Source: Microcella alkalica (GTDB taxonomy: Bacteria; Actinomycetota; Actinomycetes; Actinomycetales; Microbacteriaceae). Taken from it: a stretch of 64,000 nucleotides of DNA. The notes under the pieces are model-generated. The model was given only the letters and a program-made list of their open reading frames with translations. It had not been told where the DNA came from and ran no database searches. The position numbers and the translations under genes were made by a program. Where the stretch lies: contig NZ_JABUKC010000001.1 of the NCBI RefSeq assembly GCF_014595885.1, forward strand, positions 744,001 through 808,000, read 5' to 3'. Positions 1 through 64,000 of this stretch are shown piece after piece (within the stretch, counting starts at the first letter, position 1; every line of letters starts with the position of its first letter).

Positions 1-385
1 TGGACTCCAGCGCGACCGGGCTGGTCGAGCTGCCAGCGGCCACGAGCGCCTTCACGCCCGGGGCCGCAGCGGTGCGGGTCATCGACTTGATCGAGTCAGC
101 CGAGAGGTAGCCACGGTCGTCGCCGTGACCGTCCACGGTGGCCGACTTGGCGCCGGGGCCAGGCTGGAAGGCCGAGTCGGAGCCAAGTGCTGCCACCTGG
201 CCGATGAGCTCGGCGTTCTGCTCGCCGCGGTCGATGGCCGCCTTGAGCTCGATGGCACGGGCAGAGCCCGCCTGAATCTCGGCCGCCTCAGCCTCGGTGA
301 GGTCGCGGCCGGTGGCCTTGGCACTGGCGACGATCGCCGACAGCTTGGCCTGGATGGAACGGAGTTCCTGAATGGTGTTGCTCAT
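1..385 (-). CDS. Phage major capsid protein, HK97 fold, N-terminal part (runs off the window)
   Basis: Only the first 128 codons are present. The start is the ATG at 385, preceded by an AAGGAG ribosome binding site 7 nt upstream. Residues 1-65 form an Ala/Glu-rich helical segment (begins MSNTIQELRSIQAKLSAIVA) typical of the scaffolding delta domain that precedes the mature HK97 capsid protein. From about residue 85 a Gly-rich stretch (DGHGDDRGYLSADSIKSM) leads towards the expected maturation region. In tailed phages this protein assembles the procapsid and the delta domain is removed by the head protease. No protease gene precedes it here: the next gene upstream is an HNH nuclease across a 374-nt gap. 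The assignment rests on the N-terminal pattern only, so the C-terminal fold is unseen. Confidence 0.7.
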   Translation of the reverse strand, partial: MSNTIQELRSIQAKLSAIVASAKATGRDLTEAEAAEIQAGSARAIELKAAIDRGEQNAELIGQVAALGSDSAFQPGPGAKSATVDGHGDDRGYLSADSIKSMTRTAAAPGVKALVAAGSSTSPVALES

Positions 386-759
386 GGTGATGCTCCTTGG
401 GAAGGGACTGGATGCCACCGTGCTGGTGGCGGGAGTCCGCTTCTCCTGGCGGGAACGCGCACGGCACTGCACCGCTCTCTGCTCGCCTGAGCCTCGGAGA
501 CGGTGGTCGACGTGTCGTCGCGAACTGGCCGGCCAGATGGTCTGCGCTTGCAGGTCTGGGGCGGGGTTGCTGCTGGCGCGACAGGGACAGTCGCGGGATG
601 CAGCTGACCGGCGCGAAGCCGGTGGACTGTGGGGGCGGCGGGACTCTGCCCACTTTCTCCCTACACCTTCATATACCACATCGGGGGCGGGTGCCCGGGG
701 TGCCGTCGAGCTGGTTTGGGGCCCTGGGGCAGCGTTGTTGCGCGGTTGTTGCAATGCCC
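386..759. other. Gap of 374 nt in the mobile element, no convincing gene
   Basis: No reading frame here has both a plausible start with a ribosome binding site and protein-like composition. The longest frames are Pro/Arg-rich read-throughs. The stretch holds an AT-richer patch near 660-680 with TATATG on the minus strand, which could be a -10 element for the capsid gene. It also holds a hairpin at 607-623 (ACCGGC, 5-nt loop, GCCGGT). A gap of this length inside a phage structural operon is unusual and fits either a promoter region for the capsid module or a deletion scar. Confidence 0.5.
607..623. terminator. Small hairpin, possible terminator after the HNH gene
   Basis: Perfect 6-bp arms ACCGGC (607-612) and GCCGGT (618-623) with a 5-nt loop, located about 140 nt downstream of the HNH stop on the minus strand. 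There is no U-run. It may equally be a processing or regulatory hairpin upstream of the capsid gene. Confidence 0.3.
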
Positions 760-1122
760 CTAGCGGCGCGGTGTTGAACGGTAGGTCAGGGGCACCGGGT
801 CGATGCGGAGGTTACGGGTAGCCCGGAAGGTCGGTTCGGCATAGATCGCGAGCAGCCAGGCGATGCGGTCGGGCGGGACACCGACTGCGGTCATCCACTC
901 GACTGGGTCGGTGTTGCTCTTGTCTCGGTTGCACGGGCCACACGCTGGGACGAGGTTGTGGGGCAGGCTGCTGTCTCGGTGGGTGTACGGGTAGAAGTGG
1001 TCCACCTCGGTGGCCGGCGCTCCGCAGTAGACGCAGAGCCACCGGCGGATGGTGGGGGAGCCCCAGCGTCGGGCCGCGCGATCACGGAGGAGGCGGGTCT
1101 CGCGGAAGGGGGCGTGCGGCAT
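760..1122 (-). CDS. HNH endonuclease of the phage element
   Basis: A 120-residue protein starting at MPHAPFRETR. The zinc knuckles are C30-x2-C33 (CVYCG) and C61-x2-C64 (CGPCN). Between them lies D41-H42, the metal- and phosphate-binding pair, and N65 completes the HNH site in a zinc-anchored beta-beta-alpha nuclease. Small HNH proteins of this type assist terminases at DNA packaging in many siphophages and in capsid-forming satellites. No terminase is visible beside this one. The start overlaps the upstream stop by one base (TGATG), so translation is coupled to the 181-residue gene. Longer reading through MERRADPVP is out-of-frame noise from the upstream gene. Confidence 0.85.
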   Translation of the reverse strand: MPHAPFRETRLLRDRAARRWGSPTIRRWLCVYCGAPATEVDHFYPYTHRDSSLPHNLVPACGPCNRDKSNTDPVEWMTAVGVPPDRIAWLLAIYAEPTFRATRNLRIDPVPLTYRSTPRR

Positions 1123-1667
1123 CAGAGGGCGAGGGCGCGGGCTTCGAGGTCCCACGGGCGCTCGGTCCAGAAGTACCAGCAGGCGTCGCGCTCGCTCGGC
1201 GCATCGGGGTGACAGCGGGTGACGTCGCTCGACCGGTTGTGGCGCTGGCACTGGGTCAGCTCGTCGTTCCACAGCTCACCGGGCTGGAGGAAGGCCGGGG
1301 GCTCCGGGAGCGGGTCGTCTCGGTAGAGCTCGGCGACCTGGCGCTGAAGTCGCCGCGCTTCACGGGCCTCCCGGCTTCGATCGCCTCGGCGGTAGCTCGC
1401 CGCTGAGTGCTGAGGGACCAGGCGGGGCGCCGCCGCCAGGGCAGGCGAGACGCGGAACCCGTGGAAGCCGGCCACACCGCGCCGGGTGGACTCGCGGAAG
1501 CCGCGCCGGCGAAGCAGCTCGAAGAAGGCTCGGTCGGAATACGGGTAGCCGCCTGCCACGGCAAGGCGGTAGAGCGCCTTACGCGGGGCCCAGCCGTCGG
1601 GGTCGAGGTCGAACAGGCGGGACAGGCCAGCGGTGTACGGCGGGCGCTGAAGCGTGAATGCAGTCAT
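1122..1667 (-). CDS. Putative winged-helix DNA-binding protein of the element, function unknown
   Basis: A 181-residue protein. The chosen ATG at 1667 has GGAG 8 nt upstream (CCGGAGCCACACC). Earlier in-frame starts lack a binding site and give Pro/Thr-rich junk. Residues 12-70 (core SDRAFFELLRRRGFRESTRR followed by GVAGFHGFRV) resemble the C-terminal DNA-binding winged helix of D5-type phage primases, whose pattern is 's.raFgraLrrrGf...r...G.rgl'. The middle is Arg/Glu-rich and the C-terminal third carries C-x-x-H and C/H residues (CQRHNRSSDVTRCHPD) that might bind zinc. No ATPase or primase catalytic domain is present. It is coupled to the HNH gene by a TGATG overlap. Inferred role: replication- or regulation-related DNA binding. 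I do not recognise a named family for the full length. Confidence 0.5.
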   Translation of the reverse strand: MTAFTLQRPPYTAGLSRLFDLDPDGWAPRKALYRLAVAGGYPYSDRAFFELLRRRGFRESTRRGVAGFHGFRVSPALAAAPRLVPQHSAASYRRGDRSREAREARRLQRQVAELYRDDPLPEPPAFLQPGELWNDELTQCQRHNRSSDVTRCHPDAPSERDACWYFWTERPWDLEARALAL

Positions 1668-1997
1668 GGTGTGGCTCCGGGGGTAGGGCGAAGCGAGCAA
1701 CGTCGTTGCTCCGAGTGACTGCGTTGGAATCGAGTGTGGCGCAGTCGGGCGGGGATTGGCCGGGTGAGTTTCGGGTGGGCGTGTCGCCGAGGGCTCCGGC
1801 CGCGCTATTGAGGGTGGGGTGAGAAAGGGACCCCAGGGTGTGAAAGTGACAGGTATTAACAACTAATAGGGAAGGGGGTGCCCTTCGCGCCCTTTCTACC
1901 CTTGGCAGAGCCAGCAACCCAGCGTTTGCAAGGAAGTTGCAAGGGCGGTTTTGGGCGGCAAGGGCAGTTTCGGAGGGGGCAGAAGTGCTGCGAGGGC
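1668..1997. other. 330-nt intergenic region of the element, probable promoter/control region
   Basis: No gene is supported. The stretch near 1850-1870 is the most AT-rich point of the window (GTATTAACAACTAATAGGG) and reads TTAATAC on the minus strand, a likely -10 for the winged-helix/HNH operon with a leader of about 180 nt. Two TTGCAA copies lie 11 nt apart near 1927-1945. The region separates the integrase stop from the next operon, where phage switch operators usually sit, but no regulator gene is visible in the window. Confidence 0.4.
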
Positions 1998-3596
1998 TCA
2001 GTCGGGGTCGCTGGCGTAGTACCCCGTGCTGACTTCGCGAGGCGCCGGCTGGCGCGGGAGCAGCAGTCCACGGCCCAAGAAAGCGGGTGCGTCGGGGTCG
2101 TCGGGGTCGATCCAGAGCGGGACAAGGCGCTCCGGCTGGTACACCGTGGAGCCCTTGGTCTGGGTAGGGAGGAGCTCAACCCGGTCGAGGCCGAAGCGCT
2201 GGAGCAGGTCACGGCGTGCGAAGTCGTCGGCGTCGGCCCAGGCTTCGGCGATGGTGCGACCGGTGGGGACCCAGCGCTGCGTGATCGTCGCAGGAGTCGC
2301 CTGGAGCTCCGCACGGCGGCTCTTCAGGGTCTGGAGGGCGGCGGCAAGCCGGGATACGTCCGCGTCGTCGTGGGCCATCTGGGCGAGGGTCTGATCGATG
2401 GCCGTCTGCACGGAGGCCAGTTCGTCGGCGGTAGCGGGGTTGGTGACGACTTCTTCAAGGCTGGCTTCCGGCCAGTGGCCGCGGTCCTGGAGGAACTGGT
2501 CTGAGATGGCACGGTCAGCCAGTTCGGCGGTCATGTTCGGAGCGGGGCAGGTGCCACCGGCTTTGCGGGAACAGGTGTAGGTCGGGCGCCCTGAGCGAAC
2601 CGTGACCCACAGCTTGGCCCCGCAGACGCCGCAGAAGAGCAGGCCGCTCAACAGGCGGGCCTTGCGCGGGACTCTGCGAGGCTGACCGGATGAGACCTTC
2701 CCGCTCTTGATACGGGCGCGAAGCTTCGCGCTGGTGTCGGAATCGAGGGCAGCGGGAAAGGGCTGAAGCGGGAGACCGTTGTCGTCGAGGACGAGCGACC
2801 AGACCTTCTTGCCGTCCACGAGGCGGGAGACGCTGACGCGGCCGAGCACGGCATCGCCGGTGAGGATGGCCGCCACGGCAGGCCAGGACCAGACGCCGGT
2901 GCTCAAGCCGGTGGGGTCCGTGCCAGCCAGCTGGGCGAGGCGATAGGGCGAGCGAGTGGTCGGGACGCCTTCCACCGTCAGGATGTCGGCAAGGCTGTTG
3001 ATCGGGCGACCATCGAGAGCCCACGCCGCCATGCGGCGAATGGTTGCGACCTCGGTGGGCTCCAGCACGAGGGTCCGGCCTCTGCCGCTGGGATGCGGGG
3101 CCGAGCGATAGCCGTAGGGGACCGTACCGCCCTTGAAGCGACCCTGCTTCTGGTTGGAGCGGATGGCCGCAGAGACGCGCATCGCGGTGTTGTCGGCCTC
3201 GGTGCGGGCGACTTCTGAGAGGACGGCTGCGGTCAGACGCCAACCGGACTGCGACGACCGGATGCCATCCTTCCAGGCGATGAACTCGGCTGACGGGTTT
3301 CGGTCGAGTACGTCGACCAAGCGGCCCATGGCAGAGATGCCCTGGCGGCTCCAGCGGTCGAGCTTCCACACGATGAGGACTGCAGCCTCACCGCTGTCCA
3401 GCATGCGGAGGGCTTCGTCGGCGTTGGCGCGTGACTTGCGCCCGGAGAGGCCGTCATCGGCGAAGACGCGAACTACGGTGAGACCCTCGGCGTCCGCGAA
3501 GGCACGGAGGTCCGCCTCCTGGCGCTGCACGCTGTCGGAGACACCGTCGTTGGCATCCGACACCGAGAGCCGAAGGTAGAGGACAGCTGCTTTCAT
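1998..3596 (-). CDS. Large serine recombinase (phage integrase)
   Basis: A 532-residue protein. Residues 1-150 form the resolvase-type catalytic domain with nucleophile Ser11 in YLRLS and the Arg-rich active-site segment around DDGLSGRKSR (48-57) and KLDRWSR (78-84). Residues 155-300 form the recombinase DNA-binding domain (GGTVPYGY...). The zinc ribbon uses Cys322, Cys325, Cys342 and Cys350. The last 180 residues include a helical stretch (about 360-430), the coiled-coil segment that controls integration versus excision directionality in this family. Length and domain order match phiC31/Bxb1-type enzymes, which recombine short attP and attB sites without host factors. No excision factor is visible. 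The gene is the outermost of the element, next to the host Tad operon. The start at 3596 has no ribosome binding site but has a -10 box 6 nt upstream, so it is probably leaderless. Confidence 0.95.
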   Translation of the reverse strand: MKAAVLYLRLSVSDANDGVSDSVQRQEADLRAFADAEGLTVVRVFADDGLSGRKSRANADEALRMLDSGEAAVLIVWKLDRWSRQGISAMGRLVDVLDRNPSAEFIAWKDGIRSSQSGWRLTAAVLSEVARTEADNTAMRVSAAIRSNQKQGRFKGGTVPYGYRSAPHPSGRGRTLVLEPTEVATIRRMAAWALDGRPINSLADILTVEGVPTTRSPYRLAQLAGTDPTGLSTGVWSWPAVAAILTGDAVLGRVSVSRLVDGKKVWSLVLDDNGLPLQPFPAALDSDTSAKLRARIKSGKVSSGQPRRVPRKARLLSGLLFCGVCGAKLWVTVRSGRPTYTCSRKAGGTCPAPNMTAELADRAISDQFLQDRGHWPEASLEEVVTNPATADELASVQTAIDQTLAQMAHDDADVSRLAAALQTLKSRRAELQATPATITQRWVPTGRTIAEAWADADDFARRDLLQRFGLDRVELLPTQTKGSTVYQPERLVPLWIDPDDPDAPAFLGRGLLLPRQPAPREVSTGYYASDPD

Positions 3597-3602
3597 GAGA
3601 AT

Positions 3603-3608
3603 AGATTA
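3603..3608 (-). promoter_or_regulatory. -10 box of the integrase gene (leaderless)
   Basis: TAATCT on the minus strand, 6 nt upstream of the integrase ATG. No Shine-Dalgarno sequence fits between. The -35 region (about 3626-3631) would fall in or next to host sequence, so integrase expression may depend on the integration site. Confidence 0.6.
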
Positions 3609-3711
3609 CTGCGAAAAGTCCGGCGGTCTCGTGATCGTGATCTGGGCGCTCGCGGGGCCTGCGCTCTCCGGAGTGTTCCAGCAGGCGATCGATCGGGTCA
3701 CCGGCTTCTGA
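3607..3711 (+). pseudogene. C-terminal remnant of the gene upstream of tadE (Flp-pilin/DUF4244-like), cut by the element
   Basis: A frame that ends with TGA at 3709-3711 and overlaps the tadE ATG by one base codes for about 30 residues ending LVIVIWALAGP...GVFQQAIDRVTGF. The tight TGATG coupling and the hydrophobic-then-amphipathic ending match the last part of the small pilin-like (DUF4244/Flp) gene that precedes tadE in actinobacterial Tad clusters, although a TadC-like C-terminus cannot be excluded. Upstream of about 3607 the frame runs into the integrase promoter. The 5' part of the gene must lie beyond the other end of the element, outside the window. Insertion of the serine-integrase element is the simplest explanation. 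The exact crossover is not visible from one junction. Confidence 0.55.
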
Positions 3712-4097
3712 TGCGGCAGTGGCGCAGCGACGCGGGCTCGGCCACGGTCGAGTTCGTGCTCGTCGGCACCCTGCTGACGCTGCTCGCCCTGTCAGTCATG
3801 CAGATCGCCCTCGCCGCCCACGTGCGCTCGACCCTCATCGACGCGGCGGCCGAAGGGGCGCGGCAGGCGGCGCTCGCCGACAGTTCGCTCGCCGCCGGGG
3901 TCGAGCGCAGTCGCGACCTCATCATCACGGCGCTCGGCCCCGGGTACGCACGCGCGATCGAGGCGACGACGAGCGAGGGCGAGGGCTATCCGATCGTCGT
4001 CGTCACGGTGCGCGCACCCCTGCCCCTGCTGGGGCTCGCAGGGCTCGACGAGGGGCTGGAGGTGTCAGGCCGTGCGGCCATCGAGCCGCGCGGCTGA
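3711..4097 (+). CDS. TadE-family pilus assembly protein
   Basis: A 128-residue protein with a short charged N-terminus, the TadE-type motif GSATVEFVLVGTLLTLLALS (a prepilin-like segment with Glu at position +5 of the hydrophobic helix), and a predicted periplasmic domain. TadE-type minor pseudopilins assist assembly of Flp/Tad pili at the membrane. The start overlaps the truncated upstream gene (TGATG) and the end overlaps the next TadE-like gene by 26 nt, so the three genes form one translationally coupled unit. The upstream tad genes (tadA, B, C, flp) are not in the window and may be separated from these by the element, which could leave this trio without its promoter. Confidence 0.85.
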   Translation: MRQWRSDAGSATVEFVLVGTLLTLLALSVMQIALAAHVRSTLIDAAAEGARQAALADSSLAAGVERSRDLIITALGPGYARAIEATTSEGEGYPIVVVTVRAPLPLLGLAGLDEGLEVSGRAAIEPRG

Positions 4098-4557
4098 GGC
4101 GCTCCGCGCACGCGTGCGTCGAGCATCCGCCGCGGAGGTGGGCTCGGCGTCGATCGAGTTCCTCGTCGCCGGGCTGCTGCTGCTCGTGCCGATCGTCTAT
4201 CTCGTCGTGCTCGTCGCGACCGTGCAGTCGGCCGCACTCGCGACGGAGGGGGCCGCGCGTCAGGCGGCGCGCGTGTTCGTGCAGGCGCCGAGCGTCGGCG
4301 ACGGTGAGGCCGCCGCCGTGCGAGCCCTCGAGCTCGCGCTGGCGGACCACGGCGTGACCGCCGAGACGAGCATCGCGGTGACCTGCCGACCCGAGCCGAC
4401 CGAGTGCCTCGCGCGCCGCGGGTGGGTCACGGTGTCGATCGAGGCGAGCGTGCCGCTGCCCCTCGTGCCGAGCATCCTCGATGTGACCGCGCCGCTCGCC
4501 GTGCCGATCGAGGCGAGCGCGACGCAGCAGGTCTCGCGGTTCCGGGGTGCGCCGTGA
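4072..4557 (+). CDS. Second TadE-like pilus assembly protein
   Basis: A 161-residue protein starting at GTG 4072 inside the end of the previous gene. After an Arg-rich N-terminus comes a prepilin-like segment (GSASIEFLVAGLLLLVPIVY), then a soluble domain with two cysteines in CRPEPTEC that can form a disulfide outside the cell. It is the second minor pseudopilin of the actinobacterial Tad cluster, and the stop overlaps the next gene's ATG by one base. No better start exists: the overlap leaves no room for a ribosome binding site, which suggests re-initiation from upstream translation. Confidence 0.85.
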   Translation: MRPSSRAAEALRARVRRASAAEVGSASIEFLVAGLLLLVPIVYLVVLVATVQSAALATEGAARQAARVFVQAPSVGDGEAAAVRALELALADHGVTAETSIAVTCRPEPTECLARRGWVTVSIEASVPLPLVPSILDVTAPLAVPIEASATQQVSRFRGAP

Positions 4558-5012
4558 TGACGAGCACTCGCCTGCGGGGCGCGGGCGCTGACGACGCCGG
4601 CTCGATCCTGCCGCTCATCGCCGGCTTCGTCGCGCTCTCCCTCGTGCTCGTGCTGCTGGTCACGGCCGCCACTTCGCTCTACCTGGAGCGCAAGCGGCTC
4701 TTCACGCTCGCCGACGGCGCCGCACTCGCCGGCGCGGAGTCGTTCGAGCTCGACGACATCGAACTCGCGGGCGAGTCGCTGCGCCCGCGCCTCACCTCCG
4801 CCGCGGTCGCGCGCGACGTCGCCGCGTACCTGCGCGAGGCGCCGCTCGGCGGGCTCGACGAGGTGAGCCTCGACCGCGCCGCGACCGACGACGGCACGAC
4901 CGCGGTCGTCACGCTCTCGTCGTACTGGCGGCCTCCCGTCGTGACGCTCTTCGTGCCCGAGGGCGTGCGCATCGAGGTGACCGCCGAGGCGCGCAGCGTG
5001 CTGCGGAGGTAG
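4557..5012 (+). CDS. TadG-like (Rv3654c-type) pilus-associated membrane protein
   Basis: A 151-residue protein beginning MTSTRLRGAGADDAGSILPL. A single hydrophobic segment (about 18-45) is followed by YLERKRLFTLADGAALAGAE, the typical sequence of TadE/TadG-like proteins found beside actinobacterial pilus or secretion clusters. The rest is an extracytoplasmic domain without cysteines. The ATG overlaps the upstream stop (TGATG). It is the last gene of the Tad unit, and 63 bp separate it from the next promoter. Confidence 0.8.
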   Translation: MTSTRLRGAGADDAGSILPLIAGFVALSLVLVLLVTAATSLYLERKRLFTLADGAALAGAESFELDDIELAGESLRPRLTSAAVARDVAAYLREAPLGGLDEVSLDRAATDDGTTAVVTLSSYWRPPVVTLFVPEGVRIEVTAEARSVLRR

Positions 5013-5063
5013 CGTGCCCTCAAGCCGGCTGGGCGGCTTCTGCATGCTCCCAGAGGGTGTGGT

Positions 5064-5069
5064 TAGGTT
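5064..5069 (+). promoter_or_regulatory. -10 box of the SDR gene (leaderless)
   Basis: TAGGTT, 6 nt upstream of the ATG at 5076. There is no Shine-Dalgarno sequence. Confidence 0.55.
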
Positions 5070-5075
5070 GCTTGC

Positions 5076-6341
5076 ATGGCTGAACTGGCTGGCTCCTCGA
5101 TCCTCATCCTCGGCGCGACCGGGGGTTTGGGTCGGCACCTCGTTCGACAGCTCGCCGACGCCGGCGCCCGCCTCGTGCTCACCGGCCGCTCGCAGGCCGC
5201 GCTCGACGCGCTCGAGGTTCCGGGCATCGCCATCGCCGGCGACCTGCGCGATCCCGAGCTGCCCCGTACCCTCGTCGCGACCGCGATCATGGCCTACGGC
5301 CGCCTCGACGGCGTCGTCAACGCCACCGGTGTCGTCGCCTTCGGCCCCGCCGCCGAGGTGAGCGACGAGGTGCTCGACGAGCTGTGGCAGATCAACGCCC
5401 TCGCCCCCATGCGCATCGTGCGCGCCGCCGCTCCCGCCCTCGCCGAGGCGAAGGCCGAAGGCTCGCAGCCGTTCATCGTGCACTTCAGCGGCCTCGTCAG
5501 CGAAGCCCCCACCGCCGGCCTCGGCGCCTACTCGGCCGTGAAGTCGGCCCTCGCCGTCTACCAGCAGGTCGCCGGCCGCGAGCTGCGCCGGCAGGACATC
5601 CGTGTGCTGGATGCCCGCCCCGGCCACACCGAGACCGAGCTGTCGCGACACCCCATCGCCGGCGAGACGCCGAAGCTGCCCACCGGCTACGACCCCGAGG
5701 GCGTCGCCCGCCGCGTCATTGCCGCCATCGTCGCCGACGAGAAGGATCTGCCCTCGAGCGCCTTCACCGAGGTGCCGGCCGCCGAGTCGCAGATGGTGCC
5801 CGTCGAGCCCGCCGACATCAACACCGGCGCGCACCCCGCCGTGCGCATGGCTGCGCAGATGCCGCTCGAGGCGTCCGCCCCCGTGACGAGCAGCTCCGAG
5901 CCGTCGAGCGCTGCCGAGCAGGCACCGGTCGAGGAGGCCTCCCCCGAGGCGCCGGCCGAGGGCGAGGCGCCCGTCGAGGCGACCGCGACGGATGAGGCTC
6001 CGGTCGACGCGCCCGACGTCGAGGAGGCCGACGGCGGCTCCGCGGCGAGCGCGGCGAGCGCGGCCTCAGTCGCGAGCCCGGCGTCGCCCGACAGCGCGGC
6101 GAGCCCCGCGAGCGTCGACAGCCCCGCCTCCGTCGAGAGCGCTCCGTCTGCGCCCGACGACGCCGCCGCGGAGGGCGACGAGCCCGAGAGCGACGAGCCC
6201 GTGCACGCCGAGGCCGTCGAGTACGTGGCGCCCGAGCCGCTCGTCGAGCCCGGCAGCGAGCAGAGCGAGACGCATGAGCATGGCGACGCGCACGAGCACG
6301 GCGACCACGAGCACCACGACCACGAGCCGCACCGCTCGTAG
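5076..6341 (+). CDS. Short-chain dehydrogenase/reductase with a long acidic, histidine-rich C-terminal tail
   Basis: 421 residues. Residues 1-230 form a Rossmann-fold SDR: GATGGLG (14-20) binds the nucleotide, NATG replaces the usual NNAG, and the catalytic YSAVK (Tyr-x3-Lys) follows a serine in HFSGLVSEAP. It probably reduces or oxidises a small carbonyl or alcohol with NAD(P)H; the substrate is unknown. After about residue 245 the protein is unlike SDRs: roughly 150 residues of Ala/Pro/Glu/Ser repeats (SAASAAS, SPASPDS), ending in THEHGDAHEHGDHEHHDHEP with about ten histidines. That ending resembles metal-binding tails of zinc, nickel or cobalt proteins. The tail is one open frame with normal codon use, not a frameshift. 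The gene stands alone with its own promoter. Confidence 0.8.
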   Translation: MAELAGSSILILGATGGLGRHLVRQLADAGARLVLTGRSQAALDALEVPGIAIAGDLRDPELPRTLVATAIMAYGRLDGVVNATGVVAFGPAAEVSDEVLDELWQINALAPMRIVRAAAPALAEAKAEGSQPFIVHFSGLVSEAPTAGLGAYSAVKSALAVYQQVAGRELRRQDIRVLDARPGHTETELSRHPIAGETPKLPTGYDPEGVARRVIAAIVADEKDLPSSAFTEVPAAESQMVPVEPADINTGAHPAVRMAAQMPLEASAPVTSSSEPSSAAEQAPVEEASPEAPAEGEAPVEATATDEAPVDAPDVEEADGGSAASAASAASVASPASPDSAASPASVDSPASVESAPSAPDDAAAEGDEPESDEPVHAEAVEYVAPEPLVEPGSEQSETHEHGDAHEHGDHEHHDHEPHRS

Positions 6342-6362
6342 GCGGCGCGGCCTGCAGCCCCG

Positions 6363-7586
6363 CTAACCCTCGTCGCGCGGCAGCTGGCGCGGGATGAACC
6401 GGGCGAGCAGCACGGCTCCGACGAGCCCGACGACGCCGAACGCGGCGGCACCCGTGACGAGGCCTGCGAGGGCGGTGACCGCCGACAGCAGCACGGGCGC
6501 GCCGGCCGAGCCGACATCCATCGTGAACCGCCACGCGCTGAGGAACGGCGCGGGGTTCTCGCGGCCCGCGAGATCCGAGCCCATCGTCATGAGCACGCCC
6601 GCGCCGATGCCGTTCGCGAGCGCCAGCCACACGGCGACCGCGACGAACCACGGCACCGGGTCGGCGGCGCCCGCCGACAGCGCGAGGCCGATGAGGCCGA
6701 GACCGAGCCCGATCATCGACGGCACCGCGGTGTAGAGGCGCCCGAAGCGATCCATGAGCCAGCCGCCGAACCAGAACAGCGCGAAGTCGACGCCGCCCGC
6801 GACGCCGATGACGAGCGCCGTCTCTGCCTCGCCCACGCCGATGCTGACCGCCCACAGGGGCAGGATGACCTGCCGCACCGAGCGCAGCGCCGCCACGGTG
6901 AGCGCCGCGACGCCGAGCCGGGCGAGCACGTGCCGGCGCGCAGCGATTGTGCGGAACACCCCGCCGAGCCCGAGCGCCGAGCCGGCGGGCGTCGAGCGGT
7001 GGTGCAGCATCCGCTCGGGGTCGGGCAGCGCCACGATGCTCACCGCGACCAGCACGCACATCGCGAGGGCGAACCACAGCACCGAGGTGACGTCGCCCGT
7101 GGCGGCCACGAGCGCCGCCGCGACGAACGGGCCGACGAGCAGCCCGAAGCGGAACGTGCCGCCGAGCGTCGAGAGGGCTCGCGCGCGAAAGGCGGCGGGC
7201 ACGACGCTCGTCAGCAGCGCGTGCCGGGCGAGCCCGAACACGGCGGCGGCGAACCCGATGACGAGCATGCCTGCGGCGAGCATCCACGGGGCGGTCGCCG
7301 CGATCGAGAGCAGGATGCCCACCGCGGCGAGCCCGGAGGCGCCGAGCATCGTCGACCGCTCGCCGAGGCGCCCCACGATCCAGCCGGCGGGGATGTCGCC
7401 GAGCAGCACGCCCACGACGAGCATCGAGGCGACCAGGCCAGAGCCGGCCAGGTCGGCGCCGAGGCGACCCGCGAGCGCCGGGATGAGCGGCATGATCGCG
7501 CCCTCGCCGATCGTGAACAGGGCCGTCGGCACGAACGCGGGTGCGGCGATCGCCCTCCAGCGGAAGACGGGCTCGGCGGTCGGCAT
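6363..7586 (-). CDS. MFS transporter
   Basis: 407 residues with about 12 hydrophobic segments and the loop 2-3 region DIPAGWIVGRLGERSTMLGA typical of the major facilitator superfamily (drug:H+ antiporter-like). It is an inner-membrane secondary transporter of unknown substrate. It is transcribed divergently from prfB. On the minus strand a TAGGCT box lies 9 nt upstream of the ATG and no Shine-Dalgarno sequence is present, so a leaderless start is likely. Confidence 0.85.
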   Translation of the reverse strand: MPTAEPVFRWRAIAAPAFVPTALFTIGEGAIMPLIPALAGRLGADLAGSGLVASMLVVGVLLGDIPAGWIVGRLGERSTMLGASGLAAVGILLSIAATAPWMLAAGMLVIGFAAAVFGLARHALLTSVVPAAFRARALSTLGGTFRFGLLVGPFVAAALVAATGDVTSVLWFALAMCVLVAVSIVALPDPERMLHHRSTPAGSALGLGGVFRTIAARRHVLARLGVAALTVAALRSVRQVILPLWAVSIGVGEAETALVIGVAGGVDFALFWFGGWLMDRFGRLYTAVPSMIGLGLGLIGLALSAGAADPVPWFVAVAVWLALANGIGAGVLMTMGSDLAGRENPAPFLSAWRFTMDVGSAGAPVLLSAVTALAGLVTGAAAFGVVGLVGAVLLARFIPRQLPRDEG

Positions 7587-7595
7587 GACGGGGCG

Positions 7596-7601
7596 AGCCT
7601 A
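7596..7601 (-). promoter_or_regulatory. -10 box of the MFS gene at 6363-7586 (leaderless)
   Basis: TAGGCT on the minus strand, 9 nt before the ATG at 7586. It is divergent from the prfB box 28 bp away. Confidence 0.6.
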
Positions 7602-7629
7602 CGCCCGGACCGGCCCGCGAACCCGCGAC

Positions 7630-7635
7630 TAGGCT
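7630..7635 (+). promoter_or_regulatory. -10 box of prfB (leaderless)
   Basis: TAGGCT, 9 nt upstream of the prfB ATG at 7645. A G-run (GGGGG) follows it, which could also act as a weak ribosome binding site. Confidence 0.6.
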
Positions 7636-7644
7636 GGGGGCGAC

Positions 7645-8754
<1,110 letters not shown>

Positions 8755-8790
8755 TCGACCCGGCGCTCGCGCCGCTCGAGCACTAGGGCG

Positions 8791-9162
8791 TCAGCGCACG
8801 ATCTCGAGCCCGGTCGCGGAGGCCGCGGCGTCGAGCCCGCCGGCGTTGACGAGCGAGGTGAAGCCGAGCTGCTCCATGCGGTCGATTGCGGCGGCCGAGC
8901 GGTTGCCCGAGCGGCAGTAGACGACGACGTCGGCGTCGGTGGGCAGTTCGCCGACGAGCGCGTCGAAGTCGGCGCCCTGCACGTCGATGTTGAGCGCGCC
9001 CTCCAGGTGGCCGCTCGCGTACTCCTCCGCGGTGCGCACGTCGAGCACGATCGTGCTCTCGGTGACGGCGATCTCGTCGGCGGGGGTCGAGCAGGCGCTC
9101 GTGCCGGTCGCGAGCGCGACGGCGACGAGGGCGGCGGTGAGCAGGCGGCGCAGGCGGGGCAT
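8791..9162 (-). CDS. Secreted rhodanese-like lipoprotein
   Basis: A 123-residue protein. Residues 1-23 are a lipoprotein signal peptide ending GTSA with the lipid-accepting Cys24. The remainder is a single rhodanese domain (VLDVRTAEEYASGHLEGALN) with active-site Cys83 in the loop YCRSGNRS. Rhodanese domains carry a persulfide on this cysteine and move sulfane sulfur to acceptors, here presumably at the outer face of the membrane. The ribosome binding site GGAGG is 5 nt before the ATG. The gene is divergent from a Cys-rich small protein across a 16-bp palindrome of CsoR/CstR type, which suggests shared control by copper or sulfane sulfur. Confidence 0.88.
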   Translation of the reverse strand: MPRLRRLLTAALVAVALATGTSACSTPADEIAVTESTIVLDVRTAEEYASGHLEGALNIDVQGADFDALVGELPTDADVVVYCRSGNRSAAAIDRMEQLGFTSLVNAGGLDAAASATGLEIVR

Positions 9163-9213
9163 GGTTCCTCCATGGTCAGTGCAGCGGCGTCGGATGCGCG
9201 CCGCGTCGACAGC

Positions 9214-9219
9214 AATATA
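9214..9219 (-). promoter_or_regulatory. -10 box of the rhodanese lipoprotein gene
   Basis: TATATT on the minus strand. It overlaps the first half of the 16-bp palindrome at 9217-9232, leaving a leader of about 45 nt to the ATG at 9162. Confidence 0.5.
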
Positions 9220-9232
9220 CCCCCGGGGGTAT
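9217..9232. promoter_or_regulatory. CsoR/CstR-like operator palindrome in a divergent promoter
   Basis: ATACCCCCGGGGGTAT is a perfect 16-bp palindrome. Operators of the CsoR/RcnR/CstR family have this architecture (ATA or TA, a run of four to five C, a run of G, TAT); the persulfide sensor CstR of Staphylococcus uses a near-identical site. It sits exactly between two back-to-back -10 boxes (minus TATATT 9214-9219, plus TATTAT 9230-9235), so a bound repressor would block both the rhodanese and the Cys-rich protein gene. No csoR/cstR gene is in the window. Confidence 0.65.
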
Positions 9233-9235
9233 TAT
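9230..9235 (+). promoter_or_regulatory. -10 box of the small Cys-rich protein gene
   Basis: TATTAT, overlapping the right half of the palindrome. The transcript would start near 9243, giving a leader of about 33 nt that contains AGGAGG. Confidence 0.5.
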
Positions 9236-9275
9236 GGTGTCGATTCGATCGCCCCTCGACCTCCAGGAGGAACCC

Positions 9276-9437
9276 ATGTGTCAGGCCGTCACCTGCCGAC
9301 GCTGCGGCAAGACGACGTGGGCCGGCTGCGGCCAGCACGTCGACCAGGTCATGCGCCGCGTGCCGAGCAGCCAGCGCTGCCAGGGGCACGAGCGCGAGCC
9401 GCGCACGGGCCTGTTCGCGCGGCTCTTCGGGCGCTGA
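9276..9437 (+). CDS. Small cysteine-rich protein, 53 residues, function unknown
   Basis: The protein begins MCQAVTCRRCGKTTWAGCGQ. It carries C2, C7, C10, C18 and C34 in a compact CxxxxCxxC...GCGxH arrangement that looks like a zinc or thiol site, followed by a basic tail. Small proteins of this pattern occur widely in actinobacteria, usually without assigned function. The ATG at 9276 is chosen because AGGAGG lies 5 nt upstream; an in-frame ATG at 9234 falls on the operator/-10 box and cannot be the start. Its divergent, shared palindrome with the rhodanese gene suggests a role in sulfur or copper handling. That is inference from context only. Confidence 0.75.
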   Translation: MCQAVTCRRCGKTTWAGCGQHVDQVMRRVPSSQRCQGHEREPRTGLFARLFGR

Positions 9438-9535
9438 GCACGCGCCGGGCATCCGCGCCCTGGCGGTCGTCGCCCACCCGCCGCCGGATACCCGGCCGCT
9501 CGGGTGTCGCTCCTGATCGCCTCCGCACCCCGGCT

Positions 9536-9541
9536 TAGGCT
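9536..9541 (+). promoter_or_regulatory. -10 box of ftsE (leaderless)
   Basis: TAGGCT, 8 nt upstream of the ftsE ATG. There is no Shine-Dalgarno sequence. Confidence 0.6.
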
Positions 9542-9549
9542 GACGCGCG

Positions 9550-10317
9550 ATGATTCGATTCGACGAGGTCACCAAGGTCTACCGCGGCACCGCGAAGCCG
9601 GCGCTCAACAGCGTCAGCCTCGAGGTGCTGAGCGGCGAGTTCGTGTTCATGGTCGGCGCCTCCGGGTCGGGCAAGTCGAGCATGCTGCGGCTCGTGCTCA
9701 AGGAGGACCGCCCGACCTCGGGGTCGATCCACGTGCTCGGGCAGGATCTCAACCGCATCTCCAGTCGCAAGGTGCCGTACTTCCGGCGCAACCTCGGCGT
9801 CGTGTTCCAGGATTTCCGGCTGCTGCCGAACAAGACCGTCTTCGACAACGTCGCTTTCACCCTGCAGGTGATCGGCAAGAGCAAGGGCTTCATCCACGAG
9901 GCGGTGCCCGACGTGCTCGCCATGGTCGGCCTCGACGGCAAGGGCGAGCGGTTCCCGCACGAGCTCTCCGGCGGTGAGCAGCAGCGCGTCGCGATCGCGC
10001 GCGCCGTCGTCAACAAGCCCGCGATCCTGCTCGCCGACGAGCCCACCGGCAACCTCGACCCCACGACGAGCATGGGCATCATGACGCTGCTCGAGCGCAT
10101 CAACGCCAACGGCACGACCGTGCTCATGGCCACGCACGACGCCGGCATCGTCGACCGGCTGCAGCGCCGCGTCGTCGAGCTCGTCGGTGGCCGCGTCGTG
10201 CGCGACGAGCGCGGCGGCGGGTACGTCACGCAGGCGATCCCGCACGTGCAGCCCGACATCGTCATCCCCGCCGCCGGGCCGGGCGTGACGCCGACCCCGA
10301 CGGAGGGCCTGCGATGA
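9550..10317 (+). CDS. ftsE: Cell-division ABC transporter ATPase FtsE
   Basis: 255 residues. Walker A is GASGSGKSS (about 37-45), the signature is LSGGEQQR, and Walker B is [12 protein letters not shown], with the switch His in ATHD. With FtsX it forms a membrane complex that couples septal ATP hydrolysis to activation of cell-wall hydrolases of the RipC/NlpC type. The C-terminal 30 residues after the ABC core ([20 protein letters not shown]) are a Pro-rich extension seen in actinobacterial FtsE. The stop overlaps the ftsX ATG (ATGA). Confidence 0.96.
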
Positions 10318-11228
10318 GGCTCGCGCTCGTGCTCGGCGAGGTCGGCCAGGGCCTGCGCCGCAACCTCTCGATGGTCGTCTCGGTCGTGCTCGTGACCTTC
10401 ATCTCACTGACCTTCGTCGGCACCGCCATCCTGCTGCAGGCGCAGATCACGCAGATGAAGTCGTACTGGTACGACCGCGCGCAGGTCGCCGTGTACTTCT
10501 GCACTGACTTCTCCACCGTCGGCACCTGCAATCAGACGGCAGCGACGCCGGAGCAGATCGCGCAGGTCGAGGCGCAGCTCGAGTCGGCGACGCTCGCGCC
10601 CTTCATCGACGCCTACTACTTCGAAGACCGCGAGCAGGCCTTCGAGAACTTCCAGGAGCAGTTCGAGGGCAACGCGATCGCCTCGCTCGTGACGCCCGAG
10701 CTCATGACCGAGGCCTACTGGGTCAACCTCGTCGACCCGACCCAGAGCCAGATCCTGGCGGATGCCCTCTCCGGGCTCGCGGGCGTCGAGAGCGTCGTCG
10801 ACCAGCGCAGCTACCTCGACCAGATCTTCGACATCCTCAACGCCTCGAGCTTCACGGCGATCGGCATCGCCGCGCTCATGCTTGTCGCGGCGGCGCTGCT
10901 CATCGCCACGACGATCAGGCTCAGCGCGTTCTCGCGCCGGCGCGAGCTGGGCATCATGCGGCTCGTGGGCGCCTCGAACCGGTTCATCCAGACGCCGTTC
11001 GTCATCGAGGGCGTCGTCGCGGCGCTCATCGGCTCGATCCTCGCCGCGGGCGCGGTCGTGGCGATCGTGCAGTTCTTCGTGCAGGGCTACCTGTCGCAGA
11101 CGCTGCCGCAGACCTCGTTCGTGAACCTCGACGACGCGCTGCTGGTCGTGCCCGTGCTGCTCGGGGTCGGGGCGCTGCTCGCCGCCGTGTCGGCGAACGT
11201 CGCCATCTCGCGCTACCTGCGCGTGTAG
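10314..11228 (+). CDS. ftsX: Cell-division permease-like protein FtsX
   Basis: 304 residues. A first transmembrane helix (about 20-45) is followed by an extracellular domain with two cysteines ([11 protein letters not shown]) that may be disulfide-linked. The last 140 residues hold three helices and the FtsX/MacB-type permease domain ([22 protein letters not shown]). It relays FtsE ATPase activity through the membrane to peptidoglycan hydrolases. It is coupled to ftsE by ATGA. Confidence 0.96.
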
Positions 11229-11246
11229 CGCGGCGCGCGCGCCGGG

Positions 11247-11252
11247 TATGCT
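11247..11252 (+). promoter_or_regulatory. Probable -10 box of smpB
   Basis: TATGCT, about 58 nt upstream of the smpB ATG. The leader then carries a short hairpin (GCTCGC 11261-11266 with GCGAGC 11275-11280) and the ribosome binding site GGAGG. Confidence 0.45.
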
Positions 11253-11310
11253 GGAGGGCTGCTCGCGCCCGCGGGCGAGCATCCGCCCACGACACCGGAG
11301 GTGACGGCAC

Positions 11311-11787
11311 ATGCCCAAGGAGCAGGGTCGCAAGGTCGTCGCCACCAATCGCAAGGCGCGCCACGACTACACGATCGAAGACACCTACGAGGCCGGCCTC
11401 GTGCTGAGCGGCACCGAGGTGAAGTCGCTGCGGCAGGGCCGCGCGAGCCTCGTCGACGGCTACGGCTACATCGACGCCGGTGAGGCGTGGCTCGACGCCG
11501 TGCACATCCCCGAGTACTCGCAGGGCACGTGGACGAACCACGCCCCGCGCCGCAAGCGCAAGCTGCTGCTGCACAAGCAGCAGATCGTCAAGATCAGCCA
11601 GAAGACGAAGGAGGGCGGCTACACGCTCGTCCCCCTGAGCATCTACTTCAGCGACGGCCGGGCGAAGGTCGAGCTCGCCGTCGCGAAGGGCAAGCGCGAG
11701 TACGACAAGCGACACGCCCTGCGCGAGAAGCAAGACAAGCGCGAGGCCGATCGCGCCATGCGGCTGCGCAACCGCATGGGGGAGTAG
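11311..11787 (+). CDS. smpB: tmRNA-binding protein SmpB
   Basis: 158 residues, normal length. It contains the conserved [16 protein letters not shown] oligonucleotide-binding motif and ends in a basic tail ([20 protein letters not shown]) that enters the decoding centre. SmpB carries tmRNA to stalled ribosomes for trans-translation. Its partner gene ssrA is 2.5 kb downstream, beyond an MFS gene and a SIMPL-domain gene. The ribosome binding site GGAGG precedes the ATG. Confidence 0.97.
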
Positions 11788-11858
11788 CCGGCCCGGCCGA
11801 TCGCGCCGCCTCCGAACGCCCTGATGGGCGCCTGAACGGCATGCCAGGATGCCCGGCG

Positions 11859-11864
11859 TAGGCT
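11859..11864 (+). promoter_or_regulatory. -10 box that fixes the start of the MFS gene
   Basis: TAGGCT, 8 nt upstream of GTG 11873. An in-frame ATG at 11849 lies upstream of this box and so would not be on the transcript. Confidence 0.55.
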
Positions 11865-11872
11865 CCTCGTTC

Positions 11873-13429
11873 GTGACCGCACGATCCGAGCCCGCCGCCC
11901 GCCCCGCCGCCGACGCCGCGCCCGGCCGCTCGGCGCAGGCCGCGCCCGGCCCCGACGGCATCTCGGAGCGCACCCGCTGGCAGGCATTCTCGGTCGCCGT
12001 CGCGGTGGCGTCGCTGACGATCCTCGACCTGTCGAAGGTCAACGTCGGCATCCCCGCCATCGAGCAGGCCTTCGGTGCCGGGCCGACGCAGATCCAGCTC
12101 ATCGTCGCCGGCTACGTGCTCGCCTTCGGCATCGTGCTCGTGCCCGCCGGCCGCTACGGCGACCTGCACTCGCGGCGGCGCATGTTCCTCATCGGGCTCG
12201 TGGTGTTCCTGCTCGCGAGCCTCGCGTGCGCGGTCGCGCCGACGGTCGAGCTGCTCGCGGCCTCGCGCATCCTGCAGGGCGTCTCGGCGGGCCTGCTCAT
12301 GCCGCAGGTGCTCGGCCTGACCCAGCAGCTCTTCACCGGCGAGGCGCGCGGCCGCGCGTTCGGCATCTTCGGCGCCGTCATCGGCCTCGCGACCGCGTTC
12401 GGCCCGACGCTCGGCGGTCTGCTCATCGGCGTCGGCGGCCCCGACCTCGGCTGGCGGCTCATCTTCTGGATGAACGTGCCGCTCGTCATCGCGCTCTTCC
12501 CGTTCGCCTATCGGCTGCTGCCGCGCACGCAGCTCGCCGCGCAGGGGCCGCGCGATCTCGACCTCGTCGGCACCGCGCTGCTGGGCGGCACGGTGCTGAG
12601 CCTGATGCTGCCCTTCGTGCTCACGACCGGCTCGCCCGACGACGACCCGGCGCGCTGGTGGTGGCTCGCCGCCTTCGCCGGGCTCGCGACGCTGTTCGTG
12701 CTGTGGGAGCGCCGCTACGGCGCTCGCGGCCGTGCCGCGATCGTCGACTTCGCGCTGTTCCGCATCGGCGGCTATCGCAACGGCACCCTCATCTCGCTGT
12801 TCTACTTCGCGGCGATGCCCGGGCTCTTCCTCACCCTGTCGCTCTTCCTGCAGTTCGGCCTGGGCCTCGAGCCGGTCTACGCGGGCATGGTGACGATCCC
12901 GTTCGCCCTCGCCTCCGCCGTCACTTCCTGGTACAGCGGCCGCGTCGTGACGCGCTTCGGCCGCCCCATCGTCGTGTGGGGCATCGTCGCCGTCGTCGCG
13001 GGGCTCGGCGGCGTGCTCGCCTCGGCGTTCCTGCTGCCGCCGGCGGTGTCGCCGTGGGCGGTCGCGGGCTTCATGACGCTCGCGGGGGCGGGCGGCGGCG
13101 CGGTCATCGCGCCGAACCAGACGCTCACCCTCGCCGACGTGCCGCTCACCTCCGCGGGCGTCGCCGGCTCGATCGGGCAGGTCGGCCAGCGCGTGGGCAC
13201 GGCCGTCGGCATCGCGGCGGCGACCGCCGCCTTCTACGCCACCATCTACGCCGAGCGCGGCGACGCCGGTCGCGTGACCGTCTTCCAGGACGCCTTCCTG
13301 CACGCCGCCCTCGTCATCCTCGGCTTCGTCGCCGCGGCGCTCGCGCTCGCGCTCGTCGACCTGCGCGCTCGCCGCGCGGGTACGCTCGAGCACTCGCCGA
13401 GCGCCGATCGCGAGCGCGTCGACGCCTGA
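11873..13429 (+). CDS. MFS transporter, DHA2 family (14 transmembrane helices)
   Basis: 518 residues from GTG 11873. After about 40 Ala/Pro-rich residues come around 14 hydrophobic helices. Motif A-like GRYGDLHSRRRMFLIG lies in loop 2-3, and the motif C-like FGPTLGGLL in helix 5 is typical of drug:H+ antiporters. It is likely a proton-driven multidrug or metabolite exporter; the substrate is unknown. It stands alone between smpB and the SIMPL gene, an insertion into the otherwise conserved smpB-ssrA neighbourhood. Confidence 0.88.
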   Translation: MTARSEPAARPAADAAPGRSAQAAPGPDGISERTRWQAFSVAVAVASLTILDLSKVNVGIPAIEQAFGAGPTQIQLIVAGYVLAFGIVLVPAGRYGDLHSRRRMFLIGLVVFLLASLACAVAPTVELLAASRILQGVSAGLLMPQVLGLTQQLFTGEARGRAFGIFGAVIGLATAFGPTLGGLLIGVGGPDLGWRLIFWMNVPLVIALFPFAYRLLPRTQLAAQGPRDLDLVGTALLGGTVLSLMLPFVLTTGSPDDDPARWWWLAAFAGLATLFVLWERRYGARGRAAIVDFALFRIGGYRNGTLISLFYFAAMPGLFLTLSLFLQFGLGLEPVYAGMVTIPFALASAVTSWYSGRVVTRFGRPIVVWGIVAVVAGLGGVLASAFLLPPAVSPWAVAGFMTLAGAGGGAVIAPNQTLTLADVPLTSAGVAGSIGQVGQRVGTAVGIAAATAAFYATIYAERGDAGRVTVFQDAFLHAALVILGFVAAALALALVDLRARRAGTLEHSPSADRERVDA

Positions 13430-13469
13430 CCAGGCCGCATCGTGTGCCTGGGCGGATGCTCGGCGCGCG

Positions 13470-14132
<663 letters not shown>

Positions 14133-14140
14133 GGGTCTCC

Positions 14141-14170
14141 TTCGACGGATCGTCAGGCGTGACGTATACT
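14141..14170 (+). promoter_or_regulatory. Promoter of ssrA
   Basis: A -35-like TTCGAC (14141-14146) is followed after 18 bp by a consensus -10 TATACT (14165-14170). The primary transcript would begin near 14177, about 140 nt before the mature tmRNA 5' end, so a long leader has to be removed. Confidence 0.65.
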
Positions 14171-14259
14171 GTAGGGCTGTGCTCGCGAGAGCACTCGCAG
14201 GGCCGCAGGGCTCGCGCCGAGCATCCGCTCGAGGCGACGACACGGCCCCTTCAGAACTC

Positions 14260-14279
14260 CACAGCGCGTGATGATGACC
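14260..14279 (+). repeat. Left arm of a perfect 20-bp inverted repeat flanking ssrA
   Basis: CACAGCGCGTGATGATGACC lies 40 nt before the mature tmRNA 5' end. Its exact reverse complement is at 14693-14712, 2 nt after the encoded CCA. With a one-base bulge the pairing extends by three more pairs (CTC 14257-14259 with GAG 14714-14716). In the precursor RNA the two arms would form a long helix closing the whole tmRNA. Confidence 0.85.
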
Positions 14280-14319
14280 CACCTCTCACGACCCGGCGCA
14301 CGCCGGGCGAGGTGCGCAG

Positions 14320-14690
14320 GGGGATGATCGGTTTCGACATTGCCTGCGAAACGATGAGAAGCGGGTCGAGGATGCAGAGTTATCTCGTAAACGCTCTCTG
14401 CAAACAATAGGTGCCAATGCTAAGCGCACCGACTTCGCTCTCGCCGCCTAAGGCAGAGTAGATAGTCCGTCAGTCCGGGTTCGCCTCCGCCCCGGCCACT
14501 GGCGTCATCGAGGAGGCTTGCCGCGCGGTCGTGTCTCAGGGCCGCGCGGGACGTGAACTGAGGCTGGGCTCGTCGACCTAGGAGTCTGCAACAAAGGTCG
14601 GAGCCGAGTAGAACGTCTCAGCAGACTGCACCCGGAGAAGGCATCGGCTCACAGCAGTGGACGGGGGTTCGATTCCCCCCATCTCCACCA
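14320..14690 (+). ncRNA. ssrA: Transfer-messenger RNA (tmRNA)
   Basis: The 5' end GGGGATG pairs with CATCTCC just before the encoded CCA at 14688-14690, forming the tRNA-like acceptor stem. The T arm GGGGGTTCGATTCCCCC (14663-14679) is intact. The tag frame 14413-14451 reads ANAKRTDFALAA followed by TAA, a degradation tag typical of actinobacteria. With SmpB and EF-Tu it rescues ribosomes stalled on broken mRNAs and marks the product for proteolysis. The gene is one-piece (not permuted) and 371 nt long, normal for the family. Confidence 0.97.
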
Positions 14691-14692
14691 CC

Positions 14693-14712
14693 GGTCATCA
14701 TCACGCGCTGTG
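14693..14712 (+). repeat. Right arm of the 20-bp inverted repeat flanking ssrA
   Basis: GGTCATCATCACGCGCTGTG begins 2 nt after the CCA end of tmRNA and is the exact reverse complement of 14260-14279. There is no U-run, so it is not a simple terminator by itself. Transcription may continue into yccF, for which no separate promoter is evident. Confidence 0.85.
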
Positions 14713-14746
14713 CGAGGCACTCCGACCGACCCCGATCGAGGCCGCC

Positions 14747-15121
14747 GTGCGCACGCTGCTCAACATCATCTGGCTCGTGCTCTCCGGCCTGTGGCTCTTT
14801 CTCGGCTACGCGCTCGCCGCCGCCATCATGTGCGTGCTCATCGTCACGATCCCGTGGGGCATTGCCGCGTGGCGCGTCGGCGTCTACGCGCTGTGGCCCT
14901 TCGGCAAGACCGTCGTCGACCGGCCGACCGCGGGCGTCGGCTCGGCGATCGGCAACGTCGTCTGGGTCGTGCTCGCCGGCTGGTGGCTCGCGCTCGGCCA
15001 CATCGCCTCGGCGCTCGCCCTCGCGATCACCATCATCGGCATCCCGTTCGCGTGGGCGAACCTGAAGATGCTGCCCGTGGCGCTGCTGCCGCTCGGCAAG
15101 CAGATCGTCGACCAGCCCTAG
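14747..15121 (+). CDS. YccF-family (DUF307) inner-membrane protein
   Basis: 124 residues from GTG 14747 (GAGG 6 nt upstream). It is built from two similar halves, each with a hydrophobic helix pair followed by IPWGIAAWRVGVYALWPFGK and IPFAWANLKMLPVALLPLGK, the duplicated motif of the YccF family. It is a small polytopic membrane protein of unknown function. The first in-frame ATG (14657) lies inside tmRNA and can be excluded. Its stop shares the tetranucleotide CTAG with the stop of the convergent peptidase gene. It may be expressed by read-through from ssrA. Confidence 0.85.
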   Translation: MRTLLNIIWLVLSGLWLFLGYALAAAIMCVLIVTIPWGIAAWRVGVYALWPFGKTVVDRPTAGVGSAIGNVVWVVLAGWWLALGHIASALALAITIIGIPFAWANLKMLPVALLPLGKQIVDQP

Positions 15122-17265
15122 CCGAGGTTCGCCGGGCGTCGCCACTCCTCGCCCAGCACGTGCTGGCCGAGGAAGGCGAACACCGTCTCGTACCAGACGA
15201 TCGCGTGCTGGGGCTTGAGCACCCAGTGGTTCTCGTCGGGGTAGTACAGGAAACGGTGCGGCATCGTGTCGTCGTCGTCGGCGAAGCGGGAGGCGAGCTC
15301 CGACCACAGCCGCAGGCTCTCGCCGATCGGCACGCGGTAGTCGCGGTCGCCGTGGATCACGAGCAGCGGCGTGACGATGCGCTCGAGCGCCGTGTGCGGC
15401 GAGTTCGCCGCCAGCCCCTCCTCGTCGAAGATGCTGAGCCAGTAGGCGGAGTTGTCGGTCGTGCCGCCGAACTGGTCGAGCGCCCACAGGCTCGCGTGCG
15501 TGACGATCGCGCGGAAGCGGTCGGTGTGCCCGGCGACCCAGTTCGCCATGTAGCCGCCGAACGAGCCGCCCATCGCGGCGGCGCGCGTCTCGTCGATCTC
15601 GGGCCGACGCTCGACGGCGTCGGTGATCGCCATGAGGTCGGTGTAGGGCTTCTGCCCCCACGCGTTCCAGCCGCGGGCGATGAAGTCGAGGCCGTAGCCG
15701 GTCGACAGCGCCGGGTCGGGCAGCAGCACGGCGTAGCCGCGCGCGACGGCGAGCTGCGGCGCCCAGCGCCAGCTCCACGCGTTCCAGCTGTTGAGCGGCC
15801 CGCCGTGGATCCACAGCAGCAGCGGCGCGGGGGCCTCCGCCGAGGCGCCCTCCGGCGTCAGCAGCCAGCCGCGCACGCGCGCGCCGTCCTCCGCGGTCGT
15901 CTCGACCTCGACGAGGACGCCGACGGGTGCGGGCACGGGGGCCGGCGTCGCAAGCGGCGTCACGTCGCCCGTGCGGGCATCGATGCGCACGGGATGCGGG
16001 GCCGCCTGCCACGACGACCGCAGGGCGATCGCGTCGCCGGTTCGAGCATCCACCCGAAAGTTCGTGTAGGCGTACGGGTCGCTCGTCAGGCGCTGCACGG
16101 GGCCGCCGTCGAGCGGCACCCGGAACACGGGCGCGCGACCGTCGTCGTCGGCGGTCACGAGCAGGCTCTCGCCGTCGGGGGCGAAGGCGAGCTCGGCGGG
16201 CCAGCGGTCCCACCCGGCGGCGAGGCGGCGCGGCTCGCCGCCGTCGAGCTCGCGCACCCAGAGCTCCTGGTCGCCGGGGCCCTGCGGCGTGCTGAAGGGG
16301 GCGCGCACGTAGGCCAGCAGGCGCCCGTCGCGGCTCAGCGCGGGGCTTTCGTAGTGCACGCCCTCCTCGCCGGCGAGCAGGCGGCGCTCGCCGGTCGCGA
16401 CGTCGATCGAGACGAGCTCGTAGCGCTCGAGGCCGCGCGCGGGCACCCGCAGCGCGGCGACGAGGGTGCGGCCGTCGGGCGTGAGGGCCTGGCCGGCCGT
16501 GTCGGCGCTGCGCCCGGGTGCGGGCGTGAGGTCGCGCGGTCGCGGCAGGGCGCTCGGGTAGGGGGTGTGCGCGGCGTCGATCGCCTCGCTGCCGGCGGTC
16601 GCCTCACCGAGGGAGAGCGGCGCCGACGCGGCGGGCGCTGCCGCGGGTGAGCGGTCGGGCACGACGTCGGCGAGCTCGTCGAGGGCGAGGGCGAGCAGGT
16701 GTGGCTCGGCGGGGCCCAGGTCGTGATCCCAGTAGCGCACCGGGTAGGTCTCGTGCAGGATGGCCGCGACCTTCCGCTCGGTGCGCGAGGCACGGGCGGC
16801 GGCGTCGTGCTCGATCGAGGTCGAGCTCGGCAGCAGGTCGGCGGCGATGACGACGGTGTCGGCCTCGAGCGCGGTCGCCGCGACGCCCGAGACGCCGCCG
16901 GCGAGCCGCGTGACGGGCCGGGCGTCGCCGCCGCCGGCGGGCAGCAGCCACAGCTGCGCCTGGTCGAGATCCTTCTCGGCCTCGACGTCGTCGCGGGCGG
17001 AGACGAACAGCACGTCGCCGCGGGGCGTGAACGCGACGCCCGCCTCTCCCTTGGCCGAGCGCGTGAGGCGGCGCGGGGAGCCGCCGCCGCTCGCGGGCAC
17101 CTCCCACAGTGCCCGCTCGTTATTCGTGCGATCAGCCGAGAGCGTCGCGACGGTGAGCACGACGCGCTCGCCGTCGGGCGAGAGCGCGAGCCCTTCGACG
17201 CGCGGCAGGGCGATGTAGGCCTCGAGGTCGTGGAACGGGGTGGCGGGCGTCGTCGGTTGGGTCAC
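15118..17265 (-). CDS. S9-family peptidase (prolyl oligopeptidase/acylaminoacyl-peptidase type)
   Basis: 715 residues. The N-terminal 430 residues form a beta-propeller with repeated WD-like strands (LSPDGERVVLTVA, FTPRGDVLFVSA, LTPDGRTLVAAL). The C-terminal 260 residues are the alpha/beta-hydrolase: nucleophile Ser in GGSFGGY, Asp in HGDRDYRVP and His in DENHW. There is no signal peptide, so it is a cytoplasmic peptidase trimming short peptides. The GTG start at 17265 has a -10 box 6 nt upstream that overlaps the stop of the neighbouring symporter gene, so it is transcribed separately from that operon. Confidence 0.92.
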   Translation of the reverse strand: MTQPTTPATPFHDLEAYIALPRVEGLALSPDGERVVLTVATLSADRTNNERALWEVPASGGGSPRRLTRSAKGEAGVAFTPRGDVLFVSARDDVEAEKDLDQAQLWLLPAGGGDARPVTRLAGGVSGVAATALEADTVVIAADLLPSSTSIEHDAAARASRTERKVAAILHETYPVRYWDHDLGPAEPHLLALALDELADVVPDRSPAAAPAASAPLSLGEATAGSEAIDAAHTPYPSALPRPRDLTPAPGRSADTAGQALTPDGRTLVAALRVPARGLERYELVSIDVATGERRLLAGEEGVHYESPALSRDGRLLAYVRAPFSTPQGPGDQELWVRELDGGEPRRLAAGWDRWPAELAFAPDGESLLVTADDDGRAPVFRVPLDGGPVQRLTSDPYAYTNFRVDARTGDAIALRSSWQAAPHPVRIDARTGDVTPLATPAPVPAPVGVLVEVETTAEDGARVRGWLLTPEGASAEAPAPLLLWIHGGPLNSWNAWSWRWAPQLAVARGYAVLLPDPALSTGYGLDFIARGWNAWGQKPYTDLMAITDAVERRPEIDETRAAAMGGSFGGYMANWVAGHTDRFRAIVTHASLWALDQFGGTTDNSAYWLSIFDEEGLAANSPHTALERIVTPLLVIHGDRDYRVPIGESLRLWSELASRFADDDDTMPHRFLYYPDENHWVLKPQHAIVWYETVFAFLGQHVLGEEWRRPANLG

Positions 17266-17271
17266 CCTTCG

Positions 17272-17277
17272 ACGCTA
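17272..17277 (-). promoter_or_regulatory. -10 box of the S9 peptidase gene (leaderless)
   Basis: TAGCGT on the minus strand, 6 nt before GTG 17265. Its TAG is the stop codon of the upstream symporter gene. Confidence 0.5.
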
Positions 17278-18756
17278 GTCGGATGCTCCTGCACGCGCCC
17301 GGGAGCGCTCAGGCTGGTGCAGCCGCGCCAGCACGCGGTCGGTGCTCACGGGTGTGCGCCCGTCGACGAGCGACACGGCGACGGTCGTGAGTGTGGCCGC
17401 ACCGATCGTCCAGAGCCCCGGCTGGGCCAGCGCCGACGACAGCCAGCCCGCGCTCGGCCCGACCGCGGCGGAGGCGAGCAGCGCCGCCGCGCACGAGAGC
17501 GCGCCGACGAGCATCCCCGCGACCGCGCCGCGCGCGGTCAGCCGGCGCCACCAGATGCCGAGCAGGATGATCGGCGAGAGCGCGGAGGCCGCGAAGACGA
17601 AGACCGTGCCGACGCTCGTCACGAGGCCCTGCGGCGCGGTCGCGAGGGCGACGACGAGCGGCACGGCGGTGCAGAACAGGGCAGCCCAGCGGAAGGAGCG
17701 CACCGTGCCGTGGAAGAGATCCTGACTGACCGCGCTCGAGAGCGACACGATGAGCCCGGAGGAGGTGCCGAGGAAGGCCGCGAGCGCGCCGGCCACGACG
17801 AGCGCCGTGAGCAGGTCGCCGACCGGGCCGGGCAGCAGCCGCGAGGGCAGCTGCAGCGCGACGGTGTCGGCGACGCCCGGCGCGGCGAGGTCGGGGGCGG
17901 CGATGCGCGCGATGAGGCCAATCGTGCTCGAGGCGACGTAGAAGCCGCTGATGAGGATGATCACGCCGACGGTCGTCCAGCGGGCGGAGGCGCCGGTGGG
18001 GCTCGTGTAGAAGCGCACGAGCACGTGCGGCAGGCCGACCGTGCCGAGCAGCAGCGCGACGAGCAGCGAGGTCGTCGCGTACGCGTCGAGCCCCGCCGGC
18101 CCCGCGTTCTGGGGGAAGACCAGCTCGGGGTCGATCGTCGGCTCGACGCCCGAGAGGGTGAGGGTCAGGAAGATCGCCGGCACCGCGAGCGCGGCGAACT
18201 TCAGCCAGAACAGGAACGCCTGCACGAAGGTGATCGAGCGCATGCCGCCCGCGGCGACCGAGCCGCCCACGACGACGGCGACGGTCGTCGCCCCCACCCA
18301 CGGCGGAATGTCCGCAACGACGCCGAGCGCGAGCGCGGCGCCGTGCAGCTGCGGCACGATGTACAGCCAGCCGATGATGAGCACGAGGGCGCTCGTGAGC
18401 CGTCGCGCGAGCACCGAGTCGAGGCGGGCCTGGATGAAGTCGGGGATCGTGTACGCGCCGCTGCGCCGCAGCGGCGCGGCGACGAGCATGAGCACGAGCA
18501 GATAGCCGGCCGCGTAGCCGATCGGGAACCAGAACGCGTCGGAGCCGGACAGCAGCACGAGCCCCGACAGCCCGAGGAAGGTGCCGGCCGAGAGGTACTC
18601 GCCGCTGATGGCCGAGGCGTTCCACACCGGTCGCACCGTGCGCGAGGCGACAAAGAAGTCGCTCGTCGTGCGCGAGATGCGCAGGCCCCACACGCCGATG
18701 ACGGCGGTCACGACGACGACGGCGACGATCGCCCCGATCGAGAGCGCGGGGTTCAC
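17275..18756 (-). CDS. Sodium/solute symporter (SSS family, ActP-like)
   Basis: 493 residues from GTG 18756 with 13 predicted helices. The SSS signatures are present: NASAISGEYLSAGTFLG after helix 1, GGMRSITFVQAFLFWLKF, and a long LPHVLVRFYTSPTGASARW loop, which is the pattern of acetate/pyruvate/monocarboxylate members (ActP, MctP) and contains the conserved LPH..VR..T segment. It co-transports an organic anion with sodium or protons. The start overlaps the stop of the DUF485 gene (GTGA), the partner normally found with ActP. It is last in the cstA operon. Confidence 0.9.
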   Translation of the reverse strand: MNPALSIGAIVAVVVVTAVIGVWGLRISRTTSDFFVASRTVRPVWNASAISGEYLSAGTFLGLSGLVLLSGSDAFWFPIGYAAGYLLVLMLVAAPLRRSGAYTIPDFIQARLDSVLARRLTSALVLIIGWLYIVPQLHGAALALGVVADIPPWVGATTVAVVVGGSVAAGGMRSITFVQAFLFWLKFAALAVPAIFLTLTLSGVEPTIDPELVFPQNAGPAGLDAYATTSLLVALLLGTVGLPHVLVRFYTSPTGASARWTTVGVIILISGFYVASSTIGLIARIAAPDLAAPGVADTVALQLPSRLLPGPVGDLLTALVVAGALAAFLGTSSGLIVSLSSAVSQDLFHGTVRSFRWAALFCTAVPLVVALATAPQGLVTSVGTVFVFAASALSPIILLGIWWRRLTARGAVAGMLVGALSCAAALLASAAVGPSAGWLSSALAQPGLWTIGAATLTTVAVSLVDGRTPVSTDRVLARLHQPERSRARAGASD

Positions 18757-19172
18757 TCGTGCTCCACCAGTTGCCGGAAGCGCCGCTCGAGCCGACGGCT
18801 CGCGACGGCGTAGGCCACGGCCCAGCCGATCATGAGCGGGTAGAAGCCGTACGCGTGCACGAGCCACGACACCGGCACGCCGCCGATCGTCATGGCCTGC
18901 AGCTGCGGCAGCGCGCTCATGCCGACCGTCACGACGAGGAGGGCGACGGCGAAGGTCAGCAGGCACAGCAGCGCGAGCCGGCCGTGGGCGCGCATGAGGG
19001 TGCGCGTGAACAGCGCCTCCGCCTCGTCGACCTCCCAGCGCGCGGGCCGCGCGATCGGCTCGGTGCGGGGCGCCGCCACGTCGACAGAGGTGACGCGCTC
19101 GCGGGGCGGTCGCGCCCCGGCGCGACGCGCATCCGCCGCCTCGGGGGAGGGGTGGGCCGCCTCGGGCGTCAT
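18753..19172 (-). CDS. DUF485-like membrane protein, partner of the symporter
   Basis: 139 residues. A 55-residue Pro/Arg-rich N-terminus is followed by two hydrophobic helices (LALLCLLTFAVALLVVTVGM and YPLMIGWAVAYAVASRRLER). DUF485 proteins (YjcH type) sit directly upstream of ActP-type acetate permeases and are thought to assist them. The coupling is strong here: the start overlaps the response-regulator stop (ATGA) and the end overlaps the symporter start (GTGA). Confidence 0.75.
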   Translation of the reverse strand: MTPEAAHPSPEAADARRAGARPPRERVTSVDVAAPRTEPIARPARWEVDEAEALFTRTLMRAHGRLALLCLLTFAVALLVVTVGMSALPQLQAMTIGGVPVSWLVHAYGFYPLMIGWAVAYAVASRRLERRFRQLVEHE

Positions 19173-19930
19173 CGCGACGCCTCGGGCGGCCGCAGCATCG
19201 CCTCGCGCACGAGGGCGATCGAGCGGCGGCTCACGGGCACCTCCTCGCCGGCGACCGTGAGGGTCGGATGCGCGCCGCCGAGCTTCACGGCCGTGATCGC
19301 GTCGCGCCGCACCAGATACGAGCGGTGCACGCGCAGGAAGCCCGCGCGCTGCCAGCGCTGCTCGAGCTCACTGATCGGCTCGCGGATCAGGTGGCTGTCG
19401 TGCTCGGTCACGAGCCGCGAGTAGTCGCCCTGCGCCTGCACCCAGCGCACCTCGCTGCGGTGCACGACGCGCAGCACATTGCCGACGCGCACCGGGATGC
19501 TCTCGTCGGGCTCGGCGTCGCCGGCGTCGCCCGCGCCCGCCGGCTCGCGCAGCGCGAGCACGCGCGACACGGCCCGCTGCAGCCGCTCGCGGCGGATCGG
19601 CTTGAGCACGAAGTCGACGGCCTGCACGTCGAAGGCCTCCACGGCGCCCGCCTCGTCGGCCGTCACGACGACGATCGCGGGCGGCTCGGCGAAACGCGCG
19701 ACCGCGCGGGCGATGTCGAAGCCCGAGATGCCGGGCATGTGGATGTCGAGGAAGGCCGCGACGACCTCGCGCTCGGCGAGCAGGCGCAGCGCCTCCGCGC
19801 CGCTCGCCGCGCGGTGGATCGCACCGATGCGCGCGTCGGCCCGTAGCATCGACTCGAGCTCGTCGAGCACGCGGCGCTCGTCGTCGGCGATGAGCACGTC
19901 GATGCGGGCGGGCTCCGGGCGCGCCGTCAT
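19169..19930 (-). CDS. Response regulator, receiver plus LytTR DNA-binding domain
   Basis: 253 residues. The receiver is residues 10-130, with the acidic pair in IADDE, phospho-acceptor Asp in LDIHMPG and Lys in VLKPIRR. The LytTR domain is residues 150-248 (VRVGNVLRVVHRSEVRWVQA...HRSYLVRRDAI). LytTR proteins bind pairs of short direct repeats about two helical turns apart; such a pair is present upstream of cstA. It pairs with the adjacent histidine kinase (ATGA overlap). The arrangement is like BtsR/YpdB in E. coli, which control a CstA-type pyruvate transporter. Confidence 0.93.
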   Translation of the reverse strand: MTARPEPARIDVLIADDERRVLDELESMLRADARIGAIHRAASGAEALRLLAEREVVAAFLDIHMPGISGFDIARAVARFAEPPAIVVVTADEAGAVEAFDVQAVDFVLKPIRRERLQRAVSRVLALREPAGAGDAGDAEPDESIPVRVGNVLRVVHRSEVRWVQAQGDYSRLVTEHDSHLIREPISELEQRWQRAGFLRVHRSYLVRRDAITAVKLGGAHPTLTVAGEEVPVSRRSIALVREAMLRPPEASR

Positions 19931-21129
19931 CGCTCGCCCGCCCTCGCGGTCGAGGGTGCGGTCTCGTTGAAGGGCTGCGACTTCGGGATGCGCATGCGCA
20001 CCATCGTGCCCGCCTGCTCGGCCGTCTCGATGACGAGCGCGTGGTCGTCGCCGTAGATGCTGCGCAGACGCGCGTCGACGTTGCGCATGCCGATGCGGTC
20101 GGGGCGCTCGTTGGCGGTGAGCAGCGCGCGCAGGGCATCCGGCCGCATGCCGACGCCGTCGTCGTCGACCGTGATCTCCGTGTGGGTGCCGTCATCGCGC
20201 GCCGCGATGACGACCGTGCCGCCGGCCTCTCGAGGTTCGAGCCCGTGGCGGATGGCGTTCTCGACGAGCGGCTGCAGGCTCAGGAAGGGGATGACCGTCG
20301 AGAGCGTCTCCGGCTCGATGCGCAGGGTGACGCTCAAGCGGTCCTCGAAGCGGGCGCGCTCGAGCTCGACGTACGAGTGCACGCTCGTGAGCTCGTCGGC
20401 GAGCGTCGTGAACTCGCCCTGCGAGCGCAGCGTGTATCGGATGAAGTCGGCGAAGTCGAGCAGCAGGTCGCGCGCCCGCTCGGGGTCGGTGCTCGTGTAC
20501 GAGGCGATGACGCTCAGTGCGTTGTAGATGAAGTGCGGGCTGATCTGTGCGCGCAGCGCCCGCAGCTCGGCCTCGGCGAGCGCGGCGCGCGAGGTCTCGA
20601 GCTCGCCGAGCTCGAGCTGGGCGCCGCACCACGCGGCGACCTCGCTCGTGGCGCGCACGAGCGGCGGCCGCAGGCGCGGCGCGAAGGCGATGATCGCGCC
20701 CACGACGCGGCCATTCGCGACGACGGGCGCTCCGACGGCCTCCACGCCCGCCGCATCGGCGTCATGGCCCGCGAGCAGCTGCCGCTGGCCGGAGGCGAGC
20801 ACCTCGGCGGCGAGGCGAGCGGCGGCGCCATCGCTGTCAGCGCGACCGTCGACCGAGATCACGCCGCGCTCGTCGGCGATCGCCACGGCGTCGCTGCCGA
20901 GCAGCGTGCGCAGGGCCCGTGTCGCGCGGTGCGCGCCGTCGCCGCGCAGCCCGCCGCGCAGGTTCACGGCCGCGCGCGAGGCGAGCGACAGGGTGCGGAA
21001 GGTCGCCCGGTCGGCGTCGCTGCCCAGCTCGCGCGCGCCGCGGGCGTGGCGCCGCACGAGCTGCGCGAGCAGGGTGACACCGACGCCGAGCACGAAGGCG
21101 AGGGCGACGGCGAGCACGAGCTCGGGCAT
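19927..21129 (-). CDS. LytS-type sensor histidine kinase
   Basis: 400 residues. There is only one N-terminal helix (about 4-24). A GAF-like domain follows (about 70-175, GVISVDGRADSDGAAARLAA...GRVVGAIIAFAP), then the His_kinase box RALRAQISPHFIYNALSVIA with phospho-acceptor His, and the HATPase with LQPLVENAIRHGLEP and DDDGVGM. It lacks the five- or six-helix 5TM-LYT sensor of BtsS/LytS, so the signal is probably sensed inside the cell or near the membrane through the GAF-like domain. It is coupled to the LytTR regulator by ATGA and lies 33 nt after ybdD. Confidence 0.92.
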   Translation of the reverse strand: MPELVLAVALAFVLGVGVTLLAQLVRRHARGARELGSDADRATFRTLSLASRAAVNLRGGLRGDGAHRATRALRTLLGSDAVAIADERGVISVDGRADSDGAAARLAAEVLASGQRQLLAGHDADAAGVEAVGAPVVANGRVVGAIIAFAPRLRPPLVRATSEVAAWCGAQLELGELETSRAALAEAELRALRAQISPHFIYNALSVIASYTSTDPERARDLLLDFADFIRYTLRSQGEFTTLADELTSVHSYVELERARFEDRLSVTLRIEPETLSTVIPFLSLQPLVENAIRHGLEPREAGGTVVIAARDDGTHTEITVDDDGVGMRPDALRALLTANERPDRIGMRNVDARLRSIYGDDHALVIETAEQAGTMVRMRIPKSQPFNETAPSTARAGER

Positions 21130-21162
21130 CCGCGCACCTCGTCTTCGTCAGCCGTCAGGGGG

Positions 21163-21411
21163 TCAGCAGCAGCGGGCGCCGGGGTCGGCGTCCATCTCCG
21201 CCATTCTGCTCCTCCAGAACTCGCGCTCGGTCAGCGGCGCGTGATCCGTGCCGTGCGTGCGCTCGTGATGCCGCACGTAGGCGGGGTACGCGCCCTCGCC
21301 CATGAGCTCGCGCACGTACCAGGCGACGGCGCGCCACCCCCGGGCGAGCGCGGCGGCGCCCGCCCGGGCCGTGGAGGCCAGGGCGGGACGCCGTGCTGCG
21401 GTGCTCGTCAT
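21163..21411 (-). CDS. YbdD/YjiX-family small protein, CstA partner
   Basis: 82 residues from ATG 21411. The family signature is clear: [19 protein letters not shown], then PLTEREFWR, with a terminal CC. This small protein always follows cstA/btsT and is needed for or assists transport in enterobacteria. The gap to cstA is 13 nt and GAGG is about 10 nt before the start. Confidence 0.88.
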
Positions 21412-21424
21412 CGACGCCAGCGCC

Positions 21425-23710
21425 TCAGTGCCGCGCCGAGACCGGTCGCACCGACTCGTCGAGCTCGCTCCACCGGCGCTCGAGAGCCTTCTCGGCCTTC
21501 GTCGCGAAGAACCCGGCGGGCGCGTAGCGCCGCGAGGCGACGGGCGCATCCTCGTGGTTCTCGCCGCCGCCGGCGCGGATGGCGCGCACCGTGGCGATGA
21601 GCGCGGTGATGACGACGACGATCGCGAGCGTCACGAACACGATCGACAGGATGCCCTGCACCATCGTGTTGCGCACGACCGCCTCCATCGCCTCGACCGT
21701 CTGCGCCGTGCCGAACGAGGTCTCCCCGGCGGCGAGCGCGTCGCGGAAGGCGAGGTGGTTCGCCCAGTACCCGACCTGCGGCACGGGGGAGAAGATCTTG
21801 AACATCGACGCGGTGATCGTGACGACCGCCGCGAAGGCGAGCGGCACGCCGATGATCCACAGCCAGCGCACGTAGCTCCTGCCGCGCTTGGCGACGATCG
21901 CCAGTACGACCGCGAGCGCGATGACCGCGAGCAGCTGGTTGGCGATGCCGAACAGCGGGAAGAAGGTGTTGATGCCGCCGAGCGGGTCGGTCACGCCGAG
22001 GATCAGGATGTAGCCCCAGCCGGCGACCATGATCGCCGTCGTGATCCACACCCCGGGCCGCCAGCCGGTGTCCTTGAACTTCGGGATCACCTGGCCGATC
22101 GAGTCCTGCAGCATGAACCGCGCGACGCGCGTGCCGGCGTCGACCGCGGTGAGGATGAACAGCGCCTCGAACATGATCGCGAAGTGGTACCAGAAGCCCG
22201 CCATCGCGGCTCCGCCGAACACCTGCTGCATGATCGTCGCGATGCCGAGGGCGAGCGTCGGGGCGCCGCCCGTGCGCGAGACGATCGACTCCTCACCGAC
22301 CGCCTCGGCCGTGCCGGTGAGCATGTCGGGCGTGAGATTGACGCCCATGAGGCCGAGCGAGTTGACGAAGGCCACCGCGCCCTCGACGGTGCCGCCGGTC
22401 GCGGCCGCCGAGGAGTTCATCGCGAAGTAGATGCCGCGGTCGAGCGAGATCGCCGCGACGAGCGCCATGATCGCCACGAACGACTCCATGAGCATGCCGC
22501 CGTACCCGATGAAGCGCGTCTGGCGCTCCTTCTCCACGAGCTTCGGCGTCGTGCCCGAGGCGATGAGCGCGTGGAACCCGGAGAGGGCGCCGCAGGCGAT
22601 CGTGACGAACAGGAACGGGAAGAGCGAGCCGGAGAACACCGGGCCGATCTCGCCGCCGGCGAACTCGCTGAAGGCGGGCACCGCGATCTCGGGGCGCACG
22701 AGCACGATCGCGCCGGCGAGCATGACGATGACGCCGATCTTCATGAAGGTCGAGAGATAGTCGCGCGGCGCGAGCAGCAGCCACACCGGCAGCACCGCGG
22801 CGATGAAGCCGTAGATGATGATGCCCCACGCGATCGTCGTGCGGTCGAGCGTGAAGAGCTCGGCGCCCCACGGTGTCTCGGCGACCCAGCCGCCCGCGAC
22901 GATCGCCGCGATGAGCAGGATGAAGCCGATGACCGAGACCTCGGTGATCTTGCCGGGGCGCAGGTAGCGCAGGTAGACGCCCATGAACAGCGCGATCGGG
23001 ATGGTCATGCCGACGCTGAAGACGCCCCACGGGCTCTCGCCGAGGGCGTTGACGACCACGAGCGCGAGGATCGCGATGATGATGAGCATGATGAGCAGCG
23101 AGGCGATGATCGCCGCGGTGCCGCCGATGCGGCCGAGCTCGTCGCGCGCCATCTGGCCGATGGTGCGGCCGCCGCGGCGCATCGAGAAGAACAGCACGAG
23201 GTAGTCCTGCACGGCGCCGGCGAGCAGTACGCCGACGATGATCCAGATCGTGCCGGGCAGGTAGCCCATTTGCGCGGCGAGCACGGGGCCGACGAGGGGG
23301 CCGGCGCCGGCGATCGCGGCGAAGTGGTGACCGTAGAGCACGCGCCGGTCGGTGGGCACGTAGTCCTTGCCGTCGGCGCGCACCTCGGCGGGCGTCGCGC
23401 GCCGGTCGTCGGGCCGCGTGATGTACCGCTCGATGACCTTGGAGTAGAAGCGGTAGCCGATGAGGTACGTGCAGACGGCCGCGAACACGAACCAGATCGC
23501 GTTGACGGTCTCGCCGCGCACGATCGCGAGCATCACCCAGGCGACGCCGCCGAGCAGGGCGATGGCGCTCCAGAGCAGGATCTTCGGCAGGGTCCAGCGG
23601 CTCTCGCGCTCACGCTCGGCGGCGGGCAGCTCGGTGGGGGGCAGGGCCGGGTCGGGTTCGAGGCCGTCGGCACGGCCCTCGATTGTCGAGGGGGGTGGCT
23701 GTGACGTCAT
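21425..23710 (-). CDS. cstA: CstA-family carbon-starvation transporter
   Basis: 761 residues with about 17 hydrophobic helices. It carries the CstA signature segments [27 protein letters not shown] (in the first half) and [12 protein letters not shown], and the central [11 protein letters not shown]. CstA and BtsT import peptides and pyruvate in enterobacteria; the substrate here is inferred, not shown. GGAGG lies 6 nt before the ATG. The gene heads the operon cstA-ybdD-HK-RR-DUF485-SSS, so the sensor pair is made from the same transcript as the two transporters. Confidence 0.95.
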
Positions 23711-23746
23711 GAGGCTCCTCCAGGGGTCGCGTCGTTGCGTGCGGTC

Positions 23747-23752
23747 AGGCTA
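23747..23752 (-). promoter_or_regulatory. -10 box of the cstA operon
   Basis: TAGCCT on the minus strand, 36 nt upstream of the cstA ATG. The leader contains GGAGG. No good -35 is visible, as expected for an activator-dependent promoter. Confidence 0.5.
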
Positions 23753-23800
23753 GGAAGCGGCGCTGGCGCGCGGAGGGGCCCGCTCGACGGGTGGCCGTTC

Positions 23801-23836
23801 GGTGCGACGAACGGCGCGTCCGTGCGACGGATGGCG
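23801..23836. promoter_or_regulatory. Paired direct repeats, candidate LytTR operator of cstA
   Basis: GGTGCGACGAACGGCG (23801-23816) and CGTGCGACGGATGGCG (23821-23836) match at 13 of 16 positions and are exactly 20 bp apart, about two helical turns. They sit roughly 60-95 bp upstream of the predicted cstA transcription start. LytTR regulators bind such tandem sites, and the operon's own LytTR regulator is the natural candidate. The first copy is also part of an inverted repeat GCCGTTCG-6 nt-CGAACGGC (23794-23815), so another dimeric regulator is possible. Confidence 0.5.
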
Positions 23837-23911
23837 GGGCGGGCGGGCCGCCGCGCGGGGGTCGAGGGCGGCGGGGGCGACGGCGACGGGCATCCGCCCC
23901 CTCGGTCGAGA

Positions 23912-23975
23912 TGTCAAAGAATCTTGACAGAATGTCCGTCACGCTTTACCTTGGCCATGTCAAGCATTCTTGACA
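23912..23975 (+). promoter_or_regulatory. Promoter with two 18-bp operators for the XRE-regulated operon
   Basis: Operator 1 TGTCAAAGAATCTTGACA (23912-23929) and operator 2 TGTCAAGCATTCTTGACA (23958-23975) share the half-site TGTCAA/TTGACA and differ only in the middle. The TTGACA of operator 1 is a consensus -35. After 17 bp comes the -10 TACCTT (23947-23952). Operator 2 lies at the expected transcription start. A repressor bound to either site would block initiation. The natural ligand is the XRE protein encoded second in the operon. Centres are 46 bp apart. Confidence 0.8.
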
Positions 23976-24002
23976 CACCCCGCAATCGCGAAGGAGAGCC
24001 CC

Positions 24003-24431
24003 ATGGCCCAAGAGGAGAAGGTCGCCTGGATCGGCCTCGTCGTCGGCCTCGTCACCGGCGTCGTCTACACGGCGGTGCTGCTGAGCCGCGCGGCCGGCGG
24101 GCCGCTCGTCGAGACCCCGTACGTCGACGCGATGCTGTGGAGCGTCGGCATCGGCGTCATCGTGACGGCCGTCGTCACGATCGTCGTCGCCGTGCTGACG
24201 CGCCGCGACGGTCACGGCACCGACGTGCGCGACCGGCAGATCAGCGCCCGCGCCGAGCACACCGCGCGCGCCGTGCTCGTCGTCGCGGGGCTCGGGGCCC
24301 TCGTCCTCGCGATGCTCGAGGCCGACCATTTCTGGATCGCCCACGCCCTCTTCGCCGGCTTCTACCTCTCGGCGGTGCTCGAGGGCATCACGAAGGTCGC
24401 GCTCTACCGCGGGGGCGTGCCCTCGTGGTGA
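24003..24431 (+). CDS. Small membrane protein, first gene of an XRE-controlled operon
   Basis: 142 residues with four hydrophobic segments (8-28, 45-68, 92-110, 116-134) and a cytoplasmic loop RRDGHGTDVRDRQISARAEH between helices 2 and 3. The D-R-x-I-x-x-x-A-E loop resembles DUF2178-type membrane proteins that accompany small XRE regulators in many bacteria and archaea; function is unknown. GGAGAG precedes the ATG. The stop overlaps the start of the regulator gene (GTGA). Confidence 0.7.
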   Translation: MAQEEKVAWIGLVVGLVTGVVYTAVLLSRAAGGPLVETPYVDAMLWSVGIGVIVTAVVTIVVAVLTRRDGHGTDVRDRQISARAEHTARAVLVVAGLGALVLAMLEADHFWIAHALFAGFYLSAVLEGITKVALYRGGVPSW

Positions 24432-24646
24432 AGCCGACGCGCGTCGAGAACCGCATCCGCGCCCTGCGCTTCGCCCACGGTGAGATGACGCAGGCCGAGC
24501 TCGCTGAGCGCATCGGCGTCACCCGCCAGACGGTCATCGCGATCGAGCAGGGCAAGTACTCGCCGTCGCTCGAGGTGGCCTTCCAGATCGCGCGCGTCTT
24601 CGGGGCGCCCCTCGACGACGTCTTCCAGTACCCGAGCGAGAGTTGA
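24428..24646 (+). CDS. XRE-family transcriptional regulator
   Basis: 72 residues, almost only a Cro/C1-type helix-turn-helix: MTQAELAERIGVTRQTVIAIEQGKYSPSLEVA, ending DDVFQYPSES. It belongs to the compact YgzD/YozG type that dimerises and represses its own operon. GTG 24428 overlaps the upstream stop (a GTG at 24425 is equally possible). The two 18-bp palindromes in the operon promoter are its probable binding sites. Confidence 0.93.
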   Translation: MKPTRVENRIRALRFAHGEMTQAELAERIGVTRQTVIAIEQGKYSPSLEVAFQIARVFGAPLDDVFQYPSES

Positions 24647-24653
24647 GCCGAGC

Positions 24654-25679
24654 ATGACCACGACATCCTCCCCGAGCGCCACGATGGGCGCCCTCCTGCA
24701 GCGCGGCTACGGCGGCGTCGAGACCCTCGCGGTCGGGCGGGCGCCGGTGCCCGCGCTGCGCCCGGGCCACGTGCTCGTGCGGGTCGCGGCGGCGAGCCCC
24801 GACTCCGGCACGATCCACCTCATGACGGGTCGGCCGACGATCGTGCGGCCGTTCCTCGGCCTCCGCACCCCGCGCCAGCCGATCCCGGGGCTCGCCTTCG
24901 CGGGCGTCGTCGAGGCGGTCGGCGAGGGCGTCGAGGGTTTCGCGGTCGGCGACGCCGTGGCGGGCTCGGCCCCCGGAGCGTTCGCCGAGCGGGTCGTGGC
25001 GCGGGCGACGAAGCTCGCGCGCATCCCCGAGGGCGTCACGATGACGGATGCCGCGGCGCAGCCGATCTCGGCCGTGACGGCCCTGCAGGCGGTGCGCGAC
25101 GTCGCCCGCGTGGAAGCCGGCCAGCGCGTGCTCGTGATCGGCGCCGGGGGAGGGGTCGGCTCGGCCCTCGTGCAGCTCGCCGTGCTCGCCGGGGCGCGCG
25201 TGACGGGCGTCGCGAGCGCGGCGAAGGCGGCGTTCGTGCGCTCGCTCGGCGCGGAGCGCACGATCGACTACCGCGCCACGCCCGAGCCCGCCGACTGGGG
25301 CCGCTTCGACGTCGTCATCGACACCGCCGACGGCCGCGGTCTCAGCGTGCTCCGGCAAGCGCTCGCGCCGCGCGGGGCGCTCGTCATCGTCGGCGCCGAC
25401 CATGCCGGCGGGCCCGTGCTCGACGGGCTCGACCGGCAGTTCCGCGCGGCGCTGCTGAACCCGTTCGTGCGGCACCGCCTGGCGATGGTGATGCAGCGCG
25501 AGTCGGGCGCCGACCTCGCGGTCGTGCTGGAGCACCTGGCGAGCGGGCGGATGCGCTCCGCCGTCTCCGAGGTCGCCCCCGTCGCCGACGCCCTCGCGGC
25601 GATCGCGCGACTGCAGCGCCGCGAGGTGGCGGGCAAGGTCGTCGTCGACCTGACAGGCCTCGCGGCACTCGCCGGCTGA
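24654..25679 (+). CDS. Medium-chain dehydrogenase/quinone oxidoreductase-like protein
   Basis: 341 residues. An N-terminal GroES-like domain (HVLVRVAAASPDSGTIHLMTG, PGLAFAGVVEAVGEGVEGF) is followed by a Rossmann domain with GAGGGVGSALVQLA. The catalytic-zinc cysteine and histidine of true alcohol dehydrogenases are missing, as in NADPH:quinone reductases. It would transfer hydride from NADPH to a quinone or enone. It begins 7 nt after the XRE gene, so it belongs to the same operon and is presumably under XRE control. Confidence 0.85.
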   Translation: MTTTSSPSATMGALLQRGYGGVETLAVGRAPVPALRPGHVLVRVAAASPDSGTIHLMTGRPTIVRPFLGLRTPRQPIPGLAFAGVVEAVGEGVEGFAVGDAVAGSAPGAFAERVVARATKLARIPEGVTMTDAAAQPISAVTALQAVRDVARVEAGQRVLVIGAGGGVGSALVQLAVLAGARVTGVASAAKAAFVRSLGAERTIDYRATPEPADWGRFDVVIDTADGRGLSVLRQALAPRGALVIVGADHAGGPVLDGLDRQFRAALLNPFVRHRLAMVMQRESGADLAVVLEHLASGRMRSAVSEVAPVADALAAIARLQRREVAGKVVVDLTGLAALAG

Positions 25680-25710
25680 GCCGGCGACGCGGTCGCGGGT
25701 CGCGCCGCCC

Positions 25711-26220
25711 CTAGCCCTGCGCCGAGCCCGCGAGGCTGCCCTCGACGGGCCCCTCGGGGTCGAAGATCACGCAGAGGATCTCGCGGTCGCCCTCGGCCCA
25801 GCTGCCCTCCGTGGGGAAGTAGTAGCTGAAGTCGTAGGGCGAGGTGTCCCAGTCGCCGCCGACGAAGGCCTCGAACTCGCTCAGGCACTCGGCGTCGGCG
25901 AGCTCGAAGATCGCCTGCTGGCCGGGGTACTCCTCGTCGGGCATGATCACGGAGGCGTACACCTCGCTGTCGTGCGACTGCTCGCACGGCACCGTCGGCA
26001 CCGTCTCGACCTCCTCCGCCGCCTCGGCGTCGTTGAGGCAGTCGCCGACCTGGATGGTGAAGACGTCGGTGGTGTCGTCGCCCTCGACGACCGCGCCGTC
26101 GGCGTCGCGCTGCGGGCCGCCGGTCAGCTGGTCGAGGAAGGCGCAGCCACTGAGGCCGAGCGCGGCCGCGAGGGTCAGGGCGACGAGCGCGGGTCGCGCT
26201 CCTGGCACGGTGCTGGGCAT
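25711..26220 (-). CDS. Septum-formation-like lipoprotein
   Basis: 169 residues. The signal peptide ends in the lipobox LSGC with the lipidated Cys at about position 26. The mature part has a DVFTIQVGDCLNDAEA...VPCEQSHDSEVYASV pattern with paired cysteines, as in the actinobacterial 'septum formation' extracellular domain (PF13845-like) found in lipoproteins and surface proteins. Start: ATG 26220 has GGAG 7 nt upstream, whereas the longer frame begins inside hisN. It lies 4 nt after the hisN stop and is probably co-transcribed with it. Precise function is unknown. Confidence 0.72.
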   Translation of the reverse strand: MPSTVPGARPALVALTLAAALGLSGCAFLDQLTGGPQRDADGAVVEGDDTTDVFTIQVGDCLNDAEAAEEVETVPTVPCEQSHDSEVYASVIMPDEEYPGQQAIFELADAECLSEFEAFVGGDWDTSPYDFSYYFPTEGSWAEGDREILCVIFDPEGPVEGSLAGSAQG

Positions 26221-26224
26221 GGGC

Positions 26225-27076
26225 TCACTCCTCTTCATCGGCGGCGGCACTGCTGGCGTGATCGCCGCGCGCGGGGGCGACGAGGTCGAGCACCTCGTCG
26301 TGCAGCAGTCCGTTGGTGGCGAGCGCGCTGCCGTGCCACGGCCCCGTCTCGCCGTCGACGGAAGTGAAGCGCCCGCCGGCCTCCTCGACGATCGGCTGCA
26401 GGGCCGCCATGTCGTAGGGCTGCAGGTCGAACTCGCCGGCGACGTCGATGACGCCCTCGGCGACGAGCATGTACGACCACATGTCGCCGATCGCGCGCGA
26501 CCGCCACGCGGCGCGCGTGAGCCGCAGCAGGCCGTCGAGCCGCCCGGCGTCGTCCCAGCCGGGCAGGCTGTTGTACGAGATCGAGGCGTCGGCGAGGTCG
26601 CGCACGCCGCTCACCCGCAGCGGGCGGGCATCCGTCTCGGCCGCCGGGCCGGTGCGCTGCACGAAGGCGCCGAGGCCGCGCGCGCCCCACCAGCGGCGCT
26701 CGAGGGCAGGCGAGCTCACGACGCCGACGACCGGCTCGCCGTCGACGGCGAGGGCGATGAGCGTGCCCCAGATCGGGATGCCGCGCAGGAAGTTCGCGGT
26801 GCCGTCGATGGGGTCGATGATCCACTGGCGGTGGGCGCTGGCCCCCGTGCCGGCGGCGGTGCCGTACTCCTCGCCGAGGATGCCGTCGTCGGGCCTGGCC
26901 TCGGCGAGCCCGTCGCGGATGACGCGCTCGACGGCCCGGTCGGCGTCGGTGACGGGCGTGCGGTCGGGCTTCGTCGTCACCTCGAGGTCGACGGCGCGGA
27001 AGCGGTCGAACGACACGGCGTCGGCGCGCTGGGCCAGCTCGAGGGCGAGCGCCAGATCGGCGCTGAGGTCGGTCAC
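26225..27076 (-). CDS. hisN: Inositol-monophosphatase-family enzyme, probable histidinol-phosphatase
   Basis: 283 residues. The metal-site motifs are GEEYG (Glu), WIIDPIDGTANFLRG and WSYMLVAEGVIDVAGEFDLQPYDMAAL. Actinobacterial members with this length and the FLRGIPIWG variant usually dephosphorylate histidinol phosphate, the penultimate step of histidine synthesis. Inositol phosphatase activity cannot be excluded. GTG 27076 is preferred over GTG 27085 because TACTGT lies 7 nt upstream, consistent with a leaderless transcript. Confidence 0.82.
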   Translation of the reverse strand: MTDLSADLALALELAQRADAVSFDRFRAVDLEVTTKPDRTPVTDADRAVERVIRDGLAEARPDDGILGEEYGTAAGTGASAHRQWIIDPIDGTANFLRGIPIWGTLIALAVDGEPVVGVVSSPALERRWWGARGLGAFVQRTGPAAETDARPLRVSGVRDLADASISYNSLPGWDDAGRLDGLLRLTRAAWRSRAIGDMWSYMLVAEGVIDVAGEFDLQPYDMAALQPIVEEAGGRFTSVDGETGPWHGSALATNGLLHDEVLDLVAPARGDHASSAAADEEE

Positions 27077-27083
27077 GGCTCTC

Positions 27084-27089
27084 ACAGTA
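27084..27089 (-). promoter_or_regulatory. -10 box of hisN (leaderless)
   Basis: TACTGT on the minus strand, 7 nt before GTG 27076. Confidence 0.45.
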
Positions 27090-27126
27090 GCGCCGCGCGG
27101 GGCCGCGCCAGTAGAGCGAGATCCGC

Positions 27127-28173
27127 TCAGTACGCGGGTCGGGTGAGGGTCGTCAGCAGCCGCTGCAGCGAGTCGAGGCGCTGCGGGCCCAGCTCGCCGA
27201 GCTCACCGCTCGCCGCCCGCTCGACGAGTTCGCAGTCGGGCGAGTCCGGAAGGTGCGTGCAGCCGCGCGGGCACTGCTCGGCGACGACGGCGAGGTCGCC
27301 GAAGGCGCGCACGATGCTGTCCGGGTTCACGTGCCCCAGGCCGAACGAGCGCACGCCGGGGGTGTCGATGATCCACCCGCCGCCGGGCAGCCGCAGCGAT
27401 ACCGTCGAGCTCGACGTGTGGCGCCCGCGGCCCGTCACGGCGTTCACGTGCCCCGTGGCGCGCTGGGCCGACGGCACGAGCGCGTTGACGAGCGTCGACT
27501 TGCCGACGCCGGAGTGCCCGACCGCGACCGTCGTGCGGTCGCGCAGCAGCCCCATGAGGGTCTCGATCGGCGGATGCTCGGCCGAGCTCGTGACCACGCG
27601 CACGTCGAGCCCCGCGAAGTGGGCGAGGAACTCGCTCGGATCGGCCAGGTCGGTCTTCGTCACGACGAGCAGCGGAGCGATGCCCGCGTCGAACGCCGCC
27701 ACGAGGTACCGGTCGACGAGCCGCGGCCTCGGCTCGGGGTTCGCCGCCGCGACCACGATCATGAGCTGGTCGGCGTTGGCCACGACGATGCGCTCGACCG
27801 CGTCGGTGTCGTCGGCGCTGCGCCGCAGCAGGGTGCGGCGCTCGTGCACCCGCACGATGCGACCGAGGGCGCCCTCCTCGCCGCTCACGTCGCCGACGAC
27901 GTCGACGCGGTCGCCCGTGACGATCGCGGTCTTGCGCAGCTCGCGGGCGCGCGTGCAGAGCACCTCGCGCTCGGTCGGCGCATCCTCGTCGACGAGCGCC
28001 AGGTAGCGCCCGCGGTCGACGGTCACGATGCGGCCGACGACGGCGTCGTCGTGCGCGGGGCGCTGCTTCGTGCGCGGGCGGTTCGCCTTCGGGTTCGGCC
28101 GGGCGCGCACGACCGATTCGTCGTACGCGCCGTACGGCTCGTCCTCGTCGTCGTCGAGCGGCAGCCAGCTCAT
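27127..28173 (-). CDS. rsgA: Ribosome small-subunit-dependent GTPase A
   Basis: 348 residues. Order of domains: acidic N-terminus ([10 protein letters not shown]), OB fold ([11 protein letters not shown]...), a circularly permuted GTPase (G4 TKTDLAD before P-loop [14 protein letters not shown] and G3 DTPGVR), then a zinc site ([18 protein letters not shown]). It assists late maturation of the 30S subunit. It lies 10 nt after aroA, in one operon. Confidence 0.93.
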
Positions 28174-28183
28174 GCGCGGGGGG

Positions 28184-29584
28184 TCACGCCTCGGCGATCG
28201 TCGAGGCGACCAGGCGCGCCCACAGCTCGGGGAATTCGGGCAGCGTCTTCGACGTCGCCGCGATGTCGTCGATGTCGATGCCGTCGACTGCGAGGCCGAT
28301 GATCGCCCCGGCGTGCGCCATGCGGTGGTCGTCGAACGCGCCCCAGTCGGCGGCGTGCAGCGGGGCCGGCTCGAGCGCGAGACCGTCGGGCAGCTCGGTC
28401 GCCGTGAGACCCGCGCGGGTCAGGTCGTCGGCGAGCGCGGCGAGCCGATCGGTCTCGTGACCCCGCAGGTGCTCGATGCCCGTGATGCGGCTCGGCGACT
28501 CGGCGAGCGCCGCGAGGGCGACGAGCGCGGGAGCGAGCTCGCCCCCGCGCGAGAGGTCGAGCTCGAGGCCGGGCATCCGCCGACCGCCCAGCAGGCCCTC
28601 GCCGCCGTCGACGACGAGCGCGCCGCCCTCGCGGCGCACGCTCGCGCCGAACCGCGGCAGGATCTCGATGAGGTCGGCGCCGACCTGCGTCGTCTCGGCC
28701 GGCCACCCATCGATCGCGACGGTGCCGCCCGCGACGACCGCCGCGATGAGGAACGGCGCCGCGTTCGACAGGTCCGGCTCGATGACGACCTCGCGACCGC
28801 GGATCGGACCGGGCGCGACCACCCAGACGCCCTCATCCGGGCTCAGCACCTCGACGCCGCGCTCGGCGAGCGTCGCGATCGTCATCTCGATGTGCGGCAT
28901 CGACGGCAGGCGCTCGCCCGTGTGCCGCAGCGTCAGGCCCTCGGTGAAGCGCGGTGCCGCGAGCAGCAGGCCCGAGACGAACTGGCTCGAGGCGCTCGCG
29001 TCGATCGCGACCTCGCCGCCGCGCACCGCGCCGGTGCCCCACAGGCTGAACGGCAGCGCGCCGCGACCGTCGTCGTTGACGTCGACGCCGAGGGCGCGCA
29101 GCGAGTCGATCGTCGTGCGCATCGGGCGCCGGCGCGCGGCCTCGTCGCCGTCGAAGGCGACCGGCCCGAGCGCGAGCGCGGCGACCGGCGGCAGGAACCG
29201 CATGACCGTGCCGGCGAGCCCGCAGTCGATGCTCGTCGAGCCCTCCAGCTCGGCCGGGGGCGTCACGCGCAGGTCGGGGCCGTAGTCGCCGTCGCCCTCG
29301 ACCTCCTCGATGCTCACGCCGAGCGACCGCAGCGCCTCGATCATGAGCGCCGAATCGCGCGAGTGCAGCGGGCGGCGCAGCAGCGAGGGGCCGTCGGCAA
29401 GTGCCGAGAGCACGAGCTCGCGGTTCGTCAGGCTCTTCGACCCCGGCAGCGTCAGCCGGGCCACCAGCGGGCCGGTCGCGCGCGGAGCCCGCCAGGGGCC
29501 CCCGCCGCCGAGCGACTCCGAGACACCGGCGCGCTCGTCGTCGTAGGGGGTGAAGCGCGGCGAGGAATAGGTGAAGACCTGCAT
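28184..29584 (-). CDS. aroA: 3-phosphoshikimate 1-carboxyvinyltransferase (EPSP synthase)
   Basis: 466 residues, slightly long because of a 40-residue N-terminal lead. The substrate-binding motif [18 protein letters not shown] is present, with the conserved GLAGTVMRF and FDDHRMAH segments. It joins shikimate-3-phosphate and phosphoenolpyruvate in aromatic amino-acid synthesis. It is divergent from sigH and first in the aroA-rsgA operon, the same neighbourhood as in mycobacteria. Confidence 0.96.
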
Positions 29585-29591
29585 CGGTTAC

Positions 29592-29597
29592 AGGGTA
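29592..29597 (-). promoter_or_regulatory. -10 box of aroA (leaderless)
   Basis: TACCCT on the minus strand, 7 nt before the aroA ATG. There is no Shine-Dalgarno sequence. Confidence 0.5.
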
Positions 29598-29702
29598 TCG
29601 GCAGCAGGAGCGAAGGGAGCCACGGGATGACGAGCGCCGTCCTCGAGCACGTGGGCACCGCATCCGCCCCCACGCGCGACCGGGCGCCCCAGGCGCCGGT
29701 CG

Positions 29703-29708
29703 TAGACT
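29703..29708 (+). promoter_or_regulatory. -10 box of sigH (leaderless)
   Basis: TAGACT, 8 nt upstream of ATG 29717. No GGAA...GTT (SigH-type) promoter is seen nearby, so autoregulation is not evident. Confidence 0.5.
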
Positions 29709-29716
29709 CGGGCCCG

Positions 29717-30322
29717 ATGACTGACGAGCTCGCCGAACGACGACGGCTGTTCCAGGAGCAGGCGCTCCCGTACATGGACCAGCTCTACGGCGCTGCCATG
29801 CGCATGACGAAGAACCCGGCCGACGCCTCCGACCTCGTGCAGGAGACGTTCGTGAAGGCCTTCGCCGCGTTCGGCCAGTTCGAGCAGGGCACGAACCTCA
29901 AGGCGTGGCTCTACCGCATCCTCACCAACACGTTCATCAACGTGTACCGCAAGAAGCAGCGCGACCCGTACCAGGGCTCGACCGACGAGCTCGAAGAGTG
30001 GCAGCTCGGCAGCGCCGAGTCGGCGACGTCGAGCTCGAGCCGCTCGGCCGAGGCCGAGGCCATCGACCGGATGCCCGCGAGCGCCGTGAAGGACGCGCTG
30101 CAGTCGATCCCGGAGGACTTCCGCCTCGCCGTCTACTTCGCCGACGTCGAAGGGTTCTCGTACCAGGAGATCGCCGACATTATGAAGACCCCGGTGGGCA
30201 CCGTCATGAGCCGACTGCACCGCGGCCGGCGCCTGCTGCGCGAGCTGCTCGCCGACTACGCCCGCGAACGCGGGATGACCCTCTCCGAGACTGCCACCAC
30301 CCGAACGAGGAGCACGACATGA
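29717..30322 (+). CDS. sigH: ECF RNA polymerase sigma factor SigH/SigR family
   Basis: 201 residues. Sigma region 2 ([20 protein letters not shown]...[23 protein letters not shown]) and region 4 ([46 protein letters not shown]) are very close to those of mycobacterial SigH and Streptomyces SigR. This sigma factor directs the disulfide- and heat-stress regulon (thioredoxins, mycothiol enzymes). An in-frame ATG at 29627 with GGGAG upstream would add 30 residues; 29717 is preferred for the -10 box and homologue length. The stop overlaps rsrA (ATGA). Confidence 0.93.
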
Positions 30323-30561
30323 CCGACTGCGGCTGCGACAAGGCCAAAGCCGAACTGGAGGAGTTCCTGCACAACGAGCTCAGCGCCGAGCAGTGCCAGG
30401 ACATCCGCGACCACATGGCCAACTGCGACGACTGCTCAGCCGAGCACCTCGTCGGCCTCACCCTCACCACCAAGGTGAAGGAGGCCTGCCAGGAGAAGGC
30501 GCCTGAGGAGCTGCGGGCGATGATCCTCGGCAGCATCGAGCGCTTGGATGCTCGCGCCTGA
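30319..30561 (+). CDS. rsrA: Redox-sensing zinc anti-sigma factor
   Basis: 80 residues with the ZAS motif H32-x3-C36-x2-C39 (HMANCDDC) and further cysteines C4, C6 and C26. Zinc-bound reduced protein holds SigH inactive. Oxidation to a disulfide releases zinc and the sigma factor. The ATG overlaps the sigH stop, which keeps sigma and anti-sigma in fixed ratio. A strong hairpin terminator follows. Confidence 0.93.
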
Positions 30562-30576
30562 GCTCACCGTCACGCG

Positions 30577-30613
30577 AACGGGCCCGCGCCTCCCGAGGGA
30601 GGGCGGGCCCGTT
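30577..30613. terminator. Bidirectional terminator between rsrA and the oxoglutarate decarboxylase gene
   Basis: Perfect 11-bp arms AACGGGCCCGC (30577-30587) and GCGGGCCCGTT (30603-30613). The inner part continues to pair (CCTCC with GGAGG around a short loop). It lies between convergent genes, 16 nt after the rsrA stop and 15 nt after the other gene's stop. Confidence 0.85.
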
Positions 30614-30627
30614 CCGCGTGCAGCGAC

Positions 30628-33600
30628 CTAGTCGGCGAGCGCGGCGTCCATGATCGCCGCGTGCTCCTGCGCGCTGCGCTTCGTCGAGCCCGTCGCGGGC
30701 GAGGCGGATGCCGGGCGCGAGATCACGCGGACCCCGCGACCGCCGCGCTTGGCGCTCTCGATCGCGAAGAACGGCCACGCGCCCTGGTTCTCGGGCTCGT
30801 CCTGCACCCACACCAGCTCGGCGTTGGGGTAGCGGTCGAAGACCGCCTGCAGCTCGGCCTCGGGCAGCGGGTAGAACTGCTCCAGGCGCACGAGGGCCAC
30901 ACCCTGCGTGCCGCGCTTCTCGATCTCGCTCTTGAGGTCGTAGTGGATCTTGCCGGCGTGCACGAGCACGCGACGGACCGACTGCGGGTCGGTGACGTTC
31001 ACGTCATCGAGCACGGGCTCGAAGCGGCCCTGCGTGAAGTCGGCGACCTCGCTCGTCGCGCCGCGCAGGCGCAGCATCGCCTTCGGCGTGAAGACGATGA
31101 GCGGGCGGCGCGGGCGCGCGTAGGCCTGGCGGCGCAGCAGGTGGAAGTACGACGCGGGCGTCGACGGCCGCGCGATCGTCATGTTCTCCTCGGCCGCGAG
31201 CTGCAGGTAGCGCTCGATGCGCGCCGACGAGTGGTCGGGGCCCTGGCCCTCGTAGCCGTGCGGCAGCAGCAGCACGACGCTCGAGCGCTGGTTCCACTTC
31301 TGCTCGGCCGACGAGATGAACTCGTCGATGATCGTCTGCGCGCCGTTGGCGAAGTCGCCGAACTGGGCCTCCCACAGCACGAGCGCGTCGGGGCGCTCGA
31401 CCGAGTAGCCGTACTCGAAGCCCATCGTCGCGTACTCGCTCAGCAGCGAGTCGTAGATCCAGAACTTCGCCTGGTTCTCGGCGAGGTTCGCGAGCGGCAG
31501 CCACTCCTGGCCGTTCGCGCGGTCGTGCAGCACCGCATGGCGCTGCACGAAGGTGCCGCGACGCGAATCCTGGCCCGACATGCGCACGGGCGTGCCCTCC
31601 ATGAGGAGGGAGCCGAGCGCGAGCAGCTCGCCGAAGCCCCAGTCGATGCCGCCGTTGCGGCTCATCTCGACGCGCTTCTTCAGCATCGCCTGCAGCTTCG
31701 GGTGGATGGAGAAGCCCGCCGGCGGGTTGTCGTGGGCGTCGCCGATGTGCTGCACGACCTCCACGGGCACGCCCGTCGTCTCCGGTTCCGCGGCGAGGGT
31801 CTCCATCGCCGGGCCGGCCGGCGCGCCGTCGACGACGGGGATCGACCCCGTCTGCGCGGCGTGCGTCTCGGCGAAGGCGACCTCCAGGCGCTCCTGGAAG
31901 TCGCGGTGCGCCGCCTCGAACTCGTCGGGCGTGATGTCGCCGCGGCCGACGAGAGCCTCGGTGTACAGGGTGCGCACGCTGCGCTTGGCCTCGATGAGGT
32001 TGTACATGAGCGGCTGCGTCATCGAGGGGTCGTCGCCCTCGTTGTGCCCGCGGCGGCGGTAGCAGACGAGGTCGATGACGACGTCGCGCTTGAACTCCTG
32101 CCGGTAGGCGAAGGCGAGCTCGGCCACGCGGACGACGGCCTCGGGGTCGTCGCCGTTGACGTGGAGGATCGGCGCCTGGATGGTCTTCGCGACGTCGGTC
32201 GAGTAGATCGACGAGCGCGCCTCGGTCGGCGGGGTGGTGAAGCCGACCTGGTTGTTGACCACGACGTGGATCGTGCCGCCGGTGCGGTAGCCGCGCAGCT
32301 GCGACAGCTGCAGCGTCTCCAGCACGACGCCCTGGCCGGCCATCGCGGCGTCGCCGTGCACGAGCACGGGCAGCACGCCGTACTGGCCGTCGCCCTTGCG
32401 ATCCTGCTTGGCCCGCACGATGCCCTCGAGCACGCCATTGACGGCCTCGAGGTGCGAGGGGTTCGCGGCGAGGTAGACGGGGATCTGCTTGCCGCTCATC
32501 GCGGTGAAGACGCCCTCGGTGCCGAGGTGGTACTTCACGTCGCCGGAGCCCTGCACGCTGCGCGGATCCTGCGTGCCCTCGAACTCGCGGAAGATCTGCC
32601 CGTACGTCTTGCCGGCGATGTTCGCGAGCACGTTCAGGCGCCCGCGGTGGGCCATGCCGATCGCGACCTCGTCAAGCTCGGCCTCGGCGGCGCCCTGCAC
32701 GACCTCGTCGAGCAGTGCGATGAGCGACTCGCCGCCCTCGAGGCTGAAGCGCTTCTGGCCGACGTACTTCGTCTGCAGGAAGGTCTCGAACGCCTCGGCC
32801 TGGTTGAGCTTGCCGAGGATGCGCATCTGCTCGTCGTGCGTCGGCTTCTGGTAGGGCTTCTCGAGCATGCTCTGGAACCAGCGACGCTGCGTCGGATCCT
32901 GGATGTGCATGTACTCGATGCCGACGGTGCGGCAGTAGGTGTCGCGCAGCACGCCGAGAATCTCGCGCAGCAGCATCGTGCGCTTGCCGCCGAAGCCCGC
33001 AGTGACGAACTCGCGGTCGAGATCCCAGAAGGTCAGACCGTGGCTGGCGATGTCGAGGTCGGGGTGCGAGCGCTGGCGGTACTCCAGCGGGTCGACGTCG
33101 GCCATCATGTGGCCGCGCACGCGGAACGAGTTGATGAGCTCGTGCACGCGCGCCGTCTTGTTGACGGCGTCGGCGAGGTCGACGTGGATGTCCTGCGCCC
33201 AGTGGATCGGGTCGTAGGGGATGCGCAGGTCGGCGAAGATGTCCTCGTAGAAGCCGCGCTCGCCGATGAGCAGCTCGTGCACCTTCTTCAGGAACTCGCC
33301 CGACCCGGCGCCCTGGATGACGCGGTGGTCGTAGGTCGAGGTGAGGGTGATCGTCTTGCCGATGCCGAGGTCGGCGAGCGTCGCCGGGGCCGCACCCTGG
33401 AACTCGGCCGGGTACTCCAGCGCGCCGGCGCCGATGATCGCGCCCTGGCCCTTCATGAGGCGGGGCACCGAGTGCACCGTGCCGATGCCACCCGGGTTGG
33501 TGAGCGAGATCGTGTTGCCCTGGAAGTCGCCGGCGGTGAGCTTGTTGTCGCGCGCGCGCTTGACGACGTCCTCGTAGGCGCCCAGGAACTCGCCGAAGCC

Positions 33601-34386
33601 CATGGTGTCGCACTTCTTCACACCGGGGACGAGCAGCGCGCGCGTGCCGTCGGGCTTCGGCAGGTCGATCGCGATGCCGAGGTTGATGTGCGCCGGGGTG
33701 ACGACGACGGGCTTGCCGTCGACCTCGTCGTAGTAGACGTTCTGGCTCGGGAACTCGCGCAGCGCCCGCACCATCGCCCAGGCGATGAGGTGCGTGAACG
33801 AGACCTTGCCGCCGCGCGTGCGCTTGAGGTGGTTGTTGATGACGATGCGGTTGTCGATCATGAGCTTCGCCGGGATCGTGCGCACGCTCGTCGCGGTCGG
33901 CACGCTCAGCGAGGCGTCCATGTTCGCCGCGAGGGTCTTCGCCATGCCCTTGAGCGGCGTGACGGTGTCCTGAGCAGGCTGCTCGTCGCCGCCCGAGGTG
34001 GCGGAGGCGGCGGCGGGTGCCTGAGCGGGGATGGGCTGCCGCTGCGGGGGAGCCGAGGTCGTGCGGGCGACCGGCTGGCTGCCCGTGATCGGCACCGAGG
34101 CGGGGGGCACGGAGGCCGCCGCCCCAGCGGAGGAGGGCGCGGCGTCGGGCGCATCCATCGGGATGGGCGCCGGGGGCGCCGCAGCCGCCGCCTGCTCGGC
34201 CGCGGGCGGAGCGGCCTCGGCGAGCGCCGACTGGTGGTACTTCTCCAGGATGGGCCACCACGAGGGGTCGACCGATTCCCGGTTCTGCTTGTACTGCTCG
34301 TACATCTCGTCAACGAGCCACTCGTTGGCACCGAACTCGCCCGCGGCGCCGCCGTCGGGGCTCACTCCGGTCACTTGGCTTGACAC
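30628..34386 (-). CDS. kgd: Multifunctional 2-oxoglutarate decarboxylase/dehydrogenase (Kgd/OdhA type)
   Basis: 1252 residues. Residues 1-40 are the E1 N-terminal helix (ANEWLVDEMYEQYKQNRESV). A Pro/Ala linker runs to about 135. Residues 150-380 are an E2-type acyltransferase domain with the catalytic STYDHRVIQGAGSGEFL. The rest is the thiamine-diphosphate E1 part (GMAHRGRLNVLANI, LPHGYEGQGPDHSSARIERYL). The lipoyl domain is absent, as in the actinobacterial fused enzyme. It converts 2-oxoglutarate in the TCA cycle and is usually controlled by the FHA protein GarA/OdhI. The GTG start at 34386 has GGAAG about 15 nt upstream, and the next in-frame GTG is only five codons later. Confidence 0.95.
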   Translation of the reverse strand: MSSQVTGVSPDGGAAGEFGANEWLVDEMYEQYKQNRESVDPSWWPILEKYHQSALAEAAPPAAEQAAAAAPPAPIPMDAPDAAPSSAGAAASVPPASVPITGSQPVARTTSAPPQRQPIPAQAPAAASATSGGDEQPAQDTVTPLKGMAKTLAANMDASLSVPTATSVRTIPAKLMIDNRIVINNHLKRTRGGKVSFTHLIAWAMVRALREFPSQNVYYDEVDGKPVVVTPAHINLGIAIDLPKPDGTRALLVPGVKKCDTMGFGEFLGAYEDVVKRARDNKLTAGDFQGNTISLTNPGGIGTVHSVPRLMKGQGAIIGAGALEYPAEFQGAAPATLADLGIGKTITLTSTYDHRVIQGAGSGEFLKKVHELLIGERGFYEDIFADLRIPYDPIHWAQDIHVDLADAVNKTARVHELINSFRVRGHMMADVDPLEYRQRSHPDLDIASHGLTFWDLDREFVTAGFGGKRTMLLREILGVLRDTYCRTVGIEYMHIQDPTQRRWFQSMLEKPYQKPTHDEQMRILGKLNQAEAFETFLQTKYVGQKRFSLEGGESLIALLDEVVQGAAEAELDEVAIGMAHRGRLNVLANIAGKTYGQIFREFEGTQDPRSVQGSGDVKYHLGTEGVFTAMSGKQIPVYLAANPSHLEAVNGVLEGIVRAKQDRKGDGQYGVLPVLVHGDAAMAGQGVVLETLQLSQLRGYRTGGTIHVVVNNQVGFTTPPTEARSSIYSTDVAKTIQAPILHVNGDDPEAVVRVAELAFAYRQEFKRDVVIDLVCYRRRGHNEGDDPSMTQPLMYNLIEAKRSVRTLYTEALVGRGDITPDEFEAAHRDFQERLEVAFAETHAAQTGSIPVVDGAPAGPAMETLAAEPETTGVPVEVVQHIGDAHDNPPAGFSIHPKLQAMLKKRVEMSRNGGIDWGFGELLALGSLLMEGTPVRMSGQDSRRGTFVQRHAVLHDRANGQEWLPLANLAENQAKFWIYDSLLSEYATMGFEYGYSVERPDALVLWEAQFGDFANGAQTIIDEFISSAEQKWNQRSSVVLLLPHGYEGQGPDHSSARIERYLQLAAEENMTIARPSTPASYFHLLRRQAYARPRRPLIVFTPKAMLRLRGATSEVADFTQGRFEPVLDDVNVTDPQSVRRVLVHAGKIHYDLKSEIEKRGTQGVALVRLEQFYPLPEAELQAVFDRYPNAELVWVQDEPENQGAWPFFAIESAKRGGRGVRVISRPASASPATGSTKRSAQEHAAIMDAALAD

Positions 34387-34501
34387 AGCCGACCGCCCAC
34401 TTCCGTTTCGCTAGATGCTCGGATCTCGGAACCCTCGCTGGTCCCCAGCCCGACAAGCCTACCCACTCGGAACTGGCCGGGCGGGCAGAGAGGGGTCGCC
34501 G

Positions 34502-34507
34502 TAGGGT
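34502..34507 (+). promoter_or_regulatory. -10 box of guaB1 (leaderless)
   Basis: TAGGGT, 7 nt upstream of GTG 34515. An in-frame GTG at 34506 overlaps the box and is excluded. Confidence 0.55.
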
Positions 34508-34514
34508 GAAAGAT

Positions 34515-35954
34515 GTGCGATTCCTCCACGAGCCTCCGGCCCACGATCTGACCTACTCCGACGTGTTCCTCGTCCCCAGCAGGTCGGGGGTCGGCAGTCG
34601 CCTCTCGGTCGATCTGACCGTCGACGATCCGACCGGTCTGCGCATCCCGGTGGTCGCCGCGAACATGACCTCGGTCACCGGTCCGCGCCTCGCCGCCGCC
34701 CTCGCTCGCCGCGGAGGGCTCGGCGTGCTGCCGCAGGATCTGCCGCTGCCCGAGCTCGACGCCGCCATCCGCGCCGTCAAGGATGCGCCGACCCTCGTCG
34801 ACCCGCTCGTCACCGTGACGCGCGGCACGACGATCGCAGAGGCCCTGCGGCGTGCGCCCGACACTCCGGGCGCCCTGCTGACGATCATCGACGCCGACGG
34901 CGAGCCCGAGCGGTGCATCCCCGTCGCCGCGCTGCGGCACGCGCTGCCGGAGTCGGCGGTCGGCGACCTCGTCGTCGACGCCGTGCCCGCCCTCGACGAC
35001 GAGGACGTCACCGATCCGCGGCGCGCCTTCGACCTCATCGACGCGGCCGGCGTCGAGGCCGTCGCGGTCGTGCACCACGGCCGCATCGTCGGCAGCCTGA
35101 GCGCGCGCAGCGCCGTGCGCGCCACCCTCTACACCCCGGCGACGGATGCCCGGGGCCGGCTGCGCGTCGCCGCCGCCGTCGGCGTCAACGGCGACCCCGC
35201 CGCGCGCGCGAAGGCCCTCGTCGAGACGGGTGTCGACGTCATCGTGCTCGACACCGCGCACGGGCACCAGGAGCAGATGCTGCACGCCGTGCGGGCCGTC
35301 GCCGCGCTCGGGCTCGGCGTGCCGATCGTCGCCGGCAACGTCGTGACCCCCGAGGCCGTGCGCGACCTCGTCGACGCCGGCGCCGACGTGCTCAAGGTCG
35401 GCGTCGGGCCCGGCGCGATGTGCACCACGCGCATGATGACCGCGGTCGGTCGGCCCCAGTTCTCCGCCGTGCTCGACACGGCGCAGGCCGCACGCGAGCT
35501 CGGCGCGCGGGTCTGGGCCGACGGCGGCGTGCGCTACCCGCGCGACGTCGCGCTCGCCCTCGCCGCCGGCGCCTCCGCCGTCATGGTCGGCTCGTGGTTC
35601 GCCGGCACGCTCGAGGCGCCCGGCGAGATCGAGGTCGACGAGCAGGGGCGCTGGTTCAAGAGCTCGTGGGGCATGGCCTCCACGAAGGCGGTCGAGCAGC
35701 GCTTCCGGCGGCTCGACGCCTTCGAGCTTGCGCGGCGCACACTCTTCGCCGAGGGCATCTCGAGCTCGCGCATCCTGCTCGATCCGCAGCGGCCGTCGAT
35801 CGACGACCTGCTCGACATGATCACCTCCGGGCTGCGCTCCTCGATGACCTACGCGGGCGCGGCGACGCTGCCGCAGTTCCACGAGCGCGCCGTCGTCGGC
35901 GTGCAGTCGGCGGCGGGCTACGAGGAGGGCAAGGCGCTGCCGGTCTCGTGGTGA
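34515..35954 (+). CDS. guaB1: GuaB1-family IMP dehydrogenase-related protein (probable GMP reductase)
   Basis: 479 residues from GTG 34515 (begins VRFLHEPPAHDLTYSDVFLV). It is a TIM barrel with two CBS modules inserted at about 95-210 (RGTTIAEALRRAPD, GVEAVAVVHHGRIVGSL). The catalytic cysteine lies in GPGAMCTTRMMTAVG. Actinobacterial GuaB1 differs from true IMP dehydrogenase and acts as GMP reductase in mycobacteria, recycling GMP to IMP under CBS-mediated nucleotide control. The two CNNM/CBS membrane genes that follow are a conserved neighbourhood. Confidence 0.9.
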   Translation: MRFLHEPPAHDLTYSDVFLVPSRSGVGSRLSVDLTVDDPTGLRIPVVAANMTSVTGPRLAAALARRGGLGVLPQDLPLPELDAAIRAVKDAPTLVDPLVTVTRGTTIAEALRRAPDTPGALLTIIDADGEPERCIPVAALRHALPESAVGDLVVDAVPALDDEDVTDPRRAFDLIDAAGVEAVAVVHHGRIVGSLSARSAVRATLYTPATDARGRLRVAAAVGVNGDPAARAKALVETGVDVIVLDTAHGHQEQMLHAVRAVAALGLGVPIVAGNVVTPEAVRDLVDAGADVLKVGVGPGAMCTTRMMTAVGRPQFSAVLDTAQAARELGARVWADGGVRYPRDVALALAAGASAVMVGSWFAGTLEAPGEIEVDEQGRWFKSSWGMASTKAVEQRFRRLDAFELARRTLFAEGISSSRILLDPQRPSIDDLLDMITSGLRSSMTYAGAATLPQFHERAVVGVQSAAGYEEGKALPVSW

Positions 35955-35986
35955 CGCGCGCCGGTGGCCGGCCCAGCGGTGCTCGT

Positions 35987-35992
35987 TATACT
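35987..35992 (+). promoter_or_regulatory. -10 box upstream of the mini-ORF and CNNM operon
   Basis: TATACT, 10 nt upstream of ATG 36003. It is a consensus -10 in a GC-rich stretch directly after guaB1. Confidence 0.6.
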
Positions 35993-36002
35993 CGCCCGCA
36001 TC

Positions 36003-36080
36003 ATGGATGACCCGCCGTCTGCACCGTCCGAACCCAGTCATAGTCCCTCGCCGATGATCGGGGGCCGCCGTGGGCACTGA
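36003..36080 (+). CDS. Putative leaderless 25-residue leader peptide overlapping the CNNM start
   Basis: ATG 36003 lies 10 nt after a TATACT box and opens a frame reading MDDPPSAPSEPSHSPSPMIG then GRRGH, with stop TGA at 36078-36080. That stop lies inside the next gene, whose GTG is at 36070, so the two overlap by 11 nt in different frames. A ribosome finishing this peptide would terminate at the GTG, an arrangement suited to translational coupling or attenuation. The Ser/Pro-rich sequence has no homologue I know, and the frame could be fortuitous. Confidence 0.4.
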   Translation: MDDPPSAPSEPSHSPSPMIGGRRGH

Positions 36081-37392
36081 GTGGATCCTGCTCGGCGCGG
36101 GCGTGCTGCTGACCATCGGCACCGGCCTGTTCGTGGCGAGCGAGTTCGCCCTCGTCAACCTCGACCGCTCCGACCTCGAGGCGCGCCAGGCGCGCGGGGA
36201 GCGACGCCTCGGCCCGACGATCGCGGCGCTCAAGATCACCTCGACGCACCTCTCGAGCGCTCAGCTCGGCATCACCCTGACGACGCTGCTCACGGGCTAC
36301 ACGATGGAGCCCGCGATCTCCGTGATGCTCGCCGGCCCCCTGACCGTCCTCGGTCTGCCCGAGGGCGCCGTGAGCGTCGTCGGCACGATCGTCGCCGTCG
36401 TCATCGCCACGCTGCTGTCGATGATCGTCGGCGAGCTCGTGCCGAAGAACTTCGCGCTGTCGCTGCCGCGGCAGACGGCCAAGGTCGTCGTGCCGTTCCA
36501 GTCGGTGTTCACGACGGTCTTCCGGCCCGCGATCGCGCTGCTCAACAACACGGCCAACGCCATCCTCCGCGCCGTCGGCATCGAGCCGAAGGAGGAGCTC
36601 AGCGGCGCCCGCACCGCCGAGGAGCTCGCCTCGCTCGTGCGGCGCTCCGCGAGCGAGGGCTCGCTCGAGGCCGACACCGCGACGCTGCTGTCGCGCACGC
36701 TCGCGTTCTCGCAGCACACCGCCGCCGACGTCATGACCCCGCGACCCCGCGTCGCCGCGATCGACCGCGCCGACTCGGCCGCCGACGTCATCGAGCTCAC
36801 CCGACGCACCGGCTTCTCGCGGTTCCCGGTGACCGACGACTCGATCGACGACATCGTCGGCATCGTGCACGTCAAGCAGGCCGTCGCCGTGCCCCACGAC
36901 CGTCGGCCCGACGTGCCCGCCTCGGCGCTGCAGACCGAGGCGCTGCGCGTGCCCGAGACGATGATGCTCGACACCCTGCTCGGCGAGCTGCGTGGCCGCG
37001 GCTATCAGATGGCCGTCGTCGTTGACGAGTACGGCGGCACCGCCGGGGTCGCGACCCTGGAGGACCTGGTCGAGGAGCTCGTCGGCGAGGTGAGCGACGA
37101 GCACGACCGCGTGCTCGTGGGCGTCGTGCGCTCGCGCGACTGGCTGACCTTCCCCGGCATGCTGCGACCCGACGAGCTGCGTGACCGCGTTGGCGTCGCC
37201 GTGCCCGAGGAGGGCCCGTGGGAGACCGTCGGCGGCTGGCTCATGGCGGAGCTCGGCCGACTGCCCGAGGTCGGCGACACCGTCGCGATCGATGCGGGCG
37301 TCTTCCGCGTCGAGCGGCTCGACGGTCGCCGCATCGACCGGGTGCGCTTCACCCCCACGCCGGTCACGGGCGAGCTGGAGGTGACCCGATGA
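36070..37392 (+). CDS. CNNM/CBS-domain membrane protein (hemolysin/CorC-HlyC family)
   Basis: 440 residues from GTG 36070. The N-terminal DUF21/CNNM domain (1-180) has three to four helices and the sequence GLFVASEFALVNLDRSDLEA and GELVPKNFALSLPRQ. Two CBS repeats follow (AADVMTPRPRVAAID..., YQMAVVVDEYGGTAGVATLEDLVEELVGEV), then a C-terminal CorC/HlyC domain (DELRDRVGVAVPEEGPWETVGGWLM). Such proteins are linked to magnesium/cobalt transport or resistance. The stop overlaps its paralogue (ATGA). Confidence 0.92.
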   Translation: MGTEWILLGAGVLLTIGTGLFVASEFALVNLDRSDLEARQARGERRLGPTIAALKITSTHLSSAQLGITLTTLLTGYTMEPAISVMLAGPLTVLGLPEGAVSVVGTIVAVVIATLLSMIVGELVPKNFALSLPRQTAKVVVPFQSVFTTVFRPAIALLNNTANAILRAVGIEPKEELSGARTAEELASLVRRSASEGSLEADTATLLSRTLAFSQHTAADVMTPRPRVAAIDRADSAADVIELTRRTGFSRFPVTDDSIDDIVGIVHVKQAVAVPHDRRPDVPASALQTEALRVPETMMLDTLLGELRGRGYQMAVVVDEYGGTAGVATLEDLVEELVGEVSDEHDRVLVGVVRSRDWLTFPGMLRPDELRDRVGVAVPEEGPWETVGGWLMAELGRLPEVGDTVAIDAGVFRVERLDGRRIDRVRFTPTPVTGELEVTR

Positions 37393-38438
37393 TCGACACC
37401 GCCGACCTGTGGGGCCTCGCCTGGCTCGTCGTGCTGCTCGCCGGCAACGCGTTCTTCGTCGGCGCCGAGTTCGCGGTCATCTCCGCCAAGCGCTCGCAGA
37501 TCGAGCCGCGCGCCGAGGCCGGCTCACGTGCCGCCAAGACGGCGCTGTGGGCCATGGAGCACGCGACGCTCATGCTCGCCACGAGCCAGCTCGGCATCAC
37601 CGTGTGCTCGCTGCTGATCCTCAACGTCTCCGAGCCGGCGCTGCACCACATCCTCGAGATCCCGCTCGAGCTCACCGGGCTGCCGTACGAGGTCGTGAGC
37701 GGCATCGCCTTCGCGATCGCGCTCATCATCGTGTCGTTCCTGCACGTCGTGCTCGGCGAGATGGTGCCGAAGAACATCTCCTTCTCGCTGCCCACGCGCT
37801 CGGTGCTGCTGCTCGCGCCGCCGCTCGTCGCCGTCGCGCGCGTGTTCGGCTTCCTCATCCGCGCCCTCAACGCGACCGCGAACGGCGTGCTGCGCCTGTT
37901 CAAGGTCGAGCCGAAGGACGAGGCGACGAGCGCCTTCACTCTCGAGGAGGTCGCGACGATCGTCGAGCAGTCGCAGCGCGAGGGGCTGCTGGAGGACCGC
38001 TCGGGCGCCCTCACGGCCGCCTTCGAGTTCACGGCGAAGAAGGTCGACGACGTCGCCGTGCCCATGAACGAGCTCGTGCACCTGCCGGAGGACGCCTCGC
38101 CCGCCGACGTCGAGCGCGCCGTCGCGCAGCGCGGCTTCAGCCGCTACGTGCTCGTCGACGACGAGGGCGAGCCCACCGGCTACGTGCACCTGAAGGACGT
38201 CATCGACCTCGACGAGGACGAGTTCGACGACCCGGTACCGCCCAAGCGCATCCGCCGCCTCGTGTCGATCCTCGCGAGCGCCGACCTGGAGGACGGCCTC
38301 GCCGTCATGCGCCGCTCCGGCGCGCACCTCGCCCGGTCGGTCGACGCGCAGGGCCGCACCACCGGCGTGCTGTTCCTCGAGGACATCATCGAGGAGCTCG
38401 TCGGCGAGGTGCAGGACGCCACTCGGCGCCGCCCCTAG
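37389..38438 (+). CDS. Second CNNM/CBS-domain membrane protein
   Basis: 349 residues, a shorter paralogue of the preceding gene. DUF21 helices (AGNAFFVGAEFAVISAKRSQIE, GEMVPKNISFSLPTRS) and a CBS pair (VDDVAVPMNELVHLPED..., LARSVDAQGRTTGVLFLEDIIEELVGEV) are present, but the C-terminal CorC/HlyC domain is absent. The fixed pair of long plus short genes, coupled by ATGA, suggests a heteromeric divalent-cation transporter. Its stop shares CTAG with the convergent OYE gene. Confidence 0.92.
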   Translation: MIDTADLWGLAWLVVLLAGNAFFVGAEFAVISAKRSQIEPRAEAGSRAAKTALWAMEHATLMLATSQLGITVCSLLILNVSEPALHHILEIPLELTGLPYEVVSGIAFAIALIIVSFLHVVLGEMVPKNISFSLPTRSVLLLAPPLVAVARVFGFLIRALNATANGVLRLFKVEPKDEATSAFTLEEVATIVEQSQREGLLEDRSGALTAAFEFTAKKVDDVAVPMNELVHLPEDASPADVERAVAQRGFSRYVLVDDEGEPTGYVHLKDVIDLDEDEFDDPVPPKRIRRLVSILASADLEDGLAVMRRSGAHLARSVDAQGRTTGVLFLEDIIEELVGEVQDATRRRP

Positions 38439-39529
38439 AAGAACGCGCGGCGGTACTGCGGCGGCACGAGCTGCTCGAGCGCGGCCTCGTCGCCGAGGGC
38501 GCGCGCGAAGCTCAGCGCGGCGTGCGGATCGCGCATCCACTGACGCCCCATGAGGATGGCGTCGGCCTGCCCGGTCGCGACGATGCGCTCGGCCTGCTCA
38601 GCCTCCGTGATGAGCCCCACCGCGCCCACCGCGACGTTGCCCTCGCGGCGCACGTGCTCGGCGAGGGGCACCTGGTACCCGGGGCCGACCGGGATCGCGG
38701 CGCGCACCAGGCCCCCGCTGGAGATGTCGAAGAGGTCGGCGCCCGCCTCCAGCGCCCACTGCGCGACCGTCGCCGTCTGGTGCTCGTCCCAGCCGCCCTC
38801 CGTCCAGTCGGTCGCCGAGAAGCGCACCAGGATCGGCACGTCGACCGCCGCGCGCACCGCGCGCACCACGTCGAGCACGATGCGGGCCCGGTGCTCGAGC
38901 GAGCCGCCCCAGGCGTCGTCGCGCAGGTTCGACAGCGGCGACAGGAACTGGTGCAGGAGGTACCCGTGGGCGGCGTGCACCTCGACGAGATCGAAGCCGG
39001 CCGCGACGGAGCGGCGGGCGGCGTCGGCGAAGGCGGCCACGACATCCGCGATGCCCTGCTCGTCGAGCGCTACCGGGGTGTCGTAGCCTTCGAAGGCGAT
39101 CGCCGACGGGGCCACCGTCTGCCAGCCCGCCTCGCTCGCCGGCATCGTGCCGCGACCCGACCAGCCCTCGACCGTCTCGCCCCACTCGGGGTAGATGCTC
39201 GCCTTGCGGCCGGCGTGCGCGAGCTGGATGCCCGCCGCCGCGCCCTGGCCGTGGATGAAGTCGACGACGCGGCGCCAGGCCTCGGCCTGCTCGTCGTTCC
39301 AGATGCCGGTGTCGTGCGGGCTGATGCGGCCCTCGGGCACGACGGCGGTCGCCTCGGCGATCACGAGGCCCGCGCCGCCGCGCGCGAACGAGCCCAGGTG
39401 CACCAGGTGCCAGTCGGTGGGCACGCCGTCGCGCCGCGGCACCGAGTACTCGCACAGCGGGGCGACCCACACGCGGTTGCGCAGCGTCAGGTCGCGGACG
39501 GTGAGGGGGGAGAAGAGCGCAGTGGTCAC
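38435..39529 (-). CDS. NADH:flavin oxidoreductase, Old Yellow Enzyme family (YqjM-like)
   Basis: 364 residues from GTG 39529 (VTTALFSPLTVRDLTLRNRV). It is a TIM barrel with FMN-binding WVAPLCEYS (Cys in the YqjM-type position), IQLAHAGRKAS, the substrate histidine pair in VEVHAAHGYLLHQFLSP, and the C-terminal arginine segment GRQWMRDPH. It reduces activated C=C bonds with NAD(P)H, and the physiological substrate is unknown. Upstream in-frame sequence reads through a 30-bp tandem duplication and is non-coding. No clear ribosome binding site is seen. Confidence 0.92.
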   Translation of the reverse strand: MTTALFSPLTVRDLTLRNRVWVAPLCEYSVPRRDGVPTDWHLVHLGSFARGGAGLVIAEATAVVPEGRISPHDTGIWNDEQAEAWRRVVDFIHGQGAAAGIQLAHAGRKASIYPEWGETVEGWSGRGTMPASEAGWQTVAPSAIAFEGYDTPVALDEQGIADVVAAFADAARRSVAAGFDLVEVHAAHGYLLHQFLSPLSNLRDDAWGGSLEHRARIVLDVVRAVRAAVDVPILVRFSATDWTEGGWDEHQTATVAQWALEAGADLFDISSGGLVRAAIPVGPGYQVPLAEHVRREGNVAVGAVGLITEAEQAERIVATGQADAILMGRQWMRDPHAALSFARALGDEAALEQLVPPQYRRAFF

Positions 39530-39660
39530 GCTTCGATGCAAGCAGGTGGCGGCCTGGCGTATTCCGAGAGGGGGATGCTCGGCGCGGGGCTCGCGGCGCG
39601 CGGCGCTCGACGGCCGGGGTCTGACGCGCAGGTCGGCGGGCCGGGCTCGGCCGGGCTCCT

Positions 39661-39720
39661 GAGCGGGCCCGGCGCTCGCCGAGCGCACCTGAGCGGGCCC
39701 GGCGCTCGCCGAGCGCACCT
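39661..39720. repeat. Perfect tandem duplication of 30 bp, each with a hairpin
   Basis: Positions 39661-39690 and 39691-39720 are identical. Each unit contains GCGCTCGCCGAGCGC, a 7+1+7 palindrome, so the DNA or RNA can form two side-by-side hairpins. The array lies between the divergent OYE and nnrD genes, ending 3 nt before the nnrD -10 box. Recent duplication, terminator-like or regulatory function are all possible. Confidence 0.9.
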
Positions 39721-39723
39721 CGA

Positions 39724-39729
39724 TAGGGT
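39724..39729 (+). promoter_or_regulatory. -10 box of nnrD (leaderless)
   Basis: TAGGGT, 6 nt upstream of GTG 39736. The 30-bp duplication occupies the -35 region. Confidence 0.5.
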
Positions 39730-39735
39730 GGCCGC

Positions 39736-40581
39736 GTGACCGGCCCGAGACTGTTCAGCCCCGACGACGCCGCCCGACTCATCGCCGTTCCGGGCGAGAC
39801 CGACGACAAGTACCGGCGCGGCGTGCTCGGCGTCGTCACCGGGTCGGTCGAGTACCCGGGCGCCGCCGTGCTGGGAGTCGAGGCCGCCCTGCGCACCGGC
39901 GTCGGCATGGTGCGGTACCTGGGGCCCGCGCGCGCCACCGACCTCGTGCTGCAGCGCCGCCCCGAGGCGGTGACGGAACCCGGCCGCGTGCAGGCCTGGC
40001 TGCTGGGCAGCGGGATGCCCGTCGCCCGCACCGGCTCCGAGCTCGAGCCCGCCGCGCGCGAGCGGCTGCACCACGCGCTTGACTCCGGCCGCCCGCTCGT
40101 GCTCGACGCCGGAGCCCTCGACCTTGCCGCCGCGACCGACGCCCCCGCCGTCATCGTGCCCCACGCCGGCGAGCTCGCCCGCCTGCTGCGCCTCGAGCGC
40201 GAGGCCGTGCACGCCGACCCGCTCGGCTCCGCCCGCGCGGCCGCCGAGCGCTTCGGCGTCACCGTGCTGCTGAAGGGGCACACGACGCACGTCGTGGGCG
40301 CCACCGGCGAGGAGCTCGTGGCGCGATCGGCGCCCGCGTGGCTCGCGACGGCGGGTGCGGGCGACGCCCTCGCGGGCATCCTCGGGGCTCTCGTCGCGAC
40401 GCACGCCGACGCGGTCGTCGACGACGCGGCCCTGCTCGGCCGGCTCGCGGCGGCCGCCGCGGTCATCCACGGGCTGGCGGCGCAGCGCGCCTCGGCCGGC
40501 GGACCCTTCACCGTGCTCGACCTCTGCCGCGAGCTCGGCCCGACGGTCGCGCAGCTCGTGAAGTACCGCCCGGCCGTGTAG
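39736..40581 (+). CDS. nnrD: ADP-dependent (S)-NAD(P)H-hydrate dehydratase
   Basis: 281 residues. Ribokinase-like fold with KYRRGVLGVVTGSVEYPGAAVL, GLGSGMPV-like loop (LLGSGMPV), VLDAGAL, IVPHAGELARLL, LLKGHTT and WLATAGAGDALAGILGAL. It dehydrates NADHX/NADPHX, the damaged hydrated cofactors. Only the dehydratase domain is present; the epimerase (NnrE) domain is encoded elsewhere, as in many actinobacteria. Confidence 0.92.
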   Translation: MTGPRLFSPDDAARLIAVPGETDDKYRRGVLGVVTGSVEYPGAAVLGVEAALRTGVGMVRYLGPARATDLVLQRRPEAVTEPGRVQAWLLGSGMPVARTGSELEPAARERLHHALDSGRPLVLDAGALDLAAATDAPAVIVPHAGELARLLRLEREAVHADPLGSARAAAERFGVTVLLKGHTTHVVGATGEELVARSAPAWLATAGAGDALAGILGALVATHADAVVDDAALLGRLAAAAAVIHGLAAQRASAGGPFTVLDLCRELGPTVAQLVKYRPAV

Positions 40582-40640
40582 GGCTCGCGCGCCCGAGCCC
40601 CGCGACACCCGCCCTTCTGGGTTCCGCCCTGGGCTCTGTG

Positions 40641-41603
40641 TCACCGCCTCGGCGGGAAGCGGAACCCCGCCGCCCGCAGCCGCGCCTCGAGTCGCCATGG
40701 TGCTGCCGCGACCGACCACCCCACCCGCGCCATGCCCCGCACCTGGGGTCTGATCTCGTCCTCCCGCTCCTTCTCGTCGACGACGACCTGCTCCGCGGAG
40801 CGCCCGCCGCGCAGCGCGGGGTCGAGGTACTTCGCGCGCCCGTCGAACTCGAGCACGAACCGCTGGTCGGGCCAGTAGCAGTCGACGGAGTACCGCCGCC
40901 CCGAGTCTCCGCGGAACTCCTGCTGCAGCTCGGGCATCGGCAACCCCAGCAGGTGGATGCTCGCCCGCAGCAGCGACTCGCCCGCGCTCTCGGCCCGCGC
41001 GTCGGCGAGCTTCGCGACCAGCAGTGCCCGCGACCGCCCTCGCCGCACGGGCACGCGCTCGGCCTCACGCAGCAGGTTGTCGCGCGAGATCGCGGGTCGC
41101 GAGAACCAGGGGCCGTCGAGTCCGCGCAGCGCGGCGTCGGCGGCCATGAGTCCGGCGGCGAGCGGCTCGCGCGCGGCCGTGTCGATGACCGTGCGCGCCA
41201 GCGAGGTGACCGGCAGCCCGTCGATGACGGCTCCCGGGTCCGGTCGCGTGGTCGTGTGTCGAACCAGGACGCCTGCCCGTCGTCCCCAGTCATGTCGAGG
41301 GCCGACGCTGTGCACTGTCGTCGGCCAGGCCGAGATCGCGGGCAGGCGCCACAGCGCGAGCGCACTCACGTCGCTCAGGAGATCGCCGTCCGCAAGCGCA
41401 GTCGCCACCGCGTGGAGACGCGCCCGGTAGCGGGCGTCGTGGTCCAGTGCCGCCCAGGTGCTGCCAGCGAGGAAGCTCCCTCGCGCGAGCCTGACCAGCG
41501 TGCCGCGGTCTGTCGCGCGTTCGACTGCGCGGCGGTCTGCCGGAGTGAGTCCCCGTGTGTGAATCAGCCCGCGCGCATTGGCTAAGGCGTCGAGATGCCG
41601 CAT
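40641..41603 (-). CDS. AbiEi-type winged-helix / DUF559 nuclease-like fusion protein
   Basis: 320 residues. Residues 1-60 (GLTPADRRAVERATDRGTLVRLARGSFL) resemble the AbiEi antitoxin N-terminal winged helix. The middle (60-190) is the variable AbiEi C-terminal region (SALALWRLP...SLARTVIDTA). Residues 215-310 contain YSVDCYWPDQRFVLEFDGRAKY, the D-x(n)-E-x-D-G-x-x-K pattern of DUF559/Vsr-like PD-(D/E)XK nucleases. Proteins of this design are common in actinobacteria as solitary, multi-copy genes, yet their role (defence, toxin control or repair) is not established. No AbiEii toxin is adjacent. Confidence 0.72.
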   Translation of the reverse strand: MRHLDALANARGLIHTRGLTPADRRAVERATDRGTLVRLARGSFLAGSTWAALDHDARYRARLHAVATALADGDLLSDVSALALWRLPAISAWPTTVHSVGPRHDWGRRAGVLVRHTTTRPDPGAVIDGLPVTSLARTVIDTAAREPLAAGLMAADAALRGLDGPWFSRPAISRDNLLREAERVPVRRGRSRALLVAKLADARAESAGESLLRASIHLLGLPMPELQQEFRGDSGRRYSVDCYWPDQRFVLEFDGRAKYLDPALRGGRSAEQVVVDEKEREDEIRPQVRGMARVGWSVAAAPWRLEARLRAAGFRFPPRR

Positions 41604-41870
41604 GGGGCGATGGTGGCTCAGTTCGACCTGACGAGCAGGATCACGCTGCCCCTCTGGGGAGGGAGCGGATTGCGAGGATCAGGGGAGGAGCGGCTCGACC
41701 GGCCGACCTGCTCAAGAGGGAGCCTGTTCGCGCATGAGGTGTCGGGTTGAACCGGCACCCTGTGCGCAAACCGGCACCGTCTCGGAAGTTGCCGGTGCCG
41801 CGCGGGGCGGCGGCCCGCCGCGGGCGCGGCAGCGCGGGGCGGCGCGAGGCTCGGCGCGGCGGCGCGCCGC
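41604..41870. other. 267-nt intergenic stretch rich in hairpins
   Basis: No gene is supported. ACCGGCAC occurs directly repeated at 41751 and 41770, and the second copy forms a hairpin with CGGTGCCG (arms 41772-41779 and 41793-41800). At the edge of the ABC ATPase gene there is the 12-bp palindrome GCGGCGCGCCGC (41859-41870). These could end transcription of the two flanking minus-strand units. Confidence 0.45.
41772..41800. terminator. Hairpin between the ABC operon and the AbiEi-like gene
   Basis: Arms CGGCACCG and CGGTGCCG, 8 bp, with a 13-nt loop. It lies about 70 nt downstream of the ATPase stop on the minus strand and has no U-run. Confidence 0.4.
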
Positions 41871-42656
41871 TCAGGCGCCGCGGTAGCGCGCGAGGAAGGC
41901 GCGCGTGCGCTCTTCGCGCGGCGCCGCGAAGAGCTGCGCGGCGGGCCCCTGCTCGAGCACGACGCCTCCGTCGAGGAACACGACTCGGTCGGCGACGTCG
42001 CGCGCGAACGCCATCTCGTGCGTCGCCATGACGATGGTCGTGCCCTCGGCGGCGAGCTCGCGCACGAGGTCGAGCACTTCGCCGACGAGCTCCGGGTCGA
42101 GGGCGGAGGTGATCTCGTCGAGCAGCAGCACCTCGGGGCTGGTGGCGACGGCGCGCACGATCGCGACACGTTGCTGCTGCCCGCCGGAGAGCCGGTCGGG
42201 GTACTCGCGCGCCTTGTCGGCGAGCCCGACGCGGTCGAGCAGCTCGAGGGCTCGCGCCTCCGCGCTGGCTCGCGGCTCGCGCAGCACGCGCCGGGCGGCG
42301 AGCGTCACGTTGTCGAGCACGCGGATGTGCGGGAACAGGTTGAACTGCTGGAACACCACGCCCATCCGCGCGCGCACCCGGTCGGCGTCGACGCGCGGGT
42401 CGCTGATGTCGTCACCGCGGAGGAAGATCTGCCCGTCGTCGAGCCCCTCGAGCAGCGTCACGCACCGCAGCAGGGTCGACTTGCCCGACCCGGAGGCCCC
42501 GATGAGCGCCACGACCTCGTGCTCGCGCACCTCGAGGTCGATGCCGCGCAGCACCGGGGTCGCGCCGAACGACTTGCGCACGCCCTGAAGCCGCAGCACG
42601 GCATCCGTCGATGCGGGGCGGATGCCCGCCGCCGCCTCGCGCGCACCGCCCGTCAT
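41871..42656 (-). CDS. Polar amino-acid ABC transporter, ATP-binding protein
   Basis: 261 residues from ATG 42656. Walker [13 protein letters not shown]-loop VVFQQFNLFPHI, signature LSGGQQQRVAI, Walker B VLLLDEITSALD and the switch His in ATHEM all match the GlnQ/HisP group. It energises import of amino acids by the two upstream-encoded partners. The ATG overlaps the permease stop (ATGA). Glu in DEITSALD replaces the more common DEPTSALD Pro, a change also seen in some PAAT ATPases. Confidence 0.94.
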   Translation of the reverse strand: MTGGAREAAAGIRPASTDAVLRLQGVRKSFGATPVLRGIDLEVREHEVVALIGASGSGKSTLLRCVTLLEGLDDGQIFLRGDDISDPRVDADRVRARMGVVFQQFNLFPHIRVLDNVTLAARRVLREPRASAEARALELLDRVGLADKAREYPDRLSGGQQQRVAIVRAVATSPEVLLLDEITSALDPELVGEVLDLVRELAAEGTTIVMATHEMAFARDVADRVVFLDGGVVLEQGPAAQLFAAPREERTRAFLARYRGA

Positions 42657-43516
42657 ACGATCGATCCGATCTGCTCGCGCGCCCGCAGCCGCGCCGTGTA
42701 CCAGTCGGTGAGCCGGATCATCGGCAGCGCGAGCAGCACGAACAGCAGCCCGGCCAGCACGTACGGCGTGAAGTTGAAGTTCTGCGCGGTCTCGATCTGC
42801 GCGGCGCGCACCGCGTCGACGACGCCAAGCACGGAGATGAGGCCGACGTCCTTCTGCATGGCGACGAAGTCGTTCATGAGCGCGGGCGTGACCTTGCGCA
42901 CCGCCTGGGGCAGCACGACGATGCGCATCGTCTGGCCATGGCTGAGGCCGAGCGAGCGGGCGGCGAGCCGCTGCGAGGGATGCACGGCCTCGATGCCGGC
43001 GCGGAACACCTCGCTCACGTAGGCCGAGTAGGTGAGGATGAGCGCGATCGTGCCCCAGAACTGCGCCGAGTTGCGCGGGAACAGCTCCAGGCCCGGCACC
43101 CCGAACCCGACGAGGAAGAGCACGATGATGAGCGGCAGCCCGCGGAACAGGTCGGTGTACGCCGCCGCGAGCGCCCGCAGCGGGAAGAACACCGGCCCGC
43201 GCAGCGTGCGCAGCACGGCGAGGAGCGTGCCGAGCAGCGCCACGCCGACGACGGCGACGGCGAGCACCTGGATGTTGACCCACAGCCCCTCGATGACGCG
43301 CGGCCACGCGGCGATCGCGACGTCGAGATCGAAGAAGCTCTGCCGCACGCGCTCGAAGCCCGGCGTGTTGACGACAGTCAGCCAGATGAGTGCGGCGAAC
43401 ACGATCGTCGACACGAGCGACACCGCGACCGAGCGCGTCGTCTGGCGGCGGCGGTAGGCGCGCCGCTCCAGCTCGACGGCGCTCGGCGCGGTGTCGTCGA
43501 AGGGTCGGGTCGGCAC
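42653..43516 (-). CDS. Polar amino-acid ABC transporter, permease
   Basis: 287 residues from GTG 43516 with a TAGTG overlap on the binding-protein gene. There is one extra N-terminal helix (VAVSLVSTIVFAALIWLTVV), then the HisM/GlnP-type domain with the EAA loop VFRAGIEAVHPSQRLAARSLGLSHGQ. It probably forms a homodimer, because no second permease is present. A 60-residue loop between the first two helices is typical of this subfamily. Confidence 0.92.
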   Translation of the reverse strand: MPTRPFDDTAPSAVELERRAYRRRQTTRSVAVSLVSTIVFAALIWLTVVNTPGFERVRQSFFDLDVAIAAWPRVIEGLWVNIQVLAVAVVGVALLGTLLAVLRTLRGPVFFPLRALAAAYTDLFRGLPLIIVLFLVGFGVPGLELFPRNSAQFWGTIALILTYSAYVSEVFRAGIEAVHPSQRLAARSLGLSHGQTMRIVVLPQAVRKVTPALMNDFVAMQKDVGLISVLGVVDAVRAAQIETAQNFNFTPYVLAGLLFVLLALPMIRLTDWYTARLRAREQIGSIV

Positions 43517-44361
43517 TACTGCAGGATAGGCGCGCCCGCGTCGGCGCCCAGCCACTGCTCGGCGATCTCGGCCAGGCGGCCGGACTCGCGCAGGGCATCC
43601 ACGGCGGCGGTGACGTCGTCGGTGAGGGGGGAGTCCTTCTCGAGCACGAAGCCCCACTCGTCGCTCACGCCGGCCGCCTCGGGAAGCTGTCCGAGCAGCA
43701 CGCCGCCGGTGAGCTCGACGCCCGTGAGGTAGAACGCGGTCGGCAGGTCGACGACGATCGCGTCGATCTGGCCGTTCTCGAGGGCGAGCTTGGCGTCGTC
43801 GTTGGAGTTGAAGGCCTGGACTCCGGCGGTGGGGGCGATGACCTGCTCGATGACGTCGAAGCTCGTGGTGCCGGTCGCGGCGCCGATGCGCAGCTCGGCG
43901 AGGTCGGCGAGCGAGGCGGCGGAGGCGGCCGGCGAGCTCTCGACGGTGATGACGGCCTGCGGGGTGGCGTAGTAGGGCGAGGAGAAGTCGACGTTCGCGG
44001 CGCGCTCCTCGGTGATCGTGTACTGCTGCAGGTTGACGTCGAAATCCTTCGGGCCGGGCTGGATCGCCGCCTCGAAGGTCGTGCGCACCCAGACGACGTC
44101 CTCCGCGGCGAAGCCCAGCTCCTCGGCGACGGCGTAGGCGACGGCGGCCTCGAAGCCCTCGCCCGACTCGGGCGCGTCGTCGATGACGTACGGGTAGTAG
44201 GCGGGCTCGCCGGTCGCGACAGTGAACTTGCCGGGGGTGACGTAGTCGCTGTCGCCCTCGGTGCCCGTGCCGGAGTCGGCGGGCGTGCAGGCGGCGAGGC
44301 CGGCGAGCAGGGCGGCGGCACCGGCGAGGGCGGCGGCGCGGCGCAGGGCGGGTCGGGTCAT
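43516..44361 (-). CDS. Polar amino-acid ABC transporter, substrate-binding lipoprotein
   Basis: 281 residues. The signal peptide ends in lipobox LAAC (Cys25). The type II periplasmic-binding fold shows GEPAYYPYVIDDAPESGEGFEAAV, QPGPKDFDVNLQQYTITEERA and GATTGTTSFDVI-like segments (AATGTTSFDVIEQVI), as in GlnH/HisJ relatives. The ligand side chain cannot be read from sequence. GAGGAG precedes the ATG. It heads the operon binding protein - permease - ATPase. Confidence 0.92.
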   Translation of the reverse strand: MTRPALRRAAALAGAAALLAGLAACTPADSGTGTEGDSDYVTPGKFTVATGEPAYYPYVIDDAPESGEGFEAAVAYAVAEELGFAAEDVVWVRTTFEAAIQPGPKDFDVNLQQYTITEERAANVDFSSPYYATPQAVITVESSPAASAASLADLAELRIGAATGTTSFDVIEQVIAPTAGVQAFNSNDDAKLALENGQIDAIVVDLPTAFYLTGVELTGGVLLGQLPEAAGVSDEWGFVLEKDSPLTDDVTAAVDALRESGRLAEIAEQWLGADAGAPILQ

Positions 44362-44604
44362 GGCGGTCTCCTCGGTGCAGGATGGCGGGTCGGTGCGGGA
44401 GGGAGGAACGGAGCTGGCGGGAGGAACGATGCGGCGTAACGAGGCGTGCGGCTCAGCCCGGTCAGCAGGATCGGGGCTGCCCCTCCATTCTCGCCCGCTC
44501 CGGCCCCGCGCACGCTCGGCCCGGCTGGATTGTTACGTCGTGTTCCGCGCGCGGGTCGTCGCGCCCGAGACGGCCGCGGCCGCCGCGCCCACTACGCTGG
44601 CCCG
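44362..44604. other. 243-nt divergent intergenic region
   Basis: It lies between the binding-protein gene (minus) and the GT87-like gene (plus). It holds two copies of GGGAGGAACG about 20 nt apart near 44405-44430 and the GT87 -10 box at 44593. No gene is supported. Confidence 0.45.
44593..44598 (+). promoter_or_regulatory. -10 box of the GT87-like gene (leaderless)
   Basis: TACGCT, 6 nt upstream of GTG 44605. It fixes the start 53 codons downstream of the first in-frame ATG. Confidence 0.5.
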
Positions 44605-45903
44605 GTGACCGAGCCCGCGATCGCGTTCGCCGCCGCGCGCGGTCGCCTCGCCGCTCTCGCCGCGCATCCGGTCGCGATCTGGGTGGCGTTCGCCGCGGTG
44701 CACCTGTGGCTCGGAGCGCTCAACCTGCGCGGGCCGGGTCTGCCACTCGGCGACGTGACGCTCGTGTACCTGTTCTGGGTCGAGCGCGGGCTCATTGCGA
44801 ACGACTGGGTCGGCATCGACTCGTCGTGGGTGTACCCGATCGTGGCGCTGCTGCCGATGCTGGCGGCGTACGTGCTCGGCCCCGAGCCGTACGCGGTCAC
44901 CTGGCTCACGCTCGTCATGCTGCTGAACGCGGGGGCTCTGCTCGTGCTGACGGGCACGGGGCGTCGCGTGCGGCATCCGCTCGCCGCCTGGTGGTGGATG
45001 CTCTTCCTCCTGCTGCTCGGCCCCATCGCGCTCGGCCGCCTCGACTCGATCACCGCGCCGCTCGCGGTCGCCGCGGTCGCCCTGCTCGCCCGCCACCCTC
45101 GGATCGCCGCCGGGCTGCTCGCCGTCGGCGCGTGGATCAAGGTGTGGCCGGCGGCGATCCTGCTCGCGGCGGTGGTGGCCCTGCGCGAGCGCGGGGCCGT
45201 CGTGCTGACGATGGTCGGGGTGACGATGCTCGTCGTCGCGGGTGGACTCGCGGTCGGCGCGGGCGGCTCGCTGCTGTCGCCGCTCACGGAGCAGTCGGGG
45301 CGCGGCCTGCAGGTCGAGGCGCCCCTGACGACGCCCTGGCTGTGGGCGGCGTGGGCGGGGCAGTGGAGCGCGCGCGTCTACTACGACCGCGACATCCTCA
45401 CCTGGCAGGTGTTCGGCGAGGGCACGCAGCAGGCGGCCGCCGTCGCGACGCCGGTGCTCGCGATCGTCGTGCTCGTCATCGTGGCGCTCGGTCTGCTGGC
45501 GCTGCGCGCGGGGGCGAGCGAGGCGCGGCTGGTGCCCGTGCTGGCGCTCGCGCTCGTCATGGCGCTCGTGGTCGTCAACAAGGTCGGGTCGCCGCAGTTC
45601 GTGGCGTGGATCGCCGCGCCGGTCGTGCTGGGCCTGCTGTGGCGCACCCGGGGCGGCGAGCGCTTCGCCGTGCCGGCCGTGCTCGCGCTCGTCATCGCCG
45701 GGCTCACGCAGATCGTGTACCCGTTCGAGTACGGCGCGCTGCTCGGGCTGCAGACGCCGCTGCTGGTCGTGCTGACGCTGCGCAATCTGCTCGAGGTGGT
45801 GCTGCTCGGCTGGGCGCTCGTGCGGCTCGTGGGGCTGTGCCGTGCCAGGCTGAGCGCAGCGGCTCGCCACGTCGGCGCCGCGCAGGAGGGAGCATCCGCA
45901 TGA
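44605..45903 (+). CDS. Polytopic membrane protein, GT87-like glycosyltransferase
   Basis: 432 residues with about 11 helices. The early loop carries acidic residues (RGPGLPLGDVTLVYLFW). A central segment LGRLDSITAPLAVAAVALLARHPRIAAGLLAVGAWIKVWPA matches the 'GR.D...A.L...A......P..AG...G.....K..P' pattern of GT87/DUF2029 polyprenol-phosphate-mannose-dependent mannosyltransferases. These add mannose to lipoglycans on the outer face of the membrane. The acceptor is unknown. The stop overlaps the next gene (ATGA). Confidence 0.7.
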   Translation: MTEPAIAFAAARGRLAALAAHPVAIWVAFAAVHLWLGALNLRGPGLPLGDVTLVYLFWVERGLIANDWVGIDSSWVYPIVALLPMLAAYVLGPEPYAVTWLTLVMLLNAGALLVLTGTGRRVRHPLAAWWWMLFLLLLGPIALGRLDSITAPLAVAAVALLARHPRIAAGLLAVGAWIKVWPAAILLAAVVALRERGAVVLTMVGVTMLVVAGGLAVGAGGSLLSPLTEQSGRGLQVEAPLTTPWLWAAWAGQWSARVYYDRDILTWQVFGEGTQQAAAVATPVLAIVVLVIVALGLLALRAGASEARLVPVLALALVMALVVVNKVGSPQFVAWIAAPVVLGLLWRTRGGERFAVPAVLALVIAGLTQIVYPFEYGALLGLQTPLLVVLTLRNLLEVVLLGWALVRLVGLCRARLSAAARHVGAAQEGASA

Positions 45904-46217
45904 TCGTCGCCTTCTCGGTCGCCCCGTCGGGCGGCTCGTCGTCGGATTCGGTGCACGACGCGGTCGCGGCCGCCGTGCGCGTCGTGCGCGAGTCGGGGCT
46001 GCCGAATCGCACGAGCAGCATGTTCACCGAGCTCGAGGGCGAGTGGGACGAGGTCATGGAGGTCGTGCGCCGCGCGACGGAGGCCGTCGGCGCGTACGGC
46101 TCGCGCGTGTCGCTCGTGCTGAAGGCCGACATCCGGCCAGGGCACGTCGGCGAGCTCGACGGCAAGGTCGAGCGCCTCGAGGCGGCCCTCGAGCGCCAGC
46201 AGCTGACGCAGCAGTAG
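45900..46217 (+). CDS. Thiamine-binding protein family (YqgV/MTH1187-like)
   Basis: 105 residues: MIVAFSVAPSGG...SVHDAVAAAVRVVRESGLPN...TSSMFTELEGEWDEVMEVVRRATEAV. This is the small ferredoxin-like fold of the MTH1187/YkoF-type family that binds thiamine or related ligands. It is a cytosolic protein with no catalytic motif. It is translationally coupled to the membrane protein upstream and lies 6 nt before the BenE-like gene, so the three form one operon. Confidence 0.8.
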   Translation: MIVAFSVAPSGGSSSDSVHDAVAAAVRVVRESGLPNRTSSMFTELEGEWDEVMEVVRRATEAVGAYGSRVSLVLKADIRPGHVGELDGKVERLEAALERQQLTQQ

Positions 46218-46223
46218 CCCTCG

Positions 46224-47420
46224 ATGCTGCAGCCGATCCTCGCCGGTGTCATCGGCGCCGTCACCGGCTTCGCGAGCTCGTTCGCGCTCGTCATCGCGGG
46301 CCTCATCGCGGTCGGCGCCACGCCCGCCGAGGCGGCCTCGGGGCTGCTCGCGCTGTGCCTCGGGCAGGCGGTACTCGCGATCGCGCTGTCGTGGCGGTTC
46401 CGCATGCCGCTGTCGTTCGCGTGGTCGACGCCGGGCGCGGCGCTGCTCATCGCCGCCGAGGGCACGACGGGCTCGTACGCCGCGGCGATCGGCGCTTTCG
46501 TCGTGGCGGGCCTGCTCATCGTGCTGACGGGGCTGTGGGGGCCGCTCGGTCGTGCGATGACGCGCATCCCGATGCCGCTCGCGGGGGCGATGCTCGCGGG
46601 CATCCTCTTCCCGATCTGCCTCGCCCCCGTCACGGCGGTCATCGACGAACCGCTGCTGGCGATCCCGGTCGTGCTCGTCTGGCTCGTGCTGGTGCGGCTC
46701 GCGCCGCGCTGGGCGGTGCCGGCCGCGATGGCGGTCGCGGTCGTGGCGATCGCGGTGACGGCGTCGCAGTCGGGGATGCTCGACGCGACCGTCGCGCCAG
46801 CCCTCGTGCTGACGGCGCCGGTGCTCGACCCGCTCGTGATCTTCTCTCTCGGCATCCCGCTCTACATCGTCACGATGGCGGGGCAGAACGTGCCGGGCTT
46901 CGCGGTGCTGCGCACCTTCCAGTTCGCGCCGGTGCCGGCCCGGGCGATCCTCGTCGCGAGCGGCGGCATGACCGTGCTCACGGCGCTCCTCAGCGGCTTC
47001 GCCCTGAACCTCGCCGCCCTCTCCGCGGCGCTCATGGCGGGACCCGACGCGCACCCCGACCCGCGCCGCCGCTGGGTGTCGCCGGTCGCGGGCGGCGTCA
47101 CGTACGTGCTGCTGGGCCTCGCCGCGGGCGTCGCGACGGCCGTCGTCGCCGCGGCCCCGCCCATCCTCATCATCGCCGTCGCGGGGCTCGCCCTGCTCGG
47201 CGCCTTCACGACCGGGCTCGTGAGCGCCTTCGAGGCGCCCGAGACGCGCCTGACCGCCGCCGCGACGCTCATCGTGGTCGCCTCGGGCGTCGTCGTCGCG
47301 GGCATCGGCAGCGCGTTCTGGGGGCTCGTCGTCGGCGCGCTCGTGCTCGTCGTCACGACGTGGCGACCGACGCGCCGCCGCGAGGCCGAGGCCCTGTCGA
47401 GCGACGCCGACGCTGACTAG
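46224..47420 (+). CDS. BenE-family (benzoate:H+ symporter-like) transporter
   Basis: 398 residues with 12 hydrophobic segments. It contains VTGFASSFALVIAGLIAVGATPAEAASGL, FAWSTPGAALLIA and GIPLYIVTMAGQNVPGFAVL, which are characteristic of BenE. It probably imports an aromatic acid or related carboxylate with protons. No benzoate catabolic genes are nearby, so the true substrate is open. The last codons carry the -10 box of the next gene. Confidence 0.87.
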   Translation: MLQPILAGVIGAVTGFASSFALVIAGLIAVGATPAEAASGLLALCLGQAVLAIALSWRFRMPLSFAWSTPGAALLIAAEGTTGSYAAAIGAFVVAGLLIVLTGLWGPLGRAMTRIPMPLAGAMLAGILFPICLAPVTAVIDEPLLAIPVVLVWLVLVRLAPRWAVPAAMAVAVVAIAVTASQSGMLDATVAPALVLTAPVLDPLVIFSLGIPLYIVTMAGQNVPGFAVLRTFQFAPVPARAILVASGGMTVLTALLSGFALNLAALSAALMAGPDAHPDPRRRWVSPVAGGVTYVLLGLAAGVATAVVAAAPPILIIAVAGLALLGAFTTGLVSAFEAPETRLTAAATLIVVASGVVVAGIGSAFWGLVVGALVLVVTTWRPTRRREAEALSSDADAD

Positions 47421-47423
47421 CCT
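47418..47423 (+). promoter_or_regulatory. -10 box of the Eis-like gene (leaderless)
   Basis: TAGCCT, 6 nt before ATG 47430. Its TAG is the stop codon of the BenE-like gene. Confidence 0.5.
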
Positions 47424-47429
47424 GGGCGG

Positions 47430-48728
47430 ATGCACGCCGACTTCCGCAGCATCCCCACCGACCCCGCCTCGACCGAGGCGCTCGCTCGCCAGGGGCTGCG
47501 CTACGAGCTCGTCGGCGACGACGTCGCCCGGCAGGATGCGCTGACGCAGGCCGCGGCGCGCGGCTTCTACGGCACCGAGCTCGAGCAGGCGGGCCTCGAC
47601 GAGCGCCGACCGGCCTTCGCCGAGCGCCGCACGATCGGCGTGTGGGATGACTCCGCCGCCGACCCTGCGACCCCGATCGCGACGGTCGACAGCTGGACGA
47701 CCCCGCTCGGGATGCCCGGCGGCGGCTCGCTGGAGTCGTGGGCGATCAGCATGGTGACGGTCGCGCCGACGCACCGCCGCCGCGGCATCGCCCGGGCCCT
47801 GCTCGAGGGTGAGCTGCGGGCCGCGATCGCGAACGGCACCCCGATCGCCGTGCTCACCGTCTCGGAGTCGACGATCTACGGCCGCTACGGCTTCGGCCCC
47901 GCGACGTGGTCGGGCGAGCTCGTCATCGACACCAAGCGGTCGCGCTGGGTCGGCCCCGTGCCGGCCGGCCGCGTGCACCTCGTGCCTCGGGCTTCGGTGA
48001 AGGAGTTCGGGCCGCCGATCGAGCAGCGGGCGCGCCGCCACGGCAGCATCGCGCCGTGGGACGGCTGGTGGGATCGCCAGCTGGGTCTGCGCCCCTCCGA
48101 GGCGGGCTCGTCGCGCGATATCCGGGCCGTGCGCTACGACGACGAGGCCGGCGAGCCCCAGGGCTTCGCCGTCTACCGCGTGAAGGATGCCCCCGTCGAC
48201 TTCACGAAGCACCCCGTCGAGGTGATCGAGCTCGTCGCGGCGACCGACGACGCCTACGCCGCGCTGTGGCGCTACCTGCTCGAACTCGACCTCGTGCACG
48301 AGGTGGTCGCCTGGCAGCGCAGCGTCGACGAGCCCGTGAAGTGGATGGTCGCGGATGCCCGTGCCGTGCTCACCCGGTCGGTGACCGACCACCTGTGGGC
48401 GCGCATCCTCGACGTGCCCCGGTGCCTCCAGGGCCGCACCTGGCAGCGCCCCGGCCGCCTCGTGCTCGACGTCGCCGACGACCTCGGCCTCGCCGGCGGG
48501 CGCTTCGCGCTCGAGGTCGACGCCGCGGGCACCGCGCGGGTGACGTCGACCGACGAGCCGGCCGACGTCACGCTCGGCGTCGCCGCCCTCAGCTCGCTGC
48601 TGCTGGGCGGGGCGAGCCCGATCACGATGGCCGCCGCGGGCCGGCTCGCGGGCGAGCCGGCCGCGGTCGAGCTGCTGCACGGCATGGCGGTCACGCCCAC
48701 GCCGCCGACCCTCGGCTTCTGGTTCTAG
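47430..48728 (+). CDS. Eis-like GNAT N-acetyltransferase
   Basis: 432 residues, close to the Eis length. An N-terminal GNAT domain (VTVAPTHRRRGIARALLEGELR, the acetyl-CoA pyrophosphate loop) is followed by SESTIYGRYGFGPATW. The central second GNAT-like domain has VYRVKDAP...VIELVAATDDAYAALWRYLLELDLV. A C-terminal sterol-carrier-like domain ends TLGFWF, the free C-terminal carboxylate that acts in Eis catalysis. Eis enzymes acetylate amines and aminoglycosides at several positions. The natural substrate here is unknown. Confidence 0.9.
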   Translation: MHADFRSIPTDPASTEALARQGLRYELVGDDVARQDALTQAAARGFYGTELEQAGLDERRPAFAERRTIGVWDDSAADPATPIATVDSWTTPLGMPGGGSLESWAISMVTVAPTHRRRGIARALLEGELRAAIANGTPIAVLTVSESTIYGRYGFGPATWSGELVIDTKRSRWVGPVPAGRVHLVPRASVKEFGPPIEQRARRHGSIAPWDGWWDRQLGLRPSEAGSSRDIRAVRYDDEAGEPQGFAVYRVKDAPVDFTKHPVEVIELVAATDDAYAALWRYLLELDLVHEVVAWQRSVDEPVKWMVADARAVLTRSVTDHLWARILDVPRCLQGRTWQRPGRLVLDVADDLGLAGGRFALEVDAAGTARVTSTDEPADVTLGVAALSSLLLGGASPITMAAAGRLAGEPAAVELLHGMAVTPTPPTLGFWF

Positions 48729-48732
48729 GCGC

Positions 48733-50763
48733 TCAGGCGGCGAGCCCGCGGCGCGTCAGGAGCGGCTCGATGACGGCGTCGCGACCCCGGAACGCACGGT
48801 AGGCCTCGAGCGGGTCGCCCGCGCCGCCGAGCCCGAGCACGTGCTGCCGGAAGCGATCGCCGTTCGCGCGCGTGAGGCCGCCGTTCTCGCGGAACCACTC
48901 GACGGTGTCGGCGTCGAGCACCTCGCTCCAGATGTAGCTGTAGTAGCCGGCCGAGTACCCGCCCGAGAAGGTGTGCGCGAAGTAGGTCGACGAGTAGCGC
49001 GTCGGCACGGCAGGGTTGTCGAGCCCGGCCTCGGCGAGCGCCTGCGCCTCGAACGCGGCGACGTCGGTGACGGCGGCGGCCTCGGCCGCGCTCAGCCGGT
49101 GCCACGCCTGGTCGAGCAGCGCCGCGGCGAGGTACTCGCTCGTGGCGAAGCCCTCGCCGAAGGTCTGCGAGGCGCGGATGCGCTCGACCAACTCGGCGGG
49201 GATGCGCTCGCCGGTGACGTGGTGCACGGCGTAGTCGTCGAGGATCTCGGGCCAGAGCATCCACATCTCGTTCACCTGGCTGGGGAACTCGACGAAGTCG
49301 CGGTAGACGTTCGTGCCGGTGAAGCTCGGGTACACGACGTGCGCGAACAGGCCGTGCAGGGCGTGCCCGAACTCGTGGAAGAACGTATTGACCTCGTCGT
49401 AGGTGAGCAGCGTCGGCTCGCCCGCGGCGGGCTTGGGCACGTTGAGGTTGTTGACGACGATCGTCGGGTGGTCGAGCAGCTCGTTCTGACCGATGAGCTC
49501 GTTCATCCACGCGCCGCCGCGCTTGGAGTCGCGCGTGTACAGGTCGAGCAGGTACAGCCCGAGCTGCGAGCCGTCGTCGTTGCGCACCTCGAACACGCGC
49601 ACGTCGGGGTGGTAGCCCTGCAGGTCGGTGCGCTCCTCGAACGTGATGCCGTACACCTTCGTCGCGGCGGCGAAGACGCCCTGCTGCAGCACGCGCTCGG
49701 CCTCGAAGTAGGGGCGCAGCTCGCCGAGGTCGACGTCGTACTCGGCCTTGCGCACCTTCTCGGCGTAGAAGGCCCAGTCGTGGGCCTCGATCGGGTGGCC
49801 GGCGAGCCCCTCGAGCTGCGCCTGCTCGCGGCGGGCGTTGCGCGCGGCGACCGGAGCGAGCTGGCCCAGCATCGCCGCGACCGCCTCGGGCGTCTTCGCG
49901 GTCTGGCCCGCGGTGACCCAGGCGGCGTGGCTCGCGAAGCCGAGCAGCTCGGCGCGCTCGGCGCGCAGCCGCACGATCTCGAGCAGCACGGCGCTGTTGT
50001 CGTGCTCGTTGCCGCGCGCGGCCCGCTGACGGGATGCCCGCATGACGCGCTCGCGCAGGTCGCGGTTCGTGAGGCTCGCCAGGTGCGGGTGCCCCGTCGG
50101 CAGCACGAGCGTGATGAGGTGCTTGCCCTCGAGCCCGCGGTCGGCGGCGGCCTGCGCGGCGGCGGAGATCTCGCCGGCGGTGAGGCCGTCGAGCTCGGCG
50201 ACGTCGTCGACGACGACGGCGAGGTCGTTCGTGTCGGCGAGCAGGTTCTTCTCGAAGCGGGTCTCGAGCACCGACAGGCGCTGGTTGAGCTCGGAGAGGC
50301 GGGCCTTGGCCTCGTCGTCGAGGCCCGCGCCGGCGAGCGTCATGCGCGTGAAGCGGCGCTCGACGAGGTAGCGCTGCTCGGCCGTGAGGTCGAGGGAGTC
50401 GAGGTGCTCGTGCAGGTGGCGGATGCGGGCGTAGAGCGCGCCGTCGAGCTCGATCGCATCCTGGTGCGCCGAGAGCACGGGGGCGAAGCGCTCCTCGAGC
50501 TCGGCGAGCTCGTCGCTGGAGTCGGCCGACGACTGGTTGAAGAAGACCCGCAGCACGCGCGTGAGCGTCTGCCCGCTCTGCTCGAGGGGCACCATCGTGT
50601 TCTCGAACGTGGCCATGTCGCGCCGCCGCGTGATGTTCGCGATCTCGCGGCGCTGCTCGTCGATGCCGGCCTCGATCGCCGGCGCGTAGTGCTCCAGCCG
50701 CAGCTCGGAGAAGGGGGGCAGCTGGTACGGCAGCGGGCTGGGGGAGAGGAAGGGGTTGCTCAT
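48733..50763 (-). CDS. M3-family metallopeptidase (oligopeptidase/peptidyl-dipeptidase Dcp type)
   Basis: 676 residues. The zinc site is FHEFGHALHGL (HExxH) with the third ligand Glu in FVEFPSQVNEMW. The mostly helical N-terminal half and the length match Dcp/OpdA. It has no signal peptide, so it degrades short peptides in the cytoplasm. It ends 4 nt from the convergent Eis-like gene and is divergent from the ArsR-type regulator across a tandem-repeat array. Confidence 0.94.
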   Translation of the reverse strand: MSNPFLSPSPLPYQLPPFSELRLEHYAPAIEAGIDEQRREIANITRRRDMATFENTMVPLEQSGQTLTRVLRVFFNQSSADSSDELAELEERFAPVLSAHQDAIELDGALYARIRHLHEHLDSLDLTAEQRYLVERRFTRMTLAGAGLDDEAKARLSELNQRLSVLETRFEKNLLADTNDLAVVVDDVAELDGLTAGEISAAAQAAADRGLEGKHLITLVLPTGHPHLASLTNRDLRERVMRASRQRAARGNEHDNSAVLLEIVRLRAERAELLGFASHAAWVTAGQTAKTPEAVAAMLGQLAPVAARNARREQAQLEGLAGHPIEAHDWAFYAEKVRKAEYDVDLGELRPYFEAERVLQQGVFAAATKVYGITFEERTDLQGYHPDVRVFEVRNDDGSQLGLYLLDLYTRDSKRGGAWMNELIGQNELLDHPTIVVNNLNVPKPAAGEPTLLTYDEVNTFFHEFGHALHGLFAHVVYPSFTGTNVYRDFVEFPSQVNEMWMLWPEILDDYAVHHVTGERIPAELVERIRASQTFGEGFATSEYLAAALLDQAWHRLSAAEAAAVTDVAAFEAQALAEAGLDNPAVPTRYSSTYFAHTFSGGYSAGYYSYIWSEVLDADTVEWFRENGGLTRANGDRFRQHVLGLGGAGDPLEAYRAFRGRDAVIEPLLTRRGLAA

Positions 50764-50769
50764 GCGGCC

Positions 50770-50775
50770 AGCCTA
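50770..50775 (-). promoter_or_regulatory. -10 box of the M3 peptidase gene (leaderless)
   Basis: TAGGCT on the minus strand, 6 nt before the ATG at 50763. Its -35 region (about 50793-50798) abuts the first repeat of the array. Confidence 0.55.
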
Positions 50776-50803
50776 GGTCGGGCGTGCGACCGCGAGCGAG
50801 CAT

Positions 50804-50895
50804 CCGCAAACAACTCTCTGCAAACGGATGTCTGCAAAAAGTATTCTGCAAAGAGGTAGTTGCAAAGATGCCTTTGCAAGCGTATCTTTGCAGTC
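50804..50895 (+). repeat. Seven-unit tandem array with an exact 14-bp period (YTGCAAA iterons)
   Basis: The heptamer YTGCAAA begins at 50804, 50818, 50832, 50846, 50860, 50874 and 50888, always 14 bp apart. The first unit reads CCGCAAA and the last two are degenerate (TTGCAAG, TTGCAGT). The seven bases between heptamers are unrelated, so a binding site and not the whole unit is conserved. The array fills the space between the divergent M3 peptidase and ArsR-type genes, covers the regulator's -35/-10 region and ends at its ATG. Multiple cooperative binding of the neighbouring regulator is the simplest reading. Confidence 0.9.
50883..50888 (+). promoter_or_regulatory. -10 box of the ArsR-type gene, embedded in the repeat array
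   Basis: TATCTT, 7 nt upstream of ATG 50896. There is no Shine-Dalgarno sequence, so the transcript is probably leaderless. The box lies in repeat units 6-7. Confidence 0.6.
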
Positions 50896-51543
50896 ATGGG
50901 ACACGATCCGAACGCGAGGGCAGACCTCGAAGGCCTCAAGGCCCTCGCGCACCCGCTGCGCGTCACGATCATCGACGCGCTCTCCACCTACGGCCCGCAG
51001 ACCGCGAGCATGCTCGCCGAGCGGCTGGGCGAGTCGAGCGGCTCGACGAGCTACCACCTGCGCCAGCTCGAGAAGCACGGCTACGTGCACGAGCTCGCCG
51101 AGAAGGGCACCGGCCGCGAGCGCTGGTGGCAGCGCGTGCAGGCGCCCATCTACCTCGGCGACGACGAGCTCAACCAGAGCGAGACCGGCCGTGAGGTCTC
51201 CCGCGTCGTCATGCGAGAGTTCGCCCACCACCGAGAGCAGTACCTTCGCGACTTCATCGACCGCGGCATGACCGAGCTCAGCGAGCAATGGCAGCACGCC
51301 GCGAGCCTCAACATGGCCAACGTGCACGTCACGGCCGAGCAGCTCGAGCAGCTGCACCACGACGTGCACGAGATCATTCAGTCGTTCGTCGAGCGGCACC
51401 GCGGCCAGCGCGTGCCTGGCTCGCGACCCGTGCTCGTGCAGTTCTACGCCTTCCCGGTCGTCGACGGGGAGGAGATCCCCGCCGACGGCAGCACCCCCAC
51501 CACCGCAACCACCACCGATTCCGCGAAGGAGGACCGAGCATGA
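50896..51543 (+). CDS. ArsR-type helix-turn-helix transcriptional regulator
   Basis: 215 residues. A winged helix lies at 10-80: LEGLKALAHPLRVTIIDALS, then SGSTSYHLRQLEKHGYVHEL and a wing ending GRERWWQR, typical of HTH_20/ArsR regulators that respond to small organic ligands. No metal-binding cysteines are present (none in the HTH), so it is not a metal sensor. Residues 95-180 are a helical dimer or ligand region rich in His/Gln (FAHHREQYLRDF, LEQLHHDVHE). The tail is Thr-rich. ATG 50896 follows the repeat array. The stop overlaps a 73-residue gene (ATGA). Confidence 0.88.
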   Translation: MGHDPNARADLEGLKALAHPLRVTIIDALSTYGPQTASMLAERLGESSGSTSYHLRQLEKHGYVHELAEKGTGRERWWQRVQAPIYLGDDELNQSETGREVSRVVMREFAHHREQYLRDFIDRGMTELSEQWQHAASLNMANVHVTAEQLEQLHHDVHEIIQSFVERHRGQRVPGSRPVLVQFYAFPVVDGEEIPADGSTPTTATTTDSAKEDRA

Positions 51544-51761
51544 GCGCCGTCACCATCGACACGTGCATGATCACCATCCAGCTGCCGCGGCGTCGCACGC
51601 ACGTTCTCCGTCGCCTCGCCATGGGCGCGGGCATCGCCCTGCTCACCTGGTCCGGCGCGCGCGCCGAGGCCCCCGGGCACGACGAGCACGCCAGGCTGCT
51701 GGCGACCGAGAGCGCCGTGCGTCGCACCCGCGACGGCTTCCGCTACGGCTTCGTGCAGTAG
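51540..51761 (+). CDS. 73-residue protein of unknown function with an N-terminal hydrophobic segment
   Basis: Begins MSAVTIDTCMITIQLPRRRT. A basic stretch (PRRRTHVLRR) precedes a hydrophobic segment (LAMGAGIALLTWSGA) that may be a membrane anchor or uncleaved signal, followed by a polar tail. No family is recognised. It is translationally coupled to the ArsR-type regulator (ATGA) and followed by a strong terminator, so the two form a complete operon. It is the likely effector or partner of the regulator. Confidence 0.65.
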   Translation: MSAVTIDTCMITIQLPRRRTHVLRRLAMGAGIALLTWSGARAEAPGHDEHARLLATESAVRRTRDGFRYGFVQ

Positions 51762-51776
51762 CACGCGCCGCACGCC

Positions 51777-51816
51777 GAACGGGCGCGCCGATCCCTCCTG
51801 GTCGGCGCGCCCGTTC
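51777..51816 (+). terminator. Strong hairpin terminator after the ArsR-type operon
   Basis: Perfect 15-bp arms GAACGGGCGCGCCGA (51777-51791) and TCGGCGCGCCCGTTC (51802-51816) with a 10-nt loop, followed by GTGCGTTTGG. It lies between convergent genes and can serve both directions. Confidence 0.85.
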
Positions 51817-51836
51817 GTGCGTTTGGGGGAGGGCCG

Positions 51837-52070
51837 CTAGTGCAGCGCGTCGTGCGTGACGGTCACGGCGCCGTCATGGCCCTCGCGGATGACCGTGCCG
51901 TCGTCGAGCTCGACGACCGGGCGGTTCTCGAGCCACGTGAGGGTCCAGCGCCACTGCGTCGTGTCGCGGCCCAGCAGGTCGCCCTCGACCGCACGGATCG
52001 CCGCGCGCACCGCGGGCGAGACGCGCGCGGGCGGCTCGCCGCCCACGGCCCAACGGGTTCCGAGCTGCAT
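51837..52070 (-). CDS. 77-residue protein of unknown function
   Basis: Begins MQLGTRWAVGGEPPARVSPA and contains WRWTLTWLENRPVVELDDGT, a compact alternating beta-like pattern. It resembles small uncharacterised actinobacterial proteins, but I cannot name a family. ATG 52070 follows the acetyltransferase stop by 2 nt, so the two are one operon. Confidence 0.7.
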   Translation of the reverse strand: MQLGTRWAVGGEPPARVSPAVRAAIRAVEGDLLGRDTTQWRWTLTWLENRPVVELDDGTVIREGHDGAVTVTHDALH

Positions 52071-52072
52071 GC

Positions 52073-52525
52073 TCAGCACTCCTTCTCGTAGGTCACCCAG
52101 CTCGTGCGGGTCGCGAGCCGGTCGTACACGCGCTGCGCGCGGTCGTTGTCGTGCGCGGTGATCCAGCGCAGGGTGCCGCCGCCGTGCGCGGCCGCGTGGG
52201 CGGCGACGGCGTCGATGAGCGCGGTGCCGGCACCGGTGCCGCGCAGCTCGGGGTCGACGTAGAGGTCGTCGAGGAACCACCCGGGGCCCGCGGTGAAGGT
52301 GTCGGGCTGCTCGCGCACGTGCGCGAAGCCCCGAACCTCACCGTCGACGACCGCGACGAACGCGGTGAGCGGGTGCCGGGCATCCATGAGCCAGGCCCAC
52401 ACGCCGTCGAGCACCGCCTCGTCGAAGGCGGTCTCGTAGAAGTCGCCGTACGCAGTGAACAGTCGTCGCCAGGCGTCGTGATCGGTCGCTTCGATGCGCC
52501 GGATCGTCAGGGGGCGAACGGTCAT
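52073..52525 (-). CDS. GNAT-family N-acetyltransferase
   Basis: 150 residues. The GNAT core is clear: VAVVDGEVRGFAHVRE, then FLDDLYVDPELRGTGAGTALIDAVAAHA (acetyl-CoA loop R-G-T-G-A-G) and the C-terminal WITAHDNDRAQRVYDRL. The acceptor is unknown. The sequence resembles YjaB/AAC(6')-like single-domain members. Confidence 0.88.
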   Translation of the reverse strand: MTVRPLTIRRIEATDHDAWRRLFTAYGDFYETAFDEAVLDGVWAWLMDARHPLTAFVAVVDGEVRGFAHVREQPDTFTAGPGWFLDDLYVDPELRGTGAGTALIDAVAAHAAAHGGGTLRWITAHDNDRAQRVYDRLATRTSWVTYEKEC

Positions 52526-52618
52526 GCGCTCAGTGAACCACGACGCGCGCCCGGCCCGTCAGCACGGGTGGGCGCGCGTCGTCGACGAAGCCTCAGGCCC
52601 CGCCGAGGTGGCCCTCGA

Positions 52619-55204
52619 TCAGCCTTCCGGCGTCGGCGCGAGCTCGATGGCGAGCACCGCGACCTCGTCGCCCTGCTGGATGTCGAGCACGTCGATGCGG
52701 CCCACCGCCTTGAGGTCGGCTGCCGCCTCGGCGAGCAGCAGCGGCGCGGCGATCGTCGCGTGCGCGACGGGCGTCTTCTGCGAGGCCTTCGCGTCGGTCT
52801 TCGCGCGGCGGATGCCGATGAGCGCCTGCGACACGAGCGGCAGCAGGCCGCTCGGCGCGGCGTCGACGCCGAGCTCGTCGACGGTCGGCCAGGCGGCGCG
52901 GTGCACGCTCGAGTCGTGCGTCCAGCTCCAGACCTCCTCGGTCGCGAACGGGATGACCGGCGCGAGCAGGCGCAGCATGACGTCGACCGCCCGGCGCAGC
53001 GCGGTCACGGCGCTCGCCTGCCCGTCAACCCGATCGCCCGCATCGCCGGGCGTGGAGCCGTAGGCGCGCTCCTTCACGAGCTCGAGGTAGTCGTCGCAGA
53101 AGGTCCAGAAGAACTGCTCGGTGACCTCGAGCGCCCGCGCGTGGTCGTACTCCTCGAAGGCGCGCGTGGCCTGGCGCACCACGTCGCCGAGGGTGGCGAG
53201 CATGTCGACGTCGAGCGGGTCGGTCACGACCGCCTCGCCGTCGGGCACGGGGAAGGAGTAGACGAACTTGGCGGCGTTGAGCACCTTGATCGCCAGGCGC
53301 CGGCCGATCTTCATCTGCTTGGGGTTCTGCGGGTCGAAGGCCGCGTCGGTGCCGAGGCGCGAGGAGGCCGCCCAGTAGCGCACCGCGTCGGAGCCGTGCT
53401 CGTCGAGCATGCCCTGCGGCGTGACGACGTTGCCCTTCGACTTCGACATCTTCTTGCGGTCGGGGTCGACGATGAAGCCCGAGATGCCGGCGTGCTTCCA
53501 CGGGATCGTGCCGTGCTCGAGCTCGGCGCGCAGCACCGTCGAGAACAGCCAGGTGCGGATGATGTCCTGCCCCTGGCTGCGCAGGTCGTAGGGGAAGACC
53601 AGGTCGAACAGCTCGGGGTCGTCCTCCCACTTCGCCGCGATCTGCGGGGTGAGCGACGAGGTCGCCCACGTGTCCATGATGTCGACCTCGCCGACGAACC
53701 CGCCGGGCTGGCCGCGCTGGGCCTCGTCGAAGCCGGGGGCGGGCATCGACGACGGGTCGACCGGCAGCGCGTCTTCGCTCGGCACGATCGGCTCACCGGT
53801 CGGCTCGCCGTGCTCGTCGAGGCGGTACCAGACGGGAATCGGCACGCCGAAGAAGCGCTGACGCGAGATGAGCCAGTCGCCCGAGAGCCCGCCGACCCAG
53901 TTCTCGTAGCGCACGCGCATGAAGTCGGGGTGGAAGGCGATGTCGCGGCCGGCCTGCAGCAGGCGCTCGCGCAGCTGCTCGTCGCGTGCGCCGTTGGCGA
54001 TGTACCACTGGCGGGTCGTGACGATCTCGAGCGGCTTGTCGCCCTTCTCGAAGAACTTCACGGGGTGGGTGATCGGGCGCGGGTCGCCGATGAGGTCGCC
54101 CGACTCGCGCAGCAGCTCGACCATGCGGGCCTTCGCGCTGAAGACGGTCTTGCCGGCGAGTTCGGCGTACACGGCGAGACCGTCGCCCTCGATGCCCTCG
54201 GGCGCCTCGGCGAGGATGCGCCCGTCCTTGCCGAGGATGGGCCGCGTCGCGAGGTCGAGCTCGCGCCACCACACGACGTCGGTGACGTCGCCGAAGGTGC
54301 AGACCATGGCGATGCCGGAGCCCTTGTCCTGCTGGGCGAGGTGGTGGGCGACGACCGGCACTTCGACGCCGAACAGCGGCGTGCGCACGGTGGTGCCGAA
54401 GTACGGCTGGTAGCGCTCGTCATCGGGATGCGCGACGAGCGCCACGCAGGCGGCGATCAGCTCCGGCCGCGTCGTCTCGATCTCGATCGTGCCGCCGTCG
54501 GGCTTGTGGAAGCTCACCCGGTGGTACGCGCCGGGCATCTCCTTGTCTTCCAGCTCGGCCTGCGCGACGGCCGTGCGGAAGGTGACGTCCCAGAGCGTCG
54601 GGGCGTCGGCGCGGTACGCCTCGCCGCGAGCGAGGTTGCGCAGGAAGGCGCGCTGCGCGACGCGCTGCGCCTCGTCGCCGATCGTGCGGTAGGTCTGCGT
54701 CCAATCGACGCTGAGGCCCAGCGCGCGCCAGAGGTCTTCGAACTGCTGCTCGTCCTCCACGGTGAGGCGCTCGCACAGCTCGATGAAGTTGCGACGGCTC
54801 ACCGCCACCTGCTCGGCGGGCTTGCCGGTGCCGCCGCCCTCGAAGGGCGGGGTGAAGTCGGGGTCGTACGGCAGCGAGGGGTCGCAGCGCACGCCGTAGT
54901 AGTTCTGCACGCGACGCTCGGTCGGCAGCCCGTTGTCGTCCCAGCCCATCGGGTAGAAGAGGTGCTGGCCGCGCATCCGCTGGAATCGGGCGGCGAGATC
55001 CATGTGGGTGTAGCTGAAGACGTGGCCGATGTGCAGCGAGCCCGACGCCGTCGGCGGGGGAGTGTCGATCGCGAAGACGCAGTCGGGGCCGGCGGCGAGC
55101 GCGGCGGCGCGGTCGAAGCGGTAGGTGCCCTGCGCCTCCCACACCTCGCCCCACTTCGGCTCGAGACCCTCGAGGGCGGGCTTGTCGGGGATCGCGTTGC
55201 TCAT
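52619..55204 (-). CDS. valS: Valyl-tRNA synthetase
   Basis: 861 residues. Class I signatures: GSLHIGHVFSYTH (HIGH) and KKMSKSKGNVV (KMSKS). The editing domain has the ETTRPELIAACVALVAHPDD segment that hydrolyses Thr-tRNA-Val. The C-terminal anticodon domain is present, but the usual C-terminal coiled-coil arm is short, as in the actinobacterial ValS subtype. It charges tRNA-Val. The ribosome binding site GGAGC lies 7 nt before the ATG. No T-box is seen upstream. Confidence 0.97.
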   Translation of the reverse strand: MSNAIPDKPALEGLEPKWGEVWEAQGTYRFDRAAALAAGPDCVFAIDTPPPTASGSLHIGHVFSYTHMDLAARFQRMRGQHLFYPMGWDDNGLPTERRVQNYYGVRCDPSLPYDPDFTPPFEGGGTGKPAEQVAVSRRNFIELCERLTVEDEQQFEDLWRALGLSVDWTQTYRTIGDEAQRVAQRAFLRNLARGEAYRADAPTLWDVTFRTAVAQAELEDKEMPGAYHRVSFHKPDGGTIEIETTRPELIAACVALVAHPDDERYQPYFGTTVRTPLFGVEVPVVAHHLAQQDKGSGIAMVCTFGDVTDVVWWRELDLATRPILGKDGRILAEAPEGIEGDGLAVYAELAGKTVFSAKARMVELLRESGDLIGDPRPITHPVKFFEKGDKPLEIVTTRQWYIANGARDEQLRERLLQAGRDIAFHPDFMRVRYENWVGGLSGDWLISRQRFFGVPIPVWYRLDEHGEPTGEPIVPSEDALPVDPSSMPAPGFDEAQRGQPGGFVGEVDIMDTWATSSLTPQIAAKWEDDPELFDLVFPYDLRSQGQDIIRTWLFSTVLRAELEHGTIPWKHAGISGFIVDPDRKKMSKSKGNVVTPQGMLDEHGSDAVRYWAASSRLGTDAAFDPQNPKQMKIGRRLAIKVLNAAKFVYSFPVPDGEAVVTDPLDVDMLATLGDVVRQATRAFEEYDHARALEVTEQFFWTFCDDYLELVKERAYGSTPGDAGDRVDGQASAVTALRRAVDVMLRLLAPVIPFATEEVWSWTHDSSVHRAAWPTVDELGVDAAPSGLLPLVSQALIGIRRAKTDAKASQKTPVAHATIAAPLLLAEAAADLKAVGRIDVLDIQQGDEVAVLAIELAPTPEG

Positions 55205-55469
55205 GGGTTCTCGCTCCGTATGGGCGGCACCGTGTCAGGGAAGGGGTGCCTGGTTGGGATGTGCCTCCATCGTACCGGGGAGCCCGCGGCCGACCGAAGA
55301 CGCTACCGGCGCAGGGAAGCCTGCGACCGAGATTGTCGTTAAGAGACAGACCTTTCTGTCTATTCGAGAATGACGACCCCCGAACGGGGGTGAGGGTTCA
55401 GCATCGCATCACGTCGTGATCGCGGCCCGTCGGGGGCTCACGGCCGACGCGTCAGTGCAGAGGAGCAGC
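55205..55469. promoter_or_regulatory. 265-nt regulatory region between valS and the secreted protease
   Basis: No gene is supported. The stretch holds an inverted repeat AGACAG-6 nt-CTGTCT (55344-55361), a hairpin ACCCCC-GAAC-GGGGGT (55376-55391), and a possible -35 TTGTCG at 55334 with a TATTCG -10 near 55361. The inverted repeat would overlap the promoter spacer and could be an operator for the protease gene; the hairpin lies in its leader. Confidence 0.5.
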
Positions 55470-56417
55470 ATGTCCCACCACCCCACGCGCGCCCGCTTGG
55501 GCGCCGCCGTCGCGATCCTCGCGGCGGCCCTGCTGGCCGCGCCCGCGGCCGCGACCGCAGCACCGAGCCAGAACGGGCTCGAGAACGGCATCGAACGGCA
55601 CGTGCCCGCGCACGCCGCGTCGGCGGCCGCGTACTGGACCCCCGAGCGCATGCGCTCGGCGATCCCCGCCGAGGTGCTCGTCGCCGATGACGCGCGCCGT
55701 GCGAAGGATCGCCCGGTGAAGCAGGTCGAGGCCGGCGCCCCGATGGAGGTGCGAGCGCAGAAGCCCAAGCCCAACGCGACGCAGGTGTCGCCGATCTCGT
55801 ACGTCGGCAAGGTCTTCTTCACCCTCAACGGCGGCAACTACGTCTGCTCGGGCAACGCGGTGTCGTCGGCGAACGAGCTCACGGTCTCGACCGCCGGCCA
55901 CTGCGTCAACGAGGGCGGGGGCGCCTACGCCTCGCGCTGGATCTTCGTGCCCGCCTACAACAACGGTGCCGCGCCCTACGGGCAGTGGACGGCGACCGAG
56001 CTCGTGACCACCTCGGCGTGGGCCCAGCGCGGCGACATCAGCTACGACGGCGCCTTCGCCGTCATGGCGCCGCTCAACGGCCGCACGCTGAGCGACACGG
56101 TCGGCGCGACCGGCATCGCCTTCAACCTGGCCCGCGGCCTCAGCTACACGGCCTACGGCTACCCGGCGGCGAGCCCCTTCAACGGCCAAACGCTGCAGCG
56201 CTGCGCCGGCACGGCGAAGCCCGACCCGTACGGCCAGTCGCAGTCGCAGGGCATCCCGTGCGACATGACCGGCGGCTCGTCCGGCGGCCCGTGGTTCACG
56301 AGCTCGGGCGTGCAGAACTCGGTGAACAGCTTCGGCTACACCGCGGTGCGCAACACCATGTTCGGGCCGTACTTCGGCTCGGCCATCCAGCAGGCGTACC
56401 AGTCGGCGGCCAACTGA
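55470..56417 (+). CDS. Secreted trypsin/V8-like serine protease
   Basis: 315 residues. A signal peptide (about 1-31, LGAAVAILAAALLAAPAAATA) is followed by a propeptide of roughly 80 residues and a chymotrypsin-fold domain. The triad is His in STAGHC, Asp in DGAF-type loop (GDISYDGAFAV) and Ser in GGSSGGPWF. Cysteine pairs (CSGN...GHC, RCAG...PCD) indicate extracellular disulfides. It resembles glutamyl-endopeptidase-like enzymes of Streptomyces. It has GAGGAG before ATG 55470 and a terminator after its stop. Confidence 0.92.
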   Translation: MSHHPTRARLGAAVAILAAALLAAPAAATAAPSQNGLENGIERHVPAHAASAAAYWTPERMRSAIPAEVLVADDARRAKDRPVKQVEAGAPMEVRAQKPKPNATQVSPISYVGKVFFTLNGGNYVCSGNAVSSANELTVSTAGHCVNEGGGAYASRWIFVPAYNNGAAPYGQWTATELVTTSAWAQRGDISYDGAFAVMAPLNGRTLSDTVGATGIAFNLARGLSYTAYGYPAASPFNGQTLQRCAGTAKPDPYGQSQSQGIPCDMTGGSSGGPWFTSSGVQNSVNSFGYTAVRNTMFGPYFGSAIQQAYQSAAN

Positions 56418-56433
56418 CCGCTCGCGCCTGAGC

Positions 56434-56467
56434 GAGAGCCCCGCGGAGTCCACGCCGCGGGGCTCTC
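56434..56467 (+). terminator. Terminator of the secreted protease gene
   Basis: Perfect 13-bp arms GAGAGCCCCGCGG (56434-56446) and CCGCGGGGCTCTC (56455-56467) with an 8-nt loop, followed by TCATGG. It lies between convergent genes. Confidence 0.85.
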
Positions 56468-56487
56468 TCATGGGCTCGACGGCGGCG

Positions 56488-57429
56488 CTACGGCAGCAGG
56501 CGCACGACCTCGACGGTGCGGTGCACGACCTCGCCGTCGGCGTTCTCGGCGGTGACCGTGTAGGTCTGGCTCTCCTCCGAGCACTGGTAGGCGAACTCGT
56601 AGGTCGCCGTCGCCGGCACCGTCTGGTACGGCTCGGCGCGCGCGTCGAGCGTGCCGATGCCGAACCAGACCGTCTTCGCCCCCTCGACGCTCCAGCTCCA
56701 GAACATTGGCACCGAGCCGCTCTCGTCGGGGCAGTTGGCAGTGTTCTCGGCTTCGAAGATCGTGAACTCCGGCAGGGGCGCGGGCGGCGCCTCGGTCGGC
56801 GTGGGCGTGGGGCTCGGCGTCGGCGACGCGGTCGGCGAGGCGCTCGGGCTCGCCGAGGGGCTCGCGCTCGCCGACGGCGAGGCGCTCGCGGAGGTCGACG
56901 GGCTCGCCGAGGGCTCGGCGACGAGGGTGCCGCCGCGCTGCAGCAGCACCAGGGCGAGCACCGCGAGCGCGATGAGCAGGATGCCCGCGATGACGATCAT
57001 CGCGATCGCCGCCCCGCTGAGGCGGCGGCCCTCGCTCTCGGCGCTGGCCGGGGCGGCGGTCGCAGCCGCACCGCCCCCGATGGGTGCCGCACCGAGCGGG
57101 AAGATCGGGTCGGCGGCGGCCGGAGCGCGGAACACCTGCGTGGGCGCGGTCGGCGGCAGCGGCGCTGCCGGCGGCGGCACCGCGGCGCCGGCAGCGCCGA
57201 AGGCGCTCGTGAAGGCGCGGGTCGGGGCGTCGCCCGAGTCGACGGCGTCGTAGGCCTGCGTCGGCGCGTCGCCCGCCGAGCCGACGTCGTACGCCTCGGT
57301 CGGCGCATCGCCCGCCGCGCCGGCGTCTGACGCGGGGTCGTCGCGCACCGGCTCGAACGGCCGAGTCGCGTCGTCGTCGCCTGCGCCCTGGCCGGGCATC
57401 CGGTCGTCGGGTGTGCGCTCGTCGGTCAT
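56488..57429 (-). CDS. Single-pass surface protein with tandem threonine motifs
   Basis: 313 residues. The N-terminal cytoplasmic part contains three tandem 13-residue units starting GDAPTEAYD, GDAPTQAYD and GDAPTRAFT (threonines 44, 57 and 70), plus related DATRPF (Thr22) and APTQVF. A transmembrane helix lies at about 138-162 (AAIAMIVIAGILLIALAVLA). A long Ser/Ala/Pro/Thr linker (SPSASASPSASP-like) follows, then a C-terminal extracellular domain with two cysteines (NCPDES...YQCSEES). Motifs of the form D-A-P-T-[EQ]-A-[YF] resemble targets of actinobacterial Ser/Thr kinases read by FHA domains. Function is unknown. Confidence 0.72.
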   Translation of the reverse strand: MTDERTPDDRMPGQGAGDDDATRPFEPVRDDPASDAGAAGDAPTEAYDVGSAGDAPTQAYDAVDSGDAPTRAFTSAFGAAGAAVPPPAAPLPPTAPTQVFRAPAAADPIFPLGAAPIGGGAAATAAPASAESEGRRLSGAAIAMIVIAGILLIALAVLALVLLQRGGTLVAEPSASPSTSASASPSASASPSASPSASPTASPTPSPTPTPTEAPPAPLPEFTIFEAENTANCPDESGSVPMFWSWSVEGAKTVWFGIGTLDARAEPYQTVPATATYEFAYQCSEESQTYTVTAENADGEVVHRTVEVVRLLP

Positions 57430-57517
57430 GTCGCCCCCTGCCTGCCGAACGGAGACCGCCCCCGCTCGCGGCCAGTGTAGGCCGCGCGCGGGGGCGGGAG
57501 GGGAAGCCGGAGCCGGG

Positions 57518-58891
57518 TCAGCGAGGCGCGACCGTGGCCTCGTCGAGCGACAGCGGCGCAGCATCCTCATCGCGGTCGACGCGCATCCGGATCGCGACGA
57601 GCGAGGCGACGAGCGTGATGAGCGACATGCCGGCGAGCACGATCGCCGGGTGCCACCACGCGTTGTCGGTCGCGGCGCCGAGCGCGCCGGTCAGCGACGG
57701 CACGAAGCCCGAGACGACGGCGGCGAGCGCGTAGGCGAAGCCGAGCGCCGAGTAGCGGTAGCGCTCGTCGAAGAGCTCGGTGAAGATGCCGCCGAGCGCC
57801 GCCCAGCTCATCGTGGGCAGGATGCCGCCGATCACCATCATGCCGACGAGGAAGCCGAACGAGGCCTCCTGCAGGAAGAAGTAGATCGGGAACGACACCA
57901 GCAGCGTGCCGAGCGCGCCGATCGCGATCACGAGCCCCGAGCCGATGCGGGTCGCCCACGCGCCGAACAGCGGAATGGTCACCAGCTGCAGCAGCCCGCC
58001 GATCGTCGTGGCGATGAGCAGCTGGTTGTAGTCGTAGCCGAGCACCGCCGCGCCGTAGTTGATCGTGTACGTGTTCATGAGCGAGTACGAGCCGATGCCG
58101 AGCAGCGCGACGCCCACGGCGACGACGATCGTCACCGGCTGCGCGCGCAGCAGGGCGGCGAGGGGGATGCGCGGGGCGCGGCCCGCTCCCTTGACGGCCG
58201 CGAAGACCGGCGTCTCGGTGATCGCCAGGCGCAGGTAGAGCGAGATCGCCAGCAACGGCAGCGCCGTGAGGAACGGCACGCGCCAGGCCCACTCGACGAT
58301 CTCGTCGGTCGTGAGCGAGAGCGTCAGCCACAGGAACGCGACCGCCGAGAGGATCGAGCCGATGGGCGAGCCGAGCTGCGGCATCGCGGCGGCGAAGGCG
58401 CGCTTGGCGCGGCTCTCGTGCTCGGTCGCGATGAGGATCGCACCGCCCCACTCGCCGCCGAGCGAGATGCCCTGCAGCACGCGCAGCAGCACGAGCAGGA
58501 CGGCGCCGATCCAGCCGGCCTGCTCGAACGTCGGCAGCACGCCGATGAGCGCCGTCGCGACGCCCATGAGCGTGATCGTGACGATGAGGGTCGTGCGGCG
58601 GCCGATGCGGTCGCCGAGGTGGCCGAACAGGATCGCACCGAGGGGGCGGATGACGAACGCGACGCCGATCGTGGCGAGCGCGGCGAGGTTCGCCCCCACG
58701 GGCCCGAGCGGCTCGAAGAAGAGCGGCCCCGCGAAGAAGGCCGAGAAGTAGGCGAAGAGGTAGAAGTCGTACGACTCGAGCGACGTACCGACGAGGGAGG
58801 CCCAGCGCGCGCGACGTGCGATGCGAGGGTCGGAGGGGGCGGGGGTCTGGGAGAGCGTGGTTGGCGCTTCGCCACGCGATGAAGTAGTCAC
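57518..58891 (-). CDS. MFS transporter, metabolite:H+ symporter (MHS) family
   Basis: 457 residues from GTG 58891. It has 12 helices. The MHS signatures are RWASLVGTSLESYDFYLFAYFSAFFAGPLFF at helix 1 and GHLGDRIGRRTTLIVTITLMG in loop 2-3, with RVLQGISLGGEWGGAILIATEH. Such carriers import osmolytes or carboxylates (proline, betaine, ketoglutarate, shikimate) with protons. The start is uncertain: GTG codons at 58900, 58897 and 58891 are in frame, and a TACGCT box 9 nt upstream favours 58891. Confidence 0.88.
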   Translation of the reverse strand: MTTSSRGEAPTTLSQTPAPSDPRIARRARWASLVGTSLESYDFYLFAYFSAFFAGPLFFEPLGPVGANLAALATIGVAFVIRPLGAILFGHLGDRIGRRTTLIVTITLMGVATALIGVLPTFEQAGWIGAVLLVLLRVLQGISLGGEWGGAILIATEHESRAKRAFAAAMPQLGSPIGSILSAVAFLWLTLSLTTDEIVEWAWRVPFLTALPLLAISLYLRLAITETPVFAAVKGAGRAPRIPLAALLRAQPVTIVVAVGVALLGIGSYSLMNTYTINYGAAVLGYDYNQLLIATTIGGLLQLVTIPLFGAWATRIGSGLVIAIGALGTLLVSFPIYFFLQEASFGFLVGMMVIGGILPTMSWAALGGIFTELFDERYRYSALGFAYALAAVVSGFVPSLTGALGAATDNAWWHPAIVLAGMSLITLVASLVAIRMRVDRDEDAAPLSLDEATVAPR

Positions 58892-58900
58892 GAGCACCAC

Positions 58901-58906
58901 AGCGTA
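58901..58906 (-). promoter_or_regulatory. -10 box of the MHS transporter gene (leaderless)
   Basis: TACGCT on the minus strand, 9 nt before GTG 58891. Confidence 0.45.
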
Positions 58907-58951
58907 GGGGTCGCGCGGCGTATTCCCGGCGGGCGTGCCCCGCGCGTTCGG

Positions 58952-58957
58952 TACGAT
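58952..58957 (+). promoter_or_regulatory. -10 box of the ileS T-box transcript
   Basis: TACGAT. The transcript would begin near 58964, just before the T-box stem I. Confidence 0.5.
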
Positions 58958-58962
58958 GGGCG

Positions 58963-59176
58963 CACAGACTGCGATCCGGCCATCACCGGGGAGTCCTCGG
59001 AAGAACAGCGGGATGCTCGGCCTCGAGCAGCCCGGCCAGTAGACCCGAGCGGGGCAGGCCCGTCACAGCCGCAGATGAGGGGCCGGAGCATCCGCCCGCC
59101 AGCACGGCGGAACGGAGGGCATCGGCAAGCGGGGTGGTACCGCGGCGGGCTCGACGAGTCCTGTCGTCCTCGCGGT
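58963..59176 (+). ncRNA. ileS T-box riboswitch, actinobacterial translational type
   Basis: The short stem I (from GACTGCGATCCGGCC) presents the specifier ATC at 58982-58984, an isoleucine codon. The conserved T-box GGTGGTACCGCGG is at 59133-59145 and would pair its centre with the 3' end of uncharged tRNA-Ile. ACCGCG (59139-59144) can alternatively pair with CGCGGT (59171-59176), which lies just before the coding region and includes a GTG. That fits a sequestering helix that blocks translation when tRNA-Ile is charged. There is no U-run terminator. Known mycobacterial ileS leaders have the same ultrashort stem I and mode. Confidence 0.88.
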
Positions 59177-59204
59177 GAGTGCGCAGCAGACACCGGAGAA
59201 CCCC

Positions 59205-62200
59205 ATGGGCTACCCCCGCCACCGCGACGACCAGGGCGTCGTTGCCTCCCCGCGCTTCCCCGAGCTCGAGCACGAGGTGCTCGACTACTGGGCGTCGAAC
59301 GAGACCTTCCTGCGCTCGATCGAGCAGCGCGAGGGCTGCGAGGAGTGGGTGTTCTACGACGGCCCGCCGTTCGCCAACGGCCTGCCGCACTACGGCCACC
59401 TTCTGACGGGCTACGCGAAGGACGTCTTCCCGCGGTTCCAGACCATGCGCGGCAAGCAGGTGCACCGCCGCTTCGGGTGGGACACCCACGGTCTGCCCGC
59501 CGAGCTCGAGGCGATGAAGCAGCTCGGCATCACCGAGAAGGCCGAGATCGAGCAGATGGGCATCGAGGCGTTCAACGCCAAGGCCCGCGAGAGCGTGCTG
59601 CGCTACACCGACGAGTGGGAGACCTACGTCACGCGGCAGGCCCGCTGGGTCGACTTCGACAACGACTACAAGACGCTCGACATCACGTTCATGGAGAGCG
59701 TGCTGTGGGCCTTCAAGACGCTGCATGAGAAGGGCCTCGCCTACGAGGGCTACCGCGTGCTGCCCTACTGCTGGCGGGATGAGACGCCGCTGTCAAACCA
59801 CGAGCTGCGCATGGACGACGACGTCTACCAGATGCGCCAGGACCAGTCGGTGACCGTCACCTTCCCGCTCGTCGGCCCGAAGGCCGAGGCGCTCGGCCTC
59901 ACCGGCGTGAAGGCCCTCGCCTGGACGACGACGCCGTGGACCCTGCCGACGAACGCGGCGCTCGCCGTCGGCCCCGACATCGAGTACGTCGTGCTGCCGG
60001 CGGGCCCGAAGGGGGCGGCGGATGACCGAGGCCAGTCGGGCGCGCGGGACGCGGTCGCCGGCGAGAGCCAGTACCTGCTCGCCAACGACACCCTGGGCGC
60101 CTACGTGAAGGAGCTCGGCTACGAGACCGCGGCCGACGCGCACGCGGCGATCACGCGGCGGATGCCCGGCCGCGAGCTCGGCGGCGTGCACTACGACCGC
60201 CTCTTCGACTACTACGCCGACGTCGAGACCTACGGCATGCAGCACGCCTGGCAGATCCTCGTCGCCGAGTACGTCGCCACCGGCGAGGGCACCGGCATCG
60301 TGCACCAGGCACCCGCGTACGGCGAGGACGACCAGGCGGTCTGCGCCGCCGCGGGCATCCCCATCATCATCTCGGTCGACGACGGCGGGCGGTTCCTGGC
60401 CGCCGTGAGCGACGTCGCGGGCCTGCAGGTGTTCGAGGCGAACAGGACCCTCACGCAGCGCATCCGCGAGCAGGGCCGCCTGCTGCAGGTGCGCAGCTAC
60501 GAGCACAGCTACCCGCACTGCTGGCGCTGCCGCACGCCGCTCATCTACAAGGCGGTCTCGAGCTGGTTCGTGCGCGTCACCGAGATCCGCGACCGCATGC
60601 TCGAGCTCAACGAGCAGATCCGCTGGGTGCCCGAGAACGTCAAGCACGGCCAGTTCGGCAAGTGGCTCGAGGGCGCGCGCGACTGGTCGATCAGCCGCAA
60701 CCGCTACTGGGGCAGCCCCATCCCGGTGTGGAAGAGCGACGACCCCAACCACCCGCGCGTCGACGTCTACGGCTCGCTCGCCGAGCTCGAGGCCGACTTC
60801 GGCGCCCTACCGCGCAACGCCGAGGGCGAGGTCGACCTGCACCGGCCGTTCATCGACAGCCTGACCCGCCCGAACCCTGACGACCCGACGGGCCGCTCGA
60901 CGATGCGTCGCATCGAAGACGTCTTCGACGTGTGGTTCGACTCCGGCTCGATGCCGTTCGCGCAGGTGCACTACCCGTTCGAGAACGCCGACTGGTTCGA
61001 GGGCCACAACCCGGCCGACTTCATCGTCGAGTACATCGGGCAGACCCGCGGCTGGTTCTACACGATGCACATCCTCGCCACGGCGCTGTTCGATCGCCCC
61101 GCGTTCTCGAACGTCATCAGCCACGGCATCGTGCTCGGCAACGACGGCCAGAAGATGTCGAAGTCGCTGCGCAACTACCCCGACGTGTCGGAGGTGTTCG
61201 AGCGCGACGGCTCCGACGCGATGCGGTGGTTCCTGCTGTCGAGCTCGGTGATCCGCGGCGGCAACCTCATCGTCACCGAGGAGGGCATCCGCGCCGGCGT
61301 GCGCGAGTTCCTGCTGCCGCTGTGGAGCACGTACTACTTCTTCACCCTCTACGCGAACGCCGCCGGCGTGACGGATGCCCGTTGGCGCACCGACTCGCCC
61401 CACGTGCTCGACCGCTACCTGCTCGCCAAGACGCGCGACCTCGTCGAGACCGTGACGACCGAGCTCGAGAACCTCGACAGCCCGCTCGCGGCCGCCGCGC
61501 TGCGCGACTTCGCCGACGTGCTCACCAACTGGTACGTGCGCCGCAGCCGCGAGCGCTTCTGGGGCGGCGACGACCGCGACGCGATCGACACGCTCTACAC
61601 CGTGCTCGAGACGCTCGCGCGCGTCGCGGCGCCCCTCGCCCCGCTCGTGAGCGAGGAGGTCTGGCGCGGGCTGACCGGCGGCGCGAGCGTGCACCTCACC
61701 GACTGGCCGGCGGCGGATGCCTTCCCCGCCGACCCGGAGCTCGTCGCGGCCATGGACCGCGTGCGCGCGATCGCGAGCTCCGGTCTCGCGCTGCGCAAGG
61801 CGCAGAGCCTGCGCGTGCGCCTGCCGCTCGCCTCGCTCACCGTCGTCACCCCCGCTGCCGCCGCGCTCGCGCCGTTCGCCGACATCGTGCGCGACGAGCT
61901 CAACGTCAAGGCCGTCGAGCTCGTCGAGTTCGACGACTCGCTGACCGCGGCGTACGGCATCACGCGCCGCCTCGCCGTCAACGCGCGCGCCGCGGGCCCC
62001 CGCATCGGCAAGCAGGTGCAGCAGGCCATCGCCGCCGCGAAGGCCGGCGACTGGTCGGTCGCGGGCGAGGGCGTGGTCGTCGGCGGCATCGCGCTCGAAC
62101 CGGGCGAGTTCACGCTCGAGCTCGAGCTCGCCGACCCCGCCGCGGCCGTCGTCTTCCTGCCGGGGCAGGGCTTCGTGCTGCTCGACACGACGGTGACGCC

Positions 62201-62465
62201 CGAGCTCGAGGCCGAGGGCCTCGCGCGCGACGTCATCCGCGCCGTGCAGCAGGCCCGCAAGGATGCCGGGCTCGACGTGAGCGACCGCATCGCGCTGACG
62301 CTCGGCTCGCACGATGCGCCGGCGCGCGCCGCGATCGAGGCGCACCGCGAGCTCATCGGCGCCGAGACGCTCGCCATCTCGCTGAACGTGCGCGAGGCTG
62401 GGGGAGGCGAGGCGGTCGCCGTCGGCGCCGGAGCATCCGTGACGATCGAGGTGGAGCGCGCATGA
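59205..62465 (+). CDS. ileS: Isoleucyl-tRNA synthetase
   Basis: 1086 residues from ATG 59205 (begins [20 protein letters not shown]). Class I motifs: [11 protein letters not shown] (HIGH) and [13 protein letters not shown] (KMSKS). The editing domain (about 200-400) carries [17 protein letters not shown] and [15 protein letters not shown], and includes a 20-residue local insert ([16 protein letters not shown]). The C-terminal zinc domain of bacterial type 1 IleS is absent, so this is the eukaryote-like type 2 enzyme usual in actinobacteria and commonly tolerant of mupirocin. ATG 59205 has GGAG 6 nt upstream. GTG 59175 is in frame but lies inside the T-box sequestering helix. The stop overlaps folC (ATGA). 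Confidence 0.96.
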
Positions 62466-63844
62466 CCGACGCCAGCAGCCGCCGCGAGCCGAGCGAGCAG
62501 GAGCTCGCCGACCGGGCCGCGGCCGACGCCGTCTACACCGAGCTGCTCGCGCGGCTCGGCGAGGGCAGCCCGCAGCCGAGGCTCGAGCCGACGCGCCGCG
62601 CCGTCGAGCTGCTCGGCGACCCGCAGCGCTCGTACGGGGTGATCCACCTCACGGGCACGAACGGCAAGACGTCGACGAGCCGCATGATCGAGAGCATCCT
62701 GCGCGCCTACGGGCTGCGGGCGGGCCTCATGACGAGCCCGCACCTGGTGCGCGTTAACGAGCGCATCGTCATCGACGGCGAGCCGATCGCCGACCGCGCG
62801 CTCGCCGACAACTGGGCCGACATCCAGCCCTACCTGCTCATGGTCGACGCCGAGCTCACCGCCAATGGCGACGAGCCGCTCACGTACTTCGAGGCGCTCA
62901 CCGTGCTCGCCTTCGCGTGCTTCGCCGACGCACCCGTCGACGTCGTCGTGCTCGAGGTGGGCATGGGCGGCGAGTGGGATTCGACCAACGTCGCCGACGG
63001 CGACGTCGCCGTGTTCACGCCCATCGCGCTCGACCACGAGAACCGACTGGGCCGCACCGTCAGCGAGATCGCGCGCACCAAGGCGGGCATCATCAAGCCC
63101 GCCGCGCAGGTCGTCTCGGCGCTGCAGAGCATCGAGGCGATGGACGAGATCCACCGCGCCGCCGAGCTCGACGAGGCTTCGGTCGCGATCGAGGGCGTCG
63201 ACTTCGCGGTGCTGGATGCCCGCCTCGCGGTCGGCGGCCAGCTCATCGACGTGCGCGGCCGAGCGGGGGAGTACCGCGACCTCTTCCTGCCCCTCTACGG
63301 CGAGCACCAGGCGCACAACGCCGCCCTCGCGATCGCGGCCGTCGAGTCGTTCCTCGGCGGCGGGTCGCAGGCCCTCTCGATGGAGGTGCTGCACGAGGCG
63401 TTCGCGACCGTCACGAGCCCGGGCCGCCTGCAGCTCGTCGCGACCGAGCCGAGCGTGCTCGTCGACGCCGCCCACAACCCGCACGGCGCGCAGGCGCTCG
63501 CGAACGCACTGCTCGGCTCGTTCGCGTTCGAGGGCATCACGGCGATCGTCGGCATCCTCGCCGACAAGGACGCCCGCGGCATCATCGAGGCGCTCGACCC
63601 GGTCGTGTCGCGGTTCATCGTCACCCAGTCGGAGTCGGAGCGCGCCCTCGACGCCGACGAGCTCGCCGAGCTCGTCACCCACATCGCCGGCCCCGAGCGC
63701 GTGCGCATCGAGCCCGAGCTCTCGGTCGCGCTCGAGGAGGCCCGCGACGAGGCCGGCCCGAACGACGCCGTGCTCGTCACCGGCTCGATCACGCTCGTCG
63801 GCCAGGCCATCCGCCTCGCCGCGGAGGAGGGCTGGGGCCGATGA
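62462..63844 (+). CDS. folC: Dihydrofolate/folylpolyglutamate synthase
   Basis: 460 residues. The P-loop [34 protein letters not shown], the carbamylated-lysine region KAGIIKPA and [15 protein letters not shown] match the FolC/MurE-type ligase family. It adds glutamate to dihydropteroate and to folates. The operon ileS-folC-DUF4233 is conserved in actinobacteria; all joints here are ATGA overlaps. Confidence 0.95.
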
Positions 63845-64000
63845 CGACGGATGCTCCCGCCGGGCAGCCCGCCCGCAAGCCGCGCCGCCAGCGCTCGGCG
63901 ACCGAGTCGCTGCTGAGCGTCGTGCTCATTCTCGAGGCGGTCGTGGTGTTCTTCGGCACGCTCGTGATCTTCGGCCTGCGCGTCGTCGACCCGGTGCTCG
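63841..64000 (+). CDS. DUF4233 membrane protein, N-terminal part (runs off the window)
   Basis: The first 53 codons read [20 protein letters not shown] then a hydrophobic helix (LLSVVLILEAVVVFFGTLVIFG). Small DUF4233 membrane proteins follow folC in most actinobacteria and precede ndk. The function is unknown. ATG 63841 overlaps the folC stop. Confidence 0.82.
   Translation, partial: MTTDAPAGQPARKPRRQRSATESLLSVVLILEAVVVFFGTLVIFGLRVVDPVL

What the first reader, a model, noticed from the sequence alone, without database searches (positions are those of the whole stretch)
50804..50895. Seven-copy, exactly 14-bp-phased YTGCAAA array between divergent M3 peptidase and ArsR-type genes
The heptamer starts at 50804, 50818, 50832, 50846, 50860, 50874 and 50888 with no slippage, while the seven bases between copies are unrelated. 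Selection therefore holds a short site at a fixed period. Fourteen base pairs is not a helical multiple (three units make 42 bp, four turns), so successive sites rotate round the DNA, unlike usual tandem operators. The array covers the -35/-10 region of the leaderless ArsR-type gene and touches the -35 of the peptidase. A regulator that coats the array, spreading or wrapping DNA, is an attractive hypothesis. I do not recall a described ArsR-family operator of this kind.
Basis: partly seen in the sequence, partly recalled or inferred. Interest (0 to 1): 0.82.

Follow-up and report, generated by a model that had tools for sequence, protein, structure and literature searches.

The report
Tandem 14-bp operator array, ArsR-type regulator
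In front of a bacterial regulator gene sits a row of evenly spaced 14-letter sites, and related regulators keep the same step with varying numbers of sites, which suggests that regulator dimers line up side by side on the DNA to control their own gene and perhaps the neighbouring peptidase gene.

Summary
The array is real and exact: TGCA recurs every 14 bp (six cores, plus CGCA at 50805; 20,000 shuffles never passed 3). The heptamer is not the best parse. The unit is a 14-bp dyad, CAAAG-N4-CTTTG, repeated without gaps (six units, 50807-50890); TGCA is the junction of two units. One junction, TTGCAA at 50860-50865, fits as -35 box of a leaderless promoter. All 23 genus orthologues found carry it. 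Of 84 family orthologues 82 have TGCA pairs at 14 bp; the other two show variant junctions. Phase is near-absolute (485 of 507 TGCA, 122 being anchors). Relatives in other families and classes often keep abutting 14-bp dyads with changed half-sites, and half-site and recognition helix change together (44 helices, 33-0 against 0-11; not corrected for descent). Best explanation: an autoregulatory tandem operator, one dimer per unit, assembled cooperatively from the promoter outward, often up to the divergent M3 peptidase promoter. Binding, repression and filament formation are inferred; nothing was tested experimentally and no structure prediction ran. No description turned up in ten paper searches. 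New variant of a known kind.

The parts
50807..50820 (+). dyad unit 1, CAAACAACTCTCTG (outermost, peptidase side)
   Evidence: register
50821..50834 (+). dyad unit 2, CAAACGGATGTCTG
50835..50848 (+). dyad unit 3, CAAAAAGTATTCTG
50849..50862 (+). dyad unit 4, CAAAGAGGTAGTTG
50863..50876 (+). dyad unit 5, CAAAGATGCCTTTG: perfect arms, between the -35 and -10 boxes; proposed starting site
50877..50890 (+). dyad unit 6, CAAGCGTATCTTTG, overlaps the -10 box
50860..50865 (+). TTGCAA, junction of units 4 and 5 and proposed -35 box of the regulator promoter
   Evidence: 17 bp before TATCTT; same arrangement in 119 of 126 distinct relatives
50883..50888 (+). TATCTT, proposed -10 box of the regulator promoter (leaderless, ATG at 50896)
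50896..51543 (+). ArsR-type (HTH_20/HTH_5) regulator, 215 aa, no cysteine; proposed binder of the array
51540..51761 (+). small protein, 73 aa, start overlaps the regulator's stop (ATGA); no Pfam match
50770..50775 (-). TAGGCT, proposed -10 box of the peptidase promoter, 6 nt from its ATG (leaderless)
48733..50763 (-). M3 family peptidase, 676 aa, divergent neighbour and possible second target

Best explanation
The array is the operator of the adjacent ArsR-type regulator. One regulator dimer sits on each 14-bp dyad (half-sites CAAAG and CTTTG; GCAAAG and CTTTGC centres are 10 bp, about one turn, apart). Dimers stand side by side with no gap, each turned about 120 degrees from its neighbour (three dimers per 42 bp). 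Assembly starts on the best dyad, between the -35 and -10 of the regulator's own leaderless promoter, and there blocks RNA polymerase. It extends upstream over weaker units, which have one good and one poor half-site and need the neighbour's help. In many Microbacteriaceae the coat reaches the promoter of the divergent M3 peptidase gene and ties both genes to one switch. Array length, which differs between relatives by whole units, would set steepness and reach. Shown from sequence: array, phase, dyads, promoter overlap, link to the regulator family, helix/half-site covariation. Inferred: binding, one dimer per unit, cooperativity, repression, the signal, and any effect on the peptidase.
For: Phase: 485 of 507 TGCA and 301 of 304 GCAAAG in the 14-bp register of 122 anchored upstream regions, of which 122 and 108 are the anchors themselves. 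All 23 genus orthologues have 4 to 7 cores in register; 82 of 84 family orthologues have a TGCA pair at 14 bp and the other two show variant junctions. The regulator lies next to the array in 30 of 30 family loci and in the order-level loci read; 46 of 46 array-bearing genomes also searched for it have the regulator. Abutting 14-bp dyads are the single best period (of 10-20) in 75 of 84 orthologues, 40 of 57 class-wide relatives, 12 of 26 paralogues, and 21 of 44 sequences with no TGCA pair at 14 bp. Half-site first base and helix residue 48 change together, 33-0 and 0-11 among 44 distinct helices. The -35 box is a junction in 119 of 126. Conservation falls with distance from the promoter dyad. 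Odd and even unit numbers are equally common, 60 and 62. Eight of 26 paralogues show a single dyad of the TGAAACATGTCTTTCA type. Spacers are no more alike within a genome than between genomes, 1.98 and 1.93 of 5.
Against: No binding, expression or structural data; the structure predictor never ran. Upstream units have degenerate right arms, so head-to-tail protomers are not excluded. Period 14 was not the single best in 9 of 84 orthologues (6 ties), 17 of 57 class-wide relatives (9 ties), 14 of 26 paralogues (7 ties; period 13 in 3) and 6 of 16 loci from other classes (1 tie). In one search, 63 of 190 sequences had no confident tandem operator and were left out. The covariation and the counts are not corrected for shared descent. 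The distance from array to the peptidase start varies (20 to 115 bp in 70 loci, 845 or more in 8), so co-regulation is uncertain.
Confidence: 0.66

Rival explanations
1. Head-to-tail half-site filament: each TTGCAAAG is bound by one protomer and protomers polymerise along direct repeats, as BldC does; the inverted promoter-side copies are just where the filament ends or turns.
For: Upstream copies are direct repeats: AAG follows the core in 86 of 113 at unit -1 and in 45 of 82 at unit -2, CTT precedes it in 5 and 3. BldC binds variable numbers of direct repeats this way (passages of PMC5859096).
Against: Diverged relatives have both dyad arms (L261, L252, L267, L286); paralogues can have a lone dyad; the promoter dyad is symmetric. 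BldC repeats are about 9 bp.
Confidence: 0.17
2. One dimer per junction (CTTTG|CAAAG), with both recognition helices in one groove as in TubR; the N4 stretch is a linker between dimers.
For: The junction TTGCAA is itself a palindrome and the best conserved part. TubR, a winged-helix protein, coats iterons in this way (passages of PMC5016525).
Against: Lone dyads centred on N4 in eight paralogues have no such junction.
Confidence: 0.1
3. Only the promoter dyad is a working operator; the upstream copies act as a decoy or reservoir that buffers the amount of free regulator.
For: The promoter-side junctions are kept most strictly and upstream copies fall off with distance.
Against: A decoy needs no exact 14-bp register with the promoter, yet the register is kept over up to seven cores.
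Confidence: 0.05
4. Neutral tandem duplication or DNA-shape element not bound by the regulator.
For: Only that no binding experiment exists.
Against: Spacers not alike within a genome; array and regulator co-occur in 46 of 46; helix and half-site covary.
Confidence: 0.02

Closest known systems
ArsR/SmtB repressors with several cooperative sites (SmtB; CmtR; TtSmtB, PMC5658604: passages seen; CmtR known only from its title in that reference list)
   Same: Related winged-helix domain, autoregulation, several dimers binding cooperatively at one promoter.
   Different: Size, metal sensing and no known gap-free 14-bp tandem of up to seven junctions (the last point rests on recall and on the searches made).
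CodY on overlapping dyads (PMC10415144, passages)
   Same: Winged-helix dimers on adjacent dyads, cooperative through cross-dimer contacts; poor single sites rescued by the neighbour; a three-dimer complex reported.
   Different: 15-nt dyads overlapping by 6 nt, dimers related by about 60 degrees; a GAF-domain protein; sequence-poor recognition. Here 14-bp dyads abut, step about 120 degrees.
Streptomyces Zur at zitB (PMC5472717, abstract and passages)
   Same: A first dimer at the promoter, then one-way extension upstream by further dimers.
   Different: Other protein family; no repeat sequence was found in the extended region there, while here repeats are exact.
BldC (PMC5859096, passages)
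   Same: Actinobacterial regulator on variable numbers of repeats, making a filament.
   Different: MerR-like 68-residue protein, head-to-tail on about 9-bp direct repeats.
Plasmid omega repressor and TubR (review PMC5016525, passages)
   Same: Exact short repeats, number sets affinity, protein helix round the DNA, repression of own or plasmid promoters.
   Different: Plasmid copy-number and partition systems; other folds or binding modes; no partition partner seen here.
ArdK/KorA (PMC9723621, abstract and outline)
   Same: HTH repressor that can bind both direct and inverted repeats.
   Different: Plasmid protein, one dimer; no array.

Membership tests
ArsR-type / HTH_20 winged-helix regulators | wHTH domain above curated cut-off | tested here: met
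   HTH_20 41.1 bits (cut-off 27), HTH_5 35.5 bits (cut-off 22)
ArsR/SmtB metalloregulators | NCBIfam metalloregulator model NF033788 | tested here: not met
   40.1 bits, cut-off 55
ArsR/SmtB metalloregulators | cysteine metal site (motif recalled, from no call) | tested here: not met
   no cysteine in 215 residues
ArsR/SmtB metalloregulators | release from DNA on metal binding | not testable with these tools
   needs an experiment
CodY-type overlapping operators | 15-nt dyads overlapping by 6 nt | tested here: not met
   abutting 14-bp dyads, no overlap
BldC family | MerR-like wHTH on about 9-bp direct repeats | tested here: not met
   ArsR-type domain, 14-bp step
TubR / plasmid centromeres | plasmid partition operon with TubZ | tested here: not met
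   array lies on the 929-kb contig C1 beside an M3 peptidase gene and a small protein gene
cooperative tandem operator (kind) | several adjacent sites for one regulator, kept by selection | tested here: met
   regulator binding itself inferred
cooperative tandem operator (kind) | cooperative binding | not testable with these tools
   needs binding assays

The most novel reading that the evidence does not exclude
A widespread, undescribed class of actinobacterial ArsR-type regulators works as a DNA-templated helical polymer of dimers: each 14-bp dyad holds one dimer, three dimers make 42 bp and four turns, the polymer starts between the -35 and -10 of its own leaderless promoter, and evolution adds or removes whole 14-bp units to tune reach and steepness. 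One helix residue (Ser/Thr or Pro at 48) goes with the first base of the half-site.
Probability: 0.4. Interest if true: 0.75.

Novelty: new variant of a known kind. Interest (0 to 1): 0.6.

Why it matters
Nature has supplied a graded series of operators, from two to seven junctions at one exact step, with regulators that changed their half-site but kept the step. That makes it directly measurable how neighbouring dimers cooperate and how array length sets the steepness of a response. It also offers a candidate code between one recognition-helix residue and one base, and a way to find operators of many unnamed actinobacterial regulators from DNA alone.

Tried and rejected
Heptamer-plus-filler parse: dropped, because diverged relatives show both arms of a 14-bp dyad. 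Slippage or neutral duplication: dropped. Coding function: the stretch lies between genes and 14 is not a multiple of 3. RNA element: unlikely, because both genes look leaderless, so the array lies upstream of both expected start points. A-tract bend: a 14-bp step is out of helical phase (inference). Other sites in the own genome: none with three cores; with up to 2 mismatches for two cores, two further places, against 3 control matches on each strand, read as chance. Activation of the peptidase from a fixed position: not supported by the variable distance, not excluded given its weak -35.

Results against the reading, and rows dropped. Period 14 is not the single best in part of each set; the shuffles kept base composition only. 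In the 84 orthologue regions TGCA pairs at other separations also occur, e.g. 13 in 1, 15 in 1, 18 in 5; L122 has an off-step spacing. Two orthologues (L137, L145) have no TGCA pair at 14 bp; they were inspected by eye and show GCAAAG or CGCAAAG junctions at 14 bp. One search dropped 24 of 150 upstream regions as duplicates; 7 of the 126 left had no TANNNT at exactly 17 bp; 4 of 126 were not anchored. Of the paralogue matches, 26 were fetched; more were listed. Of the class matches, 57 regions outside Microbacteriaceae were read (L205-L261), L193 and the family loci apart. Of 44 helices one (L127, CGGCG) rests on a false parse of a GC-rich palindrome; without it the split is 32-0 and 0-11.

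Paper searches. None of the listings showed this operator type. One search matched 105 papers and listed 15, one search listed 8 of 17, one search listed 10 of 38. The library lacks most subscription journals.

Full report
Observation. The stretch 50804-50895 lies between an M3 peptidase gene (48733-50763, minus) and an ArsR-type regulator gene (50896-51543, plus). TGCA recurs at exactly 14 bp: 50819, 50833, 50847, 50861, 50875 and 50889, with CGCA at 50805. YTGCAAA occurs 8 times in the window against a mean of 1.19 in shuffles, 6 of them here. In 20,000 dinucleotide shuffles of the 132-bp intergenic stretch no equally spaced TGCA chain exceeded 3; 6 are observed. In the own genome the triple TGCA pattern occurs only here, and the regulator has one match.

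Genus. The four named matches are Yonghaparkia, Microcella (two) and an unnamed Microbacteriaceae genome. 23 of 26 genus genomes have a regulator match. All 23 upstream regions have TGCA cores in 14-bp register: four in 8, five in 7, six in 6, seven in 2.

Family and order. TGCAAA-N8-TGCAAA-N8-TGCAAA occurs in 75 of 398 Microbacteriaceae genomes, 29 of 85 genera; the reversed control matched one genome. In the 30 loci given, 30 of 30 have the regulator just downstream, and 21 of 30 an M3 match. In an order-wide sample 14 of 297 genomes matched, eight of them in three other families; the control matched one genome. The loci given there also have the regulator (18 loci, several of one genome). 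Of array-bearing genomes that were also searched for the regulator, 46 of 46 have it.

Orthologues as a whole. A profile search of 249 family genomes matched 122, with a gap in score between orthologues (about 165 bits and more, 83 genomes, plus one cut by a contig end) and paralogues (about 100-130 bits). Of 84 orthologue upstream regions 82 hold a TGCA pair at 14 bp; longest exact chains are 1 in 2, 2 in 12, 3 in 15, 4 in 28, 5 in 13, 6 in 10, 7 in 4. The two without a pair show the same step with variant junctions (by eye).

Anchoring. 150 upstream regions gave 126 distinct ones. In 119 a hexamer in the register, nearly always TTGCAA, lies 17 bp from TANNNT. One junction thus seems to double as the -35 box. 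In this window TTGCAA is 50860-50865, TATCTT 50883-50888, ATG 50896; the transcript is probably leaderless (inference from spacing). With 122 regions aligned on this box, 485 of 507 TGCA and 301 of 304 GCAAAG lie in the 14-bp phase; 122 and 108 of these are the anchors, leaving 363 of 385 and 193 of 196. TGCA is present at units -4 to +2 in 17, 38, 82, 113, 122, 109 and 40 of 122. AAG follows the core mostly in units up to 0, CTT precedes it in units +1 (78 of 109) and +2 (39 of 40). So there is a centre of symmetry between the -35 and -10 boxes, and conservation falls upstream of it.

What the unit is. More distant relatives changed the letters and kept the step: L261 CCAAGATTTCTTGG CCAACAACCCTTGG CCAAGAAACCTTGG; L252 GCAACGAAAGTTGC GCAATTTTTGTTGC; L267, of another class, CAAAGGGAACTTTG CAAAGACTTCTTTG; L286 GAAAGCATACTTTC GAAAGATGTCTTTC. 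The unit is a 14-bp dyad of 5+4+5 and units abut. A score for two abutting dyads was compared over periods 10-20. Period 14 was the single best in 75 of 84 orthologues, 40 of 57 class-wide relatives, 12 of 26 paralogues and 21 of 44 sequences without any TGCA pair at 14 bp, and in 10 of 16 loci from other classes of the phylum. Eight of 26 paralogues show a single dyad, TGAAACATGTCTTTCA or a near variant. This suggests that the dyad centred on N4, not the TGCA junction, is the elementary site. In the window the six units are 50807-50890 and 50863-50876 has perfect arms.

Who binds it. Of 190 sequences examined, 127 had a confident tandem operator, with 44 distinct recognition helices. Ser/Thr at window residue 48 goes with half-sites starting with C (33, none otherwise), Pro with G or A (11, none otherwise). 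One of the 33 (L127) is a false parse. The sequences share descent, so the printed P value is only a guide. With co-occurrence and position this makes the adjacent regulator the likely binder.

How it may work. GCAAAG and CTTTGC centres are 10 bp apart, about one turn, as expected for a symmetric winged-helix dimer; neighbouring dimers are 14 bp apart, so each is turned about 120 degrees (arithmetic at 10.5 bp per turn). Junction numbers are odd in 60 and even in 62 of 122, which suits one dimer per unit. Spacers within a genome are no more alike than between genomes (1.98 and 1.93 of 5; 2 of 243 identical), so the period looks kept by selection, not by recent copying. The promoter dyad fills the spacer between -35 and -10, so repression of the own gene is the simplest outcome. 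Upstream units, weaker in one arm, would fill by contact with the neighbour; CodY and Zur show that such cooperation exists in other families (passages of PMC10415144 and PMC5472717).

The peptidase. A divergent M3 gene was found in 78 of 122 anchored loci, 70 of them with 115 bp or less between M3 start and array; in 25 the gap is 20-24 bp, which puts the outermost core between the M3 -10 and -35 positions. A -10 (TANNNT) lies 5-8 nt from the M3 ATG in 75 of 78; the -35 matches TTGACA in 1 to 4 of 6 bases, 2 being commonest. Co-regulation is plausible, its sign open. Loci with at least 600 bp upstream and no M3 (23) average 4.26 junctions, those with M3 5.0 (not corrected for descent).

The operon. 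Of 150 loci, 112 gave a distinct downstream ORF by the rule used, 16 none, 21 were duplicates and 1 was cut. 86 of the 112 start at -4 (ATGA overlap), and 74 of these 86 are complete proteins of 110 residues or less. Seven of the 86 are long ORFs of the MFS type; one was tested and matches MFS_3 and MFS_1. The five small proteins submitted have no Pfam match above cut-off. By tblastn an MFS exporter lies downstream in 17 of 57 class-wide relatives, 9 of 84 orthologues and 2 of 26 paralogues; flanks were short, so these are lower bounds. No M3 was found upstream of the class-wide relatives or paralogues in the short flanks held.

Known systems. The regulator passes the HTH_20 and HTH_5 cut-offs, not the metalloregulator model, and has no cysteine. 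No solved structure matches the single sequence at E 0.01; by profile 14 distinct chains match at E 0.1, most named ArsR-type, over about the first 95 positions at most. Cooperative multi-site binding is known for ArsR/SmtB members (PMC5658604 passages), so the kind is known. The gap-free 14-bp tandem with free copy number was not found in the searches made. Of papers cited I saw passages (PMC5859096, PMC10415144, PMC5016525, PMC5472717, PMC5658604) or abstract and outline (PMC11963761, PMC9723621).

Noticed in passing
51540-51761: A small protein (73 aa) overlaps the regulator's stop codon; similar small proteins, often with a pattern like LALxxW..R, follow the regulator in many relatives. 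No Pfam match. Function unknown; perhaps a membrane or regulator partner.
   Followed up: partly
L187, L192, L273, L287 upstream regions: Some relatives have TGCA repeats at 13 bp instead of 14; three of these (L273, L287; the same helix type is listed without names) carry helices of the TN(S/T)GATSYHLR type. A sub-class with a 13-bp step may exist.
   Followed up: no
L167, L172, L173, L174, L178, L182, L188, L189 upstream regions: Paralogues with a lone TGAAACATGTCTTTCA-type dyad whose centre holds an ATG that might be the start codon itself.
   Followed up: no
L047, L048, L066, L116, L124, L150, L151, L159: An MFS-type exporter gene directly follows the regulator in some relatives in place of the small protein; in others it follows further downstream, which hints at an older exporter-repressor role.
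   Followed up: partly
50764-50800: The M3 peptidase promoter looks leaderless with a good -10 (TAGGCT) and hardly any -35; the same holds in relatives.
   Followed up: partly
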